From: Catellatospora sp. IY07-71
GTDB lineage: Bacteria; Actinomycetota; Actinomycetes; Mycobacteriales; Micromonosporaceae
Assembly: GCF_018326265.1 (NCBI RefSeq)
Contig: NZ_AP023360.1
Span: forward strand, 102,501 to 166,500
Direction of reading: 5' to 3'
Length of the DNA stretch: 64,000 bases
In this document: piece after piece, positions 1-64,000 of the stretch
Numbering within the stretch: position 1 is the stretch's first letter
How the letters are laid out: each line of letters begins with the position of its first letter
Notes under the pieces: generated by a model
Told to the model about the DNA's origin: nothing
Database searches by the model: none
The model's input: only the letters and a program-made list of their open reading frames with translations
Program-made: the position numbers and the translations under genes

Positions 1-143
1 TTATCCCAAAGCCAGGGGCAGGTTACTCACGTGTTACTCACCCGTTCGCCGCTCGAGTACCCCGAAGGGCCTTTCCGCTCGACTTGCATGTGTTAAGCAC
101 GCCGCCAGCGTTCGTCCTGAGCCAGGATCAAACTCTCCAAAAA
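1..143 (-). rRNA. rrs: 16S ribosomal RNA, 5' end (partial)
   Basis: Read on the minus strand, this begins with the universal bacterial 16S start (AGAGTTTGATCCTGGCTCAG) followed by the conserved GAACGCTGGCGGCGTGCTTA block. The 5' end is placed near 143 by alignment to the E. coli start, where about seven bases precede AGAGTTTGATC. The gene runs off the left edge of the window, so only about 140 of roughly 1,500 bases are seen. It reads away from every gene in the window. Confidence 0.98.
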
Positions 144-246
144 GAATTCTCAAACCCGGCAGAACAAACCCGACATCAAAATGTCCAGATCTGTTTCATA
201 CCAAAGGAATCATCACGAGGATGAAAAAATTGGCACTGGCTATATA

Positions 247-271
247 GCACCCTGTTGAGTTCTCAAAGAAC
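247..271 (-). promoter_or_regulatory. rRNA leader boxA-type antitermination element
   Basis: On the minus strand this reads GTTCTTTGAGAACTCAACAG followed by GGTGC. The TTCTTTGAGAACTCAACAG core is the typical actinobacterial rRNA leader sequence, where Nus factors bind boxA and prevent premature termination. It lies about 105 bases upstream of the 16S 5' end. The AT-rich stretch between it and the gene is the usual precursor spacer holding processing stems. Confidence 0.7.
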
Positions 272-449
272 AAGCACACACCAAAACCAACCCGTTTCCG
301 GGAAGTTCTCGGGGCGACCCACTCAGACTACCGGACCGGTTTCGCGACCCCCAACCGGGGGCCGCCCCACTCCGGGCGGCTCAGCGATCCGGCCACCGCC
401 CCGACCCTCAGGCCCTGGCGTTTTTGTCCGTTCCTCGCTGGCAGAGAGA

Positions 450-527
450 ACATTACGCGACCCCCGAACCACGATGCAAATCGGGGTCGCTTGTCGCCGG
501 TCACATCATCACCGCTGACCTATCTTA
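450..527 (-). promoter_or_regulatory. Putative tandem rRNA operon promoters
   Basis: On the minus strand a good sigma-70 type pair is visible: TTGCAT (474-479) and TAATGT (450-455) with an 18-base spacer, ending about 305 bases upstream of 16S. A second -10-like hexamer, TAAGAT (522-527), lies about 70 bases further upstream without a convincing -35. Multiple promoters are normal for actinobacterial rRNA operons. The rest of 144-596 holds only leader sequence; no gene is seen in it. Confidence 0.5.
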
Positions 528-596
528 GCAGCTCGTCCCGGCCGGATGTCGGGAAAGGAAGCGGTCGGTGAGCACCGTGGAGGCAGAATCTGACGG

Positions 597-1439
597 GTGA
601 AGGTGACCGCCGACACGTCGCTGCCCGACTTCGCCGACGCGGTGATGCCCTGGCTCCTGCGCGACCCCGTACGCAACAACCAGCTGCTCACGCTCCTCCA
701 GTCCCGGTTGGACGGCGTCGTGCCGACCGAGTCCGACCTGCTCATGCTCCGGGTCGACGACTCCCTCGGCGCGTTGCGGGCGGTCGCGGTCCGGCCCCCG
801 CCGTTCCCCATGCTGCTCAGCGACGTCTCGGCGGGAGCTGTCAGCCATCTGGGTCCGCATCTGGCCAAGCACCGTCCGGCGGTCCGCCGGTTCACCGGCC
901 CGGCGCTCTCGACCGAGCGGCTCGTGGCGAGAGTGGCCGAGCGTTCCGGCACCCCGGCGAGCCTGCTGGCGTCGTACCGCATGTTCGAGATCTCGGTGGT
1001 CAGGCCGCCGGCCGGAGTCGCCGGGCACCCGCGGGAGGCGGCCCTGCCCGATCGGGATCGCCTGGTCGAGTGGTCGGCGGCGTTCCAGCGGGAGGCGCTG
1101 GCCGACCACCCGCCGTCCGACCCCGCCGCGCCGATCGACGGGCGGCTGGCCCTGGGCAGCCTGCTCTGGGTATGGGAGAACGGCGGCGAGCCGGTCGCGA
1201 TGACCGCGATGACCGCGCCCGCCGCCGGGGTCGTACGCATCAACCTCGTCTACACCCCGCCCCCGCACCGCCGGAACGGCTACGCGTCAGCGCTGGTCGC
1301 GGCGGTGAGCCGGGCCGCGCTGGCGGCGCGCCTGCGCCCGGTGCTCTTCACGGACCTGGCCAACCCGACCAGCAACAAGATCTACCGGGCGATCGGCTAC
1401 CGGCCGCTGCAGGACACCAGCCTGTGGGAGGTCGGCTAG
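597..1439 (+). CDS. GNAT family N-acetyltransferase
   Basis: This is a 280-residue protein with the GNAT fold in its C-terminal half. The acetyl-CoA pyrophosphate-binding motif is seen as HRRNGYA at about residues 223-229, after a beta strand reading INLVYTPP, and the last third ends in the usual NKIYRAIGYRP strand-helix. The N-terminal half has no assigned domain, as in other two-part actinobacterial GNATs. The start is GTG at 597, with a GGAGG about 13 bases upstream, which is rather far. The substrate is unknown. It lies divergent to the rRNA operon and its stop overlaps the stop of the convergent MFS gene by 3-4 bases (ctag). Confidence 0.85.
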   Translation: MKVTADTSLPDFADAVMPWLLRDPVRNNQLLTLLQSRLDGVVPTESDLLMLRVDDSLGALRAVAVRPPPFPMLLSDVSAGAVSHLGPHLAKHRPAVRRFTGPALSTERLVARVAERSGTPASLLASYRMFEISVVRPPAGVAGHPREAALPDRDRLVEWSAAFQREALADHPPSDPAAPIDGRLALGSLLWVWENGGEPVAMTAMTAPAAGVVRINLVYTPPPHRRNGYASALVAAVSRAALAARLRPVLFTDLANPTSNKIYRAIGYRPLQDTSLWEVG

Positions 1440-2614
1440 GCCGACACCGGCTCGGGCACCGGCTGCCTGTGGGCGATCTCGGCGGCGCGCAGGCGCCCCG
1501 CGCCCAGCACGACGATCAGGACCAGCCCGGTCACCATGGCGAACGAGAACGGCAGCGAGGTGGCGTGGGCGATGCCGCCCATCAGGCCGGGCGCCGCGAG
1601 CCCGGCGCCGTACGACACCGTGGCCACCCCGGCGATCGCGTGGGCGGGATGGTCGCCGGTGTGCCCGGCCGCGCTGAAGGCGAGCGGCACCACCACGGCG
1701 ACGCCGAGACCGATCAGGCCGAACCCGGCCACCCCCGCCAGTGGCGTCCAGGCGGCGACCACCAGCACGCCGCCGAGGACCCCGAGCGCCCCGGCCGCGC
1801 GGACCGTGCCGACCGCCCCGAAGCGGCGCACCACCGTGTCGCCGACCAGCCGCCCTCCCGCCATGGCCAGGGCGAACATGCTGTACGCGACGGCTGCCTG
1901 CCCCTCGCCGGCCTCCAGGATCTGGCGCAGGTAGACGGCGCACCAGTCGGCCGTGGCGCCCTCGGCGAAGACCGCGCAGAAGCCGATCAGGCCGATGATC
2001 AGCACCGGCCCGCGGGGCAGTGAGAACCGCGGGCCGTCCTCGGCCGCCGCCACGGGCACGGTCGGCAGCAGCCAGTGGCCCGCCGTGGCACCGACCACGG
2101 CGAGCAGCACGCCCATCACGGCCAGGTTCACGGGGGCGCTGACGCCTAGGTACGCCGCGGCGGCGCCGATACCGGAACCGATCAGGCCGCCCACCGACCA
2201 CATGCCGTGCAGGCTCGACATGATCGAACGGCCCAGCCGCTGCTCCACCTCGACGCCCTCGGCGTTCATGGCGATGTCGGAGGTGCCCGCCGCGACTCCG
2301 GCGAGCAGCAGCATGCCCATCAGCGCCCACTGGTTGGGCGCGAGGGCGAGCACGCCCACGGCGAGCGCCCAGGCGGCGATGAGGATCCGGGTGGCCAGGC
2401 GGCCGCCGATGCGCTGGACCAGGCGCCCGGTGAACGGCATCGAGCTGAGCGAACCCACCGCGGGCATGATGAGCGCGAGCCCGAGCGCGCCCTCGGTGAG
2501 GTGCAGGTGCTCGGCGATCCACGGGATGCGGGAGGCGAAGCTGCCGCTCGCCGCGCCGTGTACCGCGAACACCGTCGCCACCGCCCAGCGGGCCCGTGTC
2601 ACCTGCGAAGCCAT
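1436..2614 (-). CDS. MFS transporter
   Basis: This is a polytopic membrane protein of about 392 residues with twelve predicted hydrophobic helices, of the major facilitator type that contains fosmidomycin-resistance and sugar-efflux-like exporters. The N-terminal helix region holds a G-rich motif A-like loop (GRLVQRIGGRLATR). The ATG at 2614 is chosen because it starts the family-like sequence MASQVTRARWAV and has a TAAGGT -10-like hexamer seven bases upstream with no Shine-Dalgarno, suggesting a leaderless mRNA. A start 14 codons upstream is possible. Substrate unknown. Confidence 0.85.
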   Translation of the reverse strand: MASQVTRARWAVATVFAVHGAASGSFASRIPWIAEHLHLTEGALGLALIMPAVGSLSSMPFTGRLVQRIGGRLATRILIAAWALAVGVLALAPNQWALMGMLLLAGVAAGTSDIAMNAEGVEVEQRLGRSIMSSLHGMWSVGGLIGSGIGAAAAYLGVSAPVNLAVMGVLLAVVGATAGHWLLPTVPVAAAEDGPRFSLPRGPVLIIGLIGFCAVFAEGATADWCAVYLRQILEAGEGQAAVAYSMFALAMAGGRLVGDTVVRRFGAVGTVRAAGALGVLGGVLVVAAWTPLAGVAGFGLIGLGVAVVVPLAFSAAGHTGDHPAHAIAGVATVSYGAGLAAPGLMGGIAHATSLPFSFAMVTGLVLIVVLGAGRLRAAEIAHRQPVPEPVSA

Positions 2615-2674
2615 GGATTGGACCTTACGTGGCGGCCCATCGCCCGGCCACCGCACAGCTCGCTGATCCTGTGC

Positions 2675-3523
2675 TCAAGCGGCGGCGAGGAGCAGTGCCG
2701 TCGCGGCGAGGCCCAGGCCGGCGAACTGTACGGGCCGCAGCCGCTCCTTGTTCACGGCGAGCGCGAGCAGCACCGTGCTGGCCGGGTACAGCGAGGCGAT
2801 CGGCGCGACGATGCTCAGCTCGCCCTGGTTCACGGCGAGCAGGTAGAGCCCGTTGGCGCCGATGTCCAGGCAGCCCGCGACGACGGCCAGCGCGAGCACC
2901 CGGCCGCGCAGACGCAGGGTGCCGCCCATGGGCCGGAGCAGCAGCAGCCCGACCGGGACGGAGGCGACGCGGGCGCAGGCCAGCGGCCACATGCCCGCAC
3001 CCTCCCCGGCCTGGGCGAGTAGCAGGAAGAACACCCCGAACATGGCGCCCGCGGCCAGTGCGAGCCCGACCACCCGCGGTCCGGCGGCACCGGCGCCCTC
3101 CGCGGGGCTGAGGCTGACCAGCGCGATCGCGAGCACCGCGCAGGCGGCGCCGGCGAGCGGCTGCGCGCCCGGCCGTTCGCCGAGCAGCAGCCCGCCGGTG
3201 AGCGGGACGAGGGCGGAGGTGACGGCGGCGACCGGGGCCACGACGGCCATCGCGCCGCTGGCCAGCCCTTGGTATAGGAGGACAATCCCGAAAAGTCCGG
3301 CAATCCCTGCGGCCGCTCCCCAGCCCAGCGCCGACACGCCGAGCCGACCCGGGATCAGCAGCAGAAAAGCTGCGATCATCGGTATCGCGCACAGCTGCGA
3401 CACCACGGTCACCGAGTAGGAATGGCCTCGCACGCTCGCGGCACCCTGCACGGCCTTGCCGCCGCAGAAATCGGCGGTGCCCCAGACCAGGGCGGACGTG
3501 CCGGCGAGCAGAACAGAGATCAC
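2675..3523 (-). CDS. EamA/DMT-superfamily transporter
   Basis: A 282-residue, ten-helix inner-membrane protein made of two EamA repeats. The first begins SALVWGTADFCGGKA, typical of drug/metabolite transporters. Such proteins export amino acids or other small metabolites, but the substrate cannot be told from sequence. It starts with GTG at 3523, without a clear ribosome-binding site. It is divergent from an HTH-cupin regulator whose start lies about 40 bases away, which suggests that regulator controls it. The shared spacer holds an imperfect palindrome (cgtgttcgtatcacg, 3526-3540), a candidate operator. Confidence 0.85.
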   Translation of the reverse strand: MISVLLAGTSALVWGTADFCGGKAVQGAASVRGHSYSVTVVSQLCAIPMIAAFLLLIPGRLGVSALGWGAAAGIAGLFGIVLLYQGLASGAMAVVAPVAAVTSALVPLTGGLLLGERPGAQPLAGAACAVLAIALVSLSPAEGAGAAGPRVVGLALAAGAMFGVFFLLLAQAGEGAGMWPLACARVASVPVGLLLLRPMGGTLRLRGRVLALAVVAGCLDIGANGLYLLAVNQGELSIVAPIASLYPASTVLLALAVNKERLRPVQFAGLGLAATALLLAAA

Positions 3524-3564
3524 GACGTGTTCGTATCACGGTATTGACCGCAAAGGACAGTCTG

Positions 3565-4248
3565 TTGACCGATACGACGATCGAGCGGACCCGTACGGCG
3601 GACCACGCCGACGCCGGCCCGCACGCGCCACGGCCCCGCCACCTCCCCCTCGACGAGATCAACGCAGCGGTCGCGCTGCACGTACGCGCCCTGCGGGCCG
3701 GTCGCGGCTGGTCGCTGGACGAGCTGTCCGCCAGGTCCGGGGTCAGCAAGGGCATGCTCGTGCAGATCGAGGGCTGCCGCACCAATCCCAGCGTCGGCAC
3801 GCTCGCCCGGATCGCGGACGCGTTCGGGGTGACCGTGGCCCGGCTGCTGCAGCCCGCCGCCGACCGCAGCGTGCACCTGAGCGAGATCGACGCCGCGCCC
3901 GTGCTGTGGCGGGGCGGGCGCGGCGGCACCGGCCGCATGCTGCGCGGGCTCAGCGACCCCGGCTTCGTCGAGCTGTGGGACTGGCGGTTCGCCCCGCAGG
4001 AGCGTTACGAGGCCGAGGAGCTGCTGCCCGGCACCCGCACCATGGTGCACGTGCTGGTGGGGCAGGTCGTGGTGACCGTCGACGGCACCGACCACCAGGT
4101 GCAGGTCGGCCAGACCCTGGACTTCCGGTCCGACCGGGCGCACGCGTGCCGCAACGAGCTGGACTCCCCGGCCCGGCTGGTGATGGTGGTGACGATGCCG
4201 CCGGGTGAACTCGACCGGCGGCGCGGTTCGGCGATCGCCCGGCGTTAG
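3565..4248 (+). CDS. XRE-family transcriptional regulator with cupin domain
   Basis: An N-terminal helix-turn-helix of the XRE type (about residues 33-88; SLDELSARSGVSKGMLVQIE is the helix pair) is followed by a C-terminal cupin_2 barrel (about 145-210) that would sense a small ligand. This is the standard layout of HTH-cupin regulators of amino-acid or sugar metabolism. The TTG at 3565 is preferred because AAAGGA lies about eight bases upstream; a TTG at 3544, seven codons earlier, has no such site. The divergent EamA transporter is its likely target (inference). Confidence 0.85.
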   Translation: MTDTTIERTRTADHADAGPHAPRPRHLPLDEINAAVALHVRALRAGRGWSLDELSARSGVSKGMLVQIEGCRTNPSVGTLARIADAFGVTVARLLQPAADRSVHLSEIDAAPVLWRGGRGGTGRMLRGLSDPGFVELWDWRFAPQERYEAEELLPGTRTMVHVLVGQVVVTVDGTDHQVQVGQTLDFRSDRAHACRNELDSPARLVMVVTMPPGELDRRRGSAIARR

Positions 4249-4262
4249 GGCGTACCCACGCA

Positions 4263-4292
4263 GAAGCGCCGCCCCGGACGGGACGGCGCTTC
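4263..4292. terminator. Hairpin terminator between regulator and clpX
   Basis: The inverted repeat gaagcgccg(c)ccc / ggg(a)cggcgcttc has a four-base loop. It sits between the convergent stops of the HTH-cupin regulator (4248) and clpX (4301) and could stop transcription from both sides. There is no long T-tract, which is usual for actinobacteria. Confidence 0.6.
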
Positions 4293-4300
4293 GGGTGCGG

Positions 4301-5593
4301 CTAGGCGGTCTTCTCCTCGCGGTGGTGCCGCGCCCGGCGGCCGGTGCTGATGTCCCGGCGCGGGACGATGGTCGGGTAGACCTTCTCCAGCACGGTGTCC
4401 CGGGTGATCAGCACCCGCTCGGCGTTGGGGTCGCTGGGCACCTCGTACATCACGGAGAGCAGGACCTCTTCCATGATCGCCCGCAGGCCGCGGGCGCCGG
4501 TGTTGCGGAGCATGGCCTGGTCGGCGATGGCCTCCAGGGCCTCCTCCTCGAACTCCAGCACCACGTTGTCCAGCTCGAACAGGCGCTGGTACTGCTTCAC
4601 GAGGGCGTTGCGGGGCTCGGTGAGGATCTTGACGAGCGCCTCGCGGTCCAGGCTGCGCACGGTCGTGATGACCGGCAGGCGGCCGATGAACTCGGGGATG
4701 ATGCCGAACTTGAGCATGTCCTCCGGCATCACCTTGGCCAGCGTCTCGTCGCTGACCCGGTCGGTGACCGCCCGCAGGTGCGCGCCGAAGCCCAGGCCCG
4801 AGCGCGCGGTGCGCTGCTCGATGATCTGCTCCAGCCCGGCGAAGGCACCGCCGCAGATGAACAGGATGTTGGTGGTGTCGATCTCGACGAAGTCCTGGTG
4901 CGGGTGCTTGCGTCCGCCCTGGGGCGGCACGTTGGCCCGGGTGCCCTCCAGGATCTTCAGCAGCGCCTGCTGCACGCCCTCGCCGGAGACGTCACGGGTG
5001 ATGGACGGGCTGTCGGACTTGCGGGCGATCTTGTCGATCTCGTCGATGTAGACGATGCCGGTCTCGGCGCGCTTGATGTCCCAGTCGGCGGCCTGAATGA
5101 GCTTGAGGAGGATGTTCTCCACATCCTCACCCACGTAGCCGGCCTCGGTCAGCGCGGTCGCGTCGGCGATGGCGAACGGGACGTTCAGCATGCGGGCCAG
5201 GGTCTGCGCGAGATGCGTCTTGCCGGTGCCCGTCGGGCCGATCAGCAGGATGTTGCTCTTCGCGACCTCGACCGACTCGCCGCCGCGGCTGTGCGCCGCG
5301 TCGGCCTGCAGCCGCTTGTAGTGGTTGTAGACCGCCACGGCCAGCGCCTTCTTCGCGCCGTCCTGGCCCACCACGTACGAGTCGAGGAACTGGCAGATCT
5401 CCATCGGCTTGGGCAGCTCTTCCCAGCGGACCTGCTCCTCGCCGGCGAGCTCCTCTTCGATGATCTCGTTGCACAGGTCGATGCACTCATCGCAGATGTA
5501 GACGCCCGGCCCGGCGATGAGCTTCTTCACCTGGCGCTGCGACTTGCCGCAGAAAGAGCATTTCAGCAGGTCGCCGCCGTCGATCCGTGCCAC
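4301..5593 (-). CDS. clpX: ATP-dependent Clp protease ATP-binding subunit ClpX
   Basis: A 430-residue AAA+ unfoldase that feeds substrates to ClpP1P2. The N-terminal zinc-binding domain has four cysteines (C12, C15, C34, C37). Walker A is GPTGTGKT at 119-126 and Walker B reads YIDEIDKI. The [10 protein letters not shown]-type pore-loop/IGF-region context and the sensor-2 helix are those of ClpX, and the length is normal. The start is GTG at 5593 with a strong GGGGGAG seven bases upstream. It follows clpP1-clpP2 on the same strand but is separated from them by about 200 bases, so it may have its own promoter. Confidence 0.97.
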
Positions 5594-5792
5594 CTACGAC
5601 TCCCCCTGCCCCTGAAGCGGACGAACGCCGAGTCCCACCTGTGAGCGCGGAAATCGGTACTGCTTTGACGTTACCTGTTGTGAGCCGGTTTGCGACGGCC
5701 CCACCCCGCCGACCACACCGCTGATTCTGACACGTGGCTGTGACAGCGCGGCGGTGCCGTCCACCTGTTGGGGTGAACGGCACCGCATCCGC

Positions 5793-6446
5793 TCAGCGCG
5801 CGCCGGCCAGCAGGCTCTTCTTGCGGCTGGTCATGACGGAGTCGACCAGGCCGTAATCCAGGGCCTCGGCGGCCGTCAGGATCTTGTCACGGTCGATGTC
5901 CTTCTTGACCTGCGCGGAGTCCTTGCCGGAGTGGCGGGCCAGCATCTCCTCGAGCTGGTTGCGCATCCGCATGATCTCCCGGGCCTGGATCTCGATGTCG
6001 GAACCCTGACCGTAGCCGCCCTCGGTGGCCGGCTGGTGGATGATGATGCGCGAGTTCGGCAGCGCCAGGCGCTTGCCCGGGGTGCCCGCCGCCAGCAGCA
6101 CCGCCGCGGCGCTCGCCGCCTGGCCCAGGCACACCGTCTGGATGTCCGGGCGCACGAACTGCATCGTGTCGTAGATCGCGGTCATCGCGGTGAACGAGCC
6201 GCCCGGCGAGTTGATGTACATCGTGATGTCACGGTCCGGGTCGGCCGCCTCCAGCACCAGCAGCTGCGCCATCACGTCGTTGGCGGACGCGTCGTCGACC
6301 TGGACGCCCAGGAAGATGATGCGGTCCTCGAACATCTTGTTGTACGGGTTGGTCTCCTTCGTCCCGTACGACGTGCGCTCGATGAACGACGGGATGATGT
6401 AACGGTTGCTGACCTCGGCGAAGCTCGGCGTCATGCGTGGAAACAT
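5793..6446 (-). CDS. clpP2: ATP-dependent Clp protease proteolytic subunit ClpP2
   Basis: A 217-residue serine protease subunit that forms the mixed ClpP1P2 tetradecamer found in actinobacteria. The catalytic serine is in GQAASAAAV (S112) and the histidine in [12 protein letters not shown] (H137); the oligomer handle region is intact. AAGGAG lies seven bases before the ATG. It is the second gene of a clpP1-clpP2 operon with only 12 bases between the two, fitting the requirement for both subunits. Confidence 0.95.
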
Positions 6447-6458
6447 CGTTGCGCTCCT

Positions 6459-7070
6459 TCAGTTCCCGACCGGCACGGCTGCCGACGCGGTGATCACGTT
6501 GTCGATGAAGCCGTACTCCTTGGCCTGCTGCGCGGTGAACCAGCGGTCGCGGTCGCTGTCGGCCTCGATCTGTTCCACCGGCTGACCGGTGTGCTTGGCG
6601 ATCAGATCGATCATGAGCTTCTTCGTGTAGATCATCTGCTCGGCCTGGATGGCGATGTCGGCCGCGGTGCCGCCGATGCCGCCGGAGGCCTGGTGCATCA
6701 TGATCCGCGCGTGCGGCAGCGCCGACCGCTTGCCCTTGGCGCCCGCGCACAGCAGCATCTGCCCCATCGAGGCCGCCATGCCCAGCGCGATCGTCGCCAC
6801 GTCGTTCTGGATGAACTGCATGGTGTCGTAGATCGCCATGCCGTCGTACACGGAGCCGCCGGGCGAGTTGATGTAGAGGTAGATGTCGCGGTCCGGGTCC
6901 TCGGCGGACAGCAGCAGCAGCTGCGCGCAGATCCGGTTGGCGACCTGGGTGTTCACGTCACTGCCCAGGAAGACGATGCGCTCCTTGAGCAGGCGGTTGT
7001 AAACAGAGTCGTCGAGGCCGCCGGCGATCGGATCGGAACCCCGCGCAGTTGGAACGTGCAGCTCGCTCAT
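6459..7070 (-). CDS. clpP1: ATP-dependent Clp protease proteolytic subunit ClpP1
   Basis: A 203-residue ClpP-family subunit with catalytic serine in GMAASMGQ (S101), histidine in [10 protein letters not shown] (H126) and an aspartate in the ADSDRDRWF segment. It is the first gene of the clpP1-clpP2 pair. A perfect CGCTG-T-CAGCG palindrome about 80 bases upstream looks like a ClgR operator, the activator that controls clpP1P2 in Streptomyces and Corynebacterium. The start at 7070 (ATG) has AAAGG upstream. Confidence 0.95.
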
Positions 7071-7145
7071 ATCGGCAGCCTTTCTCGTTGTCCTACAGCG
7101 ACCCTAACCGCTGCCAGTGACAGCAGCTTCCCCGAGATCCGCGTG

Positions 7146-7160
7146 TTCGCTGTCAGCGCA
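7146..7160 (-). promoter_or_regulatory. Candidate ClgR operator upstream of clpP1P2
   Basis: The sequence ttcgctgtcagcgca contains the perfect palindrome CGCTG-T-CAGCG. It agrees with the published actinobacterial ClgR consensus, which carries CGC and GCG half-sites five bases apart, and it sits 76-90 bases upstream of the clpP1 start. Assignment is by motif and position only. Confidence 0.5.
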
Positions 7161-7180
7161 CGACACCCGGAGCACGAACG

Positions 7181-7218
7181 GCGAAGGACCCGCCCACGGT
7201 GGTGAACGGGTCCTTCGC
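7181..7218 (-). terminator. Terminator after tig
   Basis: Perfect 11-bp arms gcgaaggaccc (7181-7191) and gggtccttcgc (7208-7218) enclose a 16-base loop, starting 12 bases beyond the tig stop on the minus strand. It separates tig from the clpP1 promoter region. Confidence 0.7.
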
Positions 7219-7229
7219 GATGCTCATGA

Positions 7230-8597
7230 TCAGTGGTCGTGACCCTCGTGGTCACCGTGGTCGTGGCCCTCGTGGCCGTTGCCCTCGCGCAGCGAGTCCA
7301 GGGTCAGCACCTCGCCGTCGGTGTCGGTCATCACGACCCGCTCCATGACCAGCGCCAGCGCCTTGCCCCGGCGCACGTCGCCGTAGACGGCCGCGGCGGC
7401 GCCGTTCTGGACCAGGCGGTCGTAGTACACCTGCGGCGCGACGCCGGCCCGCTGGGCCCGGTGGACGATCTCGTGACCGTACTCGTCGTCGGTGACCTGG
7501 ACGTCCTCCGCCTCGGCGATGGTGTCCAGCACGAGCTGGATCTTGACACCCTCGGCGGCGGCGTCGGCCAGCTCCGCGGTGATCTGCTCGTCGGTCTTCT
7601 CCTCGGCCGCGAGGTACTCCTCCAGGGAGGCGCCCATGCGGTCGAGCTGCTCGACCATGGCGGCCTTGCGCTGCTCGACCTCGTCGGCGACGACACCCTC
7701 CGGCGCCGGCACGTTGGCCTGCTTCACCAGCTCGGCGAGGGCCTTGTCGCGGGCCGCGTACAGCTGCTCGACCTTCTTGACGCGGGTGATCCGCTCCTTC
7801 AGGTCACCCCGCAGCTCCTCCAGGGTGTCGAACTCGCTGGCCAGGCCGGCGAACTCGTCGTCGAGCTCGGGGAGCTCCTTCTCCTTGACCGTGCGCACGG
7901 TCACCTTCACCTCGGCGTCGCGGCCGGCGAACTCGCCGCCCACGAGCTGGCTGGTGAAGGTCGCCTCCTCGCCGGCGGCCAGGCCGACGACGGCCTCGTC
8001 CAGGCCCTTGAGCAGCTGGCCGGAGCCGACCTCGTGCGAGATGTTGTTGGCGGTGCCGCCCTCGACCTCGACGCCGTCGACGGTCGCGACCAGGTCCAGC
8101 TGCACGTAGTCACCGGTGGCGGCGGCGCGCTCGACGGTCTTCAGGGTGGCGAAGCGCTGGCGCAGCCCGTCCACCTGCTCGTCGATCTCGGTGTCCGAGA
8201 TCGCCAGCGGGTCGACCTCGACCTTGATCGCGCTCAGCTCGGGCAGGGTGATCTCCGGGCGCACGTCCACGTCGGCGGTGAACTTCAGCGGCTTGCCGTC
8301 CTCGAACTCGAGGTTGTCGACGGCCGGGCGGCCCAGCAGCTTGACCTCGTGCTCGCGCACCGCGGCGAAGATCTGCTGCGGGATGGCCTCCTCGATCGCC
8401 TCCTGGAGCACGGCGCCACGGCCGACGCGCTGGTCGATGACCTGGGCCGGGATCTTGCCCTTGCGGAAGCCGGGGATGTTCACCTGCGCCGCGATCTCGC
8501 GGTACGCCTTCTTCAGGCTCGGCTCGAGCTCGGCGAACGGCACCTCGATGGCGAGCCGCACTCGAGTCGGGCTCAGAGTCTCGACGGTGCTCTTCAC
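7230..8597 (-). CDS. tig: Trigger factor (ribosome-bound chaperone, prolyl isomerase)
   Basis: A 455-residue chaperone that binds nascent chains at the ribosome exit. The N-terminal ribosome-binding signature GFRKGKIP is at about 43-50, the FKBP-type PPIase domain is in the middle (about 155-240), and the C-terminal substrate-binding domain follows. The tail is a histidine-rich run (HEGHDHGDHEGHDH) that probably binds metal; such tails occur in other actinobacterial trigger factors. The GTG at 8597 is chosen because AAGGAG lies eight bases upstream; a longer reading of 30 codons has no support. The tig-clpP1-clpP2-clpX order is conserved. Confidence 0.96.
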   Translation of the reverse strand: MKSTVETLSPTRVRLAIEVPFAELEPSLKKAYREIAAQVNIPGFRKGKIPAQVIDQRVGRGAVLQEAIEEAIPQQIFAAVREHEVKLLGRPAVDNLEFEDGKPLKFTADVDVRPEITLPELSAIKVEVDPLAISDTEIDEQVDGLRQRFATLKTVERAAATGDYVQLDLVATVDGVEVEGGTANNISHEVGSGQLLKGLDEAVVGLAAGEEATFTSQLVGGEFAGRDAEVKVTVRTVKEKELPELDDEFAGLASEFDTLEELRGDLKERITRVKKVEQLYAARDKALAELVKQANVPAPEGVVADEVEQRKAAMVEQLDRMGASLEEYLAAEEKTDEQITAELADAAAEGVKIQLVLDTIAEAEDVQVTDDEYGHEIVHRAQRAGVAPQVYYDRLVQNGAAAAVYGDVRRGKALALVMERVVMTDTDGEVLTLDSLREGNGHEGHDHGDHEGHDH

Positions 8598-8842
8598 TGG
8601 CGTACTCCTTGGGATCTTTCGGTCGTTTTGACGGGGCCTACGCACTGTACTGCGCGGCCACGCCGCGTCATGAGGCCGGTCCGACACGCGGACACGAAGC
8701 CCGGTCGAGTGTAGGCGAATACCTGGTTGCCCTCCCGCATCGGGCGGCGGTTATCGGCAGATGTCACACATCGCAGGCGCGGCAAACCCATAATATCCAG
8801 CAAAGCCGACAAACTGGGCGGGTTGTCCGGGAGGAGACCGCC

Positions 8843-9166
8843 GTGCCACCGATCGATATCGCATCCCTGCTCACCGTGCTCACCGACCTCGGTGGCCCGC
8901 TGATGGGCCCGCCCGTACGCGCCGTCGCGGCGCCCGACCCGGAGGCAGCCGTGCCCGGCACCCTGCTCAACGATCTCGTCCCGCTCGCGGCGCCCGCCGG
9001 CGAACGCGGCCCGGCCTGGGCGGCGGCCGTGTTCTTCGCGCTGCTCACGCTCGCGCTCACGGGCTGGCTGCACCGGAAGATCAAGCCGGAGCTGCTCACC
9101 CCGGCCAACGCGCACCTCGCCTACACCGACGAGCCCACGCAGCCCGGTGGGACCCCATCCGCCTGA
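8843..9166 (+). CDS. Small single-pass membrane protein, unknown function
   Basis: A 107-residue protein with one hydrophobic helix (about residues 63-80; AAVFFALLTLALTGWL) followed by a basic HRKIK stop-transfer segment and a polar tail. No family recognised. The GTG at 8843 is chosen because GGGAGGAGA lies six bases upstream; the frame is open further upstream but lacks a site. It is divergent from tig and lies before a tRNA pair. A short G/C hairpin at about 9176-9188 could end it. Confidence 0.6.
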   Translation: MPPIDIASLLTVLTDLGGPLMGPPVRAVAAPDPEAAVPGTLLNDLVPLAAPAGERGPAWAAAVFFALLTLALTGWLHRKIKPELLTPANAHLAYTDEPTQPGGTPSA

Positions 9167-9450
9167 TCGAACAAAGCCCCACCGGGGGTTTCGGGCCCAT
9201 CGCCGCGCCTGCCCCACCCCGTCCCGGCCCAGGCCGCCCACCGGCTCGGACGAACGAACCCCGGCGGGCCGCCTGGACCAGAGGACGAGGGGCGAATCGT
9301 CTCCCCGTCCCTGCGTACACCGTAGGCTCCCAGAGGGGTCGGTATGTGCCAAATGCCGAATAACCTTCGGAATGGGACACGGCTATATGGGTGTGCGGGC
9401 AGGTGCGCAGACCGCATACACTTCCGGGGGCGCCACCACCATCGGCGCAA

Positions 9451-9527
9451 CGGGGTGTAGCGCAGCTTGGTAGCGCACTCGCTTTGGGAGCGAGGGGCCG
9501 TCGGTTCGAATCCGGCCACCCCGACCA
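9451..9527 (+). tRNA. tRNA-Pro (anticodon TGG)
   Basis: A full cloverleaf: acceptor arms cggggtg (9451-9457) and caccccg (9517-9523), D-loop AGCGCAGCTTGGTAGCGC, anticodon stem ctcgc/gcgag with loop tttggga giving TGG, T-loop GTTCGAATC, then discriminator A and an encoded CCA. Confidence 0.97.
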
Positions 9528-9593
9528 GCCGCGGCACGGCACACACGACCTGAGTGGCCGCCGCGCTGAACCGGCCGCTAGACTCAGGGCCAC

Positions 9594-9667
9594 GCGGGCG
9601 TAGCTCAATGGTAGAGCTTCAGTCTTCCAAACTGACTACGCGAGTTCGATTCTCGTCGCCCGCTCCA
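9594..9667 (+). tRNA. tRNA-Gly (anticodon TCC)
   Basis: Acceptor arms gcgggcg (9594-9600) and cgcccgc (9657-9663), anticodon stem tcagt/actga with loop cttccaa giving TCC, T-loop GTTCGATTC, discriminator T and an encoded CCA. It lies 66 bases after tRNA-Pro and both are probably co-transcribed, ending at the hairpin at 9672. Confidence 0.97.
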
Positions 9668-9671
9668 ATAG

Positions 9672-9712
9672 AAAGGCCCAGGTCAGGGACAGCGTCCCGA
9701 ACCTGGGCCTTT
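9672..9712 (+). terminator. Rho-independent terminator of the tRNA pair
   Basis: Perfect 12-bp arms aaaggcccaggt (9672-9683) and acctgggccttt (9701-9712) plus an inner gggac/gtccc stem, beginning four bases after the tRNA-Gly CCA. A strong, symmetric hairpin ending in ttt. Confidence 0.85.
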
Positions 9713-9780
9713 CGCTGTCCGGATTTACGGGCCGTCAGCGGCCCGTCCGCCCTCACCGGCCGGCGACCCGCCCCACGAGG

Positions 9781-9832
9781 AAGGAAGGGCACCTTCTTAA
9801 CGCTTTCCGTAGAGGAAGGGCACCTTCTTAAC
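9781..9832 (+). repeat. Intergenic repeat A, copy 1
   Basis: A 52-base element starting aaggaagggcaccttcttaa. In this copy the second arm repeats the first (direct), while in copies 2 and 3 it is inverted, so those fold into a long hairpin. It lies 36 bases before repeat B copy 1. Copies 2 and 3 are at 11526-11577 (inverted) and 57524-57575. See findings. Confidence 0.85.
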
Positions 9833-9868
9833 CCCTGGCCGGACCGGGGCGCTCGGCTCCCGGGCGTT

Positions 9869-9890
9869 GATCGCGATCTCGTGTCAGAAC
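9869..9890 (+). repeat. Repeat B copy 1, left part (interrupted by the IS element)
   Basis: The first 22 bases of a 61-base palindromic repeat, gatcgcgatctc followed by the target duplication gtgtcagaac (9881-9890). The rest of the repeat resumes after the insertion sequence. The joined element matches the intact copy at 57611-57671 in reverse orientation at about 50 of 61 positions. Confidence 0.85.
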
Positions 9891-9903
9891 CAACGCCGTT
9901 GAC

Positions 9904-11301
9904 TTAAGGATTTGAGCGGGCTGTCAAGCCTTCTTCGAAGATGGTGACGGTGGCGTGGAAGGTGTAGGTCTGGGTCTGCTGCGGGTGTTTGCCGGCGTTG
10001 GGGCCGTATTTGCTGGTCGGGTTCTTGCGGCTGCGGGCTTTGGCGCGTTGGCGTCGTCGGGCGGGTAGCAGGTTGTCCTGCACGGCCTGTCCGATGGCGC
10101 CGACCAGTACGGCGTGGCCGGGTGGTGGTATGACGGCTTCGGCGGTGACGACCTGGTCGCGTGCGGTTTCGAGGGCGACGGTGAAGCTGGCCCGGTGGTA
10201 GTCGACGTCTGGCAGGGCGTCGACCGCGTCGACGGTGATCCGGATGATCGTCTGGTAGACGGTCAGCAGGGCCCAGAGTTCCTGGTCGATGTCGGCGGGG
10301 TGGTGGGAGCGCAGGACCCGCTCGTCCAGGATCGTGGACTTGATCGACAGGTAGGTCGTCTCGACCTGCCAGCGCTGGTGGTAGAGCTGCACGAGGTCGG
10401 CCGCGGGGTAGCGGGTGTGGTCGAGCAGGCTGGTGATCAGCCGCCACTGCTCCGTGCGCACGACGCCGTCGGCGTGGGTGATCTCGACCCAGGTCTCGAT
10501 GACGCGGACCTTCAGCCGGCCGTGGCCGAGAACGGACAGGTAGGAGCCGTCGGATAGCCGGGTCAGGATCAGCGGGACGCGGCCGGCACCGGAGCGGCAC
10601 AGATACTGCACGCGGGTGGCCGCGATGTCGGCCAGTAGCTTCCAGCTGTCGTAGTAGGCGTCGGCCAGCAGCAGCATCCCGGCGTCGAGTTTGTCCAGCA
10701 GCCGGCGGGCGTAGACATGCTCACCGGCGCTTTCGGGCCCGAACGCCGCCCCGAGCAGGGCGCGGGTGCCGCACTCGACCAGCACGACCAGCCGCAGGTA
10801 CGGGTAGCTGAACGTCATCGCCGGACCCTGGCGTTTGGGGTAGCGCGTCCTGGTGCCGGGCCGGTCGGGCACGTGCAGGGTGGTGGCGTCCACGGCGACG
10901 GTGCGAAACCCGCGCCAGAACGCCGGCCCCGTCGTGGGCCAGGCCACCGGGCCGCAGACCGCCTCGAACAGCGCGCGCAGCGGTTTGGGGCCGACGCGGC
11001 GGCGGGCGCGGGTCAGCGCCGACGCGCTCGGGCAGGCCACCGCGAGCCCGCGCAGACCGGCGACCAGTTTCGCCCACACCTGCCGGTAGGCGCACGGCTC
11101 GAACAGCGCCAGCGCCAGCACGAAGAAGATCAGCACCCGGGTCGGCAACAGCCTGACCCGCCGCTGCGTGGTGCCGGTCTCGGCTGCCACGGCATCGACC
11201 AGGTCGAAGTCGAGAACCTGGGTCAGCTCGCCCAGATGGCCCGGCGCGAACGCCCCGGCCGCTACCGTGATCGTGCGCGTGATGGCAGACTGCTGCTGCA
11301 A
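9904..11301 (-). CDS. IS4-family transposase (DDE, YREK signature)
   Basis: A DDE transposase of about 465 residues. The N-terminal IS4 domain (about 18-85) is followed by the RNase H-fold core with the first aspartate in VAVDATTL (D138), the second in LLADAYYD (D214), and an intact IS4 signature Y307-(2)-R310-(3)-E314-(6)-K321 that holds the catalytic glutamate. The TTG at 11301 is preferred since GAGGAG lies five bases upstream. The frame is open to another TTG at 11391, inside the terminal repeat, without a site. The start and ribosome site are buried in a hairpin (11300-11352). Confidence 0.92.
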   Translation of the reverse strand: MQQQSAITRTITVAAGAFAPGHLGELTQVLDFDLVDAVAAETGTTQRRVRLLPTRVLIFFVLALALFEPCAYRQVWAKLVAGLRGLAVACPSASALTRARRRVGPKPLRALFEAVCGPVAWPTTGPAFWRGFRTVAVDATTLHVPDRPGTRTRYPKRQGPAMTFSYPYLRLVVLVECGTRALLGAAFGPESAGEHVYARRLLDKLDAGMLLLADAYYDSWKLLADIAATRVQYLCRSGAGRVPLILTRLSDGSYLSVLGHGRLKVRVIETWVEITHADGVVRTEQWRLITSLLDHTRYPAADLVQLYHQRWQVETTYLSIKSTILDERVLRSHHPADIDQELWALLTVYQTIIRITVDAVDALPDVDYHRASFTVALETARDQVVTAEAVIPPPGHAVLVGAIGQAVQDNLLPARRRQRAKARSRKNPTSKYGPNAGKHPQQTQTYTFHATVTIFEEGLTARSNP

Positions 11302-11352
11302 CGGGACTCCTCGGGTCAATTCTTGGTCGAACTGATATTGAGGAGTCCCGTT
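11300..11352 (-). promoter_or_regulatory. Hairpin covering the transposase ribosome-binding site
   Basis: Perfect 13-bp inverted arms, aacgggactcctc (11300-11312) and gaggagtcccgtt (11340-11352), enclose 27 bases. In the transposase mRNA the downstream arm contains the GAGGAG Shine-Dalgarno and the first two bases of the TTG start. A transcript that starts outside the element would fold and hide the start, while one starting inside the loop would not. IS10 and IS50 protect themselves from read-through transcripts in this way. Confidence 0.65.
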
Positions 11353-11412
11353 CCATATCGCCAGCCGAGACGGCCTTGACGCGGCGATCAAATCCTTAAG
11401 TCAACGGCGTTG

Positions 11413-11461
11413 GTGTCAGAACCTGTGGCCTGGCTGCACTTTCTGACACGAACTCGCGATC
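11413..11461 (+). repeat. Repeat B copy 1, right part, with target duplication
   Basis: It begins with the second target copy gtgtcagaac (11413-11422) and continues for 39 bases (ctgtggcctggctgcacttt, then ctgacacgaactcgcgatc). With 9869-9890 it rebuilds one B repeat, whose arms cgtgtcagaa and ttctgacacg are inverted. Confidence 0.85.
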
Positions 11462-11525
11462 ATGCCTTCCCGCCACGGCCCGCGGCGCACCCGCGCTGGC
11501 CGGTGCGGCACCCGGCCTGGGCAGC

Positions 11526-11577
11526 GTTAAGAAGGGCACCTTCTACAACGGAAACCGTTAAGAAGGTGCCCTTCCTT
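11526..11577 (-). repeat. Intergenic repeat A, copy 2 (inverted)
   Basis: Read on the minus strand it begins AAGGAAGGGCACCTTCTTAA, the same first 22 bases as copies 1 and 3. Its second arm is inverted and gives a hairpin. With copy 1 it brackets the B repeat and the IS element. It lies 62 bases past the stop of the lectin gene, on its downstream side, so it could act as its terminator. Confidence 0.85.
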
Positions 11578-11639
11578 CAGATGTCGGCGATGCGCGACCG
11601 CCGGAAGCGGCGCTGATCAGGTCGTCGGGGACGGCGGCG

Positions 11640-12122
11640 TCAGTAGAGCAGCTTCCACTGCGCGAAGGGAACCGCGCAGCTGCCGTGGACCAGCGCGGTG
11701 CCCGGGTCCTTGCCCGGCCGAGCCAGGCATCGGCCGCTGGCCACGTTCTCGAACCGGAACGTGTTGCCCGAACCGTTGCCGATCCACTGCTGCGTGCCGC
11801 TCCCGTTGCAGGTCAGCTGCTGCACCGGCGATCCGGTCACGAGGACCGCGGTCAGGCACTTCCCGCTGGCGAGGTTGGTGATCCGGTATGCCCCGGGAGC
11901 CACCTCGGTGACGTTCCACAGCATGAGGTTGACGTCGGCGCAGATCTCCTGAGTGACGGCCGTGCCATCGGCGGAGTCGGCAACCGCGGCACAGGTGTGG
12001 GTCAGCTGACTCTCGATGAACTTCTCAGTCCACGAGTCGGCGTGGGCGGGCGCGGCCGGCAGCACCGCAGGGGACAGCGCGAGCAGGGCGACCAGCAGCG
12101 CTCGGGTGACACGGCGATTCAT
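11640..12122 (-). CDS. Secreted ricin-type beta-trefoil lectin-domain protein
   Basis: A 160-residue protein with a Sec signal peptide (basic MNRR, hydrophobic core, AHA cleavage site near residue 28). A single RICIN-like trefoil of about 125 residues follows, with QxW-type positions in GTQQWIGNG and AQWKLLY and three ASGKCL/ASGRCL-type repeats. These domains bind carbohydrate. No catalytic domain is attached, so it is a stand-alone secreted lectin of unknown ligand. Start ATG at 12122. Confidence 0.85.
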   Translation of the reverse strand: MNRRVTRALLVALLALSPAVLPAAPAHADSWTEKFIESQLTHTCAAVADSADGTAVTQEICADVNLMLWNVTEVAPGAYRITNLASGKCLTAVLVTGSPVQQLTCNGSGTQQWIGNGSGNTFRFENVASGRCLARPGKDPGTALVHGSCAVPFAQWKLLY

Positions 12123-12268
12123 CGGGGCCTCCAGCTAGGGACTGACAAGTCAGCATCATAGATTGAGACTCCTCAATTCGATAGATATGGATCAGTGCCG
12201 AGCCGGACAGCCCGTCCTCGGTCGCGGTGACGCGAGTTTGCCGCCCGCTCTCGCTCGGCGGCCGCAGC

Positions 12269-12523
12269 TCATTCGTAGAAGCAGCCGGCGCGCATCGCGT
12301 CGGCAATGAACTGCCAGGTGGGTTCCTCGGGGAGCGGTCTACCGGAGCGGGCCTGGAGCCTGCTGTGATCGCGCAGGTAAGCGGCGCACGCCTCGAAGAA
12401 CCGGTCGACGGTCAGGTTCTCGACCGCGTCCGGGTCACGCGCCACGTCGTCGGCCATCCATTGCAGCCAGGTGATCAGATCGTTCAGGCTGTCCACGCGC
12501 TTCTGCGGGCCGTCATACGACAT
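12269..12523 (-). CDS. Small hypothetical protein, DUF7660-like
   Basis: An 84-residue soluble protein. The pattern of a tryptophan-rich N-terminal helix, a FFEACAAYL helix and a C-terminal PxxPTWQFIADAMRAGCFYE segment resembles a family of small actinobacterial proteins that I associate with DUF7660; this is from memory. The ATG at 12523 has AGGAGG six bases upstream, a strong site. The much longer reading through this frame is an antisense shadow of the next gene. Function unknown. Confidence 0.7.
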   Translation of the reverse strand: MSYDGPQKRVDSLNDLITWLQWMADDVARDPDAVENLTVDRFFEACAAYLRDHSRLQARSGRPLPEEPTWQFIADAMRAGCFYE

Positions 12524-12748
12524 CAGTGCCTCCTGCCTGGAAACATGCCCTCCGCCCGGCACACGGCCGCATGCACGTTCGGTGATCGGCGGTACGGGAG
12601 AACGGCTCGCCCGATGGTCGAGCACACCGGCGCCGACCAGCGCGTCCGGGGCCTTCGCGAGCACCCGGACATCATGCACCCCGCATACCGGGGCGTGCTG
12701 CGATGACAAGCCGTTGCCCGGCCGCATGAGTGGCCGTACCGTCATCGA

Positions 12749-14215
12749 ATGGAAACGCTCCCATCCATCGATGCCCGCCCGGCGGACTCGGCTTCCGCAC
12801 TGCGGCCGGTCGTGGTGGCCGCCGCGCCCGCGCTGCTCATGCTGGTCGTGGGCGCGGTCGGCATGACCGGGCGGCAGGTGTGGCAGGACGAGCTGGCGAC
12901 GTGGTGGGCGTCGACCATCTCCTGGGCGGAGTTCCGCGAACTGCTCGGCCACAACGACGTGGTGCTCGCGCCGTACTACCTGTTCATGCGGGTCTGGGTG
13001 GGCGCGTTCGGCGACTCCGCGCTCGCCCTGCGGACCCCCGCGCTGCTCGCGATGGCCGCGGCGGCCGCGATGACGGCCTCGCTGGGCAGGCGGCTGTTCG
13101 GCGCACGGATCGGCCTGATCGCCGGGATCGTCTTCGCGCTGCTGCCGGGCATCACCCGGTACGCGCAGGAGGCGCGCCCGTACGCCCTGGTCCTCGCCGG
13201 GGTGACCGGCTCGGCACTGCTGCTGCTCCGGGCCGTCGAGCACCCAGGGCGCGCTCGCTGGACGGCCTACGCCGCCACCGGCGCGCTGACCACGGCGCTG
13301 CACCCGCTGGCGCTGCCGTTCCTGCCGGCGCACGCCGCGTGGGCCTGGCGGCGCGGCCGGGCCCGGGCGTTCCTGCCCGCGGGAGCGGTGGCGGCCGCGC
13401 CCGCCCTGGCGTCGCTGTGGGCGGCCCGGGGTCAGACCGGCCAGGTGAGCTGGATCGACACCGCCTGGTGGGCGCTGTTCAGCGTGCTCGGCGAGCTGCT
13501 GTTCTCCTACCTGCTGCCGCTGTTCGTCGTCGCGGCGGTGGTCGCCGCGATCGTGCGGCGCCGGCGCACCGAGCCGGACGCGGTGTGGCTGCTGGCGGTC
13601 TGGTCGTGGGCCCCGATCCTGCTGCTGTACGCGCTGCGCCCGGTGCAGGACCTGTTCGTCCACCGCTACCTGCTCTACGTGCTGCCCGCCTGGGCGGTGC
13701 TCGCCGCGGTCACCCTGGCCGACCTGCACGGCGCCACCACCCGGCGGCGGTCGCCGGGAACCGCGCGGGTCGTGGGCACGGCCGGGCTGGCGCTGCTGGC
13801 CGCGCTCGCGCTGCCCGGTCACCGGGACGCGCGGGCGGATCCGGCGTGGCAGCCCGATCTGCGGGCGCTCGCCGAGGTGGTGGCGGCCCGGCAGGAGCCC
13901 GGCGACGCGATCGTGTTCGGCGGCTCGTCGTGGAACGAACGCCTGTCGCTGCGGTATCACCTGCGCGGGGCGCCTGCGCCCCGGGACGCGTTCCTCGCGC
14001 TGCCCGAGTCGCGCGGCACGTACGCGGCAGCCGAGTGCGGGCAGGCGTGCCTGGGCGAGCCGCCCCGGATCTGGCTGATCGTGGTGGCGGGGACGGATGA
14101 TCCTCTCGCCGGGCTGCCGCCGGAGAAGGCCGGGCCGGTGCGGGACGGGTACACGGTCGTGGAGACGTTCCGCGCCCGGCTGGTCCGGCTGGTTCTGCTC
14201 GCCCGGCGGACGTGA
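12749..14215 (+). CDS. GT-C type membrane glycosyltransferase (mannosyltransferase-like)
   Basis: A 488-residue protein with around ten membrane helices. After the first helix an external loop carries WQDELATW, the acidic DE motif typical of polyprenyl-phosphate-sugar dependent GT-C enzymes (PMT/ArnT/GT39 and GT87-like), and a second loop has RYAQEARPYAL, also conserved in that group. The C-terminal 150 residues form a soluble outer domain. It probably transfers a sugar from a lipid carrier to a wall polymer or protein outside the membrane; the acceptor is unknown. The ATG at 12749 overlaps no other gene. Confidence 0.8.
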   Translation: METLPSIDARPADSASALRPVVVAAAPALLMLVVGAVGMTGRQVWQDELATWWASTISWAEFRELLGHNDVVLAPYYLFMRVWVGAFGDSALALRTPALLAMAAAAAMTASLGRRLFGARIGLIAGIVFALLPGITRYAQEARPYALVLAGVTGSALLLLRAVEHPGRARWTAYAATGALTTALHPLALPFLPAHAAWAWRRGRARAFLPAGAVAAAPALASLWAARGQTGQVSWIDTAWWALFSVLGELLFSYLLPLFVVAAVVAAIVRRRRTEPDAVWLLAVWSWAPILLLYALRPVQDLFVHRYLLYVLPAWAVLAAVTLADLHGATTRRRSPGTARVVGTAGLALLAALALPGHRDARADPAWQPDLRALAEVVAARQEPGDAIVFGGSSWNERLSLRYHLRGAPAPRDAFLALPESRGTYAAAECGQACLGEPPRIWLIVVAGTDDPLAGLPPEKAGPVRDGYTVVETFRARLVRLVLLARRT

Positions 14216-14332
14216 CACGGACCTGGCCCGAACCGCTGATACGGCCCCGCTTTCCGGTCGGCGCGGGATGGGCCGTCCCGGCTGTCCGTCAGAGGGAGTC
14301 GGATGCGATACCCGGATCGGCAGGGAGAACCC

Positions 14333-16303
14333 ATGGACCGTGTGTACGCCTTACTCGTGGGGATCGACGCCTACCCGGATCCGGTCCCCGAACTGTTCGG
14401 CTGCGTGAACGACGTGGCGGCGGCGCAGCGTCACCTCCTGGACGCGGGCACCCCGGAGGGTGACGTCCGGGTCCTGGTCGACGGCGAGGCGACGAAGACC
14501 GCGGTGGTGGACGTGTTCCGGGAGCACCTGGGTCAGGCGGGGCCGGGCGACAGCGCGCTGTTCTGGTACTCCGGGCACGGCTCGACCGCGCCGGTGCCGG
14601 CCGCGGGCTGGCACCGGGAGAGCAGCGGGACGACCATGCAGACGCTGGTGTGCGTGGACAGCCGGGAGCCGGGCGGGGCCGACCTGTACGACAAGGAGCT
14701 GGCCCTGCTGATCAAGGAGGTCGCCGCGCGTGGGCCGCACGTGGCCGTGGTGCTCGACTGCTGCCATGCGGGCGGCGGCACGCGCACCCCGCTCTCGACG
14801 CGGGCCCGGCACACGCCCTCCCCGGCGGTGGCACCAGAGCCGGCGGCGATGCTGCCCGGGGTGCTGGAGCTGCTCACGGACGGCGGTCCGCCCGCGGCGC
14901 CGGACCACGTGCTGCTCAGCGCCTGCCTGGACGGGCAGCAGGCGTTCGAGTGCCGAGGCCCGGACGGCGCGCAGCGGGGCGTGTTCAGCATGGGCCTGCT
15001 GGCCGAGCTGCGGCGGGCCAAGGCTCCCCGCACCTACCGGGAGCTGGTGCCCGCGGTGCTGTCGTTCGTGGAGAACAGGATCAAGAACCAGACCCCGGGG
15101 CTGTATCCGGCCACCGAGCCGATCGTCGACCAGCCGTTCCTCGGCGGGCAGGTGCGCCCGCCGGTCGCCGACATGGCGATGCGGGAGGTGTCCGGGCAGT
15201 GGATCGTCGACGTCGGCTCCGTGCACGGCATGCCCGCTGACGGGTCGGCGCGGGTGGCCGTGCACGGGTCGCGGCCGCCGCTGGAGGCGCGGGTGATCGC
15301 GGTGAGCCCGGCGCGTTGCGAGGTCGAGCCGCTCGGCTGGACGCCCGCGCCGGGCACCGTGTATCCGGTGGTGCTGTCCGCGGTGGCGACGCCGCCCACG
15401 CCGGTGACGGTGGGCGGGGACGACGGGGACGACGAGCCGGCCGCGGCGGAGATCCGGGCGGCGATCGCGGCCGCCGGGCCCGGCGGTGTCCCCTCGCCGT
15501 ACCTGCGGCTGGTGCCGCGGGACGCGGCCGGGGAGGCGGCGGAGCTGGTGGTGGCGCTGCCCCGGCACGGTGTCCCGGCGATCCGCAGCGCCGACGGGGC
15601 CATGCTGACCACGGCGTCGGCGGGGCCGGAGCGCCCGTCGCCCGGCGAGGTCGTGCGGCGGCTCGAGCACATCGCACGCTGGCGGCAGATACGCGGCATC
15701 AGCAATCCCGGCTCGGGGCTGGCGGACCTGGTGCGCCTGCGGGTCATCCCGGCGGAGCCCGGCGACGTCCGCGCGCCCCGCGACCGCGCCGGGCTGCCGG
15801 TGGGCCGGAACGGCGTCATCGAGCTGGCGTACACCCCCGGGGGCGCGCCGCCGCAGGTGTTCCTGCGGCTGGACAGCGCGGCGCCGCGACCGCTGCACTG
15901 CGTCCTGCTGAACCTGACCGACCGGTTCGCGATCGACGCCGGGATGTTCCCGGGCGGCTACCTGGACGCGGGCGCCTCGGCGGCGGCGGGCGAGGGGCAT
16001 CCGTTCGAACTGCGCATCCCCGAGGACCGGCTGGGCGGGCCTTGCCCCCTGGTGCAAGACTGGCTCATGCTGATCGCGTCGGAGGACAGGATCAATCCCG
16101 AGTCCTTCACCCTCACCCGGCTGGGTACGCCGGACCGCCGTGCCCACCGCGGCGCGGCGGCCTTGGACGGCATCGCCGAGCACCTCGCGCTGGGCGTGCA
16201 CCACCGGGACGCGGTACGCGCCCCACGCGCGGCCGGGGACTGGTGGACCTCGCTCGTGAAGATCGTCACCCGCGGACCGAACGGCGGCGCGTCATGTCAC
16301 TGA
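14333..16303 (+). CDS. Caspase-family (peptidase C14-like) protease
   Basis: About 656 residues. The N-terminal caspase-like domain (about 1-255) begins YALLVGIDAY, has the catalytic histidine in WYSGHGS (H82) and the catalytic cysteine in VLDCCHAGG (C143/C144). The rest is linker and a C-terminal domain (about 500-625) whose LLNLTDRFAIDAGMFPGGYL and WLMLIASEDRIN pattern resembles DUF4384, often joined to bacterial caspases. It probably cleaves proteins as a stress or immunity effector. The ATG at 14333 has GGGAG upstream; an in-frame ATG at 14303 with GAGGGAG is an equal alternative. It overlaps the next small gene by 10 bases. Confidence 0.85.
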   Translation: MDRVYALLVGIDAYPDPVPELFGCVNDVAAAQRHLLDAGTPEGDVRVLVDGEATKTAVVDVFREHLGQAGPGDSALFWYSGHGSTAPVPAAGWHRESSGTTMQTLVCVDSREPGGADLYDKELALLIKEVAARGPHVAVVLDCCHAGGGTRTPLSTRARHTPSPAVAPEPAAMLPGVLELLTDGGPPAAPDHVLLSACLDGQQAFECRGPDGAQRGVFSMGLLAELRRAKAPRTYRELVPAVLSFVENRIKNQTPGLYPATEPIVDQPFLGGQVRPPVADMAMREVSGQWIVDVGSVHGMPADGSARVAVHGSRPPLEARVIAVSPARCEVEPLGWTPAPGTVYPVVLSAVATPPTPVTVGGDDGDDEPAAAEIRAAIAAAGPGGVPSPYLRLVPRDAAGEAAELVVALPRHGVPAIRSADGAMLTTASAGPERPSPGEVVRRLEHIARWRQIRGISNPGSGLADLVRLRVIPAEPGDVRAPRDRAGLPVGRNGVIELAYTPGGAPPQVFLRLDSAAPRPLHCVLLNLTDRFAIDAGMFPGGYLDAGASAAAGEGHPFELRIPEDRLGGPCPLVQDWLMLIASEDRINPESFTLTRLGTPDRRAHRGAAALDGIAEHLALGVHHRDAVRAPRAAGDWWTSLVKIVTRGPNGGASCH

Positions 16304-16557
16304 GTGATCCGGCCGGCGCTCGCGCGACCGGCGACACCTCGCCCGTCGGCGGCGCTGACGACGTGACGCGGCAGCGCCTGCTGGCCCTGCTGGAGAGTGA
16401 GATCGGCAAGGCGGCCGCGGACGCGCTCGCCCGCGGCACGGACCCGGGGTCGCTGGCCGCATACGTCGACTCCCGGGCCGCCCTGTTGCGCGCGGAGATC
16501 GCCGCGGCGTCAGCCGCCGGCGAGGACGGCGCGGACCGCGGCGACGATGCGGCGTAG
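16294..16557 (+). CDS. Small hypothetical protein, partner of the caspase gene
   Basis: An 87-residue, mostly helical, charged protein (middle segment RQRLLALLESEIGKAAADALARG) with no recognised domain. The ATG at 16294 lies inside the end of the caspase gene, so translation is probably coupled and the two products may act together. Its last 48 bases overlap, on the other strand, the end of the convergent gene at 16510-17511. A reading without a clear family; its reality rests on the overlap and coding bias. Confidence 0.55.
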   Translation: MSLSDPAGARATGDTSPVGGADDVTRQRLLALLESEIGKAAADALARGTDPGSLAAYVDSRAALLRAEIAAASAAGEDGADRGDDAA

Positions 16558-17511
16558 CTCAGCCCCGTCGTCCACGAGCGCGTCGAGCCCGTCGGCCGTA
16601 TGCGGCGCGCAAGCCATCGCCCCGGCCGTGTCGACCCGGCCGAACACCTTCGTGATGATCCGCTCGATCGCGGCGTCGTCGCACGGGTCGGCCTGCCGCA
16701 GCGCGATCAGCGCGAGCGCGGCGAGCTCCGCCAGCCGGCCGTCGGCCAGCTCGTGCGGCTCGGTCAGCAGCAGGGCGGGCGGCTCGACCACGGCCGCGTT
16801 CCGGTCCACGAAGGCAGGCGCCGTCGGCGGGGTCTTGGCCCCGAGCGGCCGCTCCACGTAGTCGGCGTACCAGCGCTCCTTGGTGCGCATCACGGCGAGC
16901 ACGCGGTCGACGTCGCGCTGCACGGTCCGCACGTCGCTGCCGGCCACGTCGCCGGTGACCGCGACGCGGCGCTGGGCCCAGCTGTCCAGCGGCCAGAGCA
17001 GGCCACCGGCGGTGCCGGGCACCCCGACCCAGACCAGGATCTCGACGGCGAGCACGGTGAGCCACGGGTCGTGGCCGAGGCCGTCGGCGAGCCACCGGGG
17101 CAGCCGGGGCCGCTGCTGCGCGCCGCGGGCCCCGCGGCGGCGGCGGTGCGCGTCGATGGTGACCGCGCGCAGCCGCCCGCTGATCCAGCCCTCGGCGTTG
17201 TGGATCTTCATGGTGGCGTGGGCCAGCAGGTCCTCCACCACCGCCTCGACGTCGTCGTAGAAGCGGTCCAGGCAGGCGTCGGCGAGCCGGTTCACCGCGA
17301 TGGCACACGTCCAGTGGCCGCGGCGCTGCTCGTTCATCCGGGTGAGCCGGTGGAACACGACGGGCCAGGCCAGCGTGAACGCGGCACCGGTGAGCGCCGT
17401 CCGCTCCCGGGGCGTCGCGGTGCGCGCGGTCGCGGCCAGCCGGCCCTGGCTCGCCAGGAAGCGCAGCTCGGCCACCGCGGCCGAGCCGCCGGTCGGATCG
17501 ACATCCACCAC
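16510..17511 (-). CDS. Hypothetical protein with sigma-region-2-like stretch
   Basis: A 333-residue soluble protein. Residues about 95-140 (HNAEGWISGRLRAVTIDAHRRRRG) have the look of the sigma-70 region 2 pattern 'xNPxaWLxxxxRNxxxDxxRR', and a short segment near 215 (GSDVRTVQRDVDRVL) could be a second DNA-binding helix pair. This is a pattern-level guess; no confident family. The GTG at 17511 has GAGGAG nine bases upstream. It is convergent to the caspase pair and may regulate or act with it. Confidence 0.6.
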   Translation of the reverse strand: MVDVDPTGGSAAVAELRFLASQGRLAATARTATPRERTALTGAAFTLAWPVVFHRLTRMNEQRRGHWTCAIAVNRLADACLDRFYDDVEAVVEDLLAHATMKIHNAEGWISGRLRAVTIDAHRRRRGARGAQQRPRLPRWLADGLGHDPWLTVLAVEILVWVGVPGTAGGLLWPLDSWAQRRVAVTGDVAGSDVRTVQRDVDRVLAVMRTKERWYADYVERPLGAKTPPTAPAFVDRNAAVVEPPALLLTEPHELADGRLAELAALALIALRQADPCDDAAIERIITKVFGRVDTAGAMACAPHTADGLDALVDDGAELRRIVAAVRAVLAGG

Positions 17512-17996
17512 GTCAGGGTTCTCCTCTCTCCCAGCAGGAGGCTTGCGGAAGAAGATGGCACGTTCAGGGGAGGGGGCGCCGTCACCGGCGTGTACGGGCT
17601 TGTCCGGAGCCGACGTGATCGAAATCGACCAAGCTGTGCAGAAGCTAGCCCACGGACGGTAATCGAGTACAGACCCAGCGTTGTTTATGCCCGGTCAGGC
17701 AAGCCACTTCGGAATCGAAGAGTCCGTTTCCGTGCCTAAGCGGTCGGTCGCCCTGCCTATGTGGTCAGAGCGGACGGGAACGGGTGGCCGGGGCATGGCC
17801 CGATCGCCGGGCGTCACGCCGGACGGCGTCGCACGATGTCCGATCATCTGGAGCCCCCTCGACCACCGATCTCCACTCGATCGTGGCCAAGTCTGCGCCC
17901 ACAACAGCTGCGGGAATGGCCAACATAATGGCCAATGTGGGCTATCGATGCTCGTCAACGGCACGAGCCGTACCGGACCCCTGACGGACAGCGCCG
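17512..17996. other. Long intergenic region with tandem 9-bp direct repeats
   Basis: About 485 bases without a supported gene, upstream of the gene starting at 17511 and downstream of the one ending at 17997. It contains aatggccaa twice with a three-base spacer (17915-17923 and 17927-17935), and a related tggccaa at 17884-17890. Each unit is close to a palindrome, so this could be a tandem operator. Otherwise I see nothing in it. Confidence 0.4.
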
Positions 17997-18977
17997 TCAG
18001 GAGGCGGCCGGCGCCCAGCGCACCCCGTACACCATGCCCTGGCGCAGGTTGGTGAACGTCCGCTGCACTGCACCCCGGCCGTCCGGCACCAGCCGCTCTG
18101 GTTGCGCCTGCTGATGGTCGAGCGCCCGCAGCATCAGCCCGTCGATCAGCCAGACGTGCTCCGGCAGCCGGGCCGGGTCGAACCGGACCTCCAGCTCGAA
18201 CCGCTCGCACGGCACCAGCGGCTGGAACACGTAGTGCGGCCGCATCCGGCGGCCCGGCGGGATGGTGAAGTCCACCCCGTACTCATGCGTGTCGCCCAGC
18301 CGCAGCGTACGCGGCAGCCGGAGGGTCCACTCGAAGTCCACCGGCGAGGTGCGCCGCAGCTCCCCGACCTCCCCGCCGAACCCGCCGCAGATCTCGACAT
18401 CGCTCTCGGCGGCGTCCGGCTCGGGCTGCGGCACGGTCAGCCGGACCGCGATCCGGTCGAGCCGGTCGACGGTCACCTCCACCGTGCGCCGCTCGTACAG
18501 TCGCGGCTGGGCCGCGTCCAGCCGCATGCGGGCGTGGAAGGTGCGCACCACGATGCCGTCGTCGTCGCAGCGGACGCCGGGGGCCGACCGGCCGTGGTGC
18601 TCCTCGGCGAGCGCGTCCACCAGCTCACGGATGGCCCGGCGCATCCGGCGGCGGGCGGTGCGGGCCTCGAAGCTGCGCATGCGGGCGAACGCGGTCTCGC
18701 GATCCTTCAGCAGGCCCTGATCCGCCCGGGGCAGCAGGGCCAGCGCCGCGAGCGCCGCCTTCTGCAGCTCCTCGTCGTGCAGCAGGCGGCGTACGCACGA
18801 CCGCACCTTGCTGCGCACGGCTGGCGGCTGGTCGGCGTCCTCGATGCCGAACGCGGCCCGCGCCTGCGGGCCGAGCCGCTCGCGCAGCACGGGATGCAGC
18901 ATCGCCCGCCCCTTGCACAGCAGGGCCAGCTCCTTCGCCAGCGCGGCGCTCTCGATCGGCACGGCTGGTCTCCCCAT
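17997..18977 (-). CDS. Hypothetical two-part protein (helical N-terminus, beta-rich C-terminus)
   Basis: A 326-residue soluble protein. The first 125 residues are basic and helical (HPVLRERLG, VRSCVRRLLHDEELQ), with a run RTARRRMRRAI. From about 140 onward it is beta-rich, with a segment HEYGVDFTIPPGRRMRPHYVF and a closing GMVYGVRWAP. I have the impression that the C-terminal domain recurs in actinobacterial regulators, but cannot name it. The start at 18977 (ATG/GTG region) follows the last codons reading MGRPAVPIE. It is divergent from the 24-codon ORF and STAND gene. Confidence 0.65.
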   Translation of the reverse strand: MGRPAVPIESAALAKELALLCKGRAMLHPVLRERLGPQARAAFGIEDADQPPAVRSKVRSCVRRLLHDEELQKAALAALALLPRADQGLLKDRETAFARMRSFEARTARRRMRRAIRELVDALAEEHHGRSAPGVRCDDDGIVVRTFHARMRLDAAQPRLYERRTVEVTVDRLDRIAVRLTVPQPEPDAAESDVEICGGFGGEVGELRRTSPVDFEWTLRLPRTLRLGDTHEYGVDFTIPPGRRMRPHYVFQPLVPCERFELEVRFDPARLPEHVWLIDGLMLRALDHQQAQPERLVPDGRGAVQRTFTNLRQGMVYGVRWAPAAS

Positions 18978-19221
18978 CCGGCGCCTCCGGCGCTCCGCTC
19001 ACCACCGTGAATGTCTCGTCCACTATAGGCAATCCTCCGGCAGGGCGGACCTCCCCGCACGGCTGAACCGCGCACCCCCGTCGCCTGCCCGGACCGCGTC
19101 CGGGACTGTCCGGAGTGGCCGCGTTTCCGGCCCGGGGACACCCCGCGGCGGTGTGCTGACCGCGTACCACCGGCCGGGCGCACGGCCCGGTGGCACGCCT
19201 GGGAGAAGGGAGGTGACCACC

Positions 19222-19296
19222 ATGGAGTCGCATTGCGTCTCGGGCTGGGGCTGGCTGCTCGGCAAGGTGTTCTCGATGTTCCGCGCTTCCTGCTGA
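19222..19296 (+). CDS. Putative 24-residue peptide with a strong ribosome-binding site
   Basis: A short ORF of 24 codons. It has GGGAGGTGA (19209-19217 region) about five bases before its ATG, the best ribosome site in the neighbourhood. The peptide begins MESHCVSGWGWLLGK and ends MFRASC, so it has a cysteine near each end, a hydrophobic middle and a WGW motif. It lies about 155 bases upstream of the STAND regulator on the same strand, just after an imperfect hairpin (19167-19193). It could be a leader peptide, a signal or toxin peptide, or chance. No family known to me. Confidence 0.4.
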   Translation: MESHCVSGWGWLLGKVFSMFRASC

Positions 19297-19451
19297 CGTG
19301 CCCGCGCGACGGGCGTCGCCGGGATCGAGCAGACCCGGAACGCGGCGGGAGGCGCGCGCGAGCCTCCCCCGCTGCCCGGAAGGCGACATTGACTGCCGCC
19401 GCGCCGCGGAGTTGGCTGGCAGAGACGGCCGACGACGGAGGGCGCAGCGCA

Positions 19452-22097
19452 GTGACCAGCGATCCGCCCCTGCCGCCCGACCGGCCCGAGCCCCGGCGTA
19501 TCGCCACCAAGACCGACTTCGCCCGCGAGCTGACCCTCGCCAAGGACCGCGCCGGGGTGACCGTACGCGAGATCGCCGCGGCCGTCGGCGCCCCGGCCAG
19601 CACCATCGGCGGCTACCTCAGCGGCAAGCACCTGCCCGCGCTGCGCCCGGCCGACCAGCTCCCCCGGATCCTGGCCGCCTGCGGCGTGACCGATCAGGGG
19701 CAGGTGAACCTGTGGTGGCAGGCGCTGCGACGGGCCCGCCGGGCCGGCGGCGACCAGACCTCCCCCACGTCTCCGGCCGGGCCGCCCGTCCCGGTGCCGC
19801 CGGACACCGCCCCGGCCCGGCCCGACGGGCGCCGCGTGCTCGTCTCGACCAGGCCGCCGGTGGACCGGCTCACCCGGGGGCCCGAGGTGCGCGGCCGCCA
19901 GGAGGTGACCGAGCGGCTGCGCCGCGACCTCGACGCGCTCGCCGGGCAGCGGGCCGCCCTCGCCGCCGACGTGCTGGTCCTGTGCGGGCTCGGCGGCTCC
20001 GGGAAGAGCACCGTCGCGCTGCTCGCCGCCCGGATGGCGGCCGAACGCGGCATCCCGGCCTGGTGGGTGTCCGGACAGGACCCGGACACCGTCATGGCCG
20101 GCATGCAGGCGCTGTCCGCCGAGCTGGGCGCCGACCCGGACCAGATCAAGGCGGGCAGCCCGCCCGATCTCGTATGGCGGCTGCTGGAGGCGTACCCGGG
20201 ACCGTGGCTGCTGGTCCTCGACAACGCCGACGACCCGCCCGGGACACTGGCCCTGCCCGGCGCGGCGGTGAGCGACGGCAACGGCTGGATGCGTTCCGTC
20301 CGCACCGGACGGGGCCTGGTGCTGGTCACCACCCGGGACGGCAGTGTGGGCACCTGGGGCGATCCGCTGCCCCCGTGGCTGGAGCTGATCCCCGTACGGC
20401 CGCTGGACGCCGCCGACGCGGCCCGGGTGCTCATGGATCTCGCCGGGCCGGGAGCGGGCACGGACGAGCAGGCCCGGGACCTCGCCGCACGGCTGGGCGG
20501 GCTGCCGCTGGCGCTGTGCCTGGCCGGGCGGCACGTCGCCGAGGTGGCCGCGATCCCCGCCGCGTTCGCCGGGCCGCGGGCCGCGCGCACCTTCACCGAC
20601 TACGACCGCGCGCTGGACGAGGGCCGCCATGCCGAGGTGCTGGCCCGCACCGGGCCGCCCGGCGACGGCCCGGCCGGGGACGCGGTGGGCCGCACCTGGG
20701 AGCTGTCGCTGGACCTGCTGGCCGGACGCGGCCAGCCGACCGCCCGGCCGCTGCTGCGCGTGCTGTCCTGCCTTGGCCCGGCGCCCGTGCCGTGCGGGCT
20801 GCTGCTGCGCCCCGCCACGCTGGCGCTGTCCCCGCTGTTCGGGCCGGTGTCGGGGCGTGAGGTCTGGGAGACGCTGCGGGCGCTGGCCGGCCTCGGCATC
20901 GTCGAGCCCGCCGGCCCCGGCACGACCGACGTCGTCGTGGTGCACCAGCTCGTCCGGGACATGTCCCGGCGCGCGCCGGACGTGCGGGACCGGATCGGCG
21001 AGCATCTCGCCCTGGTCACCGAGCTGGTGGTGGGCGCGGCCACCGAACTCGACCCGCGCGACCCGGCCACCTGGGAGCAGTGGCGGTCGCTGGTCGACCA
21101 CACCTTCAGCCCGCTGGACCTGGTGCTCGGCTTCGGCATCAGCCCGCGCGCGGTGCCGCCAGGCGTGCTGACCGCCGCCACGCTCGCCGCCCGCTACCTG
21201 CGCGCCTCCGGGCAGCCCGCCCGCGCCGAGGCCGCGTACGCCCGGCTGGTGCGCCTGGGCGTCGCCGCGCTCGGCGAGCACGACCCCCGGGTGCTGGAGG
21301 TGCAGCACGACCTCAGCCGGGTCTGGTACGACCTGGGGCGGCTCGGCGACGCGAGCCGCGGCCTGCGCACGGTGCTGCGGGCGCGCTCGCAGACGCTCGG
21401 CCCGGCGCACCCCGACACCCTCACCACCCAGCACTACCTGGGCCGGGCGCTGCGCGACGCCGGGCAGCTCGACGCCGCCTGGCGGCTGTTCCGCAAGACG
21501 CTGGACGCGCGGCGGGCCGTGCTCGGCGAGGACCACCCGGACACCCTGACCAGCCGCAACAACGCCGCCGACGCGCTGCGCGCGCTGGGCCGCCACGAGC
21601 AGGCGGGCCGCGAGCTGGCGTCGGTGCTGGCGGCCCGCACCCGGCTGCTCGGCGCGGAGCACCCGGCGACGCTGGTCACCCGCTACCACCTCGCGCGCCT
21701 CGCGCACGACCGGGACGATCTGGCCGGCGCGCGGGCGGCGCTGCGCGCGCTGGTGGACGACTACCTGCGGGTGCTCGGGCCCGAGCATCCGCGCACCCTG
21801 CTCAGCCGCCAGGCGCTGATCGAGGTGCGGCACGACCTGGGCGAGCGCGAACAGGCCCTGGCCGAGGCCCGCGAGCTGCTGGCGCAGCGGCGCCGGCTGC
21901 TCGGCGACCGGCATCCGGCGGTGCTGGTCACCCGGCACCGGATCGGGCTGCTGCTGGTCGACCTCGGCGCGTACGCCGCGGCGGAGGCGGAGCTGGCCGA
22001 GGTGCTGGCCGCGCGGCGGCTCGTGCTCGGCCCGCGGCACCCGGAGACGGCGCTGGCCCGGGCCTCGCTCAGCGCCGTCCGTGCACGTCACCGCTGA
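19452..22097 (+). CDS. STAND-type regulator: HTH, NB-ARC ATPase and TPR repeats
   Basis: About 881 residues. The N-terminal XRE-like helix-turn-helix (about 18-80; VREIAAAVGAPASTIGGYL) is followed by a proline-rich linker and an NB-ARC/STAND ATPase with Walker A GLGGSGKS (179-186) and Walker B LLVLDNADD. From about 600 to the end come some seven 42-residue tetratricopeptide repeats, each marked by LGxxHPxTL. Such proteins are ligand-triggered switches in transcription control or conflict systems. The GTG at 19452 has GGAGG ten bases upstream. Repeats resemble those of kinesin light chain. Confidence 0.85.
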   Translation: MTSDPPLPPDRPEPRRIATKTDFARELTLAKDRAGVTVREIAAAVGAPASTIGGYLSGKHLPALRPADQLPRILAACGVTDQGQVNLWWQALRRARRAGGDQTSPTSPAGPPVPVPPDTAPARPDGRRVLVSTRPPVDRLTRGPEVRGRQEVTERLRRDLDALAGQRAALAADVLVLCGLGGSGKSTVALLAARMAAERGIPAWWVSGQDPDTVMAGMQALSAELGADPDQIKAGSPPDLVWRLLEAYPGPWLLVLDNADDPPGTLALPGAAVSDGNGWMRSVRTGRGLVLVTTRDGSVGTWGDPLPPWLELIPVRPLDAADAARVLMDLAGPGAGTDEQARDLAARLGGLPLALCLAGRHVAEVAAIPAAFAGPRAARTFTDYDRALDEGRHAEVLARTGPPGDGPAGDAVGRTWELSLDLLAGRGQPTARPLLRVLSCLGPAPVPCGLLLRPATLALSPLFGPVSGREVWETLRALAGLGIVEPAGPGTTDVVVVHQLVRDMSRRAPDVRDRIGEHLALVTELVVGAATELDPRDPATWEQWRSLVDHTFSPLDLVLGFGISPRAVPPGVLTAATLAARYLRASGQPARAEAAYARLVRLGVAALGEHDPRVLEVQHDLSRVWYDLGRLGDASRGLRTVLRARSQTLGPAHPDTLTTQHYLGRALRDAGQLDAAWRLFRKTLDARRAVLGEDHPDTLTSRNNAADALRALGRHEQAGRELASVLAARTRLLGAEHPATLVTRYHLARLAHDRDDLAGARAALRALVDDYLRVLGPEHPRTLLSRQALIEVRHDLGEREQALAEARELLAQRRRLLGDRHPAVLVTRHRIGLLLVDLGAYAAAEAELAEVLAARRLVLGPRHPETALARASLSAVRARHR

Positions 22098-22203
22098 CCT
22101 GTCGGAACGGTTGGCGTCCGTCGTTGTCGGACAGTTGCTTTCCGCGTGCCGCCAGATAGCACAGACTGCGTCGGGAAGGTCACCGTCAGCGAAGGGATTC
22201 CTG

Positions 22204-23040
22204 ATGAAACTCCGCGCCGTCCTGTGTGCCGCCGTGCTGGCCGCCACCGCCACCGCCGTCGGTCTCGAACCGGCCGCCGCCGCGCCCGCCGTGCCCGCCG
22301 CGCGGGCCGCCGTCGCGCCCACCGCCTCCGCCCACCCGTCCCGCGGCCTGGACGCCTACACGTACGTCATCGTCAAGGGCAGCGGCCTGCCGCCGAACAC
22401 CCTCGTCCGCGTCGTGCAGTGCGACCAGCCGTCGTCCGAGGTGGACGGCGACGTCCTCGGCTGCCCGGTGCTGCGTACGGGAAGCACCGGCGAGGCGGGC
22501 ACGTACAACGACTCGTTCTACCCGTTCCCGCTGGTCTACCGCAGCCTGGAGTACGGCGACCCGGTGCCCGTGTACTGCCGCGCCGACATCTGCCGCTACT
22601 ACCTGGAGTGGACCGACCCGCTGACCGGTGAGCTGCGCTCGGTGCCGAGCAGCCTGCTCTACTTCGTCGGGGCCCCGGCGACCATCGCGCTCTCGCAGGC
22701 CACCGGGCTGACCGACGGGCAGCAGGTGATCGTCACCGGCTCGGCGAAGGGCTCCCAGGGCCGCTACGTCACCATCGTGCAGGCGCGCTGCTACCAGCTG
22801 GTCCAGGGCAGCGGCTGCAGCGGGCAGCTGCCGCTGGTGTCGGTGCCCCTGCGCCACAACGACACCTTCCGGGTGAAGGTGCCGGTGTACCGCTACCTGG
22901 CCGACCTCACTGACTGCCGGGACGAGTTCTTCCCCTGCCGGCTGATCGCGGTGGTCCTGGACACCGACGGCCGCCCCGACGACACGTTCGGGGTCAGCTC
23001 GCTCGGCGACCCCGGCGTCGTGGTGACCTTCGCGCCCTGA
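22204..23040 (+). CDS. Secreted protein with two neocarzinostatin-like domains
   Basis: A 278-residue exported protein with an alanine-rich signal peptide (cleavage near residue 26-30). Two similar beta-sandwich halves follow. Each begins with a GSGL/ATGL..DG..V.V segment and carries VQ(C/ARC) and paired cysteines, the pattern of the neocarzinostatin family (enediyne-binding apoproteins and their non-chromophore relatives). No enediyne genes are nearby, so the ligand is unknown. The ATG at 22204 has AAGGGA seven bases upstream. Confidence 0.65.
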   Translation: MKLRAVLCAAVLAATATAVGLEPAAAAPAVPAARAAVAPTASAHPSRGLDAYTYVIVKGSGLPPNTLVRVVQCDQPSSEVDGDVLGCPVLRTGSTGEAGTYNDSFYPFPLVYRSLEYGDPVPVYCRADICRYYLEWTDPLTGELRSVPSSLLYFVGAPATIALSQATGLTDGQQVIVTGSAKGSQGRYVTIVQARCYQLVQGSGCSGQLPLVSVPLRHNDTFRVKVPVYRYLADLTDCRDEFFPCRLIAVVLDTDGRPDDTFGVSSLGDPGVVVTFAP

Positions 23041-23058
23041 CCCTCCCGCCCTGCCCGG

Positions 23059-23709
23059 TCAGGCGTTGCACAGCCGCTGGTGGGCGTACTCGTTCGCGCC
23101 TGCGGCGCAGCGGTACGGCGTGCCCATGATCTGGCGCAGGTGCGGGGTGAGCGGGACCAGCTCGATGACGCCGGGTGCGAACACGCGCAGCCGGTAGCCG
23201 TCCCCCGCGACGGGCAGCCCCTCCAGGCTGTCCGGCACCACCACCGCCCCGCTGCCGTCGGTGTACCGGAAACCGGTGTAGACCAGCTCCGGCTCGCCCT
23301 TGCTGAGGTCGGCGCGCAGCGTGGCGGTAGCGACGCAGTCGATCCCGGCGGACAGGCCCCGGCACGGCCCCAGCCGGAGGATCTCGGTGGCGCCGTCCGG
23401 CCCGATGGTCAGCTCGGAACCGTGCGCCCGCCAGGTGCCGGTGTAAGGCGCGAGGGTGGTCGGGGCGGGCGTGCGGCCCACCATGGTCGGCGCCGGGCCC
23501 ACCGGCGTCCGGCCCACCTCGGTCGGCGAGCCGGAGGGCTCGGTCGGCCAGGTCGGAGCGTGGCGGGCCGGGGCGGCCGCGCGCGGTGGCCTGGGCACGG
23601 CGCCGGTGTCGCCGGTGCCCGGATCACGCAGCACGACGGACATCACGGTGAGCCAGATACCGAGCGCCATGACGGCGCTCGCGGCGGTCAGCGGCTGACG
23701 CACCCGCAC
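23059..23709 (-). CDS. Membrane-anchored extracytoplasmic protein, unknown
   Basis: A 216-residue protein with one N-terminal hydrophobic helix (about 9-28), a proline/threonine-rich linker with repeated GRTP units (about 50-88) and a compact C-terminal domain with four cysteines (GPCRGLSAGIDC; YRCAAG...LCN). The layout is that of a type II anchored protein with an outer domain. No family recognised. The GTG at 23709 has GGGGAGG five bases upstream. Confidence 0.65.
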   Translation of the reverse strand: MRVRQPLTAASAVMALGIWLTVMSVVLRDPGTGDTGAVPRPPRAAAPARHAPTWPTEPSGSPTEVGRTPVGPAPTMVGRTPAPTTLAPYTGTWRAHGSELTIGPDGATEILRLGPCRGLSAGIDCVATATLRADLSKGEPELVYTGFRYTDGSGAVVVPDSLEGLPVAGDGYRLRVFAPGVIELVPLTPHLRQIMGTPYRCAAGANEYAHQRLCNA

Positions 23710-23787
23710 CCGTACCTCCCCGCGCTCCCGAGCCAGCCTTGCGGCATTTGACCCTATTTCATGCCCGCGAAGCGCGGCCGGGAAACG

Positions 23788-23826
23788 CGAAGATCGCCGT
23801 CCCCGGCCCGGGAACGGCGATCTTCG
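23788..23826 (-). terminator. Terminator hairpin
   Basis: Perfect 13-bp arms cgaagatcgccgt (23788-23800) and acggcgatcttcg (23814-23826) with a 13-base loop, 26 bases past the stop of the membrane protein gene at 23852 on the minus strand. Confidence 0.75.
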
Positions 23827-23851
23827 GAAAGGTCAGGTCTACGGCAGGGGC

Positions 23852-24427
23852 TCAGCGCACGCCGCGCAGGAAGTTCCAGGCGTCCACGACCCAGTCGATG
23901 CTGCTCAGGTAGGACACGCCGGCGGCGACCAGGAACAGGCCGATGAACGCGTGCGACAGCCAGGCGCTGCGCCGGGTCCGGCCCATGATCTTCTCCAGCA
24001 CCACGCCGCCGACCAGGCGGCTCAGCGCGAACAGGCCCACCGCCACCACCAGCACCAGGAACAGCGCCAGCGTAGCGGTGCCGTGGTCGCCGTCGCCGCC
24101 CGCCGAGGCCGCCCACAGGCCCCAGCTGACCAGCAGGAAGATCGCGCCGGCCACGCTCCAGCGGCCGCCCGCCTTCAGCTGGCGCAGGCGCACGTTCAGC
24201 GGCACGTCCGGCCGCTTGAGCTGGCCGGACGTGACGATCTGGCCGGGCGCCAGCGTCGGCTCGAAGGAGACGGTCTGCTCCACCTGACGCTGGGCCGGCA
24301 CCGCGGCCACGCCCGTCCTGAAGTCTTTCTGACCGGGCGTGTTCTGCTGCGGGTGCAGCGCCTCGGTCGGGATCTCCTGCGTACGGTCCAGGCGCAGTTC
24401 GTGTGTCGGATCGGTCCCCTCAGTCAC
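23852..24427 (-). CDS. Integral membrane protein, unknown function
   Basis: A 191-residue protein. The first 80 residues are polar and cytoplasmic; then three hydrophobic helices follow (about 92-108, 118-138 and 158-178) with a basic loop IMGRTRRSAW between the second and third. No family recognised. A GTG at 24427 starts it. It ends before a strong hairpin. Confidence 0.65.
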   Translation of the reverse strand: MTEGTDPTHELRLDRTQEIPTEALHPQQNTPGQKDFRTGVAAVPAQRQVEQTVSFEPTLAPGQIVTSGQLKRPDVPLNVRLRQLKAGGRWSVAGAIFLLVSWGLWAASAGGDGDHGTATLALFLVLVVAVGLFALSRLVGGVVLEKIMGRTRRSAWLSHAFIGLFLVAAGVSYLSSIDWVVDAWNFLRGVR

Positions 24428-24505
24428 GCCGCCATGCTAGTCGGCTCGCACGACACCGCCAGCCGAGTATTCCGGCGCCCGCGCGCACTCGGCTAGCCTG
24501 GCGGG

Positions 24506-24736
24506 ATGCAGGAGTACGAGCGCCGGCGGCACCGTGGTCGCTCCGACGACGATGACGACCACGACCTCGAACGCGGCCTGCGCGGCCTGATCGGGCCCGG
24601 CGCGTCGCAGATCAGCCTGTCCGCGGCGCTGCGGGCGCGCGACGCCGCCCGGCCCACGGCCGACGACCTGGCCCGCGCCGAGGCCGAGCTGGAGATCGTC
24701 CGCCGCGGCTGGGTGCCGCGCGACCCGCTGCGCTGA
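24506..24736 (+). CDS. Small acidic-basic hypothetical protein
   Basis: A 76-residue soluble protein with a charged N-terminus (RRRHRGR followed by DDDDDHD) and a helical second half. No family recognised. A TAGCCT hexamer ends six bases before the ATG and there is no Shine-Dalgarno, a layout seen for leaderless actinobacterial mRNAs. Divergent from the membrane protein gene. Confidence 0.6.
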   Translation: MQEYERRRHRGRSDDDDDHDLERGLRGLIGPGASQISLSAALRARDAARPTADDLARAEAELEIVRRGWVPRDPLR

Positions 24737-24761
24737 GCCCGCGAGGTCAGTCGGAAAGCCG

Positions 24762-25232
24762 TCAGTTCGGCAGCGGCGGCAGCTCGCCCGTCTTCTCGAA
24801 CAGGGCGACCTGCTCGATCCGCCGGGAGTGCCGGTCCGCCTGCGAGAACGGCGTGCTCAGGAACGCCTCCACGATCGCGGTGGCCTCCTCCAGCGAGTGC
24901 TGGCGCGCGCCGATGCCCACCACGTTGGCGTCGTTGTGCTGGCGGCACAGGGTGGCCGTGTCGATGTTCCAGGCCAGCGCGGCCCGCACGCCCGGCACCT
25001 TGTTCGCGGCGATCTGCTCGCCGTTGCCGGACCCGCCGATCACCACGCCCAGGCTGCCCGGGTCGGTGACCACGCGGTGCCCCGCGTGCAGGCAGAACGA
25101 CGGGTAGTCGTCCTCGGCGTCGTAGGCGTGCGCGCCGACGTCGACCACGTCATACCCCTTGGCCTGCAGTTCCGTGAGCAGGTGGGCCTTCAGCTCGAAT
25201 CCGGCGTGGTCCGCCGCAAGATATACGCGCAT
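24762..25232 (-). CDS. rpiB: Ribose-5-phosphate isomerase B
   Basis: A 156-residue sugar isomerase of the LacAB/RpiB family that interconverts ribose 5-phosphate and ribulose 5-phosphate in the pentose phosphate pathway. Signatures are AADHAGFELK at the N-terminus and GGSGNGEQIAANK, where the E. coli-type catalytic cysteine is replaced by glycine and the glutamate serves as base, as described for the mycobacterial enzyme. The C-terminal RHSRRIEQV phosphate-binding segment is present. The ATG at 25232 is chosen over a TTG two codons earlier. Confidence 0.93.
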   Translation of the reverse strand: MRVYLAADHAGFELKAHLLTELQAKGYDVVDVGAHAYDAEDDYPSFCLHAGHRVVTDPGSLGVVIGGSGNGEQIAANKVPGVRAALAWNIDTATLCRQHNDANVVGIGARQHSLEEATAIVEAFLSTPFSQADRHSRRIEQVALFEKTGELPPLPN

Positions 25233-25293
25233 GGTCAAAGTCTGCCAGCCGCGTGCCCGGACCCGCGCGGGACCCGGGCACGTGGCGGCGACA

Positions 25294-26487
25294 TCAGGGC
25301 AGCTGGGCCACGACCAGGCCGGCGCGGGCCTTGGGGGTGAACCAGGTGCTCTTGCGCGGCATCTTCTGCCGGGCCAGGTTGACCTCGACGAAGTCGTCCA
25401 CGGTCACCGGGGCGATCAGCACGGCCAGCGCGGCCCGCCCGGCGTCGACCTCACCGGTCAGCCAGGAGGCCGGGTAGTCGCCGCCGACGTAGGTGATCCG
25501 CTTGTCGCCGGGCTCCAGGTCCAGCGCCTCGCCGAACAGCACCCGCTCCACCAGCGCGTGGTCGATGTTGTCCACCACCGAGCCGGCCGGGTCCCGGGGC
25601 AGGGTGACCGCGTAGGCGCGGCCGCCCGCGTACAGGTGGATCGTGCCGCCCGTGGCGGGCACCTCCGCGGTGCCCTCGCCGACCGTGGCGCCGGCCTTCT
25701 CCAGCCGGGCCAGCAGCTCCTCGACGGTGACGTCGAGCTTGTGCACCAGGCGGTTGTAGGGCTGGATCGCCACCGACGCCGGGGTGGTCACCACGGCCAG
25801 GAAACGCTCGTAGCCGCCGGTCTGCGCGGCCAGGCTGCGGTGGTTGCCGTCGGCCACCACCAGGTCGCCGCCGCCCGCGAGCGCCCGCAGCGCGTCGGCC
25901 TGCGGCCCCGCCGGCAGCGGCCAGATCGCGTGGGTACGCCCCGACGGGTCCACGTCGGTCGCGGCCGGCTCGCCCGCCTGGGCGACCGCCTCGGCCAGCG
26001 CCGCGTGCAGCTCGTCGCCGCGGCCGGTCTGCAGCAGCAGCACCGGCGACAGCAGGTGACCGAGCGCCTGGGCCAGGGCCACCCGCTCGCGCACCTTCTC
26101 GAGGAACACGTCCTCGTTGCGGATGACCAGGCCGGGCTCGTCGGCGCTGGTGGAGATCTGGTCGGTGTCGACCATGCTCCACAGGCCGTACGCGGTGGCG
26201 CCGTCGGGCGCGGTGATGGCGTAGAGCACCACCACGTCCTGCGCGGCGCGGTATGCCCCGGCGTCCTTGGCCTCGGTCAGCCGCGCCACCGCGGCGGGCA
26301 GGCTGTCCGTGAAGGAGCTGCCCAGGCTGTCCGGCGCCCGGTGCGGCATCTCGACGGCGAGCGCGCTACGCGGGTTGGCGGCGATGATCTCGGTGATCTC
26401 GGCGTCGTCGGCGAACTCGTCGTAGTTCTGCGCGCCGGTGGCCCCGGTGGTCAGCCAGGCCGTGTGAATCGGGTGTACGACTGTCAC
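25294..26487 (-). CDS. DUF1015 family protein
   Basis: A 397-residue soluble protein that matches the DUF1015 family in overall pattern: the segment VVADGNHRSLAA (the family's most conserved, GHHR/NHR-like motif) at about 215, and VDNIDHALVERVLFG in the C-terminal third. Function is not known. It has been suggested to be an enzyme because of its conserved polar motifs. It stands alone between rpiB and a small gene, all read on the minus strand. Confidence 0.75.
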   Translation of the reverse strand: MTVVHPIHTAWLTTGATGAQNYDEFADDAEITEIIAANPRSALAVEMPHRAPDSLGSSFTDSLPAAVARLTEAKDAGAYRAAQDVVVLYAITAPDGATAYGLWSMVDTDQISTSADEPGLVIRNEDVFLEKVRERVALAQALGHLLSPVLLLQTGRGDELHAALAEAVAQAGEPAATDVDPSGRTHAIWPLPAGPQADALRALAGGGDLVVADGNHRSLAAQTGGYERFLAVVTTPASVAIQPYNRLVHKLDVTVEELLARLEKAGATVGEGTAEVPATGGTIHLYAGGRAYAVTLPRDPAGSVVDNIDHALVERVLFGEALDLEPGDKRITYVGGDYPASWLTGEVDAGRAALAVLIAPVTVDDFVEVNLARQKMPRKSTWFTPKARAGLVVAQLP

Positions 26488-26589
26488 GCCTGCTCACGCT
26501 ACCGCCGTCCACCGGCTGGGACGGCGAGGCCCCGCGCGGCGCGCCCCGGAGAACCTGCCCCTGCCTCGGGGGTCGCCGCGGGCGGAAGG

Positions 26590-26796
26590 TCAGAGCCGGC
26601 CGCCCACCAGGAAGCCCGCGGGCGACGCGCCCACCACGACCGGCTCTGCGAGAAAGGCCGTGACCTCGGCGGGCAGGTTCGGCTGCCACGTCGCCCAGCG
26701 GCTCTCCTCCACGCTGACGTACGAGGTGCCCAGGCTGTCCGCGACGGCCTGCGCCGGTGCGACCAGCCGCCACGGATCCGCGACGACATCCGCCAT
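26590..26796 (-). CDS. Small hypothetical protein
   Basis: A 68-residue protein beginning MADVVADPWRLVAPA. A hydrophilic N-terminal half with several tryptophans is followed by a short hydrophobic C-terminus (VVGASPAGFLVGG). No family recognised. The ATG at 26796 is preceded by GGGAGAGAGAC, a usable ribosome site. Confidence 0.5.
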   Translation of the reverse strand: MADVVADPWRLVAPAQAVADSLGTSYVSVEESRWATWQPNLPAEVTAFLAEPVVVGASPAGFLVGGRL

Positions 26797-26885
26797 GTCT
26801 CTCTCCCGACTCATCGGTGAAGCACTGTGTCCCACTTCACCAACGACCCAGCCGCCTCCCGGACGCATGCCTCACGCCGCGGTGT

Positions 26886-26943
26886 CACTTTCGGGGAAAC
26901 TGCACGAATCCCGGTCGGCTTAGACGCGGTTTCCCCGAAAGTG
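26886..26943. repeat. Intergenic repeat C, copy 1
   Basis: Perfect 15-bp inverted arms cactttcggggaaac (26886-26900) and gtttccccgaaagtg (26929-26943) enclose 28 bases. The TTTCGGGGAAACTGCA core recurs at 33915-33978. It lies just past the stop of the Rv2466c-like gene, in position to act as its terminator. Confidence 0.8.
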
Positions 26944-26950
26944 CAGCCGT

Positions 26951-27595
26951 TCACTCGAAGATGGGGCCGAGGTCCCGGGTGCGCTTCAGCTCGTAGAAGC
27001 CGGGGGTGCCCGCCACCAGCAGCACGCCGTCGTAGAGGCGGCCGGCGTCCTCGCCCTTGGGGGCCGGGGTGACCACCGGGCCGAAGAAGGCGATGGTCCT
27101 GCCCTCCGGGCCGGGGGCGTGGATGACGGGGGTGCCCACGTCGGTGCCGACCGGCTTCATGCCCGCGTTGTGGCTGGCGGTCAGCGCCTCGTCGTACTGG
27201 GTCGAGGTGGCGGCGGCGGCCAGCGCCGGGTCGAGGCCCACGTCGGCCAGCGCGGCGGCGTCCAGCTCCGGCCCCAGCTCCTGCTTGTTCAGGTGGATCC
27301 GGGTGCCGTACGCCGTGTACAGGTCACGCAGCACCTGCTCGCCGTACTGCTGCGCGGCGGCGACGCACACGCGCACCGGGCCCCAGCCCTTCTCCATCAG
27401 GGCGACGTACTGCTCGGGCAGGTCACGGCCGGAGTTCAGCACGGACAGGCTCATCACGTGGAACTCGACGGTCACCGGGCGGACCTTCTCGACCTCCAGC
27501 AGCCAGCGCGAGGTCATCCACGCCCAGGGGCAGAGCGGGTCGAACCACATACCGATGGTGGAATTTTCAACTACAGCGGTCATGGGTGAAATCAT
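26951..27595 (-). CDS. Mycothiol-dependent nitroreductase-like DsbA-fold protein (Rv2466c family), CPWA variant
   Basis: A 214-residue thioredoxin-fold protein of the DsbA superfamily. The line WFDPLCPWAWMTSRW (about 17-31) aligns from memory with WFDPLCPWCWITSRW of M. tuberculosis Rv2466c, the mycothiol-dependent reductase that activates nitro prodrugs, and FHVMSLSVLNSGRDLPEQY and the C-terminal FYELKRTR also match. The second active-site cysteine is alanine here (C22, A25), so it should work by a monothiol route. Start 27595 or the ATG at 27583. It is divergent from pepN, as in mycobacteria. Confidence 0.88.
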   Translation of the reverse strand: MISPMTAVVENSTIGMWFDPLCPWAWMTSRWLLEVEKVRPVTVEFHVMSLSVLNSGRDLPEQYVALMEKGWGPVRVCVAAAQQYGEQVLRDLYTAYGTRIHLNKQELGPELDAAALADVGLDPALAAAATSTQYDEALTASHNAGMKPVGTDVGTPVIHAPGPEGRTIAFFGPVVTPAPKGEDAGRLYDGVLLVAGTPGFYELKRTRDLGPIFE

Positions 27596-27761
27596 GACGC
27601 GCTGCTCTCACCCGCGCGCGTGACCTTCCCCACGCGCGGCGGGCGACAATGTGAAACAGTTACTTCGCGCCCGCGAGGGTGCCGCAATGGAAGACTGCCC
27701 TGGGCAGCGATACTGCCCTCCCCGCTGCTCAGCACCGCAGCCCGACAGGAGTAAAGACGCC

Positions 27762-30317
27762 GTGACCGGTACGCGCAATCTCACCCAGGCCGAGGCCACC
27801 GACAGAGCCCGGCTGCTCGAGGTCAACTCTTACGACATCTCGCTGGACCTGACCGACGGAGCCGGCAACCCCGGCGACGGCACCTTCCGGAGCGTGACCA
27901 CCGTCAGCTTCACCGCCACCGAGCCCGGTGCGAGCACGTTCATCGAGGTCGCGGCCGGCAAGATCCTGCGCGCCGAGCTCAACGGCCAGGCCGTGGACAC
28001 CAGCGCCTGGGCCGCCGACAAGGGCCTGGTGCTGACCGGGCTCGCGGAGCAGAACACGCTGGTGGTCGAGGCGGACTTCCCGTTCTCCCAGCAGGGGCAG
28101 GGCCTGCACCGCGCGGTCGACCCGGCGGACAAGGAGGTCTACCTCTACAGCCAGTTCGAGACCGCGGACGCGCAGAAGGTCTTCGCCTGCTTCGACCAGC
28201 CGGACCTGAAGTCCGTCTACACCTGGCACGCGACCGTCCCCAAGCACTGGAAGGTCGTCTCCAACGCCCCGGTCGAGCAGACCACCACCGAGGGCTACGG
28301 CAAGACGGTCCACTTCGCGCAGTCGGCGCGCATGTCCACCTACGTCACCGCGCTGTGCGCCGGGCCGTACCACGAGGTCCGCACCACGCACGACGGCATC
28401 GACCTGGGCGTGTTCTGCCGGGCCTCGATGGCCGAGCACCTGGAGGCCGACGAGCTGTTCGAGATCACCACGCAGGGCTTCGACTTCTTCCAGGCCCAGT
28501 TCGGCGTGCGCTACCCGCTGCCCAAGTACGACCAGCTGTGGGTGCCCGAGTTCAACGCGGGCGCGATGGAGAACTTCGGCTGCGTGACCCACGCCGACGC
28601 GTCGTACATCTTCCGCTCCGAGGTCACCGACTTCGAGCGCGAGCAGCGCGCCAACACGATCCTGCACGAGCTGGCCCACATGTGGTTCGGCGACCTGGTC
28701 ACCATGCGCTGGTGGGACGACCTGTGGCTGAACGAGTCGTTCGCCGAGTGGGCGTCGCACTGGTGCAACGCCGAGGCCACCCGCTTCTCCGACGCCTGGA
28801 CCACGTTCCTGTCGCTGCGCAAGAACTGGGGCTACAGCCAGGACCAGCTCTCCAGCACCCACCCGGTGTACTGCGACATGCCCGACGTGTCGGCGGTCGA
28901 GGTCAACTTCGACGGCATCACGTACGCCAAGGGCGCCAGCGTGATCAAGCAGCTCGTCGCGTACGTCGGCATCGAGGCCTTCGTGGCCGGCCTGCGCAGC
29001 TACTTCAAGCAGCACGCCTGGGGCAACGCCACCTTCGGCGACCTGCTGTCCGCGCTGGAGGAGTCCTCCGGCCGCGAGCTGCGCCCCTTCGCCGCCGCCT
29101 GGCTGGAGACCGCTCAGGTCAACACGCTGCGCCCGGTCGTCGAGATCGGCCCGGACGGCGCCTACCAGCGCGTCGCCGTGCAGCAGGAGGCCCCCGCCAG
29201 CCACCCGACGCTGCGCCCGCACCGCCTCGCCATCGGCCTCTACGACCTGGTCGACGGCAGCCTGGTGCGCCGCGACCGGATCGAGACCGACGTGGCCGGG
29301 GCCGAGACGGAGATCGGGCAGCTCGCCGGCGTACGCGCCGCGGACGTGCTGCTGCTCAACGACGAGGACCTCACCTACGCCAAGCTGCGGCTGGACGACC
29401 GCTCGCTGGCCGTCGTGGTCGACAACCTCAGCGGCTTCGACTCCTCCCTGGCCCGCGCGCTGTGCTGGGCCGCCGCCTGGGACATGGTGCGCGACGCCGA
29501 GATGGCCGCCCGCGACTACACCGCCCTGGTCACCGGCGCCCTGCCCGGCGAGCGCGACATCAACCTGGTCACCGCCACCCTGCGCCAGGTCCAGACCGTC
29601 CTCAGCGTGTACGCCGACCCGGCCTGGGCCCCCACCGGCTGGGGCCGCCTGGCCGACACCGCCCACGCGGCGCTCGCCGTCGCCGAGCCCGGCAGCGGGT
29701 TCCAGCTCGCCTGGACCCGCGCCTTCATCAACGCGGCCCGCTCCGCCACCGACCTGGCCGTGCTGCGCGGCTGGCTCGACGGCGACGGCGTGCCCGAGGG
29801 CATCACCATCGCGGGCGAGCTGCGCTGGCAGCTCGTGCAGGCGCTGGTCGCCATGGGCGCGCTGGAGCCCGCGGCGATCCAGGCCGAGCACGACGCCGAC
29901 CGCACCGCCTCCGGCGACATCGGCGCCGCGCTCGCGCACGCCCTCATCCCGACCGCCGAGAACAAGGCCGCGGTATGGGCCGAGCTGACCGGCCCGGCGG
30001 CCCTGCCGAACTGGCGCAACCGCGCCTACATCCAGGGCTTCCAGCACACCGCTCAGGTCGAGCTGACCAGGCCGTACACGGCCCGGTTCTTCGCCGACGC
30101 GGCCGGGGTGTGGGCGGCCCGGGACAGCGAGCCGGCGCAGGAGTTCGTGATCCTGAACTACCCCGCGCTCGACGTGTCGGACGAGACCGTGGCCGCCGCG
30201 CAGGCGTGGCTGGCCGAGGAGGGCCACCCGGCCTCGCTGCGCCGCCTGATGGCCGAGGGCAACGACCGGATGCTGCGTGCCCAGAAGGCCCGCGCCAAGG
30301 ACGCCGCCTCCGCGTGA
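27762..30317 (+). CDS. pepN: Aminopeptidase N (M1 zinc metallopeptidase)
   Basis: An 851-residue cytosolic aminopeptidase that removes N-terminal residues from peptides. The exopeptidase motif GAMEN is at 267-271 and the zinc site HELAH at 302-306 with the third ligand E325 in LNESFAEW, 18 residues on. Domain order (beta N-terminal, catalytic, helical C-terminal) and length are as in other actinobacterial PepN. The GTG at 27762 has AGGAG about ten bases upstream; the frame is open 37 codons further without a site. It is followed by a strong terminator. Confidence 0.96.
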   Translation: MTGTRNLTQAEATDRARLLEVNSYDISLDLTDGAGNPGDGTFRSVTTVSFTATEPGASTFIEVAAGKILRAELNGQAVDTSAWAADKGLVLTGLAEQNTLVVEADFPFSQQGQGLHRAVDPADKEVYLYSQFETADAQKVFACFDQPDLKSVYTWHATVPKHWKVVSNAPVEQTTTEGYGKTVHFAQSARMSTYVTALCAGPYHEVRTTHDGIDLGVFCRASMAEHLEADELFEITTQGFDFFQAQFGVRYPLPKYDQLWVPEFNAGAMENFGCVTHADASYIFRSEVTDFEREQRANTILHELAHMWFGDLVTMRWWDDLWLNESFAEWASHWCNAEATRFSDAWTTFLSLRKNWGYSQDQLSSTHPVYCDMPDVSAVEVNFDGITYAKGASVIKQLVAYVGIEAFVAGLRSYFKQHAWGNATFGDLLSALEESSGRELRPFAAAWLETAQVNTLRPVVEIGPDGAYQRVAVQQEAPASHPTLRPHRLAIGLYDLVDGSLVRRDRIETDVAGAETEIGQLAGVRAADVLLLNDEDLTYAKLRLDDRSLAVVVDNLSGFDSSLARALCWAAAWDMVRDAEMAARDYTALVTGALPGERDINLVTATLRQVQTVLSVYADPAWAPTGWGRLADTAHAALAVAEPGSGFQLAWTRAFINAARSATDLAVLRGWLDGDGVPEGITIAGELRWQLVQALVAMGALEPAAIQAEHDADRTASGDIGAALAHALIPTAENKAAVWAELTGPAALPNWRNRAYIQGFQHTAQVELTRPYTARFFADAAGVWAARDSEPAQEFVILNYPALDVSDETVAAAQAWLAEEGHPASLRRLMAEGNDRMLRAQKARAKDAASA

Positions 30318-30325
30318 GCACGAGC

Positions 30326-30359
30326 AGAGGGGCCGGACGCGATCGCGTCCGGCCCCTCT
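30326..30359 (+). terminator. Strong palindromic terminator after pepN
   Basis: A perfect palindrome with 17-bp arms: agaggggccggacgcga (30326-30342) followed directly by its complement (30343-30359) and ttt. It begins eight bases after the pepN stop and lies between convergent genes. Confidence 0.9.
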
Positions 30360-30407
30360 TTGCATGTCCTGCTCTTGAAACGACGCCGGAACCCGGCGCC
30401 CAGACCG

Positions 30408-30824
30408 TCAGGAGGCCGGCTTGCCGGCCAGGCCGGTGAGCTGTGCGAGACCGCTGACCAGGCCGCCGGCCAGGTCGCCGCCGCCGAACGCCGCCGCCAT
30501 GGACAGCGCGGCGAGCTTGCAGTCGCGGTCGGACAGCCGACGGCGCGCCTGCGAACCCGTGACGATCTCCAGCTGGCGCTGGTCCGGCGCGACGGCGAGC
30601 AGCACCGACTGCGCCGGGTGGGCGAGGCGGGCGTGCAGCTTCTCCGCGCCCTCGCGCACCGGCTCGGTGATGTCGCCCACGTACACGCTGAAGGTCAGGC
30701 CGGTGGTCTCGTCGGCCTTGCGCAGCGCGTCGTCGAGCCGCAGCAGCTGACGGGTCGTGAACGGCCCGTCGAGCACCTCGTGCACCGCCACGTCGTGGCT
30801 GTCGTGCTGGTCACCAGCGGTCAC
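30408..30824 (-). CDS. DUF5130/TPM-like protein; possible respiratory supercomplex factor (PRSAF1-like)
   Basis: A 138-residue protein with a TPM-like alpha/beta core (SVYVGDI, SVLLAVAPDQRQLEIVTG, RRRLSDRDCKLAALSMAAAF). It occupies the place of M. tuberculosis Rv2468c next to pepN. From memory the M. smegmatis homologue is the PRSAF1 protein found with the bc1-aa3 respiratory supercomplex; I hold this as probable, not certain. It overlaps the upstream membrane gene by 14 bases, so both are translated together. Confidence 0.65.
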   Translation of the reverse strand: MTAGDQHDSHDVAVHEVLDGPFTTRQLLRLDDALRKADETTGLTFSVYVGDITEPVREGAEKLHARLAHPAQSVLLAVAPDQRQLEIVTGSQARRRLSDRDCKLAALSMAAAFGGGDLAGGLVSGLAQLTGLAGKPAS

Positions 30825-31098
30825 TTGCGCCCCCTGTCACATCCACGACCGGCGACAGGTCGCCGGACGCGGTCAGCTCCGCGCGGGCGGCCGCCTCGAG
30901 CGCGCCGTGCGCCGCGGCGGGGCCGTCCGATTCGGGCCGGGCGAGGAACCACACCGGCTTGAACTCGTACGGCCGACCCGGACGGTAACGCTTGGCGTTG
31001 CGGCCGCCGGCCGCGTACACCAAGGCGAAGATGATGCCGATCACCGCGAGCGGGATGCCCGCATAGATCAACAGATCGGGTAGATCTGGCGTGGACAC
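30811..31098 (-). CDS. Small membrane protein, probable CtaJ-like cytochrome aa3 oxidase subunit
   Basis: A 95-residue protein with one N-terminal membrane helix (about 10-29; IYAGIPLAVIGIIFALVYAA) and a cytoplasmic tail containing KRYRPGRPYEFKPVWFL. The tail pattern and the position beside the DUF5130 gene and pepN fit CtaJ, an accessory subunit of the actinobacterial bc1-aa3 supercomplex (from memory of the mycobacterial structure). A 14-base overlap couples it to the next gene. The gap 31099-31179 holds no gene. Confidence 0.6.
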   Translation of the reverse strand: MSTPDLPDLLIYAGIPLAVIGIIFALVYAAGGRNAKRYRPGRPYEFKPVWFLARPESDGPAAAHGALEAAARAELTASGDLSPVVDVTGGASDRW

Positions 31099-31179
31099 CT
31101 GGAAGCCCCCCGGGCTCGAATCCGATCCCTTACCGTCTCAACGCTAGCGGAGTGAGCGCCGTCACCTGCTCAGGGGTGG

Positions 31180-31932
31180 TCAAACTGCTGCCGGAAACGA
31201 CAGCCGCTCGAGTTCGGCGAGCACCGCCGGCCAGGCCCCCGACAGCGGGTCGATGACGGCGAAGTGGGCCGCACCGGGCACCGTGACGAGCCGGCTGCCC
31301 GGGTGGGCGGCGGTGTACGCCTCGGCCACCGCGACCGGCACGATCTCGTCGAGCAGGCCGTGCAGCAGCACCGTCGCGCCCGCCGGGGCGGGCAGCCGGG
31401 CCGGGTCCAGGTCGGCCCGGGACGCCGCGACGGCGCCCAGGAAGTCGCGCACCGCCCCGTCGTCGAGGTGCAGCTGCTCGGCCAGCCGGAGGTCCGCCAC
31501 CGGCGCCAGGGCGAGCGTGCCCACCTGCCGGGGCGCCGGGGCCGCGCTCGCCGCCCACAGCGCCAGGTGACCGCCCGCCGAGTGCCCGGCCACGATCACC
31601 CGCCCGTCGTGCCCGTCCACCTCGCCCGGCATGGCCGCGAGCGCGCCGGCGACGTCGCGCACGGCGTGCTCGGGCCTGCCGGGCTCGCGGCGGTACTCGA
31701 TCGAGCACACCGTCCAGCCCGCGTCGCGGATCGCGGCGGCCATCGGGTGGGTGTGCGCGCGGTCGTACTCCGGCCGCCAGAAACCGCCGTGCACCAGCAC
31801 GACCAGCGGCCGGGCCGCCGCACCCGCGCCGCCGTGCCAGGCGTCGGCCACCTGCTCGGGCAGCGGGCCGTAGCGCACGGTCGCGTCGGGCGCGGGGGCG
31901 CTCCGGGAGAGCACCGAGCGGTCCTCCGTCAC
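31180..31932 (-). CDS. Alpha/beta hydrolase, probable kynurenine formamidase
   Basis: A 250-residue alpha/beta hydrolase. HGGFW at 48-52 is the oxyanion motif HGGxW typical of yeast and animal-type kynurenine formamidases, and GHSAGG holds the nucleophile (S118); a C-terminal histidine in GAAHFAV completes the triad. In this cluster it would hydrolyse N-formylkynurenine, made by the dioxygenase at 41798, to kynurenine. The GTG at 31932 overlaps the ACMSD stop (GTGA). It is the last gene of the operon. The metal-dependent bacterial KynB type is absent. Confidence 0.75.
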   Translation of the reverse strand: MTEDRSVLSRSAPAPDATVRYGPLPEQVADAWHGGAGAAARPLVVLVHGGFWRPEYDRAHTHPMAAAIRDAGWTVCSIEYRREPGRPEHAVRDVAGALAAMPGEVDGHDGRVIVAGHSAGGHLALWAASAAPAPRQVGTLALAPVADLRLAEQLHLDDGAVRDFLGAVAASRADLDPARLPAPAGATVLLHGLLDEIVPVAVAEAYTAAHPGSRLVTVPGAAHFAVIDPLSGAWPAVLAELERLSFPAAV

Positions 31933-32933
31933 GCCGCCCGCCCGAGGAAGGTCAGTGCGTTGCCGCCGAGCAGCTTGTCGCGCTGGCCGTCGGTGAGGAA
32001 GTCGGACTTGCGCACCACCGCGCCGACCGGGCGCTCGCCCAGCGGGTAGGGGTAGTCGCTGCCCAGCAGGATGCGGTCCTCGCCCATGGTGTCCACCAGC
32101 AGCCGCAGGGCGGCCGGGTCGAAGACGACCGTGTCCACGTAGAACCGGTGCGTGTACTCGCTCGGCGGCAGCGCGGACTGCCCGCGTACCACGTCGCCGC
32201 GCCGGTGCCAGGCGTTGTCCGCGCGGCCCAGCCAGAACGGGAAGCTGCCGCCGCCGTGCGCGAAGCACAGCCGCAGCGTCTCCGGCACCCGGTCGAACAC
32301 GCCGCCCAGGATCATGGACAGCACGGACAGGTGCGTCTCGGCGGGCATGCCGGTCAGCCAGCGGGCCATCCACCGGTCCAGGCGCGGCCCGTTCGGCATG
32401 TCCCACGGGTGCACGAACACCGGCGCCCCGATCTGCGCGCAGTGCTGCAGGAACTGGATGATGCCCTCATCGTCGAGGTCGCGGTCGCCGACGTGGTTGC
32501 CGATCTCGACGCCCGCGTGCCCGTTCGCCATACAGCGGTCCAGCTCGGCGCAGGCCAGGTCGGGGTCCTGCAGCGGCACCTGGCAGAACGGCACCAGCCG
32601 GTCTACCCCGCCCGCGCAGACCTCCAGGGCCAGGTCGTTGAAGATCCGGGCCACCTTCATCGCCTGTGCGGCCGGTCGCTCGTACGAGAAGAACACCGGG
32701 GTGGGCGAGACCACCTGCACGTCCACCCCGTCGTCGGCCATGTCGGCCAGCCGGGTGGGCGCGTCCCAGCACTGGGCGCCGATGGGGCGGAACTCGCTCT
32801 CCCCCACCATGATCATTGCTTCGTGCTCGGAGTCCACCCGCAGCCAGGGCCAGCCGTCGCCGCCGCACGCCGACGACAGCTCCGGCCAGCCCTTCGGCAC
32901 GACGTGGGTGTGCACGTCGACTACGGGCGCCAT
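31929..32933 (-). CDS. acmsd: 2-amino-3-carboxymuconate-6-semialdehyde decarboxylase (ACMSD)
   Basis: A 334-residue amidohydrolase-type zinc decarboxylase that turns aminocarboxymuconate semialdehyde into 2-aminomuconate semialdehyde, keeping it from cyclising to quinolinate. The metal ligands HxH (H8, H10), a histidine in PVFVHPWDMP, another in CFAHGGGSFPFW and the aspartate in LLGSDYPYPLG are all in place. Its ATG shares a base with the preceding stop (TGATG). In the middle of the tryptophan cluster. Confidence 0.92.
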   Translation of the reverse strand: MAPVVDVHTHVVPKGWPELSSACGGDGWPWLRVDSEHEAMIMVGESEFRPIGAQCWDAPTRLADMADDGVDVQVVSPTPVFFSYERPAAQAMKVARIFNDLALEVCAGGVDRLVPFCQVPLQDPDLACAELDRCMANGHAGVEIGNHVGDRDLDDEGIIQFLQHCAQIGAPVFVHPWDMPNGPRLDRWMARWLTGMPAETHLSVLSMILGGVFDRVPETLRLCFAHGGGSFPFWLGRADNAWHRRGDVVRGQSALPPSEYTHRFYVDTVVFDPAALRLLVDTMGEDRILLGSDYPYPLGERPVGAVVRKSDFLTDGQRDKLLGGNALTFLGRAA

Positions 32934-33454
32934 CAGCCCTTGCCCGGGTGCAGGGTGCCGCACTTGCCGCAGGTACGCGCCTGCTCGTCGCCGTAGAAGG
33001 CGGTGAACACCGGCGGCAGGTCGGCGACGATGTCGCGCACCTGCAGCTCGACCTCGTGCACGATCTCGTGGCAGTTCGGGCAGTACCAGCGGAACTTCTC
33101 CAGCGTGCCCTCCTCGCGGACCCGCTCCATGACCAGGCCGATCGAGCCGGCCTCGCGCTGCGGCGAGTGCGGGGTGAGCCGGGGCAGCATCCACATGTGG
33201 CCCTCGGGCACGGTGATCGTGCGCGGGCCCTCCGGCGTCATCAGGTTGATCCGCAGGGTGCCCTTGATCTGGTAGAAGAACTCCTCGTACGGGTCCACGT
33301 GGAAGTCCGTGCGCTGGTTCGGCCCGCCGACCACCATGACGATGAAGTCGTCGCCGGTCGGGAACATCTGCTTGTTGCCGACCGGCGGCTTGAGCAGGTG
33401 CTGGTTCTCCTCGATCCAGCCGGGGAAGCTCACCGGCTCGGTGATCTCGGTCAT
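32933..33454 (-). CDS. 3-hydroxyanthranilate 3,4-dioxygenase
   Basis: A 173-residue cupin dioxygenase that opens the ring of 3-hydroxyanthranilate. The iron ligands are H52, E58 and H96 (FHVDPYEEFF; LTPHSPQ), spaced as in the Cupriavidus enzyme. It keeps the bacterial C-terminal rubredoxin-like iron site with two CxxC pairs (C125/C128 and C162/C165). Both junctions are stop-start overlaps of one base (TGATG). Confidence 0.95.
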   Translation of the reverse strand: MTEITEPVSFPGWIEENQHLLKPPVGNKQMFPTGDDFIVMVVGGPNQRTDFHVDPYEEFFYQIKGTLRINLMTPEGPRTITVPEGHMWMLPRLTPHSPQREAGSIGLVMERVREEGTLEKFRWYCPNCHEIVHEVELQVRDIVADLPPVFTAFYGDEQARTCGKCGTLHPGKG

Positions 33455-33876
33455 CACGACTCCTTCTGTGGCAGCAGTGCGACGGCTTGGATCTCGATCA
33501 GCAGGTGCGGGTGCGGGAGCTGGTGCACCGCGACCGTGGTGCGGGTCGGCCCGGTGGCGTCGAAGAACTCGCCGTACACCTCGTTGTACCCGCCGAAGTC
33601 GTTCATGTTGACCAGGTACGTGGTCACCTGGACCAGGTCGGACAGGTCCGCGCCGACCGAGCGCAGGATGTCGCCGATGTTCTCGATCACGGCGCGGGTC
33701 TGCTCGCGGATGTCCAGGCTGGTCGTGCCCATCTCGTCGACCGACGCGCCCGCGATCGTGTTGTCCGGCCGCCGGCTCGACGTCCCGCTCACGAACGCGA
33801 ACCCACCCGCCACCTTCACGTGCGGGAACCTTCCGCGCGGCGTCGCCTTCCCCGCGACCGTCTTCGCCCCGCTCAT
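33454..33876 (-). CDS. 2-aminomuconate deaminase (RidA family)
   Basis: A 140-residue member of the RidA/YjgF trimeric family. Members in aromatic meta-cleavage clusters (AmnD/NbaF type) release ammonia from 2-aminomuconate to give 4-oxalocrotonate. The assignment rests on family ([38 protein letters not shown] motifs) and on being flanked by ACMSD and hydroxyanthranilate dioxygenase. The ATG at 33876 follows a good GAGGAGG site. It begins a four-gene tail separated from upstream genes by repeat C. Confidence 0.85.
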
Positions 33877-33914
33877 ACCGCCTCCTCGCTTCCCGCCGCC
33901 CGCCCGGGGGCGCT

Positions 33915-33978
33915 GTGCAGTTTCGGGGAAACTGCAGCTTGCGAGCCGTGGATGCGTGCAGTTTCCCCGAAACTGCAC
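33915..33978. repeat. Intergenic repeat C, copy 2
   Basis: Perfect 22-bp inverted arms (33915-33936 and 33957-33978) around a 20-base loop; each arm starts gtgcagtttcggggaaactg and is itself nearly palindromic. It occupies the 133-base gap between the RidA gene and the decarboxylase/hydratase gene. Copy 1 is at 26886-26943. Confidence 0.9.
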
Positions 33979-34009
33979 CGGCCCATCCCACAGACGTGAG
34001 CGTGGGAGG

Positions 34010-34735
34010 TCATGACGCCACCACCGAGGTGCTGCCGAGGCCCTCGACGACGGCGCGGACGTGGGCGCCCCGGGTGAGGGGGACGGCGGCGGTGGCGGCG
34101 CCGGCGAGGAAGATCCAGCCGGGCTCCAGCGCGACGCCGTAGCGGGCGGTCAGCGCGCGGCCCTCGTCCAGCGCGCGGCGCGGGTCGCCGAGAATCGCGG
34201 CGGTCGATCCCGCCTGGACGACCTTGCCGTCGACCTCCAGCAGCACGCCCAGGTTGCCCAGCCCCGCCGGGACGGGCTGCCAGGCGCCGAGCACGAACGC
34301 GGCGCCGGAGGTGTTGTCGGCGACCACGTCGGGGTGGGTGAACTGGAAGTCCGCGTACCGCGAGTCGATGATCTCCAGCGCGGGCGCGACCGCGGCGATG
34401 CCGTCCTCGCCCAGCAGGAACGCGACCTCCGGCTCGATCCGCGGGTGGATGAAGCCGTCGAGGGCGAGCCGCCCGCCGTCGGGCACCCGCATCGCGTCGG
34501 TGAGCCGGCCCCAGATCACCTCGTGTACGCCGACCTGCGCCATCTTGGCCCGGCTGGTGAGCCCCATCTTGATGCCCACCAGGCGCTGGCCGCGGTCGAG
34601 GCGGCGCGCGATCAGCGCCTCCTGCACTGCGTAGGCCCCGTCCACATCCAGCTCGTGCCCCAGCGTGAGCTGCGGGATCGCCTTCGCCCCGGTCGCCGCG
34701 TCGTCCAGCAGCGCGGCCATCTCCGTGATGCTCAT
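34010..34735 (-). CDS. 4-oxalocrotonate decarboxylase / 2-keto-4-pentenoate hydratase family enzyme
   Basis: A 241-residue member of the hydratase/decarboxylase (MhpD/DmpH) fold. Conserved metal-binding acids are seen in [12 protein letters not shown]. The likely job is decarboxylation of 4-oxalocrotonate to 2-oxopent-4-enoate (DmpH type), since a second paralogue sits at 36805 and the pathway needs both reactions; which paralogue does which cannot be settled by eye. Its ATG overlaps the aldolase stop by four bases (ATGA). Confidence 0.82.
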
Positions 34736-35790
34736 GCCCGCTCCCCCGTGCTCGCGGCTGCCTGCTCGGCGTCGCGGACCAGGTCCAGCGCGACGTCGAC
34801 GATCATGTCCTCCTGGCCGCCGACCATGCGGCGGCGGCCCAGCTCGACCAGGATCGAGCGCACGTCCACGCCGTACTTGGCCGAGGCGCGCTCGGCGTGG
34901 CGCAGGAAGCTGGAGTAGACGCCCGCGTAGCCCAGCGACAGCGTCTCCCGGTCCACCTGCACCGGCCGGTCCTGCAGCGGCCGCACGATGTCGTCGGCCG
35001 CGTCCATCAGCGCGAACACCTCGCAGCCGTGCTCCCAGCCCATCAGCTCGGCGGTGGCCACGAACACCTCCAGCGGCGCGTTGCCCGCGCCCGCGCCCAT
35101 GCCCGCCAGCGAGGCGTCGACGCGCACCGGCACGCCGGGACGGTCGCCGTGCTCCACGGCCACCACGCTGTTGGCTACGCCGAGGGACAGGTTGTGGTGG
35201 GCGTGGATGCCGACCTGGGTGTGCTCGTCGAGCACCTGCCGGTAGGCGTCGACCCGCTCCGCGACGTCGCGCATGAGCAGCCGGCCCCCGGAGTCGGTGA
35301 CGTAGACGCAGTGCGCGCCGTACGACTCCATCAGCTTGGCCTGCCTCGCCAGGCCGTCTGGGGAGTTCATGTGGGACATCATCAGGAAGCCGGAGACGTC
35401 CATGCCGTTCTCCCGCGCCCAGCCGATGTGCTGGGCGGAGATGTCCGCCTCGGTGCAGTGCGTGGCGATGCGCACGCTGGTCACGCCGAGGTCGCGGGCG
35501 GCCTTGAGGTCGGCGATGGTGCCGATGCCGGGCAGCAGCAGCGTGGTCAGCTTCGCGTTCGGCATCACCTCGGCCGCCGCGGCGATCCACTCGGCGTCGG
35601 TCGCCGCGCCGTGGCCGTAGTTCACGCTGGAACCGGCCAGGCCGTCGCCGTGCGCGACCTCGATCGCGGCCACGCCCGCCGCGTCCAGCGCCGCGGCGAT
35701 CCGCCGCACCTGCGCCACCGTGTACCGGTGCCCGATGGCGTGCATGCCGTCGCGCAGGGTCACGTCCTGTACGTAGATCCGAGTCGTCAT
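34732..35790 (-). CDS. 4-hydroxy-2-oxovalerate aldolase
   Basis: A 352-residue DmpG/BphI-type aldolase that splits 4-hydroxy-2-oxovalerate into pyruvate and acetaldehyde. Signatures are [14 protein letters not shown] near the N-terminus, the metal site [15 protein letters not shown], and [16 protein letters not shown]. It is channelled to the acetaldehyde dehydrogenase encoded just upstream, with which it overlaps by four bases, a normal arrangement for this enzyme pair. Confidence 0.96.
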
Positions 35791-36692
35791 TTCTTCAGCT
35801 CCATCAGGCGCTCCGCGGTACGCAGCGCCGCCGAGGTCATGATGTCCAGGTTCCCGGCGTACGCGGGCAGGTAGTGCCCCGCCCCCGACACCTCCAGGAA
35901 CACCGACACCTGCAGCGCGGGCGCGTCGAACATGGGCACGGTCACCGTGTCGAACTGCACCTGCTGCTTGAGCCGGTAGCCGGGCACGTAGCCCTGCACC
36001 TGCTTGACCATGTCCTCCACGCTCGCCGCGATCGCGGCCCGGTCGGCGTCCGCGTCCGGGCAGAGGCAGTACACGGTGTCGCGCATCAGCAGCGGCGGCT
36101 CGGCCGGGTTCAGCACGATGATCGCCTTGCCGCGTCCCGCGCCGCCGACGACCTCGATGGCCCGCGCCGTGGTCTCGGTGAACTCGTCGATGTTGGCCCG
36201 GGTGCCGGGACCTGCCGAGCGCGACGCGATGGACGCGACGATCTCGCCGTACGCCACCGGCGTCACCGCGCTGACCGCCGCCACGATCGGCACGGTCGCC
36301 TGCCCGCCGCAGGTCACCATGTTCACGTTGGGCTGGTCGAGGTGCTCGTCCAGGTTCACGGTCGGCACCACGTACGGCCCGATCGCGGCCGGCGTCAGAT
36401 CGATCACGACCTTCCCGTGCCTGCGCAGCACCTCGTCGTGATACCGGTGCGCCTTCGCCGACGTCGCGTCGAACACGACATCCACCTCGGCGAACTCCGG
36501 CATCCGCACCAGCCCGTCCACGCCCTCGGCCGTGGTCGCCACCCCGAGCCGCGCAGCCCGCGCCAGCCCATCGGACTCCGGATCGATCCCCACCATCGCC
36601 ACCATCCGCAGCGACTCACTCAACCGCAACACCTTGATCATCAGGTCGGTCCCGATGTTCCCCGACCCGATGACCGCCACTCCGGCCTTCAC
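35787..36692 (-). CDS. Acetaldehyde dehydrogenase (acetylating)
   Basis: A 301-residue DmpF/BphJ-type enzyme that oxidises acetaldehyde with CoA to acetyl-CoA. The nucleotide-binding motif [12 protein letters not shown] starts at residue 9, and the catalytic cysteine lies in [12 protein letters not shown]. It forms a complex with the aldolase encoded next. The GTG at 36692 has GGAGG seven bases upstream, which marks it as the first gene of a sub-operon after repeat D. Confidence 0.96.
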
Positions 36693-36741
36693 CAGCTGCC
36701 TCCGTTACCGCTCGCCCGCCCCGCACCGGGTTCTGCTTCGG

Positions 36742-36802
36742 TGATCACGGCGCCGGGGTAGCGACACGCCGTCGAACACGTCCTCAAGTTCATGATCAAC
36801 GC
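36742..36802 (-). repeat. Intergenic repeat D, copy 1
   Basis: A 61-base element which, read on the minus strand, begins GCGTTGATCATGAACTTG and ends CGCCGTGATCA. It matches copy 2 (41729-41789) at 54 of 61 positions in opposite orientation. It fills the 112-base gap between the hydratase and acetaldehyde dehydrogenase genes. Confidence 0.85.
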
Positions 36803-36804
36803 AC

Positions 36805-37599
36805 TCATGGGGTGAACCGGGTGCGGACGGAGCCGAGGCCGCTGATGCGGGCCTCGTAGGCGGCGCCGGGGGTGACGGGGACCATCGGGCCCAGGGCGCC
36901 GGACAGGACGACATCGCCCGCCCGCAGGGGGGTGCCGGCGACGGCCAGGGTCTCGGCGAGCCAGGCGACGGCGTGCAGGGGGTTGCCGAGGCAGGCGGCG
37001 CCTGCGCCGACGGAGACGGGCTCGCCCTCGTGTTCCAGGACCATGCCGCAGAGGCGGAGGTCGACGGAGGCGAGCGGGACCGGGCGGTTGCCGAGCACGA
37101 ACATGCCGCTGGAGGCGTTGTCGGCGACGGTGTCGACGATGGAGATGTCCCAGTCGGCGATGCGCGAGCCGACGATCTCGATGGCGGGCAGCAGGTGATC
37201 CGTCGCGCGGATCACGTCGGCGACGGTGACCTGCTGGTGCGGCAGGTCACCGCCGAGTACGAAGGCCACCTCGGCCTCGACCTTGGGCTGCAGGATGCGG
37301 GTCACGTCGACCTCGGCGCCGTCCCAGGCGGCCATGTCGGCGAACAGCACCCCGAAGTCGGGCTGGTCCACCCCGAGCTGCCGCTGCACGGCGGGGTTGG
37401 TCAGGCCGATCTTCGCGCCGACGATCCGCCGCCCGGCGGCGACCGCGTCCTGGGTCATGGCGCGCTGCACGGCGTATGCCGAGGCCACGTCGCCGACCGG
37501 CAGCAGGCGTTCCCGGAGCGGGGCGCACGGGGTGCGGGTCTCCTGCGCGTCGCGCAGCAGGCGTACCGCCTCGTCGATCTTGTCCTTGCCGATGGTCAC
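36805..37599 (-). CDS. 2-keto-4-pentenoate hydratase family enzyme
   Basis: A 264-residue paralogue of the gene at 34010, of the MhpD/DmpE fold, with the metal-binding acids in QPKVEAEVAFVLGG. It probably hydrates 2-oxopent-4-enoate to 4-hydroxy-2-oxovalerate. The GTG at 37599 overlaps the dehydrogenase stop by four bases. The gene stops three bases short of repeat D copy 1. Confidence 0.85.
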   Translation of the reverse strand: MTIGKDKIDEAVRLLRDAQETRTPCAPLRERLLPVGDVASAYAVQRAMTQDAVAAGRRIVGAKIGLTNPAVQRQLGVDQPDFGVLFADMAAWDGAEVDVTRILQPKVEAEVAFVLGGDLPHQQVTVADVIRATDHLLPAIEIVGSRIADWDISIVDTVADNASSGMFVLGNRPVPLASVDLRLCGMVLEHEGEPVSVGAGAACLGNPLHAVAWLAETLAVAGTPLRAGDVVLSGALGPMVPVTPGAAYEARISGLGSVRTRFTP

Positions 37600-39098
37600 G
37601 ACAGCTCCACGCAGACGTTGGTCAGTTCGGAGTAGAAGGCCAGCGAGTGCACGCCGCCCTCGCGGCCCACACCGGAGGCCTTCACCCCGCCGAACGGGGT
37701 GCGCAGGTCGCGCAGGAACCAGGTGTTGACCCAGACCAGCCCGGCGTCCAGGCGGGATCCGGCCCGGTGCGCCCGGCCCACGTCCCGCGTCCACACCGTG
37801 GCCGCCAGGCCGTAGGCGCTGTCGTTGGCCAGCGCGAACGCCTCGTCCTCGTCGTCGAACGGCAGCAGGCTGCACACCGGCCCGAAGATCTCCTCGCGGT
37901 TGACGCGCGCGTCCTGCGCCAGCCCCGTGAGCACGGTGGGCTGCACGTACGCCCCGCCGTCGCGCGCGTCGCCGAAGCTCGGCACGCCGCCACCGGCGAG
38001 CACCGTCGCGCCCTCGCTGCGGGCCAGGTCGTAGTAGGACAGCACCTTCTCCCGGTGCTGCCGCGAGATCAGCGGCATGTTGGCCGTGGCCTCGTCCTGC
38101 GGCCACCCGAACGGCAGCTCCGACGCCTTGGCCGCCAGCTTCGCGGCGAACTCGTCGAAGATCGAGCGGTGCACGTACAGCCGCTCGGTGCACAGGCAGA
38201 CCTGGCCGCCGTTGGTGAAGCTGGACCGCACCGAGCCCGCGACCGCCGCGTCGAGGTCCGTGTCGGGGAAGACCAGGCCCGCGTTCTTGCCGCCCAGCTC
38301 GAACGAGACCGCCTTCACCCCGTCGGACGCGGCGCGCATGATCGCGCTGCCGGTGGCCGACTCCCCGGTGAACGTGATCGCGTCCACCCCCGGATGCCTG
38401 GTCAGGAACTCGCCCGCCGAGTCCGGCCCGAAGCCGTGGACCAGGTTGAACACGCCCTCGGGCACGCCCGCGGCGGCCATCACCTCGGCCAGCAGCGTGG
38501 CCGACGACGGCGTCTCCTCGGACGGCTTCACGATGACCGCGTTGCCGCAGGCCAGCGCAGGGGCGACCTTCCAGGTGAGCAGCAGCAGCGGCAGGTTCCA
38601 GGGCACGATGATCGCGACGACGCCGACCGGCTTGCGCACCGCGTAGTTCAGCGCGCGCCCGCCTGCGGCGGTCGCGGTCATGAACGATTCGGTGGGCGCG
38701 GTCGTCACGATGTCGGCGAAGGCCCGGAAGTTGGCCGCCCCGCGCGGGATGTCGAGGGTACGCGCCTGCGAGATGCTCTTGCCGGTGTCCGCGACCTCGG
38801 CGGTGACCAGGTCGTCGAAGCGCCGCTCCAGCTCGTCGGCGACCCGCCGCAGCACCGCCGCGCGCTCGCCCTCGCTCATCCGCCCCCACGGCCCGCGCAT
38901 CGCCGCCCGTGCGGCGGCCACGGCCGCGTCCACGGTGGACGCGTCCGCCTCGGCCACCTCGAAGATCTTCTCGCCGGTCACCGGCGACACCTTCGCGAAC
39001 GTCTTCTCGGCCGGCACGAACGCGCCGCCGACGAAGTTGCGCAGCAGGCCGGGCTCGCCCGCGGGGCGGCCGGTCATCAGCGTCGGGTCCCAGTTCAC
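37596..39098 (-). CDS. 2-aminomuconic/2-hydroxymuconic semialdehyde dehydrogenase
   Basis: A 500-residue NAD-dependent aldehyde dehydrogenase (AmnC/DmpC type) that oxidises 2-aminomuconate semialdehyde to 2-aminomuconate. The catalytic glutamate is in SFELGGKNAG and the cysteine in NGGQVCLCTERLYV; NAD-binding FTGESATGSAIM is present. The GTG at 39098 overlaps the KMO stop by four bases (GTGA), so translation is coupled. Typical length. Confidence 0.92.
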   Translation of the reverse strand: MNWDPTLMTGRPAGEPGLLRNFVGGAFVPAEKTFAKVSPVTGEKIFEVAEADASTVDAAVAAARAAMRGPWGRMSEGERAAVLRRVADELERRFDDLVTAEVADTGKSISQARTLDIPRGAANFRAFADIVTTAPTESFMTATAAGGRALNYAVRKPVGVVAIIVPWNLPLLLLTWKVAPALACGNAVIVKPSEETPSSATLLAEVMAAAGVPEGVFNLVHGFGPDSAGEFLTRHPGVDAITFTGESATGSAIMRAASDGVKAVSFELGGKNAGLVFPDTDLDAAVAGSVRSSFTNGGQVCLCTERLYVHRSIFDEFAAKLAAKASELPFGWPQDEATANMPLISRQHREKVLSYYDLARSEGATVLAGGGVPSFGDARDGGAYVQPTVLTGLAQDARVNREEIFGPVCSLLPFDDEDEAFALANDSAYGLAATVWTRDVGRAHRAGSRLDAGLVWVNTWFLRDLRTPFGGVKASGVGREGGVHSLAFYSELTNVCVELS

Positions 39099-40429
39099 GC
39101 GCCCGTCCCCTTCCGGAAGGCCCACGCCGCGAGCGCGCCCGCGGCCAGCACCACCGCGCCCGCCGCCGCGCCGAGCAGGCGCTGCTGGCGGCGCACCCGG
39201 CGCTGCACCTGGGCGTACGGCGTGGTGGAGAACGACACCAGCTCGTAGCGGGAGACATAACGGCCGGGCAGCGCCCGTTCCAGCGCGTGCTCGACCTTCT
39301 TCTGCGCCTGGAACACCGGGGAGGCGACCTTGTCCCGCATCTCCACGAAGTTCTCCAGCGCCATCTGCGCGATGGCCTCGGTGTTCTCGCGCCGGCGCGC
39401 CTCGAACTCGGGCAGCGCCCGGTCCCAGTCGTCGCCGGTCTTGTCGAGCACCCGGTCCAGCTCCACCACGTCCTCGAACGCACAGTTCGCGCCCTGGCCG
39501 TAGAACGGCACGATGGCGTGCGCGGCGTCGCCGAGCAGGCCGACCCGGCCGTACGCGTGCCACGGCGCGCAGCGCACCGTGCCCAGCACGCCCACCGGGT
39601 TGTGCAGGTAGTCGTCGACCAGGTTCGGGGCCAGCTCGATCAGGTCCGGGTACACCGCGGCGAAGTGCTTCTCGATCGCGGCCGGGCTGCTCAGCGACGC
39701 GAAGGCGCTGGTACCGCCGGTCGGCCAGAACAGGGTGCAGGTGAACGAGCGGTCCGGGTTGGGCAGCGCGATCATCATGGACGCGCCGCGCGGCCAGATG
39801 TGCAGCGCGCCCGGGTCCAGCGCGAACTCGCCGTCCCGGGCCGGGATGGTCAGCTCCTTGTAGCCGTGCTCCAGGAAGTCCAGGCTCTCGGTCAGGCCGG
39901 TGTGCGCGAGCAGCTGCCCGCGTACCGCCGAGCTGAACCCGTCGGTGCCCATGACGACATCGGCCTGCGCGGTGACCGCACCACCGGGGGTCTCGAAGCG
40001 CATCTCGCCCGTCTTGGGGTCGAGGCCGACCAGGCGGTGGTCGAAGTGCGCGGAGACGTCCGGCAGCTCGGTGGCCGCCGCGAGCAGCGCGTTGTTCAGC
40101 GCGCCCCGGCTGATCGAGTTGATCGCCCGCTCGCCGTCCGCGCTGTACTGCTGGAAGTCGAGCTCACCCTCGACCGGGTGGATCATCCGGCCCCGCATCG
40201 GCAGCGCGTCGGCCATCACCGTCGTGTCCAGGTCGATGCGGCGCAGCGCGTCCAGCCCGCGCTCGGACAGGGCCAGGTTGATGGAGCGGCCGCGCTCGAC
40301 CTTGCCGGTGCGCGGGTCCGGGCGGCGCTCGTACATGGTCACCGTGTAGCCGCGCCGGGCCAGGTAACACGCGAGCAGGCAGCCCGCGAGCCCCGCGCCG
40401 ACGACGGCGACGTTCTTCTCCCGCGTCAT
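39095..40429 (-). CDS. kmo: Kynurenine 3-monooxygenase with C-terminal membrane helix
   Basis: A 444-residue FAD monooxygenase that hydroxylates kynurenine at position 3. The dinucleotide motif GAGLAG is at 11-16, and GLLGDAAHAIVPFYGQGANCAFEDV is the second FAD/substrate motif. The final 30 residues form a predicted transmembrane helix (about 417-438, flanked by RRVRRQQR and RKGTGA). The well-studied Pseudomonas enzyme is soluble, whereas the eukaryotic one has a C-terminal anchor. Overlaps both neighbours by four bases. Confidence 0.94.
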   Translation of the reverse strand: MTREKNVAVVGAGLAGCLLACYLARRGYTVTMYERRPDPRTGKVERGRSINLALSERGLDALRRIDLDTTVMADALPMRGRMIHPVEGELDFQQYSADGERAINSISRGALNNALLAAATELPDVSAHFDHRLVGLDPKTGEMRFETPGGAVTAQADVVMGTDGFSSAVRGQLLAHTGLTESLDFLEHGYKELTIPARDGEFALDPGALHIWPRGASMMIALPNPDRSFTCTLFWPTGGTSAFASLSSPAAIEKHFAAVYPDLIELAPNLVDDYLHNPVGVLGTVRCAPWHAYGRVGLLGDAAHAIVPFYGQGANCAFEDVVELDRVLDKTGDDWDRALPEFEARRRENTEAIAQMALENFVEMRDKVASPVFQAQKKVEHALERALPGRYVSRYELVSFSTTPYAQVQRRVRRQQRLLGAAAGAVVLAAGALAAWAFRKGTGA

Positions 40430-41703
40430 GCCTTCTCCTCGAAGATCGCCGCGAGGGCCTGGGCCACCCGCCAGCAGTCGTGGTACGTCGAGTACAGCGG
40501 CACCGGCGCGAAACGCACGATGTCGGGCTGGCGCGCGTCGGCGATCACGCCGTGCTCGTGGCGCAGCCGCCGGGCCAGCTCGTTCGCGCCCATCGCGGCG
40601 GTGCGCACCGACAGCTGGCAGCCGCGCCGCGCCGGGTCGCGCGGGGTGACCTGTGCCAGCGGCCGGCCGGGCAGCACCTCGTCCAGCAGCGACTCCAGGT
40701 ACGCCGTCAGCCGCAGGCTCCGGGCGCGCAGCGCCTCCATACCGACCTTGTCGAACAGCTCGAGCGAGGTCCGCACCGGGCCCATGGCGAAGATCGGCGG
40801 GTTGGAGATCTGCCACGCCTCGACCGTCGCCGGGGGCCGCGAGGTCGGCGTCATCTCGAACCGGGTCGCCGCCGCCGTGCTCCACCAGCCCTCGAACCGG
40901 GGCAGGTCCGGGTCGCCCAGGTGCCGCTCGTGCACGAACACGCCGGACAGCGCGCCCGGCCCCGAGTTGAGGTACTTGTACGAGCACCAGGCCGCGAAGT
41001 CCACGCCCCACTCGTGCAGCCGCAGCGGCACGTTGCCGGCCGCATGCGCCAGGTCCCAGCCGGCCACCGCACCCGCCGCGCGGGCCGCGTCGGTGATCGC
41101 CGGGATGTCCATCAGCTCGCCGGTGAGGTAGTTGACCCCGCCCAGCAGCACCAGCGCGACCTTGTCGCCCTCGTCCCGCAGGTATGCCAGCACGTCCTCG
41201 GTGCGCAGGCAGTCCTCGCCCTCGCGCGGCCGCAGCCGCACCACCTCGGCGTCCGGGTCCAGCCCGTGGAAGGCCACCTGGCTGCGCACCGCGTAGCTGT
41301 CCGACGGGAACGCCGCATCCTCGATCACGATCCGGGTCCGCCTCCCGGACGGCCGGTAGAACGACACCATCAGCAGGTGCAGGTTGACCGTCAGCGAGTT
41401 CATCACCACGGTCTCGCTCGGCAGCCCGCCCACCAGCCGCGCCGCCTGCTCGGTCAGCAGCTCGTGATACGGCAGCCACGGCCGCCCCGCCTCCAGATGC
41501 CCCTCGACCCCCAGCCGCGCCCAGGCGTCCAGATCCTCCAGTAGCTCATCCCGCGTGGCCCGCGGCTGCAGCCCCAGCGAGTTGCCCGCCATGTACGCCA
41601 CCTCGGCGTACCCGCCCCCCTCGGCGGGCGGGATCCGGAACAGGTCCCGGTGCCCCGGGTCGGCCTCATCGCGCCTGCGCGCGTCAACCTCGGTCATTGC
41701 CAT
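40426..41703 (-). CDS. kynU: Kynureninase
   Basis: A 425-residue PLP enzyme that cleaves 3-hydroxykynurenine (or kynurenine) to 3-hydroxyanthranilate (anthranilate) and alanine. PLP-lysine is K243 in SYKYLNSGPG and the PLP aspartate D217 in WDLAHAAGN; YMAGNSLGLQP starts the protein as in other kynureninases. Start ATG at 41703, with a second ATG two codons later. It is preceded by repeat D copy 2, which separates it from the dioxygenase gene. Confidence 0.95.
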   Translation of the reverse strand: MAMTEVDARRRDEADPGHRDLFRIPPAEGGGYAEVAYMAGNSLGLQPRATRDELLEDLDAWARLGVEGHLEAGRPWLPYHELLTEQAARLVGGLPSETVVMNSLTVNLHLLMVSFYRPSGRRTRIVIEDAAFPSDSYAVRSQVAFHGLDPDAEVVRLRPREGEDCLRTEDVLAYLRDEGDKVALVLLGGVNYLTGELMDIPAITDAARAAGAVAGWDLAHAAGNVPLRLHEWGVDFAAWCSYKYLNSGPGALSGVFVHERHLGDPDLPRFEGWWSTAAATRFEMTPTSRPPATVEAWQISNPPIFAMGPVRTSLELFDKVGMEALRARSLRLTAYLESLLDEVLPGRPLAQVTPRDPARRGCQLSVRTAAMGANELARRLRHEHGVIADARQPDIVRFAPVPLYSTYHDCWRVAQALAAIFEEKA

Positions 41704-41728
41704 CTACCGTCTCGCTGTCTGGTGTCCT

Positions 41729-41789
41729 GCGTTGATCATGAACTTATGGACGTGGTGGACGGCGTGTCCCGACCCCGACGCCGTGATCA
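41729..41789 (+). repeat. Intergenic repeat D, copy 2
   Basis: A 61-base element beginning gcgttgatcatgaacttatg and ending cgccgtgatca. It fills the gap between the kynureninase start and the dioxygenase stop. Copy 1 is at 36742-36802 in the opposite orientation, 88% identical. Confidence 0.85.
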
Positions 41790-41797
41790 ACACTGTC

Positions 41798-42688
41798 TTA
41801 CATGTGGGTGCGGGCGGACCAGAGTTCGGGGAAGACCGTTCTGGCCATGCTGCGCTGGAGCCAGGCGTATCCGTTGGAGCCGCCGCTGCCCACCTTCGCA
41901 CCCATGGTGCGCGCCACGGCCATCAGATGCCTGTGCCGCCACACGTCGAAGCGCTCGGCGACCTCGGTCAGGGCCTCACCGAGCTGGCGAAGGTGGTTGT
42001 CCGCGGTGTCCTCGGCGTAGACGGCGACCCAGGCGGCCTCGACGGCGGGGTGCGGCTCGTGCTCCTGCGCGAAGTCGCGTTGCAGCAGGTCGGCCGGGAT
42101 GTCGTGACCCTGCCGAGCCAGCAGGGCGATCACGTCGTCCCACAGGCTCGGGCCGTTGAGGGCGGCCAGCAGATCGTGGTAGACGTCGTCCTGGCGCTTG
42201 AACGGGCGGACCAGCGACGCGGTCTTCAGCCCGAGCAGGAACTCCAGGTGGCGGTACATCGCCGACTGGAAGCCCGAGCCCTCGCCGAGCAGGTTGCGGA
42301 ACTTGTTGAAGTCGGCCGGGGTCATCCAGCGCAGTGTCTGCCACGCGGCGTTGAGGCCGTCCAGGTGCAGGGCGCAGCGCCGCAGCGGGGCCAGCGCGCC
42401 GTACACGTCGTCCTCGGCGAGCAGCCGCTGCGTCTGGCGCAGCTCGAAGCGGACCAGCCCGAAGTACAGCTCCATCACCTGGCTGATCATCAGGAAGGAC
42501 ATCTCGCCGGGGTCCTTGCTCAGCGTCTGCTGCAGCGTGTGCAGCGTGCTCGCGTGGACGTAGGCGTCGTACGGGGTCCGCTCGGCGAACTCCAGGGTCG
42601 GCTCGCCGCCGTTGGCCTCGGCCCGCGCGGCACGTTCCTGCGCGGTGGCCGGGCGTACGGCCGACGTCATCGTCGATGGGGCGTTCAC
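41798..42688 (-). CDS. kynA: Tryptophan 2,3-dioxygenase
   Basis: A 296-residue haem dioxygenase that opens the indole ring of tryptophan, the first step of the cluster. Hallmarks are FRNLLGEGSGFQSAMYR, the N-terminal YDAYVHASTLHTLQQ, and the haem-region WRHRHLMAVARTMGAK. The GTG at 42688 has GGAGGA six bases upstream. It is divergent from an AsnC-type regulator, the arrangement of KynR and the kynurenine genes in other bacteria. Confidence 0.96.
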   Translation of the reverse strand: MNAPSTMTSAVRPATAQERAARAEANGGEPTLEFAERTPYDAYVHASTLHTLQQTLSKDPGEMSFLMISQVMELYFGLVRFELRQTQRLLAEDDVYGALAPLRRCALHLDGLNAAWQTLRWMTPADFNKFRNLLGEGSGFQSAMYRHLEFLLGLKTASLVRPFKRQDDVYHDLLAALNGPSLWDDVIALLARQGHDIPADLLQRDFAQEHEPHPAVEAAWVAVYAEDTADNHLRQLGEALTEVAERFDVWRHRHLMAVARTMGAKVGSGGSNGYAWLQRSMARTVFPELWSARTHM

Positions 42689-42805
42689 GCGTTCCTCCAG
42701 GTTCTCCGGACCACGTCATGATCTCTCCGGAGGGCGTGCCATCGGAATGCCGGTTCAACGGCGCTCGGGCCGCTCTGCTTAACGTTCATACTGAGGTAGG
42801 GGCGT

Positions 42806-42817
42806 TTCGTTTACGAA
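42806..42817. promoter_or_regulatory. Candidate AsnC-type operator in the kynA/regulator spacer
   Basis: The perfect palindrome TTCGT-TT-ACGAA lies 14-25 bases upstream of the regulator start and about 120 bases from the kynA start. Lrp/AsnC proteins bind short palindromes of this kind. Inferred from symmetry and place only. Confidence 0.35.
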
Positions 42818-42830
42818 GGGAAAGCGCGTC

Positions 42831-43277
42831 GTGGACGACATGGACTGGGCGCTGCTGCGTGAGCTGCAGGCGGACGCGCGGCTGTCCTTCAGCGAGCTGT
42901 CCCGCCGGGTGCACCTGTCCCCGCCGGCCGTCGCCGAGCGCGTGCGCCGCCTGGAGGAGGCCGGCGTGATCACCGGCTACCACGCGCACGTGGACCTGGC
43001 CCTGGCCGGCCGCCCGGTGATCGCCCTGATCCAGATGTCCTGCTACGGCGCGGGCTGCATCCTGCGCGACCCCGCCGTGTCCACCTGGCCCGAGATCCTG
43101 GAGATCCACCGCATCACCGGCGACGCGTGCAGCATCCTTCGCGTCGCCGCCACCTCCATGGACGCCTTCGAGGCCGTCATCGACCGCCTCGCCCCGCACG
43201 GCCGCCCCTCCAGCACGATGATCCTCTCTACCCCCCTCCCCTGGCGCCCGCTCACCCCACCCCCGGACCCCGCTTGA
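42831..43277 (+). CDS. Lrp/AsnC-family regulator (KynR-like)
   Basis: A 148-residue protein with an N-terminal AsnC helix-turn-helix (about 5-60; DADARLSFSELSRRVHLSPPAVAERVRRLEEAG pattern, here starting LRELQ) and a C-terminal RAM ligand-binding domain (about 68-140). By position it should sense kynurenine or tryptophan and activate the divergent operon, as KynR does in Pseudomonas. The GTG at 42831 has AAGGGA nine bases upstream; an ATG three codons later is less likely. Confidence 0.88.
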   Translation: MDDMDWALLRELQADARLSFSELSRRVHLSPPAVAERVRRLEEAGVITGYHAHVDLALAGRPVIALIQMSCYGAGCILRDPAVSTWPEILEIHRITGDACSILRVAATSMDAFEAVIDRLAPHGRPSSTMILSTPLPWRPLTPPPDPA

Positions 43278-43328
43278 CGGTCCGCCTCGGCCGCCCGCGG
43301 CGCGCTTGATCGTCCGCCCGGCCCCCTT

Positions 43329-43403
43329 GATCGTTCGACTTGCCAGGCAGATGGGCGAATGGGCGCCCAAGATACGCCCAGGTGCCAGGCAAGTCAGATG
43401 ATC
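43329..43403 (+). repeat. Intergenic repeat E, copy 1
   Basis: A 75-base palindromic element starting gatcgttcgacttgccaggc and ending gatgatc. Its arms ACTTGCCAGGCA / TGCCAGGCAAGT are inverted. It matches copy 2 (51573-51647) at 64 of 75 positions in opposite orientation. It follows the regulator gene. Confidence 0.85.
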
Positions 43404-43507
43404 ATGAAGGTCCGGTTCGGGTCGTTTTTCATGTTTCGGGAGGGTGTGGGTGAGAGGATGCCTGGGAGCCCCGGGTTCGGGGGTGGGGGTACCGGTTTGG
43501 GGGAATC

Positions 43508-43999
43508 ATGCGGTCTGCTCTACGGGTGGCGGCCGGCGTCACGGCGCTGGTCGTGGCGGCGCTGACGGCGCCTTCGCCCGCGCACGCCGAGGGGGTCTTC
43601 GTCGAGGTCAACCCGAGCACCATCCAGGCGGGGTTCCAGGTGGCGATCCGCGCGAGCTGCGGTGACGCGCTGAACAACGCGAAGGTGCACTCCGAGGCGT
43701 TCGGCACGGTGACCGTCGAGCCGGTCAACTCGTACCTGATCGCGGCGGCGACCGTGCCCGAGAACAAGAGGGCCGGCGGCTACAACGTGAAGCTGACCTG
43801 CCCCAGCCGGCAGACCGCGACCACCACGCTCTGGGTGGTCAACCACGACAGCCCGGAGCACGGCCCGAACACCGGCGGCGGCGCGCTGGCCGACAACGGC
43901 GCCACGCTGATCGGCGGCGGCGCGGCCGTGGTGGGGCTGGGCCTCGGGCTGCTGGTGCTGATGCGGCGGCGCGGGCGCTCGCCGCTGACCCCGGCCTGA
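43508..43999 (+). CDS. Secreted protein with sortase-type C-terminus
   Basis: A 163-residue protein with a signal peptide (AHA cleavage near residue 27), an Ig-like domain of about 85 residues with two cysteines (C51, C98), and a C-terminal sorting-like tail: GPNTGGG at 119-125, a hydrophobic helix (about 133-152) and a basic RRRGR end. This is a non-standard LPxTG layout. The sortase gene follows after five bases, so this is likely its substrate. Confidence 0.75.
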   Translation: MRSALRVAAGVTALVVAALTAPSPAHAEGVFVEVNPSTIQAGFQVAIRASCGDALNNAKVHSEAFGTVTVEPVNSYLIAAATVPENKRAGGYNVKLTCPSRQTATTTLWVVNHDSPEHGPNTGGGALADNGATLIGGGAAVVGLGLGLLVLMRRRGRSPLTPA

Positions 44000-44004
44000 C
44001 CGCC

Positions 44005-44622
44005 GTGCCACGGCGGCTGGGTGTCCCGCTGGCGGTGCTGCTGGTCGTGGCCGGCCTGTTCGGGGTCGGCATCGGCCTGGGCAAGGCGAACGGGTTCTCG
44101 CTGGCGGAGCTGTTCCGGGGGCCGGGCAAGGCCCCGCCGGGCGAGTTCCCGGTGCTGGGCCCGAGCCGCCCGCTGCGGATCCAGATCCCGGACATCAAGG
44201 TGAAGGCGTACATCCACGGCGTCGGCCTGGACGAGCGGGGCGCCATCGACACCCCGTCGCTGCTGCTGCGCAACGAGGCAGGCTGGTTCGACGACGGGCC
44301 CTCACCCGGCCAGTACGGCCCGGCGATCATCGTCGGCCATGTGGACACCAGGGACAAGCCGGGCGTGTTCCACCGGCTCAACGAGCTGAAACCCGGCGCG
44401 AAGATCGAGATCACGCGCCGGGACAACCGGATCACCGTGTTCGAGGTGAACACCGTCGAGCGGTTCGGCAAGGACAGCCTGCCCGTGGACCGGATCTACC
44501 ACGACTTCAGCCGGCCGGGGCTGCGCCTGATCACCTGCGGGGGCCGGTGGGTGGGCGGCGAGCTGGGCTACGCCGACAACATCGTGGTGTTCGCGAGCCT
44601 GATCAGCGCCCGCAGGGCCTGA
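44005..44622 (+). CDS. Class F sortase
   Basis: A 205-residue membrane-anchored transpeptidase with an N-terminal helix (about 7-26). Catalytic histidine is in IVGHVDT (H112) and cysteine in LITCGG (C178), as in actinobacterial class F sortases. The third catalytic residue, an arginine usually found a few residues after the cysteine or before YxDN, is not in the common place; R181 or R171 may serve. It is in a two-gene unit with the preceding substrate-like gene. Confidence 0.85.
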   Translation: MPRRLGVPLAVLLVVAGLFGVGIGLGKANGFSLAELFRGPGKAPPGEFPVLGPSRPLRIQIPDIKVKAYIHGVGLDERGAIDTPSLLLRNEAGWFDDGPSPGQYGPAIIVGHVDTRDKPGVFHRLNELKPGAKIEITRRDNRITVFEVNTVERFGKDSLPVDRIYHDFSRPGLRLITCGGRWVGGELGYADNIVVFASLISARRA

Positions 44623-44625
44623 GCC

Positions 44626-45144
44626 TCAGACCGTCTCGAGCCACTGCGCCCAGCGCGGGTCCGGGGTGCGGTGCCCGATGACCCGCCAGATCGCGCCGTG
44701 CGGCACGGTGGGCTTGACGGGCAGGCGCCAGCCGAGGTCGGAGAGGGTCTTGTCGCCCTTGTGGTGGTTGCAGCGCGCGCAGGCCGCGACGACGTTGTCC
44801 CACGCGTGCTGGCCGCCCTTGGAGCGCGGATGCACGTGGTCGATCGTCTCGGCGGGACCCTGGCAGTAGACGCAGCGCCCGCCGTCGCGGGCGAAGATGG
44901 CCCGGCGGGAGAGCCCGACCTGGGTGCGATACGGCACCCGGACGTAGCGGGTGAGCTTGGCCACCAGGGGGACGGGCACCCGGTGGCGGGAACTGTGCAG
45001 CACCCCGTCGCCGTCGGCGACGCAGACGGCCTTGCCCGAGAGGATGAGGATGGCGGCCCGGCGCACGGACACGACACACAGCGGTTCGTAGGTCGCATTG
45101 AGGAGCAACGCGGCGGAGGAGGCTGCGGGTCGTATGTCAGGCAT
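44626..45144 (-). CDS. HNH endonuclease family protein
   Basis: A 172-residue protein with a C-terminal HNH domain: CVYC, DHVHPRSKGG, WDNVVAACARCNHHKGDKT, with two CxxC pairs for zinc. The N-terminal domain (residues 1-90) is the one typical of actinobacterial housekeeping HNH proteins (LLLNATYEPLCVVSVRRA). It holds the position of M. tuberculosis Rv2469c, between the pepN group and glbO. The ATG at 45144 has GGAGGG eight bases upstream. Confidence 0.88.
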   Translation of the reverse strand: MPDIRPAASSAALLLNATYEPLCVVSVRRAAILILSGKAVCVADGDGVLHSSRHRVPVPLVAKLTRYVRVPYRTQVGLSRRAIFARDGGRCVYCQGPAETIDHVHPRSKGGQHAWDNVVAACARCNHHKGDKTLSDLGWRLPVKPTVPHGAIWRVIGHRTPDPRWAQWLETV

Positions 45145-45343
45145 CGGTCTCACCCTCCGAGGTCACTCATGTCATGGCGTCATTGTGACCATCGTCCCCG
45201 ATAGATCTGGTGAATGCACCTACAATTTGCGGCGGTCTCATGAATTCTCAGGCACGCTTTGCCCAGCTCATTGGCATATGCGAGCTAAATCCCCGCGAGA
45301 CCCGCCCGCACCCGGCCCCGACCCATGAGGTAACTACGTAGCC

Positions 45344-46363
45344 ATGCTGAGTCTGTTCGACCCGAACCCCTCCGAGACGCCCTCCGTCGGCTGCATGGCG
45401 GACAAGATCTGCAAGGGCGTCTACGAACTGTCGGACTCGCAGTGGCTGGCCGACGGCGGCTACTACCTTCTCATCAAACCGCTCCGCATCATCGTCATCA
45501 TCATCGTCGCGATGATCGCCCGCGCGCTGCTCAACCACACGATCAACAAGATCGTGGGCCGCACCGCCCAGGGCAAGGTGCCGACGATGCTGCGCCCGAT
45601 CCGGGAGAAGATCCCGGCCTCGGTGGTCAACGCGACGTCGGTGTTCCCGGAGCGGCGCCGGCAGCGTGCCGAGGCCATCGGCTCGGTGCTCAAGAGCATG
45701 GTCACCGTCGGCGTCTTCTCGGTGGCCTTCCTGATCGTGCTGAGCGAGTTCGACATCAACGTCGGGCCGCTGATCGCCAGCCTCGGCATCGCCGGCGTGG
45801 CGCTCGGCTTCGGCGCGCAGTCGCTGGTCAAGGACCTGATCGCGGGCCTGTTCATGCTGCTGGAGGACCAGTACGGCGTCGGCGACGTGATCGACACGGG
45901 TGAGGCGGTCGGCGTCGTCGAGTCGGTGGGCCTGCGCACCGTGACGATCCGCGACGGGCGCGGCGTCATCTGGTACGTGCGCAACGGCGAGATCATCCGC
46001 ATCGGCAACAAGAGCCAGGGCTGGGCCACCGTCATGATCGACGTGCCGATCGGCTTCGTCGGGGTGGAGGAGGCGACCTCCGTGCTGCGCCAGGCCGTCG
46101 ACACGTTCGCGCACGATCCGGAGTGGGCCGCCGACTTCGTCGAGCCGCCGCAGGTGCTGGGCGTGGAGAACATCAGCGTGGACGGCGCGGTGATCCGTAC
46201 CGTGTGCAAGACCTCCGCCGACCGGCAGTGGGACCTGCAGCGGGAGATGCGCCGCCGGCTCACCGAGGCGCTGGAGGCGTCCGGCATCGCGGCGCAGATG
46301 CAGGCCGCGCGGACGCTGCGCGCGTCGGTGCCCGCCGAGGAGCCGGCGGCACAGAATCCCTGA
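45344..46363 (+). CDS. MscS-family mechanosensitive channel
   Basis: A 339-residue inner-membrane protein with three helices (about 40-60, 118-136, 140-165). The pore helix reads IASLGIAGVALGFGAQSLVKDLIAG, the small-residue pattern of MscS. The cytoplasmic beta and alpha/beta domains follow (about 175-330). It releases osmolytes on hypo-osmotic shock. A GAGGTAA site lies about ten bases upstream of the ATG. Confidence 0.92.
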   Translation: MLSLFDPNPSETPSVGCMADKICKGVYELSDSQWLADGGYYLLIKPLRIIVIIIVAMIARALLNHTINKIVGRTAQGKVPTMLRPIREKIPASVVNATSVFPERRRQRAEAIGSVLKSMVTVGVFSVAFLIVLSEFDINVGPLIASLGIAGVALGFGAQSLVKDLIAGLFMLLEDQYGVGDVIDTGEAVGVVESVGLRTVTIRDGRGVIWYVRNGEIIRIGNKSQGWATVMIDVPIGFVGVEEATSVLRQAVDTFAHDPEWAADFVEPPQVLGVENISVDGAVIRTVCKTSADRQWDLQREMRRRLTEALEASGIAAQMQAARTLRASVPAEEPAAQNP

Positions 46364-46518
46364 TGGACTGACGGGTATCAGCCATAGAGGCTAGCGCTTT
46401 ATCCACCGATCGGGCAGAATCAACCGACGATATCCCGCATGGGGCGGTCATTCGGCGGACTCTGCGACAGGATGACGGTCCTCGACAACACGTCGTGTGA
46501 TCCATGGAGGACCATCCG

Positions 46519-47856
46519 GTGGTGCACCACCCCACGCGCACCGACCCCCCGCCGAATGAAGCAGCAGCGCCGTCAGCCTCGCAACCCGAGGAGCGCGCGA
46601 CCTTCGGTGAGGTGCTCGCCGACCGCGAGTACCGGGGTGTCTTCGGCGCGAGCGTGCTCTCCTGGATCGGCGACTACCTGGCCAAGGCCGCCGTCACCGC
46701 GCTGGTCTACCAGCAGACGCAGTCGGCCGGCGCCGCGGCGGCCACGTTCGCGATCAGCTTCGCGCCGTGGGTGCTGCTCGGGCCGCTGCTCGCCGCGGTG
46801 GCGGAGCGGTATCCGTACCGCACGGTGATGATCGTCAGCGATCTCGCCCGGATGGTGCTGATCGCGCTGGTGGCCCTGCCGGGCCTGCCCGTGCCGCTGC
46901 TGATCGGCCTGCTCTTCCTCACCGCGCTGGGCAACCCGCCCTACGACGCGTCCCGCTCCGCCCTGCTCCCGTCGATCCTCAGCGGGGACCGGCTGGTGGT
47001 CGGCCTGTCGCTCAACCTGAGCGCCGGGCAGGCCGCCCAGATCGTGGGCTACCTGGCCGGCGGTTTCCTGGCGGCGCTGAACCCGCGGGTCTCGCTGCTG
47101 CTCGACGCCGCCACCTTCGCGCTGTCGGCGCTGCTGCTCAGCCTGTTCGTCAAGGCCCGCCCGGCGGCGAACGCCCGCGCGGCACGGCGCAACCTGGTGC
47201 GCGAGACCGCCGACGGCTTCAAGGTGGTCTTCGGCATCCCGGCGCTGCGCGGCATCGCCATCCTGGTCTTCAGCGTGGCGCTGTTCGCCATCGTGCCGGA
47301 GGGCCTGGCCGCGGTCTGGGCACACCACCTCGATCCGGGCGCGAGCCCCACCGAGCGCGGCTTCGCCCAGGGCCTGATCATGCTGGCCAACCCGGCCGGC
47401 TACGTGCTGGGCGGCATCGTGGTGGGCCGCATGCTGGCCCCGGCCACCAAGCGGGCGCTGATCCGGCCGCTGGCGCTGCTCACCCCGCTGGTGCTGGTGC
47501 CCGCGCTGCTGAACCCGTCGCTGACCGCGGTCTGCCTGATGGCCGCCGCCTCCGGCTTCTGCGTGGCCGGCATGATGCCCGTCGCCAACGGCCTGTTCGT
47601 GCAGGCCCTGCCGAACGTCTACCGGGCGCGCGCGTTCGGCGTGATGCAGAGCGGGGTGCAGATCATGCAGGGCGGCTCGGTGCTGGTCGCCGGCCTGCTC
47701 GCCAACCACTGGGCGCTGCACCAGGTGGTCGGCCTGTGGAGCGTGGCGGGTGTGGTGCTGGTGCTGGTGGCGCTCAGCGTGTGGCCGCCGCAGGACCGGT
47801 TCGCGGCCGCGATCGAGCGTGCCCGGCGGCTCAACGAGGCTCCGGCCGCCGGGTAG
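46519..47856 (+). CDS. MFS transporter (possible efflux type)
   Basis: A 445-residue, twelve-helix transporter related to the enterobactin exporter EntS-like and macrolide-type MFS group (LSWIGDYLAKAAVTALVYQQT start, LLDAATFALSALLL). The GTG at 46519 is preferred because GGAGGA ends seven bases upstream; the ATG at 46504 lies within that site. Substrate unknown. Its stop codon TAG is also the first part of a -10-like TAGCCT for glbO, 11 bases away. Confidence 0.82.
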   Translation: MVHHPTRTDPPPNEAAAPSASQPEERATFGEVLADREYRGVFGASVLSWIGDYLAKAAVTALVYQQTQSAGAAAATFAISFAPWVLLGPLLAAVAERYPYRTVMIVSDLARMVLIALVALPGLPVPLLIGLLFLTALGNPPYDASRSALLPSILSGDRLVVGLSLNLSAGQAAQIVGYLAGGFLAALNPRVSLLLDAATFALSALLLSLFVKARPAANARAARRNLVRETADGFKVVFGIPALRGIAILVFSVALFAIVPEGLAAVWAHHLDPGASPTERGFAQGLIMLANPAGYVLGGIVVGRMLAPATKRALIRPLALLTPLVLVPALLNPSLTAVCLMAAASGFCVAGMMPVANGLFVQALPNVYRARAFGVMQSGVQIMQGGSVLVAGLLANHWALHQVVGLWSVAGVVLVLVALSVWPPQDRFAAAIERARRLNEAPAAG

Positions 47857-47859
47857 CCT
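47854..47859 (+). promoter_or_regulatory. Putative -10 element of leaderless glbO mRNA, within the MFS stop codon
   Basis: TAGCCT starts with the TAG stop of the upstream transporter and ends seven bases before the glbO GTG. The same TANNNT plus six- to seven-base layout without a Shine-Dalgarno is seen at the genes starting at 2614, 24506, 60087 and 63094. Confidence 0.45.
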
Positions 47860-47866
47860 TGGCCCG

Positions 47867-48280
47867 GTGAGTGACCAGGCCGCTGCCCCCGTGACGTCCC
47901 TGCCGGTGCCGAACTACTTCGAGCTGCTCGGCGGCGAGGACACCTTCCGCCTGCTCGTCGACGAGTTCTACGCCGGGGTCGCCGAGGATCCGGTGCTGCG
48001 CCCGATGTACCCGGAGGAGGACCTCGGCCCGGCCAAGGACCGCCTGCGGCTGTTCCTGATGCAGTACTGGGGCGGCCCGAACACCTACTCGCAGGAGCGT
48101 GGCCACCCGCGGCTGCGCATGCGCCACGCGCCCTTCGTGATCGGCGAGGTGGAGCGCGACGCCTGGCTGCACCACATGCGCCACGCCGTGGACGTGCTGG
48201 AACTCACCCCCGAGCTGGACCGGATGCTCTGGGACTACCTGGAGCGCGCGGCCTTCTTCATGGTGAACAAGGATCTCTGA
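47867..48280 (+). CDS. glbO: Group II truncated haemoglobin
   Basis: A 137-residue trHbO. The proximal histidine is in RMRHAPF, the G8 tryptophan in RDAWLHHM, and the CD/B10 tyrosines in LLVDEFYAGV and LMQYWGGPNTYSQ. It binds oxygen or handles NO and peroxide near the membrane. In the M. tuberculosis order it follows the HNH gene, as here. The GTG at 47867 has no Shine-Dalgarno; TAGCCT (47854-47859) lies seven bases upstream, so the mRNA may be leaderless. Confidence 0.94.
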   Translation: MSDQAAAPVTSLPVPNYFELLGGEDTFRLLVDEFYAGVAEDPVLRPMYPEEDLGPAKDRLRLFLMQYWGGPNTYSQERGHPRLRMRHAPFVIGEVERDAWLHHMRHAVDVLELTPELDRMLWDYLERAAFFMVNKDL

Positions 48281-48295
48281 CGGGGTCCGGTGACC

Positions 48296-48336
48296 CAGGG
48301 CACTTTCCTGACCGTACGGGTCAGGCGAGTGCCCTG
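48296..48336 (+). terminator. Terminator after glbO
   Basis: Two stacked stems, cagggcact/agtgccctg (48296-48304 and 48328-48336) and cctgacc/ggtcagg (48307-48313 and 48319-48325), followed by attt, 15 bases past the glbO stop. Confidence 0.8.
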
Positions 48337-48393
48337 ATTTCTGTCGCCTCGTTGGGCACTGGGAAATCGCCCCAATGACGAGGAGACGTCCTG

Positions 48394-49674
48394 ATGCACC
48401 GTCGTGTCGTGTCACTGGCCGTGCTCGCCGCGATCGCGCTGCCCGCGGCGGTGGGAGCCGCGCACGGCCCGCCGCCGGAGTACCTTGGCGCGCGCCAGGT
48501 CCGCACGGTGAGCGAGGACCCGGCCGACTGGACGCCGCACATCCTGGACGGCGAGGTGCACGCGCTGGCGGTCGTCGGCGAGACCGTGGTGGTGGGCGGC
48601 GACTTCACGAAGGTGGCCGACAGCACCCTGGAGCAGGAGTACGACCGCGCGCACCTGTTCGCCTTCGACCTGCGCACCGGTGCGGTGCTCGACTTCGCCC
48701 CGGTGATCGACGGCATGGTGCTCTCGCTGGCCGCGGGCCCCGGCGGGACGGTGTTCGTGGGCGGTCCCTTCGAGGAGGTCGGCGACGCGGACGTACGCGG
48801 CATCGCCCGGCTGGACCTGGCCACCGGCGGGCTCGTGGAGGGCTTCGACGCCTCGATCAACTGGGGCGACGTGCGAGGGCTCGCGGTCTCCGGCGGCTGG
48901 CTCTATCTCGGCGGCTCGTTCAGCGCGGTCAACGGCGTCGAGCGGCTCGGCCTGGCCCGGCTGGACGCGCTGACGGGCGAGGTCGACCCGTGGTTCGACC
49001 CGCGGCTGGAGGCGCCGGAGATCGGCCGGGTGAAGGTCGAGGACATCGCCGTCTCGCCGGAGGGCGACCGGCTGCTGGCCGTCGGCGCGTTCACCCGGGC
49101 CGGTCGCGCGCGCCGGGTGCAGGCGGCCATGTTCGACCTGACCGGCGACAACCCCGCCAGGGCGGCCGACTGGTGGACCGACGCGTACGTGCCGCTGTGC
49201 CGGGAGGGCTTCGACACGTACGTGCGGGCGGTCGACTTCTCGCCGGACGGCGAGTACCTGGTCATCGTGACCACCGGCCGGCTCAGCGGGGTCGACCTCA
49301 CCTGCGACACGGCGGCCCGCTTCGAGACGTACGCCACCGGCCGGGTGCGGCCCACCTGGGTCAACCACACCGGCGGCGACTCGCTGTACGCCGTGGAGAT
49401 CGTCGGCGGCGCCGTCTACGTGGGCGGCCACCAGCGCTGGCTGGACAACCCGTACGGCATGGAGTCGGCCGGCCCCGGCGCCGTGGAGCGCCCCGGCGTG
49501 GCCGCGATCCACCCGGTCACCGGGATGGCGCTGCCGTGGAACCCGACCCGCAGCCGCGGCGTGGGGGTGCGCGCGTTCGCCATCACCCCGCTGGGGCTGC
49601 TGGTCGGCTCGGACACCGACGAGCTGGGCCGGGAGTACCACGGCCGGGTCGGGCTGTTCCCGCGTACGGACTGA
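48394..49674 (+). CDS. Secreted beta-propeller protein
   Basis: A 426-residue exported protein with a signal peptide (about 1-22). At least five repeats of a beta-propeller unit are seen, each with a GGxFxxV-type strand: VVVGGDFTKV, VFVGGPFEEV, LYLGGSFSAV, LAVGAFTRAG, VYVGGHQRW. These resemble delta-60/DUF5122 repeats of secreted actinobacterial proteins. No catalytic site identified. Probably a surface binding protein. Confidence 0.75.
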   Translation: MHRRVVSLAVLAAIALPAAVGAAHGPPPEYLGARQVRTVSEDPADWTPHILDGEVHALAVVGETVVVGGDFTKVADSTLEQEYDRAHLFAFDLRTGAVLDFAPVIDGMVLSLAAGPGGTVFVGGPFEEVGDADVRGIARLDLATGGLVEGFDASINWGDVRGLAVSGGWLYLGGSFSAVNGVERLGLARLDALTGEVDPWFDPRLEAPEIGRVKVEDIAVSPEGDRLLAVGAFTRAGRARRVQAAMFDLTGDNPARAADWWTDAYVPLCREGFDTYVRAVDFSPDGEYLVIVTTGRLSGVDLTCDTAARFETYATGRVRPTWVNHTGGDSLYAVEIVGGAVYVGGHQRWLDNPYGMESAGPGAVERPGVAAIHPVTGMALPWNPTRSRGVGVRAFAITPLGLLVGSDTDELGREYHGRVGLFPRTD

Positions 49675-49710
49675 CGAGCCCGTAGGCCGCCTTCAGACGG
49701 CCGTCACGAA

Positions 49711-49755
49711 GACAGCCGCCTGTCCGGGTGTACGAGCCCCGGTCAGGCGGCTGTC
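49711..49755. terminator. Bidirectional terminator between convergent genes
   Basis: Arms gacagccgcctg (49711-49722) and caggcggctgtc (49744-49755), extended inward by ccggg/cccgg after one mismatch. It lies between the convergent stops at 49674 and 49796. Confidence 0.8.
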
Positions 49756-49795
49756 GCCGTCCGTGCGCCCCGTCACCGGGCCACGCGGACGCGGG

Positions 49796-50377
49796 TCACA
49801 GCAGGAGGCCGCCGTCGCTGTGCATCCAGTCGACGAAGGTGGTGGACACCGAGGCGGCGCAGTCGAGGATCTCCATCAGCAGCGCGTCGTGCGCCCCGGA
49901 GCGCAGCGGCACCTGCCACTCGGCGTAGATCGGCAGCTGGCCGCGCTCGGTCGGGTCGCCGACGTACGCCTTGGCGAAGCGGCGGGTGTGGTTCCACTCG
50001 TTGACGGCGCGGTAGGCCAGGTCCGCCAGCTCCGGCGGCACGGTGGCGTGCGGCCGGGCGCGGATGACCAGGATCTCGTCGTCGGGGCCCTCGACCGCGA
50101 ACAGCAGCGCGTGCCGCTCCCAGAGGGCCAGCAGGCTCTCCTCGCCGTCGGAGAGGTAACGGATGTCGAGCAGGTCCAGCGTGGCGGCGATCCGGCGCAG
50201 ATTGACCTGCGGCGTCTCCGCCGCGGCGAGCGCGGTGGGCGCCGGCGGCAGGCTGTCCATCATGGACAGATCGTCCGGCACTTCGAAGAGACTTCGCTGC
50301 TGCGGCACGGTGCGCGGTCGCGCTGTCCCCGTCGCCGACTGACCCACCCGCAAGCGTTGCCACGAGAACCACGCCAT
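49796..50377 (-). CDS. YbjN domain-containing protein
   Basis: A 193-residue soluble protein. After a 60-residue low-complexity N-terminus there is a YbjN/T3SS-chaperone-like domain (VNLRRIAATLDLLDIRYLSDGE; LLFAVEGPDDEILVIRAR; NEWNHTRRFAKAYV). Such proteins are thought to act as stress-related chaperones. The ATG at 50377 has AGGAG nine bases upstream; the longer reading is not supported. Confidence 0.75.
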   Translation of the reverse strand: MAWFSWQRLRVGQSATGTARPRTVPQQRSLFEVPDDLSMMDSLPPAPTALAAAETPQVNLRRIAATLDLLDIRYLSDGEESLLALWERHALLFAVEGPDDEILVIRARPHATVPPELADLAYRAVNEWNHTRRFAKAYVGDPTERGQLPIYAEWQVPLRSGAHDALLMEILDCAASVSTTFVDWMHSDGGLLL

Positions 50378-50537
50378 CGCCAATGCTCCTGTCCGACCGT
50401 AGCCTGAAGCCGACAGATCAATGCTGAGGGAGATTGCGCGCCTACCCTCAGTTCCATCCCCGGCGAGGAGGCTACCCGGACAGCCGTCTTTCGTCATCCC
50501 CTTACCGAAGGTCCCGGGCTGAACAGACGATGGCTCA

Positions 50538-51167
50538 TCAGCTGATCGGGCTGCGGGCAATAGGCCTTACGGACAAAGTCGGTGTCCGGAACCAGGCAGT
50601 CCCGTAGGCGCCCGCCAGCCCCGTCCACGGCCCGGCGGTGAGCACGCTCACCGCATCGGCGCCGAGGAAGCCCATCCGCACCAAGCCCTGCACGAGACGC
50701 TGCGGCACGGCGAAGGCTACACCGTCCACATCGGAGGCTCCGCGCACCACCACGTGGTCGAGAAGTGCGTCACGCAGCACCCGCTGCCCCACCGCGCGGC
50801 CCTGCAGACCGTCCTTCGTGACGTCGCGCAGCGCCTGGGCCGCGGCGGCGGCGGCGTCCTGCACCACCTCGGCGGGCAGCCGTTCCACCACCGCCGCCGT
50901 CGCGGGCGGCAGCGCGCCGCGCCACTCGGCGTCCCGGGCGGGCGGCGTGGTGACACCCTCCAGCAGCGCCGCCGCCGAGGTGACCCGCTCCCGGTCGACC
51001 GTCCCGGCGACGGTACGCGTGACCAGCACGCCCCACGGCAGCGGCGCCCACAGCGCCACCCGGTCCGGCCCGGCCGGCCGCAGCCGCACCAGGGTCGCCG
51101 GGTCCAGCCGCAGCAGCCGGCGCAGGAACACCGCCGCGTCGGCGCGGTCGCTCAGTTCGACAGCCAT
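50538..51167 (-). CDS. Conserved hypothetical protein (Rv2474c-like position)
   Basis: A 209-residue soluble protein with an N-terminal segment RADAAVFLRRLLRLDPATLVRLR and a C-terminal alpha/beta half. No catalytic motif. By place and length it matches M. tuberculosis Rv2474c, next to a thioesterase. The ATG at 51167 overlaps the thioesterase end by 16 bases, so the two are co-translated. Confidence 0.75.
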   Translation of the reverse strand: MAVELSDRADAAVFLRRLLRLDPATLVRLRPAGPDRVALWAPLPWGVLVTRTVAGTVDRERVTSAAALLEGVTTPPARDAEWRGALPPATAAVVERLPAEVVQDAAAAAAQALRDVTKDGLQGRAVGQRVLRDALLDHVVVRGASDVDGVAFAVPQRLVQGLVRMGFLGADAVSVLTAGPWTGLAGAYGTAWFRTPTLSVRPIARSPIS

Positions 51168-51556
51168 GGCTTCAGGAAACTCTGCTCGGACTCGGACAGG
51201 CGCCGCGGCCGCTGCCGGACCAGGTCGTAGGGCACCAGCACGGACTTGGCCCGGCTGGCCAGCAGGTCGCCGTCGAACAGCTCGTAGGCGACGGTGAACC
51301 GGGACGGCCGCAGGTCCTCGACCCACAGCTCGATGCGCACCGGGTCGCCGTAGTCCACCGGCCGCAGGTAGTCCACCTCGTGCCGGGACACCACGATGCC
51401 CTCCTCGAAGGAGGTCACCCCGGCCTCGCGCGCCCCGACGAACATCATCGCCACCCGCGCCTCCTCGTACAGCGTGAGGAACCGCGCGTTGTTCACGTGC
51501 CCGTACGCGTCAAGATCAGACCACCGCAACGCGCAGTGGTAGGTGAATCTCATCAT
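51152..51556 (-). CDS. Acyl-CoA thioesterase (hotdog fold, 4HBT family)
   Basis: A 134-residue hotdog-fold protein. The active-site segment RWSDLDAYGHVNNARFLTLYEEAR with the catalytic aspartate is that of 4-hydroxybenzoyl-CoA thioesterase-like YbgC/FcoT relatives. It hydrolyses an acyl-CoA, substrate unknown. It corresponds in position to Rv2475c. Two consecutive ATGs (51556 and 51553) could start it. Confidence 0.88.
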   Translation of the reverse strand: MMRFTYHCALRWSDLDAYGHVNNARFLTLYEEARVAMMFVGAREAGVTSFEEGIVVSRHEVDYLRPVDYGDPVRIELWVEDLRPSRFTVAYELFDGDLLASRAKSVLVPYDLVRQRPRRLSESEQSFLKPWLSN

Positions 51557-51572
51557 TCTCCGCTCCGCTGGA

Positions 51573-51647
51573 GATCATCGAACTTGCCAGGCACCCGGGC
51601 GCATCTTGGTCGCCCATACGCCCAGGTGCCTGGCAAGTCGGTCGATC
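51573..51647 (-). repeat. Intergenic repeat E, copy 2
   Basis: A 75-base palindrome with a 20-bp near-perfect stem (ACTTGCCAGGCACCTGGGCG against its complement with one mismatch). It matches copy 1 at 43329-43403 in opposite orientation, 85% identical. It fills the space between the ettA stop and the thioesterase start. Confidence 0.9.
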
Positions 51648-51652
51648 TTGGG

Positions 51653-53329
<1,677 letters not shown>

Positions 53330-53569
53330 GGTCGGGCCAACCCCCTTCAGACGTCTTCGCCATCAATACTCCCAGGTCGCCCCCGAAGCTGCTCTTCGGG
53401 GTTTGGGCGGTTACGCTCCGGGCATCACGCAGCGGGTTGTGATCAATGCACAGCGCTGGGATGATCTACACGTATCACCATCGCCCGCCGCGCCGATGAT
53501 CCACCATTCAGAGGACTTCAGTAGTCTCAGAGGATGGCCCACGATCCACCGATCGGAGGAGAGGCAGCG

Positions 53570-54978
<1,409 letters not shown>

Positions 54979-54982
<4 letters not shown>

Positions 54983-57519
54983 CCCTGGGCATGACCGTCG
55001 ATCTGGATCGCGACGGCTTCGACCCCGCCCTGCGCTCCGCGCTGACGCAGCTGGCCCGCGTGCCCCACCTGCTGGTGGCGTGCGACTACGACGGCACGCT
55101 GGCGCCGATCGTGGAGGACCCGTCGGCAGCGGCGCCGCTGCCGGAGGCGGTCGCCGCGCTGCGCTCGCTGGCGACCCTGCCGCAGACCACCGTCGCGGTG
55201 GTCTCCGGCCGGGCCCTGCGCGACCTGGCGGCGCTGTCCCGCCTGCCCAGCGAGGTCCACCTCATCGGCAGTCACGGCTCCGAGTTCGACATCGGCTTCG
55301 TGCAGCGGCTCGCCGCCGACCAGGTCGACCTGCGCAGCCGGCTGCAGGCCGAGCTGGAGCGCATCGCCGCCGCCCACCCGGGCGTACGCCTGGAGAACAA
55401 GCCCGCCAGCGTCGCCGTGCACCTGCGCACCGCCTCCCGGGCCGTGGCCACCGCGGTGACCGACGCCATCCGGTGCGGCCCGGCCGCCTGGCCCAACGTG
55501 CACACCACCGAGGGCAAGGAGGTCGTCGAGCTGTCGGTGCTCGCCTCGAACAAGGGCACCGCCATCGACGAGCTGCGCCGCCAGGTCTCCGCCGGCGCCG
55601 TGCTGTTCATGGGCGACGACGTCACCGACGAGAACGCCTTCCGCACGCTGTCCGGCAAGGACGTCGGCGTCAAGGTGGGCACCGGGGAGACCGCCGCCGG
55701 GCACCGGGTCGGCGACCCGCTGCAGGCCGTACGCATCCTGGCGCTGCTGCTGGAGACCCGGCGGCACTGGCTGTTCGGCGAGCGGGCGGTGCCGATCGAG
55801 CGCCACTCGATGCTGGCCGACGGCCGCACCGTCGCGCTGATCAGCCCCGACGCGCGGGTCAGCTGGCTGTGCCACCCGCGGCCCGACTCCGCGGCGATCT
55901 TCGCCGACCTGCTCGGCGGCGCGCCGGCGGGTCACTTCACCGTCGCGCCGCAGCGCGGCGGGCACCCGCTGGGCCAGCGCTACCGCCCCGGCACGATGAC
56001 GGTCGAGACCCGCTGGTCCGGGCTCACGGTCACGGACTGGCTGGAGGGCGACAGCCTGATGCGCCGCCTCACCGGCAACACGGTGGTGCGCGTCGAGTAC
56101 GCCCCCCGCCCGGAGTTCGGCCAGGTGCCGGTGCAGCTGCAGCCGCTCACCGACGGGCTGCTCGTGCTCGGCACCAGCGAGCACCTGTGCCTCTACTCCC
56201 CCGGCGTGGAGTGGGACGTGGTCGACGACGGCGGGCACGACACCGCCCGCGCCGTGATCGACCTGTCCCGGATGAACGGCGAGGCGCTGCTGGAGATGCG
56301 CATGCGCAGCCACAACCTGACGGCGCACCCGCTGACCACCGGCGAGCGGCTGGAGAAGTCCGAGTCGTCGTGGCGGGAGTGGGCCAACTCGCTGGAGCTG
56401 CCGTCGGCCGAGAAGGAGGTCGTGCTGCGCAGCGCGCTCACCCTGCGCGGCCTGTGCCACTTCGAGGGCGGCGGCGTGATCGCGGCGGCCACCACCTCGC
56501 TGCCGGAGACGCTGGGCGGCATCCGCAACTGGGACTACCGGTTCTGCTGGCTGCGCGACGGCGCGATGACGGTGAAGGCCCTGGTCGAGCTGGGTTCGCT
56601 GACCGAGGCCGAGGCGTTCCTGCGCTGGGTCGACGGCGTCGTCGACCGCACCGGCGGGCACCCGGAGCGGCTGCACCCGCTCTACACCGTCGACGGCTAC
56701 GAGCTCGGCCCCGAGGCCGTGATCGAGAGCCTGCCCGGCTACGCCGGCTCCCGCCCCGTCCGCGTCGGCAACGCCGCCAACAAGCAGCTCCAGCTGGACG
56801 TGTTCGGTCCGGTCGCGGACGTGCTGATGGCGGTCGCGGACAAGCGCGGCAAGATCCGGCACGAGGAGTGGCGGGTCATGGAGGCCATGGTGCAGGCCGT
56901 CAGCCAGCGCTGGCACGAGCCCGACCACGGCATCTGGGAGGCCCGCCTGCCTCCGCGCCACCACGTGTACTCCAAGGTCATGTCCTGGATGACGGTGGAC
57001 CGCGCGATCCAGGTGTTGGAGCGGCACACCAACGAGGAGCGGCCGGAGTGGCTGGAGCTGCGTGACCGGATCGCCGACAACGTGCTGCACCAGGGCTGGC
57101 ACGAGGGCACCAAGGCGTACACGGTGGCGTACGGCTTCCCGGAGATGGACGCGTCGAGCCTGTGGATCGGCCTGTCCGGCCTGCTCGCCGACGACGACCC
57201 GCGCTTCCTGGACACGGTGCTCGCGGTCGAGGCCGAGCTGCGCTCCGGTCCGGTGGTCTACCGGTACAAGTGGGACGACGGCATGCCCGGCAAGGAGGGC
57301 GGCTTCCACATCTGCACCGCCTGGCTGATCGAGGCCTACCTGCGCACCGGCCGCCGCGCCGACGCCCAGGAGCTCTTCGACCAGATGCTGGCCACGGCGG
57401 GCCCGACCGGCCTGCTGCCCGAGCAGTACGACCCCGACCTGGAGCGGGGCCTGGGCAACCACCCGCAGGCCTACAGCCACCTCGGCCTGATCAGGTGCGC
57501 CCAGCTCCTCTCCGCCTGA
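54979..57519 (+). CDS. otsB: Fused trehalose-6-phosphate phosphatase and GH15 family glycoside hydrolase
   Basis: An 846-residue fusion. Residues about 1-262 form a HAD-type trehalose phosphatase: D36 and D38 in CDYDGT, and GDDVTDENAF at 212-221. From about 270 to the end is a GH15 domain of the trehalase-like group, with RNWDYRFCWLRDGAM at about 515 and GLLPEQYDPDLERGLGNHPQAYSHLGLI near the C-terminus. The two activities make and would break (if a trehalase) trehalose, so the GH15 half may act on another alpha-glucoside. Translation is coupled to otsA. No frameshift separates the halves. Confidence 0.9.
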
Positions 57520-57523
57520 GCTA

Positions 57524-57575
57524 AAGGAAGGGCACCTTCTTAACGCTATGCGTAGAAGAAGGTGCCCTTCTTACC
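57524..57575 (+). repeat. Intergenic repeat A, copy 3
   Basis: A 52-base element beginning aaggaagggcaccttcttaa, with an inverted second arm (aagaaggtgcccttctt) that forms a hairpin. It starts five bases past the GH15 stop, and lies 35 bases before repeat B copy 2, the same spacing as at copy 1. Likely terminator. Confidence 0.85.
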
Positions 57576-57610
57576 ACTCACGTCGGCGGGGCTGAGCGAT
57601 CCGGGGCGAT

Positions 57611-57671
57611 GATCGGCAGTTCGTGTCAGAAAGTGCAGCTCAGCGCAAGGTTCTGACACGAAACAGCGATC
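57611..57671 (-). repeat. Intergenic repeat B, copy 2 (intact)
   Basis: A 61-base element with inverted cores cgtgtcagaa and ttctgacacg, both ends gatc. In reverse orientation it matches the pre-insertion copy 1 at 50 of 61 positions. It sits 20 bases before the cobA stop, between convergent genes. Confidence 0.85.
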
Positions 57672-57691
57672 TTGCCCACCGCCGGCGAGAC

Positions 57692-58888
57692 TCAGAGCCG
57701 CGGCAGCACGTCCACCACGGACCCGATCACCACGATGGCCGGCGGGTCGAAGGACTTCGCCATGGCGGGCAGCTCGGCGAGGGTGCCGTGGACGGAGCGC
57801 TGCTGGGAGGTGGTGCCCTCCTGGATGATCGCGGCGGGGGTCGCGCCGTCGCGGCCGTGGGCCAGCAGCGCCGCCGTGATCGCGGGCAGGTTCTTCAACC
57901 CCATCAGGATGACCAGCGTGCCCCGCATCCGGGCCAGCGCCGCCCAGTCCACCAGCGAGTCCGGGTGCTCGGGCCCGATGTGCCCGCTGAGCACGGTGAA
58001 CTCGTGCGCGACCCGGCGGTGGGTGACCGGCACCCCGGCCGCCGCGGGCACCGAGATGGCGCTCGTCACGCCCGGCACCACGGTGACCGGCACACCCGCC
58101 TCGGCACAGGCCAGCACCTCCTCGCCGCCCCGGCCGAAGACGTAGGAGTCGCCGCCCTTGAGCCGGACCACGAACAGCCCGGCCTTGGCCCGCTCCACCA
58201 GGATGCGGTTGATCTCCTCCTGCTGCGCGGCGGGGCCGTACGGCAGCTTCGCCACGTCGACCAGCTCCACGTCCGCACGCAGCTCGTCGAGCAGCAGGCC
58301 GGGGGCGAGCCGGTCGGCGACGACCACGTCGGCGGCCGCGAGCAGGCGCCGGCCCTTGACCGTGATCAGCTCGGGGTCGCCGGGACCGCCGCCCACCAGC
58401 GCCACGGTGCCCTTGACCGAGTCGGGCACGGTGGCCTCGTCGGTGGCGAGCAGGCTCGCGATCCGGTCGCGGACGGCGACCGCGCGGCGGGGCTCGCCTC
58501 CCGCGAGCACGGCGACGGTGACCGCGCCGTGCCGGGCCACCGCCGGGGTCCAGGCGCTGGCCGCGTGCCGGTCGTCGGCGCGTACGCAGAAGATCTTCCG
58601 CCGCTCCGCGGCGGCCGAGACCGCCGCCGCCGCCTCGGGGTCGTCCACGGCGACCTGGACCAGCCAGACGCCGTCCAGGTCGGTCTCCGCGAACTGGCGC
58701 TCGATCCAGGCGAGCCGGCCCGCGTCGGCCAGCCCGCGCAGCGCGGGGGTCAGCTCGGGCGAGACCAGCCGTACGGCGGCACCGGCGGCCAGCAGCGCGG
58801 GCACGCGCCGGGTGGCCACCGCGCCGCCGCCGACGACCAGCACCGGCCGTCCGTCCAGCCGCAGTGCCAGCGGATATAGATCACTCAC
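57692..58888 (-). CDS. cobA: Uroporphyrinogen-III C-methyltransferase fused to a sirohaem-synthase-type N-terminal domain
   Basis: A 398-residue protein. The N-terminal part (about 1-150) is a CysG-type dehydrogenase/ferrochelatase domain with a Rossmann motif VVGGGAVATRR. The C-terminal SUMT domain (about 160-395) has VGGGPGDPELITVKG and the SAM-binding GGDSYVFGRGGEE. It makes precorrin-2 for cobalamin and/or sirohaem. It overlaps cobT by four bases, which suggests cobalamin as a use. Confidence 0.9.
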   Translation of the reverse strand: MSDLYPLALRLDGRPVLVVGGGAVATRRVPALLAAGAAVRLVSPELTPALRGLADAGRLAWIERQFAETDLDGVWLVQVAVDDPEAAAAVSAAAERRKIFCVRADDRHAASAWTPAVARHGAVTVAVLAGGEPRRAVAVRDRIASLLATDEATVPDSVKGTVALVGGGPGDPELITVKGRRLLAAADVVVADRLAPGLLLDELRADVELVDVAKLPYGPAAQQEEINRILVERAKAGLFVVRLKGGDSYVFGRGGEEVLACAEAGVPVTVVPGVTSAISVPAAAGVPVTHRRVAHEFTVLSGHIGPEHPDSLVDWAALARMRGTLVILMGLKNLPAITAALLAHGRDGATPAAIIQEGTTSQQRSVHGTLAELPAMAKSFDPPAIVVIGSVVDVLPRL

Positions 58889-59976
58889 TGTATGTGCTCA
58901 TCCTTGGAGGAGACGCCTGCACCGTCGAACGTCGCCATCTCGTGCAGCACCCGCACCGAGCCGGCGACGACCGGGTAGGCCAGCACCGCGCCGGTGCCCT
59001 CGCCCAGGCGCAGGCCCAGGCTCAGCAGCGGGTTCAGTTCGAGCTGCGACAGCGCCACGCTAGCGCCCGGCTCGACCGACTCGTGTCCGGCGATCATGGC
59101 GTCCCGGCTGCTGGGCGCGAGCGCGGCGGCGGTCAGCGCGGCGGCCGCCGCGATCACGCCGTCGAGGATGACCGGGACGCGGCGGGAGGCGGCGCCGAGG
59201 ATGAAACCGGCGAGCGCGGCGTGCTCCAGACCGCCGACCGCGGCGAGCACCGCGACGGGGTCGGTGTGCGGGTCGCCGCCCCAGGTCGGGCCGTGCAGCG
59301 CCAGCGCGCGCTCGATGACCTCGACCTTGCGCCGGTGGGTGGGCGCGTCGATGCCGGTGCCGTAGCCGGTGACGACGCCGGGGTCGCGGCCGGTGAAGGC
59401 GGAGATGAGCGCGGCGGACGCGGTGGTGTTGGCGATGCCCATGTCGCCCGTGAGCAGCACCCGCGCTCCGCCGTCGACCAGGGCGTTCGCGGTGGCGATG
59501 CCGACCTCCAGGGCGGCCAGGGCCTCGGGCCGGGTCATCGCGGGCTCGACGGTCATGTCCCGCGTGCCGGCCCGGACCTTGGCCGAGACCAGGCCGTCGG
59601 CGCGGGGCACGTCGGCGGCGACGCCGACGTCGACCACGGTCACCGCCACCCCGGTCTGGCGGGCCAGCGCGTTCACGGCCGCGCCGCCGGCCAGGAAGTT
59701 GGCCACCATCTGCGCGGTGACCTCCTGCGGCCACGGGGTGACACCCTGGGCGTGCACGCCGTGGTCACCCGCGAAGATCGCGAGGTGGGCGGGCTCCAGC
59801 AGCGGCGGCGGCGACAGGGCGGCCAGCCCGGACAGGCGCACCGACAGCTCCTCCAGCTCGCCGAGCGAGCCCGCCGGCTTGGTGAGACGGGCCTGCAGCT
59901 CCCTGGTCTGGGCCATGGCGGCGGCGTCGAGCGGCCGGACCGCTCCGATCGTTAGTCCCAACAGCTCACTCGTCAC
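58885..59976 (-). CDS. cobT: Nicotinate-nucleotide-dimethylbenzimidazole phosphoribosyltransferase
   Basis: A 363-residue enzyme that makes alpha-ribazole phosphate for the lower ligand of cobalamin. Signatures include AIFAGDHGVHAQGVTPWPQEVT, LTGDMGIANTTASAAL, and GHESVEPGA with the catalytic glutamate region at the C-terminus. The GTG at 59976 has GAGGTGGGGG upstream. It is the first gene of a two-gene operon with cobA. Confidence 0.95.
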   Translation of the reverse strand: MTSELLGLTIGAVRPLDAAAMAQTRELQARLTKPAGSLGELEELSVRLSGLAALSPPPLLEPAHLAIFAGDHGVHAQGVTPWPQEVTAQMVANFLAGGAAVNALARQTGVAVTVVDVGVAADVPRADGLVSAKVRAGTRDMTVEPAMTRPEALAALEVGIATANALVDGGARVLLTGDMGIANTTASAALISAFTGRDPGVVTGYGTGIDAPTHRRKVEVIERALALHGPTWGGDPHTDPVAVLAAVGGLEHAALAGFILGAASRRVPVILDGVIAAAAALTAAALAPSSRDAMIAGHESVEPGASVALSQLELNPLLSLGLRLGEGTGAVLAYPVVAGSVRVLHEMATFDGAGVSSKDEHIQ

Positions 59977-60086
59977 GCCCCCACCTCATCACGTTCAGTG
60001 TCGTGATGCCGACTCGGGGGCAGAAAACGTCGCGTCGTTTACTGCTTTGAATCCATCGTCTACGTACTTTGTCCTACCTTTGTAGG

Positions 60087-62309
60087 GTGAAGCCGCTTAG
60101 CCGCCTAAAAGGTGCAATTTCTGCTACCGGACGTCTCGCGCCGATCCTCCGCTCAGGCCTGCTCGCCGGCGTCGTCGTAGCCGCGGTCACGTACCCGCTG
60201 GCCGCCGTGGGCGGTCTCGGGCTGAAGGCCGGCGCCGACTTCTACGAATCGCTGCCCGCGGAGCTCAAGAGCCTGCCGCCCGCGCAGACCAGCTACGTGT
60301 ACGCCGCCGACGGCAAGACGCTGATCACCAACTTCTACGAGGAGCACCGCAAGTACGCGCCGATCGCCGACATCTCGGAGAACATCACCAAGGCGATCGT
60401 GGCCAGCGAGGACGGGCGCTTCTACGAGCACAACGGCGTGGACGCCAAGGGCATCGCGCGCGCCTTCGTGGCCAACCACACCGCGGGTGAGGTGTCCCAG
60501 GGCGCGTCGACGCTGACCATGCAGTACGTGCGCATGGCGCTGCGCGACGGCGCGACGACCCCGGCCGAGGTGATGGCGGCGACCGAGCAGACCCCCATCC
60601 GCAAGATCCGTGAGGCCCGGCTCGCCATGAAGGTCGAGAAGGACCTGTCCAAGACCGAGATCCTGGAGCGCTACCTGAACGTGGCCTACTTCGGCCACCG
60701 CGCGTACGGCGTGTTCGCCGCGGCGCAGATCTTCTTCTCGAAGCTGCCCAAGGACCTCACCCTGGCCGAGTCGGCGATGCTGGCGGGCCTGGTCAAGGCG
60801 CCCAGCGCGTACGACCCGGCGGGCAGCGACCAGAGCGCGGCCAAGCAGCGGCGCAACTACGTCATCGACCGGATGGCGGAGCTCGGCTACATCACCCCCG
60901 CGATCGCCGCGGCCACCAAGGCGGAGCCGATCAAGCTGAAGATCACCGAGCCGCCGAACGACTGCATCGCGGTGTCGAAGAAGAACAACAGCTGGGGCTA
61001 CTTCTGCGACATGTTCAAGAGCTGGTGGCTGTCGCAGCCGGCGTTCGGCGCCAACCCGGGCGAGCGCGAGGACAACCTGCGCCGCGGCGGCTACCGGATC
61101 ACCACGTCGCTGGACCCGAAGATCCAGGACATCGCGATGGAGCACGTGACCAAGCGGCAGCCCATCGGCAGCGCGTACGCCCTCGGCGAGGTCGTGGTGC
61201 AGCCCGGCACCGGCCTGGTCAAGGCGATGGCGGTGAACCGGGTCTACTCGCTGGACCAGTCGAACAACGGTGCGCACAGCGACCCGAAGCGCTACGGCAA
61301 GATCAAGGGGAACTACCCGAACACGGTGAACCCGCTGCTCGGCGGCGGCAACCTGCCCGGCTACCAGGCCGGCTCGACGTTCAAGCTGTTCACCATGGTC
61401 GCCGCGCTCGACGCGGGCCTGAAGATGAACACCTGGTTCTACGCCCCGAACCGCTACAAGTCGCAGTACTTCGCCGGCTGGGGCGAGCGCGGCTCCTGCG
61501 GCGGCGGCCACTGGTGCCCGAGCAACGCCAGCGGCTCGATGACCGGCAACCACGCCATGTGGTCCGGCTTCGGCAAGTCGGTCAACACCTACTTCGTCCA
61601 GCTGGAGCAGAAGGTCGGCGCGGACAAGGCGGTCAAGATGGCCGAGCGGCTCGGCCTGAAGTGGCGCACCGACATCGACAAGCTGCAGGCGTCGCCGGGC
61701 AAGTCGAAGACCTGGGGCTCGTTCACCCTCGGCGTCGCCGACACCACCCCGCTGGAGATGGCCAACGCGTACGCCACCATGGCCGCCGACGGCAAGTACT
61801 GCGAGGCGCTGCCGGTCACCGGGATCATGAAGCCGGACGGCACCCCGGCGATGATGGACGTCAAGGGCCGGCAGGTGCCCGTCGCGACGCCGCGCTGCCG
61901 GCAGGAGGTCTCCAAGGACGTGGCCCGCGCCGCCACCGACGCGATGCGCTGCGTCACCGGCTACGGCGCCGCGAAGGGCTCGTGCGGCGGCTGGTCCACC
62001 GCGCCCGGCGTGTACGGCATGGTCGACCGGCCGGTGGCGGGCAAGACCGGCACCACCGACGACACCCGCGCCGCCTGGTTCGTCGGTTTCACCAAGGAGC
62101 TGGCCGCGGCGTCCTTCATGGCCGACCCGGACAACCCGTTCCATGCCACCGGCGACGGCAACTCCTGGAAGCCGATCGAGACGGTCGCGTACACGCTGAA
62201 GGACGCGCTCGAGGGCGAGGACATCCAGAAGTTCACCCCGCCGTCGGACAAGATCCTCGGCAAGAAGCCGGCCAACCTGCCCAAGATGAAGAAGAAGAAG
62301 AAGAACTGA
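60087..62309 (+). CDS. Class A penicillin-binding protein (transglycosylase/transpeptidase)
   Basis: A 740-residue bifunctional wall synthase. An N-terminal membrane helix (about 20-42) is followed by a GT51 transglycosylase (about 75-250; catalytic glutamate in ASEDGRFYEHNG; QGASTLTMQYV) and a transpeptidase with S430-x-x-K433 (AGSTFKLF), S498-V-N and K653-T-G-T. The tail is a lysine-rich run. The GTG at 60087 lies six bases after TACCTT without a Shine-Dalgarno, so the mRNA may be leaderless; a start six codons earlier is possible. It lies next to cobT. Confidence 0.93.
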   Translation: MKPLSRLKGAISATGRLAPILRSGLLAGVVVAAVTYPLAAVGGLGLKAGADFYESLPAELKSLPPAQTSYVYAADGKTLITNFYEEHRKYAPIADISENITKAIVASEDGRFYEHNGVDAKGIARAFVANHTAGEVSQGASTLTMQYVRMALRDGATTPAEVMAATEQTPIRKIREARLAMKVEKDLSKTEILERYLNVAYFGHRAYGVFAAAQIFFSKLPKDLTLAESAMLAGLVKAPSAYDPAGSDQSAAKQRRNYVIDRMAELGYITPAIAAATKAEPIKLKITEPPNDCIAVSKKNNSWGYFCDMFKSWWLSQPAFGANPGEREDNLRRGGYRITTSLDPKIQDIAMEHVTKRQPIGSAYALGEVVVQPGTGLVKAMAVNRVYSLDQSNNGAHSDPKRYGKIKGNYPNTVNPLLGGGNLPGYQAGSTFKLFTMVAALDAGLKMNTWFYAPNRYKSQYFAGWGERGSCGGGHWCPSNASGSMTGNHAMWSGFGKSVNTYFVQLEQKVGADKAVKMAERLGLKWRTDIDKLQASPGKSKTWGSFTLGVADTTPLEMANAYATMAADGKYCEALPVTGIMKPDGTPAMMDVKGRQVPVATPRCRQEVSKDVARAATDAMRCVTGYGAAKGSCGGWSTAPGVYGMVDRPVAGKTGTTDDTRAAWFVGFTKELAAASFMADPDNPFHATGDGNSWKPIETVAYTLKDALEGEDIQKFTPPSDKILGKKPANLPKMKKKKKN

Positions 62310-62322
62310 GACGGCTCACCGG

Positions 62323-62352
62323 AAGGGGCCCCGCCGCGCGGCGGGGCCCCTT
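62323..62352 (+). terminator. Terminator after the penicillin-binding protein gene
   Basis: Perfect 15-bp palindrome aaggggccccgccgc (62323-62337) and gcggcggggcccctt (62338-62352), then tt. It ends between the convergent stops at 62309 and 62363. Confidence 0.9.
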
Positions 62353-62362
62353 TCCTGTGCGG

Positions 62363-62962
62363 TCAGCGCAGATCGGCCGCGACTATCGACCAGACCTCCA
62401 GGTCCACCCGGCCGCTGTGCACGTAGCCCGCGTTGCGCAGCAGGCCCTCGTAGGTGAAGCCCGCCTTCTCGGCCACCCGGCGCGAGGCCGTGTTGCCCGG
62501 CGCGACCCGCAGCTCGATGCGCTGGAAACCGTGCTCCAGCACCAGGGCCAGGGTCAGCACGTCCACCGCCTCCGGCGCGATGCCCAGCCCGCGCGCGTCC
62601 GCCGAGACGGCGTACGAGATCTCGGTGACCCGGCCCACCCAGTCGGTCCGCTTGGTCCACAGGCAGCCCACCAGCCGCTGGTCCTCGCGCCGCACGATGC
62701 CGTAGTGGTCGCCCATGCCGCTGTCGCGGCGCTCCCCGGCCATCTCGGTGCACCACGAGCGCCCGTCGATCTGCCCGAACTCCTTCGGGAACGGCAGCCA
62801 GCGCTGCGTCTGCTTGTCCGCGAAGATCTCGGTCACCGGATCGGCGTCGGCCGCCGTCAGCGGGCGCACGTCCAGCCGCGGCGTCTGCACGGTGAGCGTC
62901 GGAAAGCGGCGTACGGCGAGGTTGCCCAGTCCGGCCATGCCGGGAATGGGATTGCCAGACAT
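62363..62962 (-). CDS. GNAT family N-acetyltransferase (RimJ/RimL-like)
   Basis: A 199-residue acetyltransferase of the RimJ/RimL type (Acetyltransf_3). It starts TLTVQTPRLDVRPLTAADADPV, has the acetyl-CoA motif SADARGLGIAPEAV, and ends in ELRVAPGNTASRRVAEKAGFTYEGLLRN, typical of the family. It may acetylate a protein N-terminus or a small molecule. The ATG at 62962 has GGAG six bases upstream. It is divergent from the SURF1 gene. Confidence 0.88.
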   Translation of the reverse strand: MSGNPIPGMAGLGNLAVRRFPTLTVQTPRLDVRPLTAADADPVTEIFADKQTQRWLPFPKEFGQIDGRSWCTEMAGERRDSGMGDHYGIVRREDQRLVGCLWTKRTDWVGRVTEISYAVSADARGLGIAPEAVDVLTLALVLEHGFQRIELRVAPGNTASRRVAEKAGFTYEGLLRNAGYVHSGRVDLEVWSIVAADLR

Positions 62963-63093
62963 ACGGGACTCCAGACGTGACGGCGCTGTCCGAAGCTGCA
63001 CCATACCCGCTGGGTCGTCCGGACGCCCGAGTGACCGTTCCACCGCTCGTCCGTGATAGAACTCACAGCTCAGGGCCTGGGTAGACTGCCCGG

Positions 63094-63987
63094 GTGCGCG
63101 CCCTCCTGACCCGACGCTGGCTCACCGTCTTCGCCCTCGCCCTGCTCGCCTCCTTCGTGATGGTGCTGCTGGGCCGCTGGCAGTGGGGCCGCTACGAGCT
63201 GCGCAGCGCGATCAACGACCGCATCGACGCCAGCACCGTGGTGAGCCCGGTGCCCGTCGGCGACGTGCTGGCCGCCGCCCCGTCCGGGCGCGGTGCGGCG
63301 CCCGGTCCCGGCGAGGACCGCGCCTGGACCCGGGTCACCGCGACCGGCCGGTACGACACCGCCCAGGAGATCCTGATCCGCAACCGCACCGTCGACGGCC
63401 AGGTCGGCTACGAGGTGCTCACCCCGCTGCTGCTGGCCGACGGCTCGGCGCTGCTGGTCGACCGCGGCTGGGTGCCGCCCCACCCCGACGGCATCACCGT
63501 CGCCCCCGACTACCCCGCCGCACCCGCCGGCACCGTCACCGTGGTCGGCCGGGTGCACCTGACCGAGTCCGGCGCGGGCGCCGTCGACCAGCGCAACGGC
63601 CGCTGGGAGACCCGCCGCGTCGGCGTGCCCGCCATCGCCGAGCGGCTGCCCTATCCGGTGCTCGGTGCGTACGTGCTCGCCGACCAGGACACCCCCGGCG
63701 CGCAGGGCCTCACCGCCATCCAGGTCGACCACGAGAACGACTGGCTCAACCTCGGGTACGCCGTCCAGTGGTGGATCTTCGCGGTCGGCGCGCTGGTGGG
63801 TGTGGGCTACCTCGCCCGCCGTGACCTGCGCCAGGAAGCCGCGGAGCAGGCGGCGGGAGCCGCACCCGACCTGGACGCCGACGACTCCGGCGCGGACGCG
63901 GCGCCGGCGCCTGGCGATCCATCCGGGCTGGACGACTCGGCCGACCGGAAGCCGACCGCGCCTGCCGGGAGCCCCGCAGGCGCGTAG
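63094..63987 (+). CDS. SURF1 family cytochrome oxidase assembly protein
   Basis: A 297-residue membrane protein with helices near both ends (about 9-27 and 227-246), joined by an outer domain, as in SURF1. Motifs include GRWQWGRYELR, NRTVDGQVGYEVLTPLL, LLVDRGWVPP, and NLGYAVQWWIFA. It helps insert haem into cytochrome aa3 oxidase. The last 50 residues are a low-complexity acidic/proline tail. The GTG at 63094 follows TAGACT by six bases with no Shine-Dalgarno, possibly leaderless. Confidence 0.9.
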   Translation: MRALLTRRWLTVFALALLASFVMVLLGRWQWGRYELRSAINDRIDASTVVSPVPVGDVLAAAPSGRGAAPGPGEDRAWTRVTATGRYDTAQEILIRNRTVDGQVGYEVLTPLLLADGSALLVDRGWVPPHPDGITVAPDYPAAPAGTVTVVGRVHLTESGAGAVDQRNGRWETRRVGVPAIAERLPYPVLGAYVLADQDTPGAQGLTAIQVDHENDWLNLGYAVQWWIFAVGALVGVGYLARRDLRQEAAEQAAGAAPDLDADDSGADAAPAPGDPSGLDDSADRKPTAPAGSPAGA

Positions 63988-64000
63988 CCGATATCGTGCC

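Follow-up and report, generated by a model that had tools for sequence, protein, structure and literature searches.

The window analysed here is a stretch of 64,000 nucleotides, corresponding to positions 102501-166500 of the single 8.6-Mb contig of the host genome, with a G+C content of 71.8%. It contains an insertion sequence (IS) of the IS4 family seated in one arm of a dispersed palindromic repeat, referred to below as B, together with an intact B copy elsewhere in the window. The features concerned are as follows.

9869..9890, + strand: interrupted B repeat, left part; GATC at 9869-9872, separated from the duplication by 8 bp
9881..9890, + strand: 10-bp target duplication GTGTCAGAAC, first copy
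9891..11412, - strand (transposase sense): IS4-family insertion sequence, 1522 bp, CAACGCCGTTGA...TCAACGGCGTTG; ends taken from the differing duplications of six copies
9891..9916, + strand: terminal inverted repeat, low-coordinate end; 25/26 bases match the other end (locus L003)
9904..11391, - strand: transposase open frame, 495 aa counted from TTG (candidate start)
11387..11412, - strand: terminal inverted repeat, high-coordinate end; 25/26 bases match the other end (locus L003)
11413..11422, + strand: 10-bp target duplication GTGTCAGAAC, second copy
11423..11461, + strand: interrupted B repeat, right part; final GATC at 11458-11461
57611..57671, + strand: intact B repeat; 50/61 against the reverse complement of the interrupted copy

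On the + strand of the window, GTGTCAGAAC occurs at 9881-9890 and 11413-11422 only. Genes for tRNA-Pro (9451-9527) and tRNA-Gly (9594-9667) lie close upstream of the insertion. A small protein encoded at 11640-12122 on the - strand features a ricin-B-type lectin domain (70.6 bits), as well as a marginal CDtoxinA-domain match which barely exceeds its cut-off.

The family assignment made in an earlier, sequence-only reading of this DNA is borne out by the transposase profiles, the catalytic residues and the family signature. The protein contains the IS4 N-terminal and DDE domains (PF13006, 102 bits; PF01609, 68.5 bits; both above cut-off) and matches the NCBIfam model transpos_IS4_1 at 175 bits (cut-off 115). 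Its DDE residues are D168, D244 and E344, and its Y(2)R(3)E(6)K signature reads YHQRWQVETTYLSIK. The DDE spacers measure 75 and 99 residues, the second being one short of the approximate range of 100-150 given in the available text of PMC2266710. As is typical of the family, the duplication spans about one helix turn (10 bp in 6/6 copies), the ends are inverted and there is a single frame of 495 aa. Table 1 of PMC2266710, in the portion available, gives subgroup IS4Sa ends of the form CA------T, duplications of 8-10 bp and sizes of 1150-1750 bp; the ends (CAACGCCGT), the duplication (10 bp) and the size (1522 bp) of the present element agree with these values, and by these features it would belong to IS4Sa.

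Rebuilding the empty site by script, through the joining of 9869-9890 and 11423-11461, yields a 61-bp palindrome that begins and ends with GATC. The alignment of this site with 57611-57671 at 50 of 61 positions, as claimed previously, holds for the reverse complement and fails for the direct strand, on which only 42/61 positions agree. As controls, the next-best 61-mer of the window reached 32/61 and one shuffled copy reached 35. Across the genome, the strict pattern CGTGTC-N27-GACACG is found 223 times versus 0 for a reversed control, and the looser CGTGTC-N18..40-GACACG 250 times versus 10. Strict matches are similarly abundant in a relative, G001 (233), and less so in G010 (39) and four other genomes of the genus (17, 15, 13 and 11), with 0-1 in four further ones. 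Among 354 genomes of the bacterial family, those outside the genus had counts of 0-3 each, like the control. On these pattern counts, B appears to be common in this genus only.

A weight matrix applied to 1.6 Mb of evenly spaced stretches recovered 41 B copies, versus 0 in the reversed sequence. By a crude composition test in the same sample, 35 of the 41 were located outside coding-like frames, which occupy 79.5% of it. Among the 33 copies with assignable neighbours, 15 lay between convergent, 16 between tandem and two between divergent genes, as compared with 25%, 60% and 15%, respectively, for random non-coding positions. The conserved blocks of B (GATC and CGTGTC) are symmetric and their spacing is fixed. 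At the variable positions of the inner arms, pairing in 66 copies (61.7%) resembles that in shuffled arms (60.8%). Perfect pairing of the outer arms is found in 16.7% of these copies versus 7.4% in shuffles, with 10 of 2000 shuffles as high, and no measure of arm covariation exceeded shuffles in a set of 28 copies. Since the arms thus vary largely independently of one another, B looks more like a symmetric sequence element than a structure selected as a hairpin. It resembles REP elements of the GTAG- and CGTC-tagged superfamilies in being a dispersed extragenic palindrome of many copies, but these are described, in the available portion of PMC3733652, as 20-40 bp long and tagged at one end by GTAG or CGTC, whereas B spans 61 bp and ends in GATC. 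A second dispersed inverted-repeat family, composed of AAGGAAGGGCACCTTCTTAAC units, adjoins both B copies of the window (9780-9832, 11526-11578 and approximately 57525-57575) and has matches in at least 9 of 11 genomes of the genus.

The genome carries six copies of the IS, five of them identical and the sixth with one substitution. All six demonstrably interrupt an arm of a B copy at the same base and are flanked by perfect 10-bp duplications. Read inwards, towards the centre of the repeat, these are GTGTCAGAAC (twice), GTGTCAAAAC, GTGTCAAGAT (twice) and GTGTCAAAAG, each of which starts with GTGTCA. Since the duplications differ among copies, the ends of the IS are fixed; the exact ends and 10-bp duplication deduced from the window alone are thereby upheld in 6/6 copies. 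The check suggested in that reading, whether other copies also lie in B repeats, came out positive as well, and insertion into a palindrome that was present before the IS is supported. Relative to the element in transposase sense, the flanking GATC lies on one side in three of the local copies and on the other side in the remaining three. This residence at one position of a dispersed, mostly extragenic palindrome, in 6/6 copies, corresponds to a type 1 REP association.

Three of the six sites were compared with relatives. At site L002, the left flank in G001 is 95% identical across 1502 bases and then enters an intact B without IS; the right flank past B had no direct alignment, and orthology thus rests on the left side. 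At site L006, G001 has one B versus two here, the targeted B being the one that is missing. At the window site, one contig of the G001 draft runs through the same duplication and stops after 8 bases of the IS end, while another contig starts inside the duplication. Such breaks make it very likely that G001 carries the IS at this site too and that its assembly was broken by the element. A protein search of G001 gave no transposase match, as expected of a repeat which was collapsed and lost. The empty site predicted for relatives was therefore encountered at L002, but not at the window site, where G001 seemingly has the IS, nor at L006, where the targeted B is absent. The orthologous B copies at the L002 site (L185 in G001) differ in both arms together, each remaining nearly palindromic, which hints that whole B copies are replaced or converted. 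The second B at the L006 site is present as a whole in one genome and absent from the other (L197), indicating that B copies come and go.

Four genomes of the bacterial family encode transposases 57-69% identical to that of the window, and relatives 52-61% identical are present on Streptomyces plasmids. The host is probably an actinomycete, since its class contains genera with IS elements closely resembling those of Streptomyces plasmids. At all 24 of the 24 distinct sites of this clade that have a confirmed duplication, one flank carries GATC at a distance of exactly 8 bp from the duplicated bases (the GATC-N8 rule). From the GATC density of this genome, a match at offset 8 on one side or the other would be expected at approximately 1.3%. 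Other offsets from 0 to 34 feature GATC at 0-2 of these sites each; seven sites have it at offset 35, which is mainly the far end of B. The 24 sites were picked by end sequence and the clade was then checked by a tree of 39 duplication-bearing transposases, in which all 15 GATC-N8 rows form one clade with support of 100/99. In assembling these data, 81 loci entered end-calling, which left out two without ends and 19 without a duplication; the tree retained the 39 rows with a duplication, dropped 14 without one, and lost L063, the open frame of which is short. Clade copies without a recognisable duplication have no GATC at offset 8, L127 and L130 being among those whose ends are recognisable. 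Six insertions with identical flanks in G211 (L089, L092, L094, L096, L097 and L098), all of the GATC-type IS, were counted as one site; they seem to have been copied within a larger repeated unit.

The rule was suggested by 18 distinct sites; it was later tested on the plasmid loci and on loci from 392 genomes of a different genus. Of ten plasmid loci fetched, seven had a duplication; GATC-N8 was found in 6/6 clade members, or in 6/7 counting the sister row L132, which has no GATC at offset 8. The 392 genomes yielded 17 loci, ten of them with a duplication and nine of these representing new sites (L274 repeats the L125 site); GATC is located at offset 8 in eight of the nine, the other reading GATT. 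The tree comprises loci of the earlier set. Of the 17, seven (L266, L267, L270, L271, L272, L278 and L279) were without a duplication, and L267 and L271 have flanking copies in inverted instead of direct orientation, which recombination between copies may have produced. A or T precedes GATC at 31 of 33 sites, and A or G follows it at 30, so that most read WGATCR. The element is oriented one way relative to GATC at 15 sites across the clade and the other way at 17. In G278, 4/4 insertions occupy another palindromic repeat which is also GATC-ended; strict patterns found this repeat 0 times in 400 kb, and weaker relatives of it were recovered by BLAST from 2 of the 20 stretches sampled (L292, L293). 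The G211 insertions of the GATC-type IS lie outside palindromic repeats and retain GATC-N8.

In the present genome, GATC alone was considered as a targeting rule and rejected. Within the 1.6-Mb sample, B arms account for only 75 of 20,156 GATC-N8 positions (0.37%), hence the occurrence of all six copies in B needs more than GATC. The sample contains 34 instances of GATC-N8-GTGTCA versus 75 of GATC-N7-CGTGTC. The extended motif GATC-N8-GTGTCARRA falls inside B at 23 of 24 sites, after removal of three IS-flank matches. This near-confinement means that a local sequence rule would be sufficient. GTGTCARRA without the GATC requirement falls inside B at 24 of 34 sites (IS flanks excluded), and would by itself give six of six in B with a probability of 0.12; as it predicts B almost equally well, the contributions of GATC, GTGTCA and the palindrome are inseparable in this genome.

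The probable explanation, in our view, is direct sequence recognition: the transposase would read GATC-N8 together with, in this genome, a GTGTCA placed at the cut, and B arms are nearly the only places that combine the two. Jointly with this reading, we take the element to be, in all likelihood, a recently active IS4-family insertion sequence of strong target-site specificity. Its GATC (mostly WGATCR) would lie about one helix turn beyond the cut, with 8 bp between it and the duplication, and would be needed on one side only; the GTGTCA would be that with which the duplicated 10 bp begin. A single GATC contact, about one turn from one of two cuts spaced 10 bp apart, would then be enough, and we infer that this contact is made by the transposase directly. 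Cut-and-paste transposition is established for IS10, IS50 and IS231A, the target consensus of the last of these differing from the rule described here, and an IS4-type DDE transposase would presumably act in the same manner. Each B copy, with its arms supplying GATC and GTGTCA, may offer up to two mirror-image landing sites; as B is GATC-ended and its arms mirror one another, both orientations of the IS are possible. GATC-N8 is a regularity of the whole clade, and the extra preference for a single repeat would have arisen lineage by lineage. Landing between genes in abundant repeats may allow the element to persist with little harm, and may be favoured because genes are spared. More speculatively, and with slightly less than even confidence, a GATC ruler built into the clade may have been supplemented, separately in different lineages, by recognition of the host's own GATC-ended palindromes (B here, another in G278) as safe landing pads.

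If a host protein that binds B and other GATC-ended repeats recruited the transposase, GATC would belong to the site of that protein instead of the transposase target. The symmetric conserved blocks of B, with their fixed spacing and largely independent variable positions, are what paired half-sites would give; moreover, the repeat is mostly extragenic (35/41 sampled copies) and GATC-ended repeats are targeted in more than one genome. However, B is confined to the genus, yet GATC-N8 is kept in relatives whose targets are otherwise unrelated. Tethering by a host protein also usually results in spacing looser than the exact 8 bp observed. We therefore regard such recruitment as unlikely.

The sequence-only reading had proposed that hairpin or cruciform DNA may be the preferred target, which would render the sequence motif incidental. 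Consistent with this, palindromic repeats are the targets at 6/6 local and 4/4 G278 insertions, outer arms of B pair perfectly more often than in shuffles, and good folding is seen at three of the six local empty sites (L002, z -8.6; L004, z -4.75; L003, z -2.36) as well as at L060. These scores were derived from RNA energies and mononucleotide shuffles, on 80-bp stretches which lose approximately 4 bp of the far end of B. By the same measure, however, the local sites L001 (z -0.40), L005 (z -0.39) and L006 (z -1.64) fold weakly, and z falls below -2 at only 1 of 23 clade sites outside this genome and G278, leaving 22 without a strong hairpin. In addition, inner-arm pairing remains at shuffle level, 28 copies lack covariation, the cut lies within an arm and away from the loop, and GATC-N8 persists where there are no palindromes. 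The preference is thus not supported, the feature common to the sites being GATC 8 bp outside the duplication; arm covariation and empty-site folding lead us to reject an extruded structure as a requirement, and we consider it quite improbable as the target. Lastly, near-random insertion followed by survival in extragenic repeats as safe places, which the 35/41 B copies outside coding-like frames might suggest, is highly improbable and contradicted by the position data, since B arms form 0.37% of GATC-N8 positions while about 20% of the sample is non-coding, and since neither 6/6 insertions at one exact base of the repeat nor the exact GATC spacing in relatives would be explained.

The entry of IS elements into extragenic palindromes is already known in several families, including the IS4 member ISRm22, as described in the available text of PMC1525189. 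According to that source, ISRm22 of Sinorhizobium meliloti, of subgroup IS4Sa, has nine copies, all in a repetitive extragenic palindrome; it resembles the window IS in family and in the residence of every copy in such a repeat, but generates 6-bp duplications at the symmetry axis of the repeat, as opposed to 10 bp within an arm and a one-sided GATC 8 bp outside. ISPsy8, ISPa11, ISPpu9, ISPpu10, ISRm19 and other REP-inserted elements likewise occupy a fixed point of a palindrome in type 1 association (PMC1525189, as available; for ISPpu9 also the accessible part of PMC8450116). The families of ISPsy8 (IS3) and of ISPa11, ISPpu9 and ISPpu10 (IS110) differ from IS4, and these four elements produce other duplications or none, versus 10 bp here (PMC1525189, same portion). 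Within the IS4 family, the available text of PMC2266710 attributes some insertion specificity to IS231A, as in the window IS, and spectacular specificity in the arms flanking the duplication to some elements of the IS4 subgroup and ISRm22. Our search of the open literature, with subscription journals and IS databases outside its scope, found no description of the GATC-N8 rule or of B, and queries on the CTAG rule, IS4Sa targets and Micromonospora or Actinoplanes repeats returned nothing describing either.

The nearest comparison comes from within the same bacterial family. The other 24 rows of the tree comprise 20 of a CTAG type and four of neither kind, the CTAG label needing two changes on the tree. 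CTAG-type transposases are 46-52% identical to that of the window, and their elements have similar ends and the same 10-bp duplication; they are separate in the tree, however, and in the group outside the GATC-N8 clade, 24 of 31 sites have CTAG as bases 4-7 of the duplication in place of GATC-N8. GATC occurs at offset 8 in 3/31 sites of this group, which is above chance. A shift between a motif inside the duplication and one outside it appears to have taken place, in either direction given an unrooted tree. The determinants of target choice among DDE insertion sequences are poorly known beyond a few model elements, and sister clades which share chemistry and a 10-bp duplication, while using mostly CTAG inside versus GATC 8 bp outside, provide a natural comparison. 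As these clades differ in target motif, the part of the transposase which reads the target should be findable by domain swaps. The system is furthermore a natural case of an IS confined to extragenic repeats, with bearing on the long-term coexistence of IS and host as well as on tools for site-specific insertion. Among deeper CTAG-type copies in G211 (L103-L113), 7 of 9 with callable ends have CTAGG(G/C)C-GTGTCTCGT(G/C)GATCTT on one side; this GATC-ended sequence is also found elsewhere in five of the L103-L113 loci.
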